Below are positions 1 to 21,724 of a stretch of 21,724 bases of DNA, in pieces. The notes beneath the pieces were generated by a model that saw only the letters and a list, made by a program, of their open reading frames with translations, was not told the origin of the DNA and ran no database searches. How positions within the stretch are numbered: position 1 is the stretch's first letter; the number at the start of each line of letters is the position of its first letter. This DNA is from a virus: the IMG/VR virus record IMGVR_UViG_3300042321_001208, positions 1 through 21,724 of that record. One strand, given 5' to 3'. The translations under genes and the position numbers were made by a program.

Positions 1-1
1 C

Positions 2-1246
2 AAGAACATCAGCTGGGTTCTGAAATCTGCGAACTACTGCAACAACATCGAACTCACGAACGGCTGGCGCATCTTCTTCTTCTCCAGCGAGGGCGAGCCG
101 CCGCAAGGTTTTCAGGCCGACCTTGTTTGGTGTGACGAGGACATTGTGAATGACCAGTGGGTGCCCGAGATGCAGGCGCGTCTGGCCGACCGGAAAGGAA
201 AGTTCCGGTGGAGCGCTATGCCGCACTCCAAGTCGGAGTCCCTCCTGAGCCTGTCCGAGCGGGCGGAGCGGGTGGAGGAGGCGGGCATCCCGAATCCCAA
301 CATCAAGAAGTTCACGCTCCGGTTCCTCGACAACGTCCACATAGATGCCTCTGAGAAGGCCAAGGCAATCGAGCGGTGGGCGGCAGCTGGCGAGGACGTT
401 CTGCGGATGCGCTCCGAGGGTGCGTTCGTCACGGACAGCATCCTCGTCTACCCCTCCTTCAACATGCTGACCCACGGCATGAACAAGGACGACCTGCCTG
501 GGGGAATGATCCCGGCGGATTGGACGCGATACGCCGCGGTCGATCCGGGGCACCAAGTCTGCGCCGCCCTCTTCCTGGCCGTCCCGCCCGACGGGAAGAG
601 CGTCGTGGTCTACGACGAGATGTACATCCGGCAGTGCTCTGCCGTGACGTTCGGGGAGAAGTTCAAGGAGGCCACCAGGGGGCAGGACTTCTACAGCTTC
701 ATCATCGACATGCACGGCGGCCGGCTCCGAGACATCGGCTCCGGCCGGCAGGTGGTGGTGCAGTATGTAGAAGAACTCAGGAAGCATGGGGTGAGGTCGC
801 AGACGACGGGGTCTGCGTTCATGGCCGGCTGCGACGACGTGTCGGCGCGAACGAGTGCTGTTCGGAGCGCCCTGCATATCCGGCCCGACGGCACGACGCG
901 GCTGCGGGTAATCCGGGGCAGCTGCCCAAACCTTGAGCGCGAACTCAAGCGCTACCGGAAGAAGTCAGTGCTCGTCAACGGAGTCACCATCGTCGGCGAT
1001 GAGCCGAACACGAAGGGCGAGTGCCATGCCGTGCAATGCATGGAGTACCTGATTGCGTCGGAGCCCAAATTCGTCGCGCCGCGCAAAAAGGACGAGGCAG
1101 AAGGGATGCCTCAGTGGATGATTGAATTCATGGAGCGCCGGCGCCAGCGGCAGAAGCCAGCGAGCTTCACCTACCTGGGCCCGCAGTCTGATCTGACCGC
1201 TGCCGAAATGGAGGGTAACGCCAATGAGTTCGCTGAATGGGTCTGA
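2..1246 (+). CDS. terL: Phage terminase large subunit, C-terminal part (5' end outside window)
   Basis: This is the packaging motor subunit that uses ATP to drive DNA into the prohead and cuts the concatemer. The frame is open from base 2, so the N-terminal part with Walker A lies upstream; 414 residues are visible. Seen: an ATPase Walker B-like segment ADLVWCDEDI (about residues 38-47), then an RNase H-fold nuclease region with YAAVDPGH (first acidic residue about D181), FIIDMHGG (D236) and a C-terminal HAVQCMEYL helix. This order of ATPase then RNase H-like nuclease is the standard large-terminase layout. The first internal ATG (base 146) is not the real start, because coding similarity runs through the Walker B region before it. 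It overlaps the next gene by 23 bases and is followed two genes later by the portal, the usual packaging neighbourhood. Family assignment is confident; the packaging type cannot be told. Confidence 0.9.
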   Translation, partial: KNISWVLKSANYCNNIELTNGWRIFFFSSEGEPPQGFQADLVWCDEDIVNDQWVPEMQARLADRKGKFRWSAMPHSKSESLLSLSERAERVEEAGIPNPNIKKFTLRFLDNVHIDASEKAKAIERWAAAGEDVLRMRSEGAFVTDSILVYPSFNMLTHGMNKDDLPGGMIPADWTRYAAVDPGHQVCAALFLAVPPDGKSVVVYDEMYIRQCSAVTFGEKFKEATRGQDFYSFIIDMHGGRLRDIGSGRQVVVQYVEELRKHGVRSQTTGSAFMAGCDDVSARTSAVRSALHIRPDGTTRLRVIRGSCPNLERELKRYRKKSVLVNGVTIVGDEPNTKGECHAVQCMEYLIASEPKFVAPRKKDEAEGMPQWMIEFMERRRQRQKPASFTYLGPQSDLTAAEMEGNANEFAEWV

Positions 1247-1568
1247 GTGGAAGATGCCCCACATCGAGTTGGGCGACGAGGTGCTGTACTACTCCTCGGT
1301 GCTCGACCAGAAGGAGCCGATCCTCGGCTGGGTGTGCCGCCGTCCTGGCGTGAGCACGGTCAGCATCCTCACGTTCTCTCCCGACCAGGGCTTCATTGAG
1401 AAGCCCAGCGTCAGGCATGTGGACGACCCCGGCCTCCAGGAGAACGCCGGCTGGCGCCAATGGGGCGCATACCGCCTCCATCCCCGAGCGGAACTCCTCC
1501 GCAAGCTCGACACGCTGCTGCCGCAGGTGGTCACCCTGCTGGCGCGTGGCTCGAAGAAAGGTGAATGA
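1224..1568 (+). CDS. Small phage protein between terminase and portal, unknown function
   Basis: This 114-residue soluble protein has no signal peptide or membrane segment, and I do not recognise a family. Its N-terminal half looks beta-rich (MPHIELGDEVLYYSS, then EPILGWVCRR, then VSTVSILTF), like a small SH3-type barrel. It ends in a leucine-rich helix and a basic tail (GSKKGE). The ATG at 1224 lies inside the terminase end and is preceded by a good Shine-Dalgarno sequence (ggagg near 1209-1213). Its stop overlaps the portal start (ATGA), so translation of the three genes is probably coupled. The position suggests a packaging or head accessory role, which is inference only. Confidence 0.75.
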   Translation: MSSLNGSEWKMPHIELGDEVLYYSSVLDQKEPILGWVCRRPGVSTVSILTFSPDQGFIEKPSVRHVDDPGLQENAGWRQWGAYRLHPRAELLRKLDTLLPQVVTLLARGSKKGE

Positions 1569-3670
1569 TGGTCGAGGACAACGGGATGCAGCTGGGCGGT
1601 GACGCCCCTCTCGATCCGCAGACGAAGCAGGAGAAGCTCGATCCTGATTCGCCGCTGCGTCCGATTGCCAAGGCGTGGCTGGGGAAGCTCTCTGCTGCGC
1701 GGAAGGCGAAGGCCACGTTCGACGCCGACGCCAAAGAGGCCATGGGCTTCTTTGACGGGGCTGGCGTGTGGTCGCTGCTGAACAACACCGGCCGCCCTGG
1801 CCTGACGCTGTCCAGCCGCCCGACCCCTGCGCCCGCCTTCAGAATCTCTATCAACCGTGTTTTCGAGGCCGTCAAGCTCATCGGCGCGGTGCTGTACGCC
1901 CGCAATCCGACCCGCACGGTCACGCCGCGGAAGTTCCCCGTCGTGCCACCGGAGATGCTCGGCATCAACCCGCAGGCGTATCAGGTCGACCCGATGACCG
2001 GGCAGCCGACTCCCGACCCGCAGGTCGACATGTACGTCCAGACCTCCCAGGCCGTCGGCCTTCAGGAGGAGAAGAAGAAGCTCCAGGCCCAGCTGCTGGA
2101 AGGCTACTTGAACTACTCGCCGGTCGAACTTGATTTGAAGACCAACGCCAAGCGCGCCATTGACGAGGGGATCATCAAGGGCGCCGGGGTGCTGTGGACT
2201 GAAGCCGTCTCAGTGGACAACGTGCCGCCGGCCCAGCCGACGATGCTTGTCGGTTCGTTCCACGACTCAGTGGACAACCTGCTGCTCGACCCCGACGCGC
2301 AGGTGATTCAGGAGATTCAGTGGTGCGCCCGTCGGTGCATCCTGCCCATCGATCAGGTCGCCGCAATGTTTGACCTGTCCCGCGACGACCTCAAGCCCAA
2401 CTTGGAGTCGTACTCCTCCACGGGCCGGCAGAGCGAGGACACGCACAACAACCGGCAGCAGGGGCAGAAGCAGCGCACGGGGAAGACAAACGACCTCGTG
2501 ACGTTCTGGAAGATTTGGTCGAAGTGCGGATTCGGCGACCGGCTGAAGGGCGCCAAGAAGGAAGACCGCGGCCTCTTCGATCCGCTGGGCGACTACTGCT
2601 ATCTCGTCGTCAGCGAGGGGGTGGAGTTCCCGCTGAACATCCCGCCGTCCGTGCTGAAGGAGCAGCCCGACGAGGATGGCCTGCCCGGCTCCCTGCGAGC
2701 CCGCGCTGCGTGGCCGATCCCGTTCTGGGCCGCCAACTCGCAGGGCTGGCCGTTCAGCATGTGGGCGCCGAACGTCAAGCCAGGAGCCCTGTGGCCGATT
2801 TCTTACGTCAAGCCCGGGATCGGGGAGCTTCGCTTCCTCCAGTGGGCGCTGTCCTTCCTTATGCAGCGCATCGCCATTTCCTGCGAGACGATGATCGGCG
2901 TTTCCAAGGCGGCCGACCAAGACCTGAAGCAGCAGCTGCTCGCCCCGTCCGAGAACGGCTTCAAGATCGTGGAACTTGCCGAAGCACTCGGCCGCAGCGT
3001 CGGCGACGTGATCTCGGTGTTCCAGCATCCGAACGTCTCAACTGACCTCTGGCAGATCATCGCCGCCGTCAGCGACCTCTTCGACAAGCGGATCGGGTTG
3101 ACCGAGCTTGTGTACGGCCAAACCAAGGCGTCGATGCGCAGTGCCAGCGAGGCTAACGCCAAGCAGGGCAACCTCCAGATTAGGCCAGACGATCTGGCTA
3201 ACAGCGTGGAGGACTGGATGGGCCAAGCAGCAGAGAAGGAAGCCCTTGCCGCCCGATGGCTGCTCCAGCCCCAGGACGTGGCGCCGATACTCGGGCCTCT
3301 CGGCGCAGAGGCTTGGCGGATGCACATGTCCGCGCAGGACGGCGACCCGACTGGCTCCATCGCGCGGGAGTTCGAGTACCGCATCGAGTCTGGCTCGGCC
3401 CGGCGCATTAACAAAGACGCGCGCATCGATCAGATGAACCAAGCCCTTCAGGTGCTCGGCCCCGCCCTGCAAGGCCAAGCCGCTCAAGGCAACGTCGGCC
3501 CTTGGAACGCTCTCATCTCCGACTGGGCTGCCGCCAACGACCTAGACGCCTCGAACTATCTCTTAGCTCCGCCTCCGCCCCCGCCGCCGGCTCCGCCCGC
3601 TGGTGCTCCTCCTTCACCGCCGGGCGACGAAGCCGCGGCGGGGGCCCCTTCTCCGCCGCCAGCTGCCTGA
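1565..3670 (+). CDS. Phage portal protein
   Basis: The portal is the dodecameric ring at the unique capsid vertex through which DNA enters and leaves and to which terminase and the neck dock. This 701-residue protein lies one small gene after the terminase and has the size of podovirus-type portals. Seen: an alpha-helical N-terminal region, a central region of the kind found in these portals (segments NLLLDPDAQ and IQWCARRCILPIDQVAAMF), a hydrophobic mid segment around RFLQWALSFLMQRIAIS, then TELVYGQTKASMRSASEANAK near the C-terminal crown. The last 34 residues (about 668-701) are almost only Pro, Ala, Gly and Ser, an unusual flexible tail. The start is ATGATG at 1565/1568; I use the first ATG, which overlaps the preceding stop. 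Assignment rests on position, length and pattern recognition, not a database search. Confidence 0.83.
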   Translation: MMVEDNGMQLGGDAPLDPQTKQEKLDPDSPLRPIAKAWLGKLSAARKAKATFDADAKEAMGFFDGAGVWSLLNNTGRPGLTLSSRPTPAPAFRISINRVFEAVKLIGAVLYARNPTRTVTPRKFPVVPPEMLGINPQAYQVDPMTGQPTPDPQVDMYVQTSQAVGLQEEKKKLQAQLLEGYLNYSPVELDLKTNAKRAIDEGIIKGAGVLWTEAVSVDNVPPAQPTMLVGSFHDSVDNLLLDPDAQVIQEIQWCARRCILPIDQVAAMFDLSRDDLKPNLESYSSTGRQSEDTHNNRQQGQKQRTGKTNDLVTFWKIWSKCGFGDRLKGAKKEDRGLFDPLGDYCYLVVSEGVEFPLNIPPSVLKEQPDEDGLPGSLRARAAWPIPFWAANSQGWPFSMWAPNVKPGALWPISYVKPGIGELRFLQWALSFLMQRIAISCETMIGVSKAADQDLKQQLLAPSENGFKIVELAEALGRSVGDVISVFQHPNVSTDLWQIIAAVSDLFDKRIGLTELVYGQTKASMRSASEANAKQGNLQIRPDDLANSVEDWMGQAAEKEALAARWLLQPQDVAPILGPLGAEAWRMHMSAQDGDPTGSIAREFEYRIESGSARRINKDARIDQMNQALQVLGPALQGQAAQGNVGPWNALISDWAAANDLDASNYLLAPPPPPPPAPPAGAPPSPPGDEAAAGAPSPPPAA

Positions 3671-3676
3671 CGACTG

Positions 3677-4375
3677 ATGCCCAGGACGGCACTCACCGCC
3701 GAGCAGAAAGAGGCTGCGCGCGCGCGCAAGCGGGAGTGCCAGCGTGCCTACTACGCTGCCAACCGGGAGCGCGTCCTGAAGAGGATGCGAGACCAGTACG
3801 CCGCCGCGCCCGAGGGCAAGCAGGCTTATCGGGCTGCGACGGCCGATGCCCGAAGCGCCTACCACGCGGCCCGGTATAGCGAGAGGCGTGAGGAGTACGC
3901 GAAGAAAAACAGGGCTTATCGAGCGGCAAACAAAGAGGCTATTGCGGCCCGCAAGAAAGAGCGCTATTGGCGCAAGCGCGACGACATTCTCGCCAAGAAG
4001 CGGGAGTATCAGGCGGCCAACCGCGACAAGCTGCGGGAGAAGTGCCGGCAGTACAGAGCAGCCAACCCAGAGGCTGATCGGGCGCGAAAGCTGCAAACGA
4101 CCTTCTGCCTGCACCCTGCGCAATATGACGCCATGGAAGAGGGCCAGGGCGGGTGCGCGATCTGCGGCAAGCCTTGCAAGTCTGGTAGGCGTCTTGCCGT
4201 TGATCACGATCACGCCAACGGCTTTGTCAGGGGTCTCTTGTGCACCCTTTGCAACACCGGCCTCGGGAAGTTCCAAGACTCCCCTGAGCTACTTGAGAAG
4301 GCCGCAGCCTACCTGCGGGCCGGCGGCACTCAAGCGTTCGACATCGTGACATTCGCCCAGGAGATGGCCCCATGA
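3677..4375 (+). CDS. Endonuclease VII-like (HNH/His-Me finger) nuclease
   Basis: The C-terminal part (about residues 140-215) matches the recombination endonuclease VII family (T4 gp49 type), which cleaves branched DNA such as Holliday junctions and can help clear DNA for packaging. Seen: zinc ligands CAIC (C160, C163) and CTLC (C189, C192), the catalytic segment AVDHDH (175-179) and the following N193, as in the family. The N-terminal 135 residues are very basic and carry about seven copies of a Tyr-x-Ala-Ala-x-like unit (YYAANRE, YRAANKE, YQAANRD, YRAANPE and variants), probably a long DNA-binding helix. The gene follows the portal by six bases with no clear ribosome site and overlaps the next gene by ATGA. 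It could be a free-standing mobile nuclease, but the endonuclease VII architecture next to packaging genes fits a resolvase role. Confidence 0.85.
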   Translation: MPRTALTAEQKEAARARKRECQRAYYAANRERVLKRMRDQYAAAPEGKQAYRAATADARSAYHAARYSERREEYAKKNRAYRAANKEAIAARKKERYWRKRDDILAKKREYQAANRDKLREKCRQYRAANPEADRARKLQTTFCLHPAQYDAMEEGQGGCAICGKPCKSGRRLAVDHDHANGFVRGLLCTLCNTGLGKFQDSPELLEKAAAYLRAGGTQAFDIVTFAQEMAP

Positions 4376-5001
4376 GCATCGTATCCCGCATCCTCGCAGC
4401 CGCTGGCCTGACTCGTGCGGACGTGCCCGTCGAGATACCGGAGCCGCTCCCGATGCCCGAGCCGGTCGAGGTGCTCCCGTTCGAGGTGCGCCGCCTGGAT
4501 GAGGATGCCAAGCAGCGCTACCGCAACGCGATGGCAGCCGGGTACGGCGAGCCGTTCGCGATCATGGTCGCATGCCAGATCGCCCCAGGCACTATGGGCG
4601 TGGATCGCACGTTCCAAGAGGGGCACCTCGACGGCAACTGGATGGATCGGCTCCCCAAGCGGCAGGCCCAGCGCCTCCTGCGGGACGCCAAGCGGGCAGG
4701 CATTAACACGGCGGGCCGGTTCTACATGAGCGGAATCGCGGACAAGCGAGGCGGCGGCGATCCCGAGGCGTGGGTTTCCAGCCGGGACGACGTGCTCCGG
4801 GTCGCCAAGAAGCGCCGGCTCCAGCTGCGCGGGACGATCAACTACGAGCCGCCGGAGGGGGCTCCGGTAAAGCGGGTCGACATGGCCCCGCGGCTGGTGA
4901 AGGAGCTAACCAAGAAGGAAATGGCCGCCAACCCCGGGATGAAGCGCCGGGATGCGGTCGAGGCCGTGAAGAAGCGGCACGCCCTGAAGCGCAAGCTCTA
5001 G
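4372..5001 (+). CDS. Conserved-looking phage protein of unknown function
   Basis: This 209-residue protein begins four bases inside the nuclease gene. Seen: a proline/glutamate-rich N-terminus (residues 18-36, PVEIPEPLPMPEPVEVLPFE), a central domain with NTAGRFYMSGIADKRGGGDPEAWVSSRDDVLRVAKKRRL in two recognisable parts, and a very basic C-terminus ending in KKRHALKRKL. The central 'GRFYxSGxAD...DPxAWV...DVLRVAKxR' pattern resembles small conserved proteins I recall from other tailed phages, but I know of no established function. There is no signal peptide and no transmembrane segment. The basic tail suggests nucleic-acid or capsid contact (inference). It closes the first gene block; the following 77 bases hold a leader element. 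Confidence 0.75.
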   Translation: MSIVSRILAAAGLTRADVPVEIPEPLPMPEPVEVLPFEVRRLDEDAKQRYRNAMAAGYGEPFAIMVACQIAPGTMGVDRTFQEGHLDGNWMDRLPKRQAQRLLRDAKRAGINTAGRFYMSGIADKRGGGDPEAWVSSRDDVLRVAKKRRLQLRGTINYEPPEGAPVKRVDMAPRLVKELTKKEMAANPGMKRRDAVEAVKKRHALKRKL

Positions 5002-5078
5002 GCCCTCCCGGGCCGCTGCTGGTTTCGGCCTGCCCCGGGCCACAAACCCAGTAGCACCGCCGTCCCCCGGGAGGCCCC
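5002..5078 (+). promoter_or_regulatory. Leader region with conserved GGCCACAAACCC element
   Basis: This 77-base gap is the longest break in the first 12 kb. It contains GGCCACAAACCC at 5038-5049, a 12-base string that recurs exactly at 19816-19827 before another gene block. In both places a GGAGGCC-like ribosome site and ATGG follow. CCCGGG occurs at about 5008, 5035 and 5066, so several alternative stems can form, and the downstream copy overlaps the ribosome site of the next gene. A leader or processing hairpin, or a phage promoter, are the main options; the sequence alone cannot decide. Confidence 0.4.
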
Positions 5079-5393
5079 ATGGCACGCTTTGAGCGCCTGA
5101 ATTCGCACTACAAGATCAAGCTCTCCGCCGACCCGGCCGAGGCCCAGCGGCTCCCGTTCGGGGCCGTGGCTGGCGCCATGCTCTTCATTCTGGAGGGGTC
5201 GGGCACCATCGTCTGGCACGCCGCCTACGACGTGAACGGCGACACGTTCCCGGCCTACGACGCTGACGGCAAGCCGGCCGAGACGGCTGTCTCGGAGGGC
5301 AACTCCTTCGACGTTCCGGCCGCGCTCTTCGCCTGTCCGTTCATCATCCCGACCGGCGTCGATGGGGAGGCCGTCATCGCGGTCAGCAGCTGA
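5079..5393 (+). CDS. Small beta-rich phage protein, unknown (possible virion component)
   Basis: This 104-residue protein has a good Shine-Dalgarno sequence (ggagg at 5070-5074) ahead of its ATG. It starts basic (ARFERLNSHYKIKL) and then alternates short hydrophobic strands with loops (AMLFILEGSGTIVWHAAYDV, EAVIAVSS), suggesting a small beta-sandwich. There is no signal peptide. It is the first gene after the leader element and overlaps the next small gene by TGATG, so it likely opens the tail-fibre operon. A structural or connector role is plausible from position, but I recognise no family. Confidence 0.7.
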   Translation: MARFERLNSHYKIKLSADPAEAQRLPFGAVAGAMLFILEGSGTIVWHAAYDVNGDTFPAYDADGKPAETAVSEGNSFDVPAALFACPFIIPTGVDGEAVIAVSS

Positions 5394-5554
5394 TGGCCCA
5401 GAGCGTTCGACTCCTGCGTCCGATCCGCAGGTCGGCCGGCGGGGGGCCGGTCGGGCCGCCACCTCCACGGGTGACGTACCGCATCAAGCTGGAGAACGAC
5501 TTCATCCTCCTGCGCGAGAACGGCGACAAGCTGCGCAAAGAGCAAAGCACTTAA
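5393..5554 (+). CDS. Very small phage protein (53 residues), unknown
   Basis: The ATG overlaps the preceding stop (TGATG, 5391-5395) and the stop (taa 5552-5554) is directly followed by the next ATG at 5555, so it fills the gap exactly. The protein is basic, with an Arg-rich start (SVRLLRPIRRSAGGG), a Pro/Gly hinge (PVGPPPPR) and a charged C-terminal helix (ITLENDF-like region, then RENGDKLRKEQST). The tight fit between two genes and the good codon pattern support translation. No function can be assigned. It might be a small linker between the upstream protein and the fibres. Confidence 0.6.
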   Translation: MAQSVRLLRPIRRSAGGGPVGPPPPRVTYRIKLENDFILLRENGDKLRKEQST

Positions 5555-6316
5555 ATGGCCGACACAAAGATAAGCCAGCTGCCCGCGGGCACGCCCGTCG
5601 CCACCAGCATCTTGCCGGTGGTGAACGGCGCCACTACGCAGCGGATCACCGTCAAGCAGCTGCTCGACATCGTCGGCACGGTCGAGGGGCCAGCCGGCGT
5701 TGATGGGCCGCCTGGGGCCGACGGCGCCCCGGGGCTGGACGGCGAGTCGGTCACGGTGTTCGAGGCGCCCGCTGCCCCGACCGCCAACCGGAAGGGCGAT
5801 CTCTGGCTGGAGCCTGTGCCCGCCCCTGCCACCGGCAAGGACGGCCTGACCCTTCAAGAGGTCGAGGCTGTCGTCGCGGACAAGCTCTCCAAGCTGCCGC
5901 CACCTGCGGACAGCGGGCTGACCACGCCGCAGGTGCAAGACCTCATCGACAACGCTATCGACAAGCTGCCGAAGCCAGAACCTGTTGTTGCTCCGCTGGC
6001 GTGGCAGAAGCTCACTGCGCAGATTTCCTTTGGCGTGACCGTCAATGGCTTCGCCCGAGCCTTCAGCGGGTCGATCCACATTCGCGGCACCTACACCTCC
6101 CAGTTCGGTTTCATTCCGGCCCAGAAGATTGCCGACCTGCCAGCCGGTGTTCCGCGTCCTGCCTTTGACTACACGGTGCTGGTCTTTGGAAACGAGGACG
6201 GGTCAACGACTCCGCTTCCCGGCAAGTTGACCATCAAGACCAACGGCGAGTTGTTTCTGGACGCGCCCAACTGCAACACGGTCGTCTTCGACGGCATCTC
6301 AATCCCGGTGGAATAA
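5555..6316 (+). CDS. Tail fibre/adhesin with collagen-like tract (paralogue 1)
   Basis: This 253-residue fibre-like protein probably forms trimers. The N-terminus (KISQLPAGTPVATSILPVV followed by TQRITVKQLLDIVG) is a pattern common at the start of phage tail-fibre proteins. Residues about 48-66 form a short collagen-like Gly-X-Y tract (GPAGVDGPPGADGAPGLDG), followed by the recurrent KGDLWLEP motif. After a linker, the C-terminal domain from about residue 148 (LAWQKL to FDGISIPVE) is related to the C-terminal domains of the genes at 7053 and 7723: all start with a W-containing strand after DIDW/FDW/LAW and end in a T/VxFxGI-type strand. It abuts the small gene upstream and its taATG overlaps the next fibre gene. 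Likely a receptor-binding or brush fibre (inference). Confidence 0.75.
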   Translation: MADTKISQLPAGTPVATSILPVVNGATTQRITVKQLLDIVGTVEGPAGVDGPPGADGAPGLDGESVTVFEAPAAPTANRKGDLWLEPVPAPATGKDGLTLQEVEAVVADKLSKLPPPADSGLTTPQVQDLIDNAIDKLPKPEPVVAPLAWQKLTAQISFGVTVNGFARAFSGSIHIRGTYTSQFGFIPAQKIADLPAGVPRPAFDYTVLVFGNEDGSTTPLPGKLTIKTNGELFLDAPNCNTVVFDGISIPVE

Positions 6317-7050
6317 TGGCTGACGCCCTCAAACTCAACGTGTGGGATGGCGGCAAGTGGACGCCTGTTGCCGTTGGCGGCGGCGCTGCGCCCGACCTAC
6401 ACATCGTGTCCGAGACCGAACCAGCCCCGGCCTCCGAGATCGGCACGCTATGGATCGACCCGACCGGCGATGCTGGCGGCGGGTCGGTGGACGTTCTCGC
6501 TGCCATCAAGGGGCAGGTCATCGCCCCGAAGGCCATCGACCTCGACGGCCCGAACACGCTGTACATCACTTCCAACCCAGACGGCACTGCCAAGCTCACG
6601 CTCCGGGTGGACGGCACTCCGCTCCGAGCGATCACTGAAGAGAACGTAGCGACAGAGGAGTGGGTGCTGTCGCAGCTTGGCACCACGCCGACCTCGACGT
6701 TCAGCAGCACCAACCCGCCGGTCTACGCCGACGCCCCTGTCGTTGAGCAGCCCAACGGCCTGCCCATCGGACTCACGGCAGACGGCATGGAGATTCACCA
6801 GCCTTATCTCGTCGGTGGAGTTCCAGTGCTGATTGGCGGCAAGCGGTTTTTGCTGCCGTTGATTGAGGCACCTGCTGGCTCGCCCACTCCGCTGTTCACC
6901 TACGCAGACGCCCCCGTCACGAAGCAACTCGACGGCACGATCATCGGCTTTAACGAAGCCGGAACCGAGATCACCCAGCCTTACCTTGTGGGCGGGATCG
7001 CGGTGATCGTCGGTGGCAAGCGATACCTGCTGCCAATCATTGAGGAATAG
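6316..7050 (+). CDS. Tail fibre/adhesin with two tandem 48-residue repeats (paralogue 2)
   Basis: This 244-residue protein starts with ALKLNVWDGGKWTPVA, the 'W-D-G-x-x-W' head shared by several neighbours, followed by GTLWIDP (44-49). The C-terminal half consists of two clear 48-residue repeats, residues 137-184 and 196-243. Each begins YADAPV and ends with QPYLVGG, GGKR[FY]LLP and IE. The repeats share the same length without gaps, so they arose by duplication and then diverged. This C-terminus is different from those of the fibre genes on either side, as expected from exchange of tip domains. It overlaps the previous gene by one base and is two bases from the next. Confidence 0.72.
   Translation: MADALKLNVWDGGKWTPVAVGGGAAPDLHIVSETEPAPASEIGTLWIDPTGDAGGGSVDVLAAIKGQVIAPKAIDLDGPNTLYITSNPDGTAKLTLRVDGTPLRAITEENVATEEWVLSQLGTTPTSTFSSTNPPVYADAPVVEQPNGLPIGLTADGMEIHQPYLVGGVPVLIGGKRFLLPLIEAPAGSPTPLFTYADAPVTKQLDGTIIGFNEAGTEITQPYLVGGIAVIVGGKRYLLPIIEE
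6724..7044 (+). repeat. Two in-frame 144-base repeats inside a fibre gene
   Basis: Copies at 6724-6867 and 6901-7044 encode the two 48-residue units of the 6316 gene, separated by an 11-residue linker (APAGSPTPLFT). The protein identity is obvious, while the DNA has drifted, so the duplication is old and selected for. Confidence 0.85.
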
Positions 7051-7052
7051 CC

Positions 7053-7733
7053 ATGCCCGCCCCTACTCGACCCGCTCCGGTCACGGTCGTCCCTGAGTCC
7101 ACTCGCTTTGCGAAGGGGATCTCGGGCGTGTACTCGGACGTTGAAATTGACGCACTGCTTGCAGACGTTGCGGTTGGCGACGTTGACCTGACGGGATACT
7201 CCAAGACCGAAGAACTGCCGATTGTCTATGAGCAGGACGCGGAGCCTGTCGGCAAGAACGGCGACCTGTGGCTCGGCCCGGAGGTTGCTCGCGTTGCCGC
7301 GCCCGTTACGCAGCCGGTCATTGAGGGTCAGCCGCAAACGAAGTCCCTGACCGAGCCAGAGGTTCGCGAGATCGTCCGCACGATGATCGCTGGTGGGAAG
7401 ACCCCACCACCTGATTTCGATTGGACGCCGCTCGTCGTCGTCAAGGGCACGGGCCTGATCGAAGCCAAACAGACCAACGGCGTTCTCCTCCTGCGTGGAG
7501 AACTGGTTTTCACCTACTCGTCTAACGGAACCTTCACCACCGTTCGCACTCTCCCGGCCTCGCTGCCGAAGCCGCTGGTGAATTGCAGTGCGGTGGTCAC
7601 GGGGAAGGAAAACGGACTCTCCTTTAAGTTCGTTTCGGTCACTTTGACCACTTCTGGCGAACTCAACGTAGTGGCGAGTGGCGGCAAATTTACCCACGTC
7701 TCCTTCGACGGGATGATCGCCTATGTGTGCTAG
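7053..7733 (+). CDS. Tail fibre/adhesin (paralogue 3)
   Basis: This 226-residue protein is preceded by a tgagga ribosome site and overlaps the next gene by 11 bases. Seen: VDLTGYSKTEEL (about 44-55), the 'VDL[ST]GY.[TK]K' motif that recurs in the long fibre at 7723; KNGDLWLGP (about 68-76); and a predicted helix LTEPEVREIVRTMIAGG. From PPPDFDWTPL (about residue 118) runs a beta-rich C-terminal domain similar to those of genes 5555 and 7723, with LRGELVF and THVSFDGMIAYV near the end. There is no collagen tract in this copy. It is likely one of a set of alternative or co-assembled receptor-binding fibres. Confidence 0.72.
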   Translation: MPAPTRPAPVTVVPESTRFAKGISGVYSDVEIDALLADVAVGDVDLTGYSKTEELPIVYEQDAEPVGKNGDLWLGPEVARVAAPVTQPVIEGQPQTKSLTEPEVREIVRTMIAGGKTPPPDFDWTPLVVVKGTGLIEAKQTNGVLLLRGELVFTYSSNGTFTTVRTLPASLPKPLVNCSAVVTGKENGLSFKFVSVTLTTSGELNVVASGGKFTHVSFDGMIAYVC

Positions 7734-9600
7734 ACAGCTTTACGTCAAGTCGAACGGTCAGTGGGTTGCTGCGCTCGGCGGCGGCACGGCGGTCGCTGAC
7801 GGCCTTGCGACAGAGCAGTTCGTCACCGACGCCATCGCGGCCATCCCGGCTGCCGATCTGGCGCAGTACGTCACGATCACCGACCTGAACGACGCCCTCG
7901 CCGGGATTCCCGCCAACGCCATCGCAGTCCACGAAGGCGTGCCCCCGCAGCCATCCGCCCCGATCCCGCAGGCGCTGGAGGATGCGTTCGCGGACTACGA
8001 GGACGGCCTGCACTTCTTTAAGGGCGCCGGTGCCCTGGTGACCCTGGTTCGCCAGCAATACCAGACCACCATCGTCATCAACGGCGCCAACAAGTCCGTA
8101 GCCAAGATCGTCAAGAGCGAGGCGGGGCTGCCCACCCCGCAAAACCCGTCCCTGCTTGTCCAGCAAGAGCCTGACGGCAAGTGGATGAAGTTGACCTCCG
8201 ACAAGCTCGACCAGCCGTTTGGCCCGCCGCAGATGGTGGACATCTTCGCGCTGACCGGCGGCACGGTCGATCTCTCCGGCTACTACACCAAGCCTGAAGT
8301 CGATGCGGCCATCGCCAGTGCTGCGACCGGCGGCACGGTAGACCTGTCGAGCTATGCCCTACTGGATAGCGTTTCGCAGGACATCACCGCCAATCTGATG
8401 AAGGCCCAGAGCTTCGTCTTCACCAAGTCTCAGACCTCGCTGGGCTTCGCCCGTTTCCCCGAGTACCCCAACGGCAAGCTGGGCATCGAGATCGGCGGCC
8501 CCGGCGGGGAACTCCAGTTCCTCGCCTATGTCTCTGACCTGTCGGCCTACGCCAAGCAGCAAGACAACAAGCAGAACCTGCTCGCCAAGGTAGTGACGGC
8601 AGAGGGCTACGGGTTCGGTGATGCCAGCGAGCCGCGAGTCGCCATCACCTACACAGACACGGGCGAGGGCTACGGTGAGCGGCTGGTGCTCGCAACCGGG
8701 GCATCCATCGACTACGTCGTGATGAAGACCGACCTCGATGAACTGAACGCCCTCCTGCCTCGCATCGAGAAGCTGGAGTCCAAGGCGGCGCCGACAGTCG
8801 ATCTCTCCGGCTACGTCACGTCGGTGGACGCCGAAGCTCGGTATGAAACCCTGGCGTCGGGCAATCTCCTGCGCGGACAGATGCAGGCGGTCTTCGACTC
8901 GATCTACACCCGCGTCGAGTCCGACGCCCGATACGCGGAGAAGGCAAAGACCTACACGAAGACCGAGTGCGACGGCAAGTTCCTCACGCTTGTGGACATC
9001 GATCAGTTCGCCTACCGGACTGACGTTTACACGCAGAAGCAGTGCGACGACCGCTTCATCCGAATCGACCAAGCGTTCAGCAAGACCGACTTCGACAACC
9101 AGATGGCGTTGATGCTGTACAGCAGGAAGCAGATTGATGACCGGATTGCGGCCATCAACCCGCTTGGCTCACCGTCGATCAACAATCCGGCTCTGGCCGA
9201 CTTTAAGAAGTCGGTGCTGGACGAGGTGAAGTTGATGCTTGTGGGTGGTACGAAAATGCCGCCGCCCGATATTGATTGGACATGGATGGTGCGCATGGAT
9301 GGGGCGAGGGAGTCTGTCTCTACCGAGATTCAGGCAAGGATGATCGGTGGGTTCATTGAACTCAAGGGCACCCTGTCATTCGGCGCTGGCAGCGGCTCGT
9401 GGGTGCCGCTGCGACTTCCCCCACAGTTCCCGATGGCGGAACTTGATGCGAGCTATCCGCTTGCTATGCGGCTTGTGGGCACAGCGGTGACATACGGGTT
9501 CTGCTCGGTGAGCAGCAAGAGCCGAGACATCTCTTGCAGTCCCGGCGCACGATCAAGCGAGGCGACATTCTCGGGCATTCGATGGAAGGCGGCGTACTGA
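7723..9600 (+). CDS. Long tail fibre protein with YTKxExD-type repeats (paralogue 4)
   Basis: At 625 residues this is the longest fibre in the cluster. The head QLYVKSNGQWVAALGGG is a variant of the W-x-G-x-x-W motif. Along the shaft are VDLSGY (182), VDLSSY (206) and VDLSGY (359), then YTKTECDGKF (411) and YTQKQCDDRF (436), FSKTDFDNQM and YSRKQIDDRI, which are typical trimeric tail-fibre shaft units. The C-terminal domain from PPPDIDWTWM (about 514) to FSGIRWKAAY is the third member of the shared tip family. An exact 18-base repeat at 8266-8283 and 8797-8814 marks two shaft units. The ATG at 7723 lies in the end of the upstream gene. Likely the main host-recognition fibre, by size (inference). 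Confidence 0.8.
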   Translation: MCARQLYVKSNGQWVAALGGGTAVADGLATEQFVTDAIAAIPAADLAQYVTITDLNDALAGIPANAIAVHEGVPPQPSAPIPQALEDAFADYEDGLHFFKGAGALVTLVRQQYQTTIVINGANKSVAKIVKSEAGLPTPQNPSLLVQQEPDGKWMKLTSDKLDQPFGPPQMVDIFALTGGTVDLSGYYTKPEVDAAIASAATGGTVDLSSYALLDSVSQDITANLMKAQSFVFTKSQTSLGFARFPEYPNGKLGIEIGGPGGELQFLAYVSDLSAYAKQQDNKQNLLAKVVTAEGYGFGDASEPRVAITYTDTGEGYGERLVLATGASIDYVVMKTDLDELNALLPRIEKLESKAAPTVDLSGYVTSVDAEARYETLASGNLLRGQMQAVFDSIYTRVESDARYAEKAKTYTKTECDGKFLTLVDIDQFAYRTDVYTQKQCDDRFIRIDQAFSKTDFDNQMALMLYSRKQIDDRIAAINPLGSPSINNPALADFKKSVLDEVKLMLVGGTKMPPPDIDWTWMVRMDGARESVSTEIQARMIGGFIELKGTLSFGAGSGSWVPLRLPPQFPMAELDASYPLAMRLVGTAVTYGFCSVSSKSRDISCSPGARSSEATFSGIRWKAAY

Positions 9601-9622
9601 GATGAACGCACCCACCCAGGAC

Positions 9623-9630
9623 AGAGGAGA
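9623..9630 (+). promoter_or_regulatory. Shine-Dalgarno site that decides the start of the secreted protein
   Basis: The purine string agaggaga lies four bases before the ATG at 9635, whereas the in-frame ATG at 9602 has no such site. Starting at 9635 also places a classic signal peptide exactly at the N-terminus. Confidence 0.65.
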
Positions 9631-9634
9631 TTCC

Positions 9635-10327
9635 ATGAAGCTCCAGAAAGCCGCAGCAGTGCTGTTCGCATTCGTCCTGTCCCTTGCAGGGGGCGAGGGC
9701 CGGGCCCACGCAGGCACCATCGATGTCTTCCGATTCGACTTTGAAAACGCAAGCGCCGGGGCGCTGACCGCACAGGCCAGCTATCTCTACGACGGGGTGA
9801 GCGCGACGTGGAACACCCCCAACAAAGGGATCGAGAACCTGGGGTCGCCGCTGGGGAATGCCGGGCTGATCCAGTATTTCAGCACCTCGACCTACCAGAG
9901 CATCACGTTCACCACGGCCACCGCCCTGGACAGCATCAGCCTGTCTTTCACCTATCAGGGGAATACCAACCAATACCCCACCTTCCCGTCCTATCAAGTG
10001 AGCGCCCTTCTTGATGGGAGTTCACTTGGGACGTTCACCAATAGCGAATCGAATGTCCCTTTTACCGTGACGCTGGATGGGCCGGGACTACTGGAAGCGG
10101 GCAGCCATACGATCCAGTGGATTGCTCCGACCTTCACGGAGGGGGTCAACAGCGGCACTGAATACATGGCTTTGGACAACGTCGTCCTGACCGCCGAAGC
10201 TCCGGTGGCCGCCGTACCCGAGATCGACCCGGCGTCGACAGGCTCGGTGCTGGCGATGCTGGCTGGAGTGCTGGGCTATATCGAGAAGCGCCGCCAGCGG
10301 GCGGGAGGGAAGCAATGGCGAGCCTGA
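9635..10327 (+). CDS. Secreted beta-rich protein with PEP-CTERM-type C-terminal sorting signal
   Basis: With the start at 9635 the protein is 230 residues. Residues 1-26 form a classic Sec signal peptide: MKLQK, a hydrophobic core AAAVLFAFVLSLAGG, and likely cleavage after AHA. The body (27-190) is rich in Ser, Thr and Gly beta strands and looks like a carbohydrate-binding or jelly-roll sandwich. The C-terminus is tripartite: VPEIDP (about 194-199), a short hydrophobic helix GSVLAMLAGVLGYI, then the basic cluster EKRRQR. This is the form of PEP-CTERM signals, which are recognised by exosortase for cell-surface or matrix delivery in Gram-negative-type bacteria. I recall the PEIDP version from planctomycetes. 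No exosortase is in the window, so it would use the host's. It sits between two fibre genes and overlaps the next start by 13 bases. The function could be surface blocking of a receptor (inference). Confidence 0.75.
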   Translation: MKLQKAAAVLFAFVLSLAGGEGRAHAGTIDVFRFDFENASAGALTAQASYLYDGVSATWNTPNKGIENLGSPLGNAGLIQYFSTSTYQSITFTTATALDSISLSFTYQGNTNQYPTFPSYQVSALLDGSSLGTFTNSESNVPFTVTLDGPGLLEAGSHTIQWIAPTFTEGVNSGTEYMALDNVVLTAEAPVAAVPEIDPASTGSVLAMLAGVLGYIEKRRQRAGGKQWRA

Positions 10328-10545
10328 GCTATTGGGACGGTGCCCGGTGGGCGCCGATCACGTCCGCGGGAACTGGCGCTGGCCCGCAGGGGCCAGCTGG
10401 CGCCGACGGGCAGTCTGTCTCAGTGTTTGTTCAAGGCACGCAGCCGGTCGCGAAGCGCGAGGGCGATGTCTGGATCGATGACGGGTCGCCGCGAGTGAGG
10501 CACATATCAGAACTGGCCGAAGTGAAGACCATCAGTGACATCTAA
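10315..10545 (+). CDS. Short collagen-like fibre protein (paralogue 5)
   Basis: This 76-residue protein consists of family modules only: the head LSYWDGARWAPIT, a short Gly-X-Y tract (GPQGPAGADG), and the segment VAKREGDVWIDDG, the counterpart of GDLWLxP in its neighbours. It ends after a short charged segment (ELAEVKTISDI), so it has no tip domain. The ribosome site gggaggg (10303-10309) lies within the preceding gene. It may be a minimal fibre base or adapter, or a remnant left after loss of a C-terminal domain. The intact short reading frame and its ribosome site favour a real gene. Confidence 0.65.
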   Translation: MASLSYWDGARWAPITSAGTGAGPQGPAGADGQSVSVFVQGTQPVAKREGDVWIDDGSPRVRHISELAEVKTISDI

Positions 10546-10559
10546 CGAAAGGGACTGTC

Positions 10560-11393
10560 ATGGCTGACGTGAGGATTTGGACGGGAACGGAGTGGATCAG
10601 CATCGTCGGGCCGCAGGGCCCCGCGGGCGCGGACGGTGCGGACGGCGCCGACGGTGCAGCAGGCGCCGACGGCACGAACGTATCTGTCGAGGTGGGCACG
10701 GTCACGACCGGAGCGCCGAACACTCAGGTGTCGGTGACTGACGTGTCGGCCGACCCGACCAAGGTCGTGCTCGCGTTCTCGATCCCGGCAGGCGCGCCGG
10801 GCGCAGACGGTGCGGACGGTGCTGATGGCGCCGACGGCGCCCCGGGCGCGGACGGCCAGGACGGCAAGGACGGCGTCGACGGGAAAGACGGCAGCGGCGT
10901 GACGATCCAGCCGCCCTCGGCAACGTGGCCGCCAGCTGGCACACCGACCGACGGCTCGATGTACATCGTCCCCGATCCGGTTCCCGCCGGCTATCCGGCC
11001 GGCTCGAACCCCGGAGACGGTCTCGTCTACGCGGGCGGCAGCTACACCAACGTCGGCCCGATCCGTGGCCCGAAGGGTGACACGGGTGCCGACGGCGCGG
11101 CTGGCGCCGACGGCGTGGCGGGCGCGGACGGTGCGGACGGCGCGCCGGGTGCGGCTGCCACCGTGATGGCGGGGTCGGTGACGCTCGGTGCTGTCGGCTC
11201 GACGCCGGTCGTGACCAACTCGGGTACGACCGATGCGGCCGTGTTCGACTTCACTCTCCCGGCCGCCAAGGACGGGGTGGACGGCGCCGACGGCGCAGAC
11301 GGCCAGGACGGCGAGAACGCCGAGGTCTACAAGCAGCTGGACACTCCGACGGCGCAGCGCGTCGGCGCCCTCTGGCTGGTGATGGCCCCGTAG
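10560..11393 (+). CDS. Collagen-like tail fibre protein (paralogue 6)
   Basis: This 277-residue protein has the head VRIWTGTEWISIVG, then four Gly-X-Y tracts (residues about 17-38, 78-112, 170-198 and 238-252) rich in Gly-Ala-Asp. These are separated by two copies of a beta module (about 41-77 and 201-237) of the pattern V-x-x-G-[TS]-V-T-x-G...V-x-[VL]-x-F-[ST]-[IL]-P, which is common between collagen tracts in phage fibres. It ends with QRVGALWLVMAP, a terminal copy of the recurrent G-x-LW motif. Acidic Gly-X-Asp tracts form stable triple helices in phage and bacterial collagen-like proteins (known). There is a clear ribosome site (aaaggga, 10547-10553). Because it lacks a large globular tip, it is likely a shaft or spacer fibre. 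Confidence 0.8.
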   Translation: MADVRIWTGTEWISIVGPQGPAGADGADGADGAAGADGTNVSVEVGTVTTGAPNTQVSVTDVSADPTKVVLAFSIPAGAPGADGADGADGADGAPGADGQDGKDGVDGKDGSGVTIQPPSATWPPAGTPTDGSMYIVPDPVPAGYPAGSNPGDGLVYAGGSYTNVGPIRGPKGDTGADGAAGADGVAGADGADGAPGAAATVMAGSVTLGAVGSTPVVTNSGTTDAAVFDFTLPAAKDGVDGADGADGQDGENAEVYKQLDTPTAQRVGALWLVMAP

Positions 11394-11416
11394 TCTGATT
11401 CCCACCCGAGCGCAGC

Positions 11417-11441
11417 GGGGGCCGGCAATCTGGCCGCCCCC
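11417..11441 (+). other. GC-rich hairpin between fibre genes
   Basis: GGGGG (11417-11421) pairs with CCCCC (11437-11441), and the stem extends by C-G and GGC/GCC with one bulged C, enclosing the loop aatctg. No T-run follows, so it is not a standard intrinsic terminator. It ends five bases before the ribosome site of the next gene and may set relative expression or act as a processing or attenuation element. Confidence 0.4.
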
Positions 11442-11455
11442 TCATGGAGAAAAGC

Positions 11456-12706
11456 ATGGACGACGTGAAGGTCTGGACAGGCAGCAGCTGGGAGAGCATC
11501 AAGGGCCCGAAGGGTGACCCCGGCGCCGCCGGCCCTACCGAGGTCTCCTCGGATGCGGGCAACGCGACTCGCATCGGCAGCGACGGCAAGGTCTACACGG
11601 GCGTGGCGAACGTGCCGTTCAACATCGCCACCGTCGCTAGCGGCATGGACGGCGTCGGCATCTACGTCGACCAGACGAAGATTCCTGGCTGGGATGGCCT
11701 CGTCTCCGCCGATCCAGACAACGCCATCACTGCCGGCTCCGACCAGAAGCCATACATCAACCAGACGCTTCTCGACGCTCGGTACGTTCTCGCCAACGGC
11801 GACACGATGACCGGCCCGCTGGCGATCTCGTACTCGCCCAAAGCCGGAGAGGTGGCGCTCAAGGTCGAGGGCGGCATCACCGCCGTCGGCGATCTCGAAG
11901 TCGGCGGCAGCATCACGAGCACCGGCGCTGCGCACTCGTTTGCGGCGGGCTCGATCAACGTCTCGGCCATCGGCGGCCTCACGGCTGCCCTCGACCCCCG
12001 GTACGTCAACGTCACGGGCGACACGATGACCGGCCCCCTGGCGATTTCCGCCGGCGCCGGATCGTCTTCTGTGTCGCTGTCGGTCGGATCGGCTGGGTGG
12101 TCGGCATACGTTTCAGACACCGGACACTACGGCCTGCGCAACACCGCAGCCGGTCGAAACGACATGGTGGTCGACGCGGCTGGGAATGTCACGTTCCGCC
12201 GCGAGGCCGTCAACGCTGATGCGGTAGCGCCTCGTGGCGTTGTCGTGCTTGCGCCCGACGAGTGGTATCGAAAGCTGACGCACGACGATTGCCACCGCTT
12301 CATCTACCTGAACTCCGATGATAAAAACCCAGTCGAACCGCCTCTCGTTGCCGACGATGCCCCAGTCGTATGTTTTTTGGTCGCTGAACTGCCTGACGCG
12401 GCCAGCCCGATCCCCATCGGCTCGACTATCGTCCTGCTGTGGGTCGGTGGCGGTTGTATTCATGTGCGCGTTCCGACGGGTGTATCAGCGTTGGCTTACG
12501 GCAAACTCGACAAGGAATTTTCAACCTTTGGGCAGTGTTTCATCGACAAGCCGTCGCAACTAGCGGGCGTATTCACACCGCAGTTTTTCCCCACGCGGAT
12601 CACATTCACGAAAGTGGCGGAGGATTTTTGGTTCGTGGAGTCGCCAGCGCCAATCGTATTTTCACCCGAATACCTTCCCAAAAAGGACGACACGGATGGC
12701 GAATGA
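11456..12706 (+). CDS. Tail fibre/spike protein with GDTMTGPL repeats (paralogue 7)
   Basis: This 416-residue protein uses the ATG at 11456, preceded five bases earlier by ggaga (11446-11450); an ATG at 11444 would add four residues. Seen: the head VKVWTGSSWESIKG, a short collagen tract GPKGDPGAAGP, and two shaft units containing RYV..GDTMTGPLAIS, the common tail-fibre motif. Next comes a segment like NTAAGRNDMVVDAAGNVTFRR split over a loop, and a C-terminal domain from about residue 265 (RFIYLNSDD, IVLLWVGGGCIHVRV, FWFVES) not related to the other tips here. DNA for that last part is clearly less GC-rich than its surroundings, suggesting acquisition of the tip domain from another source. It overlaps the next small gene. 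Confidence 0.78.
   Translation: MDDVKVWTGSSWESIKGPKGDPGAAGPTEVSSDAGNATRIGSDGKVYTGVANVPFNIATVASGMDGVGIYVDQTKIPGWDGLVSADPDNAITAGSDQKPYINQTLLDARYVLANGDTMTGPLAISYSPKAGEVALKVEGGITAVGDLEVGGSITSTGAAHSFAAGSINVSAIGGLTAALDPRYVNVTGDTMTGPLAISAGAGSSSVSLSVGSAGWSAYVSDTGHYGLRNTAAGRNDMVVDAAGNVTFRREAVNADAVAPRGVVVLAPDEWYRKLTHDDCHRFIYLNSDDKNPVEPPLVADDAPVVCFLVAELPDAASPIPIGSTIVLLWVGGGCIHVRVPTGVSALAYGKLDKEFSTFGQCFIDKPSQLAGVFTPQFFPTRITFTKVAEDFWFVESPAPIVFSPEYLPKKDDTDGE
11798..12045 (+). repeat. Duplicated GDTMTGPL fibre unit
   Basis: The 29 bases at 11798-11826 recur at 12017-12045 with a single difference. Similarity extends upstream into LD[AP]RYV. The high DNA identity in a diverged protein suggests recent duplication or recombination hot-spot use; the motif itself is widespread in phage fibres. 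Confidence 0.8.
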
Positions 12707-12848
12707 TCAGATGACACCGGAGCAGAAATTGCGACTTAGGGCGGCGCTGTCGGCGGCCACGGCGGCGACGTTGGAGAAAGAGCGCATCGTGCGCGCCTCT
12801 ATTGCCATTGCTCCTACACCTGCGCCGTCGCCGCAAGCCGAGAAGTAG
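12696..12848 (+). CDS. Small Ala-rich protein (50 residues), unknown
   Basis: The ATG at 12696 lies inside the end of the fibre gene and is preceded by aaagga (12682-12687). The product starts MANDQMTPEQKLRLRAALSA, probably one helix (residues 7-36), followed by a Pro-rich end (APTPAPSPQAEK). Short genes of this kind directly behind a fibre gene are often fibre assembly factors, but there is no sequence evidence for that here. The reading frame fits the operon style, with overlapping start and ribosome site. Confidence 0.5.
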   Translation: MANDQMTPEQKLRLRAALSAATAATLEKERIVRASIAIAPTPAPSPQAEK

Positions 12849-12884
12849 ATGCCGCTGCCGCGTGCCGCGCGACACCGAAAACAC

Positions 12885-12921
12885 TTAGGCTGAACTCTCG
12901 GCCACCTGTACACTAGAACAG
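12885..12921 (+). promoter_or_regulatory. Possible promoter with overlapping dyad in the 92-base gap
   Basis: The gap 12849-12940 is the largest in the window. TTAGGC (12885-12890) and TACACT (12909-12914) are spaced 18 bases and weakly resemble -35/-10 boxes. The -10-like box lies inside an inverted repeat CTGTaC-acta-GaACAG (12906-12921) that looks like a small operator. It stands directly before the neck/tail gene block, a sensible place for a late promoter. It could equally be chance in a short gap. Confidence 0.3.
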
Positions 12922-12940
12922 TATCCACGGAGAGACTCCC

Positions 12941-13903
12941 ATGAGCATGTTTACGCTCGCCGCGCAAGACGCGATGGAATACCTGATGCAGACCTCGGGC
13001 GGGGGCTCGCAGGATCAGGAGCACCGTGTTCTCAGGGCCGCCCTGCACCACGCCTACCGGGACGTGTGCTCGATCAAGGACTGGCTGTGGCACATCAGCG
13101 AGGGGAACATCACGACGGTCGCCGGGGAGAACACCTATCTCCTTCCGGTCGACTGTAAGAACGTGGACGCGATCAGCCTCCCCGACCAGACCACGACGAC
13201 CTCCTACGTCACCCCAGCTGAGTGGCTGCGCCTGGAGCAGAACGATCTGACCCTCGGGTTCCCGGTGTGGTGGACGGTCTCCCGATCTACTGACCCGGCG
13301 AAGTACGACCGCTGGGTGCTGAAGATCGCCGGCCGACTTCCCGCCGGCACCTTCCTGCGTTTCACCTACCGCCGCACGCCGTCCCCGCTCTCTCTGATGG
13401 GATACGAGTCCTACTGCCGAACCGGGCAGGTGACCGTGACCGGCAATAAGGTGTACGGCACGAACGTCAACTTCCCGACCCGCTGCGAGGGCGCGATCTT
13501 CCGCGTCGGCACTCCGGCCAACGTGCCCGAGTCCCTGGCTGGGTTCTATCCGTACCTCGCGCAGAGCAAGATCGCCTCCCGCGACTCGTCCACGGAACTG
13601 ACCCTCGAAGACGACCTTGGCGCCTACCCGCTGTCGAAGTACGTCATCAGCGACCATCTGGACATGAGCAACCAGATGTACTCCGCGCTGCTCTCGGGCA
13701 CCGAGGTCTACCTCGCCCGCCTGATGGGCAAGAACGTCGAGGGCGCCACCGGCCTCTACCAGCGTGACCTGAAGTCGGCGATGGAGGGCGACGTGCTGGC
13801 CCCGATCTCGGGCCGCCGTGCGCCCTACGACCGGACGCCTGACAGCCCAGGCCCGAACTACGCGGGCAGCAACAGCTACGGCCCTGATGGCGGCACTGCC
13901 TGA
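12941..13903 (+). CDS. Head-tail adaptor/neck-like structural protein
   Basis: This 320-residue protein is soluble. The N-terminal part, with AYRDVCSIKDWLWH (residues 38-51), resembles the helical adaptor pattern in short-tailed phage structural proteins. A central beta domain contains LRFTYRRTPSPLSL and the unit GQVTVTGNKVYGTNVNFPTRCEGAIFRVG (in parts), like the 'GTVsVt...G.gT.f...vGa.iRf' module common in podovirus neck or upper-collar proteins. The C-terminus is a helix (SALLSGTEVYLARLMG) and a flexible Gly/Pro/Ser tail. Ribosome site ggagag (12929-12934). Followed after 11 bases by the 93-residue gene and then the nozzle-like gene, which fits a neck module. The call is from pattern memory; alternatives are another minor tail protein. 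Confidence 0.6.
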   Translation: MSMFTLAAQDAMEYLMQTSGGGSQDQEHRVLRAALHHAYRDVCSIKDWLWHISEGNITTVAGENTYLLPVDCKNVDAISLPDQTTTTSYVTPAEWLRLEQNDLTLGFPVWWTVSRSTDPAKYDRWVLKIAGRLPAGTFLRFTYRRTPSPLSLMGYESYCRTGQVTVTGNKVYGTNVNFPTRCEGAIFRVGTPANVPESLAGFYPYLAQSKIASRDSSTELTLEDDLGAYPLSKYVISDHLDMSNQMYSALLSGTEVYLARLMGKNVEGATGLYQRDLKSAMEGDVLAPISGRRAPYDRTPDSPGPNYAGSNSYGPDGGTA

Positions 13904-13914
13904 CAGGAGGCCGC

Positions 13915-14196
13915 ATGCTCCGTATAGCGCGATTCGGCGGGATCATAAGCAATTGCAGTTCTTACGCCGTGCCCCCGGGCGGGGCTGTGCAGCAGATCAA
14001 CCTGACCTGTCGTGTGCCCGGCCAGCTGACGAGCCGCGCCGGCATGGCGCAGGTGCAGTACGACAAAGAGATGAGGAGCGCGCCCGAGAAGCTGGTGACC
14101 CAGCTGTTCCCGACGCCGGGCGGCGTGGGCCGCGGTGACAAGCTGATCCTGATAGAGGAGGACGGCACCGTCCACCTCACCCAGAGCGTCTCGTGA
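13915..14196 (+). CDS. Small structural-type protein upstream of nozzle-like gene
   Basis: This 93-residue protein has an excellent ribosome site (caggagg, 13904-13910). The segment PPGGAVQQINLTCRVPGQLTSRAGM resembles the start of podovirus propeller/nozzle proteins, where a 'PPGG..xxxNL....PG.L..R.G' stretch precedes the blades. The rest (DKLILIEEDGTVHLTQSV) is beta-rich. It may be a separate N-terminal piece of the tail assembly encoded by the next gene, or a stand-alone minor tail protein. It ends seven bases before the GTG start of the 804-residue gene. Confidence 0.6.
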   Translation: MLRIARFGGIISNCSSYAVPPGGAVQQINLTCRVPGQLTSRAGMAQVQYDKEMRSAPEKLVTQLFPTPGGVGRGDKLILIEEDGTVHLTQSVS

Positions 14197-14203
14197 GGCT
14201 CCC

Positions 14204-16618
14204 GTGCCAGTACCCGACAAAACCCCGGCTACCGTCGCTATTGGCCCGCACCAGTACGGGTATATCTACCACGGCCACGGCCGACCGGATCGCATTGACC
14301 TGACCGACGGCACCATCGTGCCGGCGGGCGTGGATGCCCCGAAGGACGCTCCGGTCGTGAAGGCCGTCGGGGAGGCGCGGTACTACATCCCTCGCATTGA
14401 CGTGGTGGAGTACGGCGCTCAGTACTTCAAGCCGCCAGAGGTCACGGTGGTCGGGGCGTGCGAGCGCGAGTGCAAGGCCCAGGCGTTCCTGCGGAACGGC
14501 CAGCTGGACTCCATCAAGATCACAGAGCACGGGAAGGGCTACGAGACCACGCCCTCTATCGAACTCTCGGAGACGCACGCCTCGGGCCTGGAACTCAAGC
14601 CCACTCTCGCCCCGCCCGCCCAAGGAGCCAAGCCCGAGGACGGCGCTCCGGTCGCCAAGGTCGAGATCATCTCGGCGGGCCAGAACTTCCTGACGATCCC
14701 AAAGCTGGAGATCGCCTCTGACAGTGGCTTCGGGATGACGCTGAAGACCACGGTCTCAAAGGGCACTGTCACCGGGGTCGCGCTCCTGTCTGGCGGGAAC
14801 GGATACACCGAGCCGCCGACAATCACTGCCATCCAGGGCGGGGCTGCTGCCGTCGCTATCGCGCGGGCGCACGTCCGCGGAAAGTACGACTGCTTCTACC
14901 GCTACATCGACAACACGCCGAAGGACAGGGGCGGGCCGATCCCTTCCAGCCTGTCGCCGCTCTGCACGGTCGATGCCGGCGACGGTGCGGAGAAGCTGGT
15001 CTGGGAGGGATACGCCGCGGCCCGTGCGGCAGCTGGCGAGAGGGGCGTGACGCTGGAGCGCTGGCGCACCACCTCGAACCAGTCCCTGACCCTCTATCGC
15101 GTGGGCGGGGAGGGCGACGAGGACACGCTCACCGACGAGGAACTGCGCAACTACGACCGCGAGGGGTACGCAGGTCTGCCCGTGATCCTGCCGAACGGCG
15201 AGTTGAACGCCAACCGCTTCGGAATCCCTCCGAGCCAGTTCGCCGTGGCAGTGATCTTCCAAGACAGGCTCTGGTGCGCAGTCGACCCGTCTGGCAAGGA
15301 GCCGAACACTCTCCGCTACTCCGAGGTGGACGAGCCGGAGAGTATGCCCGACATCAACGACATCGTTATCCAGACGAACGTGAAGGGGGCCGACCAGATC
15401 ACGGCACTCATCCCGTTCGGCGGCACGCTCGGCGTGATGCAGTCGCGCCACTACTACCGGATCACATACGTCAGCCAGCCGCTCGTGGACGTGAACGTCG
15501 CCATCGGCGGCTATCGGGGCTGCCTGAGCCAGCGGTGCTGGGACGAGTACGAGGGCATGATCTATTCCATGGATGCCATGGGGGTCTACGCCATGGACGC
15601 CAGCGGCAGGATCAAGCCCATCTCGAACGGCCTCACCGATCTGTTCACCGACAAGATCGACCTGACGAAGGCGCAGTGGTTCAGCGTGGTGGCCGACAGC
15701 ACCTCGTACTGCCTGCGGTGCTCGGTGCGGTTCTACGGCGACGGGGAAGGCGACTACCCGACCCGGATGCTGTGCTACTCGTTCTTGAACGACGCATGGT
15801 GGGAGGAGCGCTACCCGTCTCCGTTGGTGGGCGCGGCCTCAGTGGCGTTCCCCTCGGGCCAGAAGCGCGCCGTCTACGGCTCCACCCGCGGCACGGCTCA
15901 CCGCCTGGAGTCTGGAAGCTATGACGATGCCGACGGCGCCATTGGCGATGTGACCATAACGAACCCGGGGAGCGGCTACACCAGACCCCCGGCCGTCACG
16001 GCGACAGAAGGCAACGGAGCCGTTCTGGAGAGCGCCATCACGCCGGAGGGGCAGCTGCTCGGAATCTACGTCCGCGTTCCGGGGTACGGCTACCCGGGCG
16101 GCCAGCTGCTGATCGAAGCACCCGAAGACGGGGAGCAGGCCGCGGCGGAGTACTTCGCCACGAAAGGGCAGGTGCCGATCCCGTACTCGTTCAAGACCGG
16201 CAACCTCGAATACCCGAACGACTCCATCGCCCAGCAGGGGCTGCCCGACGGCGGCGCGCGCAACATCGCAGTGCTGTTCACGCCGACGGCGGGGCCGAGC
16301 ACGCTGAAGCTGCGCATGTATTACAACAACGCCAAGCATCCGCGCATCAACGTGGCGCCCCGGGATCGCGGGACGGGATTCGTCTCCGACACCCAGGAGC
16401 CCGTAACCCGGATAGACATGGACGCCGGGAAGCTGCCCGAGAACGTCTCCTCTGGCGTGTGCCGCGCCCTGTTCTCTGGGAAGACTATAGATGACGTGCG
16501 CGGGAACGACCGTCACGTCGCCCTGGAGTTCTCGGGCGATGCGGGCGAGTCTGGCCGAGTGGTGATCCACCAGCTGGACGTGTTCGGCGTGCCGTCACCG
16601 CAGCCGGGGAGCAGCTGA
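14204..16618 (+). CDS. Tail nozzle/propeller-like protein with GxGY repeats
   Basis: At 804 residues this is the largest gene in the window, starting with GTG after tgagg. Residues about 229-570 look like the beta-propeller of podovirus tail (nozzle/stabiliser) proteins: FQDRLWCAVDPSGKEPNTLRYSEVDEPES in parts, then DQITALIPFGGTLGVMQSRHYYRIT and YEGMIYSMDAMGVYAMDASGRI, LNDAWWEERYPSPLVGAA. Around it are six short repeats of the form G-x-[GN]-Y-x-x-x-P-x-[IV]: near 69-82, 108-121, 157-170 and 196-209 before, and 587-600 and 625-638 after. These GxGY units are known from other phage structural proteins. Probably forms the tail tube/nozzle through which DNA exits. No lysozyme or protease domain is visible. 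It overlaps the next gene by TGATG. Confidence 0.7.
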   Translation: MPVPDKTPATVAIGPHQYGYIYHGHGRPDRIDLTDGTIVPAGVDAPKDAPVVKAVGEARYYIPRIDVVEYGAQYFKPPEVTVVGACERECKAQAFLRNGQLDSIKITEHGKGYETTPSIELSETHASGLELKPTLAPPAQGAKPEDGAPVAKVEIISAGQNFLTIPKLEIASDSGFGMTLKTTVSKGTVTGVALLSGGNGYTEPPTITAIQGGAAAVAIARAHVRGKYDCFYRYIDNTPKDRGGPIPSSLSPLCTVDAGDGAEKLVWEGYAAARAAAGERGVTLERWRTTSNQSLTLYRVGGEGDEDTLTDEELRNYDREGYAGLPVILPNGELNANRFGIPPSQFAVAVIFQDRLWCAVDPSGKEPNTLRYSEVDEPESMPDINDIVIQTNVKGADQITALIPFGGTLGVMQSRHYYRITYVSQPLVDVNVAIGGYRGCLSQRCWDEYEGMIYSMDAMGVYAMDASGRIKPISNGLTDLFTDKIDLTKAQWFSVVADSTSYCLRCSVRFYGDGEGDYPTRMLCYSFLNDAWWEERYPSPLVGAASVAFPSGQKRAVYGSTRGTAHRLESGSYDDADGAIGDVTITNPGSGYTRPPAVTATEGNGAVLESAITPEGQLLGIYVRVPGYGYPGGQLLIEAPEDGEQAAAEYFATKGQVPIPYSFKTGNLEYPNDSIAQQGLPDGGARNIAVLFTPTAGPSTLKLRMYYNNAKHPRINVAPRDRGTGFVSDTQEPVTRIDMDAGKLPENVSSGVCRALFSGKTIDDVRGNDRHVALEFSGDAGESGRVVIHQLDVFGVPSPQPGSS

Positions 16619-17463
16619 TGGGAGCCACGACTCCTGACCTTCGAGGCGGTGTGTTCCAGCAGGCGCTGGTGGACGGCGGAGTGAACCCTGCCGCCGTGAG
16701 CGCCGCCACCTCCGCAGCGTTCCACTGCGCCACGCCCCGCCGCTGGCGTGGGCCGACGACGTTGGACTACACCTCTCCGGCGCTGCGCCTCGTGACGCCC
16801 AGCCTGCGGAAGTACCAGTTCCCCAACTTCGACTTCCAGACAAGCGAGGGCGAGCGCCGCGGGAGGATCGACCCGTCGGGCAGCGGGCCGGAGGAAGAGG
16901 AGATTCCCGTCCCGCTGCCGGAGCCGTACACCGCGCGCCCCGACCTTGAGCAGTCGCAGCCAGAGGGCGACAGCGGCGACGGGCAGTACTTCGCCGGCCG
17001 GTACATCAAAATCAAGCACAACACCATCTCGGTGCTCGCATCCCGCACGGGCGTTGCGATCCTCGACAGCGACCGGATCGTAGGCGGCAGCATCACCGTC
17101 GCCGCCAAGCCGCCGGCAGACAAGTACATCTCCGTGGACAAGGCGGGCGACTTCATCGACCGCGAGTGGAATCTCACGTTCCGAAAGACTCCGCGCTCGA
17201 TAAAGGTCGTCACGGGCCTGGAGGTGGACGCCGCTCGGCGGTGCCTCGTGGTGAAGAAGGTCTCCATCGACGCTTGGCTCAGTGAGTCGCAGTCGAACAC
17301 TGACGCCGAGATACCGTTCGAGCGGGTGACGCCAGTCACGAACGGCCGCGTCGGCGGCGGCTTGGACTTCCTTGGCCCAGCCGTGTACTACCTCGGCGCG
17401 GCGCCCGAGGGCGAAGGCACGGTTCTCTTCACAATCCCGCTTGCCGACTGCGAGGCTAAATAA
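16618..17463 (+). CDS. Phage structural-region protein, unknown (281 residues)
   Basis: This protein overlaps both neighbours by one base (TGATG at its start, TAATG at its end). The N-terminal half is loop-rich, with an acidic-proline stretch (GPEEEEIPVPLPEPYTARP). The C-terminal half (about 125-281) alternates beta strands: GRYIKIKHNTISVLASRTGVAIL, KVVTGLEVDAARRCLVVKKVSI in parts, and AVYYLGAAPEGEGTVLFTIPL. No signal peptide or membrane segment. Position between the nozzle-like and Cys-rich genes suggests a tail-associated protein. I recognise no family. Confidence 0.65.
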   Translation: MGATTPDLRGGVFQQALVDGGVNPAAVSAATSAAFHCATPRRWRGPTTLDYTSPALRLVTPSLRKYQFPNFDFQTSEGERRGRIDPSGSGPEEEEIPVPLPEPYTARPDLEQSQPEGDSGDGQYFAGRYIKIKHNTISVLASRTGVAILDSDRIVGGSITVAAKPPADKYISVDKAGDFIDREWNLTFRKTPRSIKVVTGLEVDAARRCLVVKKVSIDAWLSESQSNTDAEIPFERVTPVTNGRVGGGLDFLGPAVYYLGAAPEGEGTVLFTIPLADCEAK

Positions 17464-19331
17464 TGAGCCTCATGCGCGGGGTCGGCGGAATCTTGAGGGC
17501 GGGGGGGGCGCTCGCCAGATTTGCCCAGGCGTGCGTCGACAAGTGCTGCAAGAAGTGGTACTGCCACACGGACTACAGCTGCGACAACGACCCCGCGGGG
17601 GCGTTGGGTCAATACGACGACCTCGCGACCTGCATGCGTGCCTGCGTGGAAAAGCCGAAGTGGTACTGCCATTCCGACTACAGCTGCGACAACGAACCAA
17701 TAGACGCGCTCGGCATCTATGACACCGCGGAAGAGTGCTACGACAACTGCCTGAAAGACTACGGCATCTACTGCTGCTACAAGAGCTACGACTTCTCGAA
17801 GGGGTCTGAGTGCGTCCGCAGCGAGTGCGCCGATCCCGGCCTCACGCGATCCGGGCCCTACGAGGACGACGCCCTGTGCAAGGCTGGGTGTGGGGACAAG
17901 TACTACTGCGTGGCGAGCAAGACCGACCCGAACGGCTACGAGTGCGTCACCACCATCGTCGGCTACACGCCCATCGCTGGGCCGTTCATCACCGTCGAGC
18001 AGTGCACTGACGCCTGCGACCCGCTGAAGATCAAGTACTGGTGTATCGACAACAAGAAGTGTCAGGTCACCGCGGAGGAGGGGCCGCCGTTTGAGTGCTC
18101 GTTCGGGGCGTTCTGCGAGGAGTACGACACGTTTAACGACTGCATCGTCAACTGCATGCGCGAGAAGTGGTACTGCGGCACGCTCGGCGACGAGTGCCAG
18201 CAGCTGCCTGACCCTCCCTTTCCGGGCGCGCAGGGGTACGGCTCCAAGTCCGCGTGCGACGAGGAGTGCGACAACTACTACTGCTGCTGGGTCTCGCAGG
18301 GCGCGCCGGAGATGGGCTCGTACTGCCAAAAGGCGGAGTGCGATCCCGGGTTCGAGCGATCCGGCCCGCACGACGGCAGCGCCGCCTGCGCCCGCGAGTG
18401 CGAGAAAATCAAGTGCTGGTCGTACAACGACCCCGATACTCCGTACCGCACGTTGAAGGTGTGCCAGGAGGACGCGCCGCAGGGCGAGGATGTCCGCGAG
18501 GTGAGCGGCCCCTACGGGACTGAGGCAGAATGCAAGCGGGTCTGCGACAAACCAATCTATAAGTGGTACTGCGAAAACGATGGCACGGGGAAGAAGTGCA
18601 AGAAGTGCTGCGCCGGCGGTAACTGCGCCGACGACGACGAGCCGTGCCAGGGCGGCGTGACCTTCTACGAGACCGAGAAGCTGTGTAAGGAGGCGTGCAA
18701 TCCCCCTCCGAGCTATCGGTGGTTCTGCGACCGCGGTCGGTGCAGGCGGTGCGTTGCTTCCGGCGAAGTCAAACCAGGGGATGTGCGTTGCCCGGCTGGC
18801 CTCCCCCTCTACGAAGACCCCAACGCATGCGGCGAGGAGTGCAAGGAGCCTGTATACAGGTGGTGGTGCAAAAACGGCGAATGCAAATTTTGCCTTCTCG
18901 ATGGAAACGGCGCTCCCGGGGATGTTCTGTGCTCGGCTGTTTTAACCGACACCTTTTTCATAAACGAAACAACTTGCAAGCAAGTTTGCTCGGCAGGAAA
19001 TGGCTGGGTGTGCGCTAACGGGGAATGCCTCCCTTGCTGGAACGACATGGCTCCGAACACGCCGCCTAACCCCGGCGGCATGCCAAACTGCTCTGAACTG
19101 CCGAACCAAGGCTTTGCCTACACCGGCCTCCGATTGTGCCAGGAGGCGTGCTACTACGAGCGCCCATGCTGGGTTGCCGTCAGCGGCGGGTCGTGCATCG
19201 AGACTCTAGTCACCGTCTCGGAGGCGTTTCCCGAATGCCCGGACGGCACCCCGAGCGGCACGAGCAACACCGAGGCGGAGTGCCTTGGCGCCGTTAGCCC
19301 TCGATCCGACGACGAGAACCCGCTCCCCTAA
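17463..19331 (+). CDS. Giant Cys-rich 13-repeat protein, undescribed
   Basis: This 622-residue protein has about 71 cysteines by my count (over 11%). After a 30-residue glycine-rich, weakly hydrophobic N-terminus with no classical signal peptide come 13 units beginning near residues 31, 66, 102, 146, 191, 235, 271, 317, 367, 419, 466, 514 and 568. Each unit has the form [KR]-[WY]-[YWF]-C, a Cys around the middle, G-x-[FY], then C-x-x-x-C at its end; later units add a C-x-x-C after the start. Units 1 and 2 are nearly identical (KWYCH.DYSCDN), so duplication is ongoing. The end (SDDENPLP) is acidic. It may be a disulfide-bonded or metal-binding surface or tail protein. An eight-G run at 17501-17508 near the start could make it switchable. 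I do not recognise the repeat family. Confidence 0.75.
   Translation: MSLMRGVGGILRAGGALARFAQACVDKCCKKWYCHTDYSCDNDPAGALGQYDDLATCMRACVEKPKWYCHSDYSCDNEPIDALGIYDTAEECYDNCLKDYGIYCCYKSYDFSKGSECVRSECADPGLTRSGPYEDDALCKAGCGDKYYCVASKTDPNGYECVTTIVGYTPIAGPFITVEQCTDACDPLKIKYWCIDNKKCQVTAEEGPPFECSFGAFCEEYDTFNDCIVNCMREKWYCGTLGDECQQLPDPPFPGAQGYGSKSACDEECDNYYCCWVSQGAPEMGSYCQKAECDPGFERSGPHDGSAACARECEKIKCWSYNDPDTPYRTLKVCQEDAPQGEDVREVSGPYGTEAECKRVCDKPIYKWYCENDGTGKKCKKCCAGGNCADDDEPCQGGVTFYETEKLCKEACNPPPSYRWFCDRGRCRRCVASGEVKPGDVRCPAGLPLYEDPNACGEECKEPVYRWWCKNGECKFCLLDGNGAPGDVLCSAVLTDTFFINETTCKQVCSAGNGWVCANGECLPCWNDMAPNTPPNPGGMPNCSELPNQGFAYTGLRLCQEACYYERPCWVAVSGGSCIETLVTVSEAFPECPDGTPSGTSNTEAECLGAVSPRSDDENPLP
17553..19283 (+). 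repeat. Array of 13 Cys-rich protein repeats
   Basis: Units are about 35-54 residues, with conserved aromatic-Cys at the start and C-x-x-x-C at the end, and variable loops between. Units 1 (17553) and 2 (17658) share long identical DNA runs, whereas units 8-13 are more diverged. Unit 11 (18858-19001) is visibly less GC-rich than its neighbours. Confidence 0.8.
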
Positions 19332-19346
19332 CAGGAGTCATCCCGA

Positions 19347-19790
19347 GTGATAGCCTGCAAGCCAGAGCACTTGATCGCCCGCGCTAAAGAGCGCGGCTAC
19401 ACGGTTGACGAGGTCATGCCCTGCGTGAAGGAGGCCGCGGATGGGCGCTGGCTCGTGGATGAGACTCACCCGGCCTATCCACGCCCTAAGCCCGCTCCGG
19501 CTGCGCCCAAGCCTCCGCCCCCGCCTGGGGCAGGCACGGCACTCAAGGGCCTCCTGAAGCTGATTGGGATCACGTCCAGCCCGACGTGCAAGTGCAACGC
19601 CCGCGCGCGGGCCATGGACGAGATGGGCATCCAGTGGTGCCGCGACAACGAGGAGTTGATCGCCGGGGATCAAGGGTGGCTGATGGAGGAGGCGAGCAAG
19701 CGCTCCCTCCCGTACTCGGTTTTCGCAGGGAAACGGCTCCTCCAGATGGCGATCTACCGCGGGGCAAAGTACCCCGACGCCCGGCCCTGA
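19347..19790 (+). CDS. Two-domain phage protein: CKPE-type N-terminus and CxC-NARARxMD C-terminus
   Basis: GTG start with aggag (19333-19337) nine bases upstream; 147 residues. The N-terminal domain (1-45: CKPEHLIARAKERGYTVDEV, then GRWLVDETHPAYP) and the C-terminal domain (62-135: GTALKGLLKLIGI, CKCNARARAMDEMG, WCRDN, LMEEASKRSLPYS) are joined by a Pro/Ala linker (46-60). I recall both domain patterns from other phage or planctomycete proteins of unknown function. Cysteines at 81, 83 and 98 could bind a metal or a [FeS]-type cofactor with the N-terminal C4/C26; that is inference. The short 15-base gap to the Cys-rich gene keeps it in the same transcript. Confidence 0.72.
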   Translation: MIACKPEHLIARAKERGYTVDEVMPCVKEAADGRWLVDETHPAYPRPKPAPAAPKPPPPPGAGTALKGLLKLIGITSSPTCKCNARARAMDEMGIQWCRDNEELIAGDQGWLMEEASKRSLPYSVFAGKRLLQMAIYRGAKYPDARP

Positions 19791-19803
19791 TTTTTGTCGC
19801 AGA

Positions 19804-19841
19804 TGCCGGCTCGTAGGCCACAAACCCTACGGAGGCCGGCA
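19804..19841 (+). promoter_or_regulatory. Two-tier hairpin containing GGCCACAAACCC and ribosome site
   Basis: Outer stem TGCCGGC (19804-19810) pairs with GCCGGCA (19835-19841); inner stem CGTAGG (19812-19817) pairs with CCTACG (19826-19831), leaving loop ccacaaac. The 12-base element is the same as at 5038-5049. The ribosome site ggagg (19831-19835) sits in the 3' arm, two bases before ATG is exposed, so folding should control translation of the 19843 gene. Confidence 0.6.
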
Positions 19842-19842
19842 C

Positions 19843-20244
19843 ATGGCAGCGGGCGACGACAGGCGACTCTCGTATCAGACAGGCATTCAAGTCGGCCCCG
19901 CGACCAACGCGGGCGCCCTTAATGGCCTTTTGTCTGCCGCCCCCGGCGCCGACCAGCGCGCCACGCAGTTCGCCCGCGCGACCTCGATGAACGATCAGGC
20001 CAACATGAGCCTGACCGCTGATCAGGCCAACGCCCAGCAGATGGCGAATGCTCAGGCCCGACGCTCCGAAGCGTCCACCTCTGGCCTGAACAACCAAGCG
20101 CAGATTTCGCAGGACATGAACGCGCGCACCAGCCAGCAGGTCGATCTGGCCGCGCAGGTGCAGTCGGCCAACATCGGCTACGCCGCCGGAATCAGCAGCG
20201 CCAACATCCGCCGGATGATGAACATCCTGCGAAACAACGCATGA
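19843..20244 (+). CDS. Ala/Gln-rich helical protein, possible internal virion protein
   Basis: This 133-residue protein follows the hairpin. It is rich in Ala, Gln, Asn and Ser (LTADQANAQQMANAQARRSE), with predicted amphipathic helices and no signal or membrane segment. Such composition is common in podovirus ejection or internal core proteins, but is not diagnostic. It overlaps the next gene (ATGA) whose product has similar composition, suggesting that the two act together. No family recognised. Confidence 0.6.
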   Translation: MAAGDDRRLSYQTGIQVGPATNAGALNGLLSAAPGADQRATQFARATSMNDQANMSLTADQANAQQMANAQARRSEASTSGLNNQAQISQDMNARTSQQVDLAAQVQSANIGYAAGISSANIRRMMNILRNNA

Positions 20245-20810
20245 TCGCCACCGACCAGTCCGCATCGAAGTACCCGTGGCGGGCGCGAACAGCGCAGTCG
20301 CACCCGATGGGCTCCTACACGCCCGCTCCCGTCTCGCCGACGGGCGCCGCGGCCGGCGGTGCAGGGTCGGGGGCCGGCAAGCCGGGCAACTACTCCGCAC
20401 AGTCGACGTGGCAGCAGCCGCAGGATGTCAGCACCACGTCAGCGATCAACAACCAGCTGGCTCAAGGCGATGCCGCAGCCGACGTGCGAGGCAACCTCAA
20501 GCAGCTGGACAAGGCGGGCGTAAGCCGCGGGCAGGGCAACTACTCCGCCGCTGCACTTGCTGGCGTCCAGGCTCGCGCGGGTGCCCAGAACACCGCCGCT
20601 CAGACGCAGCTGAAGGCTGACCAGACCAACGCCGCGCAGCGCCTCGACTACCAGTTCGGCAGCGAGATGGAGTCGCAGAAGCTCTCCATGATCCAGCACG
20701 CGCTCGGGCAGAGCGACTGGTCTGTGCAGATGGCACAGCAGATGGCTGCCGCAAAGCTCCAGGCCGCACAGCAGAGCGGCGCACTCCAAATCCTTAACGC
20801 CTACGTCTGA
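20241..20810 (+). CDS. Ala/Gln-rich protein, probable partner of the preceding one
   Basis: At 189 residues, it overlaps the upstream gene by four bases. The N-terminal third is Pro/Gly/Ala-rich and disordered (TGAAAGGAGSGAGKPGNYSAQS). The remainder is helical: LKADQTNAAQRLDY, MIQHALGQSDWSVQMAQQMA, KLQAAQQSGALQIL. NYSAQS and NYSAAAL repeat a short motif. It may be an internal virion or tail-chaperone protein; composition alone supports that weakly. The next gene starts ten bases later. Confidence 0.6.
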   Translation: MIATDQSASKYPWRARTAQSHPMGSYTPAPVSPTGAAAGGAGSGAGKPGNYSAQSTWQQPQDVSTTSAINNQLAQGDAAADVRGNLKQLDKAGVSRGQGNYSAAALAGVQARAGAQNTAAQTQLKADQTNAAQRLDYQFGSEMESQKLSMIQHALGQSDWSVQMAQQMAAAKLQAAQQSGALQILNAYV

Positions 20811-20819
20811 GGTGCTCAC

Positions 20820-21176
20820 TTGGCTGATTCCAATGACCTCGATTTCCGCGACCTCACTCGTGCTGCCCTGGAGCGGATGCTCAAGAAGGCGCTGCTGAAG
20901 AACTGCGAGCACGAGGACAAGAAGAAGGAAGTCGCGCACGAGGACGCGGACGAGGAGCGCAACGACCTCGCCGATCTCGTGGAGGAGAAGAACGGCTCCA
21001 GCAAGGCGCCGGAGGTCGAGGAGGACGACATCCCCCGGGCCGACGCGAAGGTCGCCGCCAAGGACTCGAAGGACGACGACGACAAGCCCAAGAAGAAGGG
21101 CGGCTTCCCGTTCAAGGGCAAGAGCGGCATTCCGCCCAAGAAAAAGGCCGGCTTACCGTTCCGAAGGAAGGGGTAG
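20820..21176 (+). CDS. Highly charged small phage protein (TTG start), possibly scaffold-like
   Basis: This 118-residue protein starts with TTG, supported by gaggtg (20809-20814) six bases upstream. A short helix (DFRDLTRAALERMLKKALLK) leads into a long stretch of Glu, Asp and Lys (20-90), then a C-terminal series of basic/aromatic units (KKKGGFPFKGKSGIPPKKK, then AGLPFRRKG). Acidic-then-basic charge separation is typical of scaffold or DNA-organising proteins, but the family is unknown. The next gene begins four bases after its stop with a ribosome site aaggaagggg. Confidence 0.6.
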   Translation: MADSNDLDFRDLTRAALERMLKKALLKNCEHEDKKKEVAHEDADEERNDLADLVEEKNGSSKAPEVEEDDIPRADAKVAAKDSKDDDDKPKKKGGFPFKGKSGIPPKKKAGLPFRRKG

Positions 21177-21179
21177 GCC

Positions 21180-21724
21180 ATGAGCCTGTTCGAGCAAATG
21201 CTCCGCGAGGCTTTCGAGGCCCAGCGGCATTCCAAGCACGTCGATAATGCGGTCAAGGCGGCGAAGCCCCCGAAGAAGGCGGCCAACGGCCGGCGCCAGA
21301 AGCCACTGCCTGATTCGGCGGAGGCGATCCGCGAGGAGTTGTCCACGCATGCCGGCGTGCAGCGTCTGATCGAGACCATCGGCGACGACCCCGGCGGCGT
21401 GAAGCAGAACGCACTGCGGCAGATTCTCGCCGACCGCAATAGGGCTTGGGCCGAGGAGTTCGACGCCGCGCTCTCCGCTCCCGATCCCGCCACCGCTCCC
21501 GTTCGCAAGCTGGATGACGGCACCGAGGCCGCAGCTGCCGATGCTCGGCGTGCCGCTCGCCTGGAGGAGACGCAGGTCGGCACGTCCGACGATGTCTCGT
21601 TTGACGAGCCGTCTAACCCTAAGTCCAACGAGTCGCCGAAGAGAAGCGTCGGCAATGTCCGACTGCCGAAGGGCGACCGCACCGTGCCGGGCCGACAGGT
21701 CGGAGATGCAACATTCGACATGGC
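21180..21724 (+). CDS. Phage protein of unknown function, 3' end outside window
   Basis: An open frame from ATG at 21180 runs off the end, giving at least 181 residues. The ribosome site aaggaagggg (21164-21173) is strong. Seen: a helical start (SLFEQMLREAFEAQRHSKHVD), a Lys/Ala-rich basic segment (KAAKPPKKAANGRRQK), a compact helical part (AGVQRLIETIGDDPGG, LRQILADRNRAWAEEFDAAL), then an acidic disordered stretch. A longer protein such as a scaffold, ejection or peptidase-type protein is possible, but nothing catalytic is visible yet. Confidence 0.65.
   Translation, partial: MSLFEQMLREAFEAQRHSKHVDNAVKAAKPPKKAANGRRQKPLPDSAEAIREELSTHAGVQRLIETIGDDPGGVKQNALRQILADRNRAWAEEFDAALSAPDPATAPVRKLDDGTEAAAADARRAARLEETQVGTSDDVSFDEPSNPKSNESPKRSVGNVRLPKGDRTVPGRQVGDATFDM

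Follow-up and report, generated by a model that had tools for sequence, protein, structure and literature searches.

The window analysed here, by which we mean the whole stretch of DNA, is a linear IMG/VR virus contig of 21.7 kb with genes for TerL, a portal, endonuclease VII, collagen-like proteins and an SU10-type adaptor, and with several fibre genes in a row. Its tail module also includes a 622-aa protein (17463-19331), extremely rich in cysteine and built of repeated WYC...C units, which matched no family. Among the fibre genes, an open frame on the plus strand (9635..10327) encodes an apparently secreted, PEP-CTERM-like protein of 230 aa, hereafter P0001, with homologues in two other viruses. 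A ribosome-binding site, AGGAG (9625..9629, plus strand), lies 5 nt before the ATG at 9635; an in-frame ATG further upstream, at 9602, is the less likely start. On the same strand, the gene is preceded by a fibre gene (7723..9600) and followed by a structural gene (10315..10545; product MASLSYWDG...), the conserved downstream neighbour in relatives, and by a gene for a collagen-like fibre protein with GPQGPAG-type repeats (10560..11393), also syntenic in relatives. Neither a promoter signal nor a sense-strand terminator was seen around the P0001 gene. An earlier note on this DNA had described the gene as translationally coupled among the fibre genes; this applies downstream, where it ends 13 bp inside the next gene (ATG 10315), but not upstream, where its start comes 34 nt after the fibre stop.

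Architecture of P0001

P0001 begins with a signal peptide (residues 1-26; 9635..9712, plus strand), MKLQKAAAVLFAFVLSLAGGEGRAHA, with the likely cut before GT (AHA/GT). By inspection it has n-, h- and c-regions and an AxA site, as in PEP-CTERM proteins; a helix is predicted at residues 2-19, and the L002 homologue has a counterpart (loci are referred to by number). The mature body (residues 27-193; 9713..10213, plus strand) has an S+T+N content of 30.6%, against 15.3% in the other window proteins, and a K+R content of 1.2%, against 9.8%; cysteine is absent from both the signal peptide and the body. Such a composition, with raised S/T/N and low Cys and basic content, matches the published PEP-CTERM signature, which is S/T/N-rich with few Cys and basic residues (PMC1569441).

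The C-terminal tail (residues 194-230; 10214..10324, plus strand), VPEIDPASTGSVLAMLAGVLGYIEKRRQRAGGKQWRA, consists of VPEIDP, a hydrophobic helix predicted at residues 199-223 and the basic cluster EKRRQR. This is the order of a PEP-CTERM tail, and the basic cluster lies at most about 10 residues from the C-terminus. The architecture and the frame coordinates agree with the earlier description of a signal peptide, a beta-rich body and then this tail, except that EKRRQR is not at the very C-terminus: eight residues follow it, some of whose codons lie in the overlap with the next gene. The 19-residue hydropathy peak of P0001 (1.45) is at the signal peptide, and the 15-residue peak of the tail is 1.72; a hydropathy threshold alone does not mark the tail helix as strongly transmembrane, so that its assignment rests on architecture and structure prediction.

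Unimolecular spanins likewise combine a signal at one end with a C-terminal membrane helix and a beta-rich ectodomain, and on its overall topology P0001 might be taken for a lysis factor of this kind. However, a protein free of cysteine has no lipobox, the gene is accessory and absent from most relatives, and no recognisable lysis genes adjoin it; we reject this idea, to which we give a minimal probability.

An AlphaFold2 model of the trimmed body predicts 11 strands with moderate confidence (pLDDT 70.4, pTM 0.70, only three sequences behind the prediction). Its best structural match is the carbohydrate-binding module (CBM) TmCBM27 (1oh4; VIA Z 11.6 over 141 residues, 2.9 Å), CBM22 (Z about 10.5) and CBM36 (Z 9.6) also match, and other jelly rolls, for example meprin MAM domains, are within 2 Z of the best. 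A model of full-length P0001 likewise resembled CBMs. On this pLDDT 70 model the body shares the beta-sandwich fold of these CBM families at Z 9.6-11.6, but identity to them is just 7-15%, with no family match at sequence level; a sequence search of solved structures gave chance matches only, mostly to antibody chains. We consider that the body resembles a CBM, a likeness of fold and no proof of sugar binding, and from the model it may bind sugars. Among viral structures with sandwiches like this one, many are of tail proteins, which, together with the position of P0001 among fibre genes, would suit an accessory adsorption protein carried on the virion tail. A signal peptide combined with a C-terminal membrane helix, a very low basic content and a composition unlike that of the other window proteins make such a role extremely improbable.

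The C-terminal tail as a probable sorting signal

The earlier note called the tail a PEP-CTERM-type sorting signal and proposed comparing the C-terminus with TIGR02595-type models. No curated model in NCBIfam or Pfam scored above its cut-off with either whole P0001 or the isolated tail. TIGR02595/PF07589 matched neither, and the best match of the tail was TIGR04161 (VPEID-CTERM) at 11.1 bits, with a cut-off of 33. The same model gave 14.1 bits with the tail of the L003 homologue and 24.4-24.5 bits with proteins of locus L094, all below 33; a TIGR02595 search of the window record had no match, and neither did its controls. Because the curated cut-offs are not reached, we do not assign P0001 to the PEP-CTERM family. 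The note had held that its reading would fall if the tail matched no PEP-CTERM model or if the host had no exosortase; formally, half of this has come about.

An expression for motif, helix and basic cluster fitted 14 of 3146 ORFs (at least 100 aa, from 89 loci), and 10 of the 14 are copies of the P0001 family, more than chance would give. A DNA scan of IMG/VR for VPEIDPxxxGS returned 13 stretches, and true C-terminal tails were confined to the window virus, the L003 virus (also L096) and L094; the remaining stretches were internal or spurious frames. Beyond the known loci, a broader pattern, PEIDP...GS[AV]L, found only internal or unrelated frames. By curated models, then, the tail is not a sorting signal, but by architecture and company it probably is one. 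What stands of the earlier claim is the architecture of an exosortase substrate, and P0001 likely works like a PEP-CTERM protein.

Homologues and an unrelated parallel

The body of P0001 has homologues in two other viruses, L002 and L003, at 60-73% identity. With dN about 0.2 and dS 1.35-2.0, the latter close to saturation, dN/dS is about 0.17, which indicates purifying selection on the body. VPEIDP persists in both the window virus and the L003 virus (L003 tail, VPEIDPNSFGSVLALVFGSLGMLERRRRS); the L002 tail, AEVPEFGGSPIGALIAALGWLAARKKI, has a related PE motif that has lost the IDP part (AEVPEFGG). Homologues at the same position in related phages, which the earlier note proposed to look for, were found in part: in L002 the gene is behind the fibre, but in the L003 virus it lies at the edge of the contig, ahead of the genes for scaffold and head, and within the contig no fibre gene precedes it.

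Also near head genes, and conserved across the phage group, is a secreted CAP-domain protein (L009:1671-2216, L003:7669-8178; Pfam PF00188 in L003), likely another envelope-directed phage product. A further conserved, secreted-looking protein near the head genes (L003:5957-6748) has an HEMNH motif, possibly metallopeptidase-like, and no family match.

In L094, a phage unrelated to that of the window, the terminase (Pfam GpA nuclease, 2e-28; phrog_38, 5e-38) is followed by two secreted proteins (L094:3532-4236 and L094:4346-5035) with VPEIDP tails. Their bodies are unrelated, one being a repeat protein and the other a choice-of-anchor R domain (41.6 bits, against a cut-off of 30). Over the final 35 residues the two are 97% identical, and this stretch matches TIGR04161 at 2e-5. 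L118 matches L094 at 94% identity through TerL but has no counterpart of the L094 stretch 3214-5160 with both genes; about 560 other bases stand in its place, after which the alignment resumes. Three unrelated bodies thus far carry this class of tail, in two phage groups that are themselves unrelated. The P0001 homologues with PEP-type tails and the L094 pair missing from L118 point to phage-borne accessory genes with a modular sorting-type tail.

A simpler function for the tail would be that of a mere membrane anchor, with uncut P0001 remaining in the inner membrane and facing the periplasm, for example for exclusion acting against DNA entry. This would agree with the lack of a PEP-CTERM model above cut-off and with the plain small transmembrane proteins that relatives carry in the same genomic slot. 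Against it are the retention of VPEIDP or a related PE motif in all three viruses, the nearly identical 35-aa tail on two unrelated L094 bodies with its TIGR04161 match, and the PEP-CTERM-like composition of P0001, and we regard an anchor alone as improbable.

A variable slot behind the fibre gene

The P0001 gene occupies a variable post-fibre slot (9601..10314, plus strand), bordered by the conserved C-terminal part of the fibre gene. A portal-based search gave 80 related viral loci. DNA identity to the window, 77-84%, stops at the fibre stop codon (9598-9604) in L011, L012, L020, L025, L033, L042 and L052; only in L002 does similarity run on through the P0001 gene, to 10170. Counted after de-duplication of loci, the slot is empty in L020, L025, L030, L033, L034, L042, L079 and L082, and has an additional fibre-like gene in L036, L037 and L069. 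In the window it holds P0001. L002 has a P0001-type protein there together with a DUF1559 pseudopilin, L052/L053 and L139/L140 have only DUF1559, and small membrane proteins fill the slot in L011, L012, L013/L014 and L074/L076, with relatives of these proteins after a fibre-like gene in L016/L017. All the non-fibre occupants are envelope-directed. The small membrane proteins (L011:16108-16373, L012:10347-10642, L074:15066-15239, L013:15304-15471) are candidate exclusion proteins, and several of them form one family, with a TM segment followed by an E.R...KWLDE-like end. The DUF1559 pseudopilin-like genes (L002:8660-9625, L052:12582-13565, L139:3953-4963) encode a prepilin N-terminus, lie directly behind a fibre or PEP-CTERM-like gene, and have products 95-96% identical between phages. 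Since the DUF1559 genes of L139 and L002 are 96% identical and the preceding fibre ends 80%, DUF1559 was probably exchanged recently.

P0001 could also be a recently captured host gene that brings the phage no benefit, as its host-like tail class and the clearly host-derived DUF1559 genes in the same slot might suggest. Divergent homologues in three viruses, the dN/dS ratio and the clean overlap with the next gene disfavour this explanation, which we consider very unlikely. The earlier statement that this is not a random host gene at an edge is borne out: three viruses carry the family, two of them exactly after the fibre stop, and L094 is an unrelated parallel. GenBank phages yielded no relative of P0001 (two matches at E 0.6-1, that is, chance) and no match to its tail, nor any relative of the window portal, major head protein or DUF1559, and only remote matches to TerL. 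Plasmids held no relative of P0001 or of its tail.

Host and exosortase

DUF1559 has been described as a family seemingly confined to Planctomycetes; Planctopirus limnophila has 68 paralogues (PMC10632474). When the phage DUF1559 was compared with 72,556 plasmids, only four records matched, all of them planctomycete, over 93-99% of its length. A planctomycete host is indicated for L002 and L052 by DUF1559 and for the window phage by its kinship with them; judged from sequence, the host phylum of the window phage is probably Planctomycetota. A portal profile search of genome contigs for a host gave no match, and the window tRNAs provided no clue. The DUF1559 profile had one N-terminal prepilin match in genome contigs, in a Brachymonas MAG, which was not accepted as host evidence because such a scan needs near-exact peptides.

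Exosortases and their substrates occur in this phylum. For Rhodopirellula baltica, 12 PEP-CTERM proteins are reported together with an EpsH homologue (PMC1569441). In Aquisphaera giovannonii, plasmid pOJF2_1 encodes an exosortase (2e-58) along with EpsI and a polysaccharide cluster (L110:30504-31487), as well as a PEP-CTERM protein of the VPEPSSLAL type (L111:2257-2982). No exosortase was found in the 16 phage records searched.

Discussion

The observation of P0001 is confirmed as real and unusual, and through this protein the phage may remodel or shield the host surface during infection. We favour, at a probability of about 0.45, a fibre-linked envelope protein, sorted by the host exosortase, that masks or remodels the surface polysaccharide recognised by the fibre, with superinfection exclusion or fewer progeny losses as the result. 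The gene would be accessory cargo that a phage, probably one of planctomycetes, carries in its post-fibre slot. Following the PEP-CTERM model, P0001 would be exported by Sec, held transiently in the inner membrane by its C-terminal helix, and passed by host exosortase-type machinery, which we infer would process it, to the cell envelope or the exopolysaccharide. There the CBM-like body may attach to polysaccharide on the surface and hide or alter the structure seen by the fibre, which would exclude superinfecting phages or reduce the progeny lost to already infected cells and debris. A block of re-adsorption is suggested by the fibre-linked slot and by analogy with Llp of phage T5. The overall claim of the earlier note, that the phage places a protein on its host through exosortase, is partly supported, by phage cargo, a substrate-like tail and a probable planctomycete host, but not by a curated model.

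Masking of the surface or blocking of the receptor is the most likely role, at about one in three to one in two, and its main rival is a more general remodelling of the surface. With the same localisation, P0001 might work in favour of the phage by changing how the host surface behaves, in aggregation, biofilm matrix, attachment or resistance to grazing, with no exclusion of other phages. In bacteria, PEP-CTERM proteins of the host's own are linked to exopolysaccharide systems (PMC1569441), the predicted fold is CBM-like, the L094 repeat and choice-of-anchor R proteins have no obvious receptor-blocking role, and the L003 homologue is not beside a fibre. The exact insertion behind the fibre in two viruses, in a slot that otherwise holds envelope-directed genes such as those for small membrane proteins, speaks against it, and we think it rather unlikely. 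Returning to the shielding role, it can be extended, quite tentatively, to planctomycete phages at large, which would encode host-exosortase substrates as fibre-linked shields against re-adsorption in an exchangeable slot, as a tagged CBM-like protein, or as a pseudopilin or small membrane protein.

No description of phage-encoded exosortase substrates was found in the open-access literature, which is weak evidence of novelty as subscription journals are mostly outside it. If correct, our reading would provide phage-supplied reporters for the exosortase sorting system, whose purpose is poorly known. It would also reveal how an unusual cell surface is dealt with by the phages of planctomycetes, a phylum for which few phages have been studied. 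For exclusion genes, the post-fibre slot offers a definite place to search.

Compared with PEP-CTERM substrates (TIGR02595, PF07589, TIGR04161), P0001 has in common a signal peptide, an S/T/N-rich and Cys-free body, and a tail at the C-terminus with a motif at the periplasmic face, a hydrophobic helix and a basic end; in contrast, it is phage-encoded, scores below every curated cut-off, and belongs to phages in whose searched records no exosortase occurs. In phage T5, the receptor-binding protein gene is followed directly by that of the exclusion lipoprotein Llp; BF23 combines a different receptor-binding protein with an Llp of its own, unrelated to that of T5 (PMC9586334, PMC4728585). The P0001 gene is also directly downstream of a fibre gene in the window and L002, the fibre being assumed to be the receptor binder; unlike Llp and Cor, P0001 has no lipobox cysteine, its beta-sandwich body is larger, it ends in a sorting-type tail, and its part in exclusion is presumptive. 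Phage- or prophage-encoded LPXTG surface proteins of Gram-positive hosts, in which phages use a transpeptidase-type sorting signal of the host, may provide an analogy; P0001 differs from these sortase substrates in its signal, in the enzyme class and in having a host with an outer membrane.
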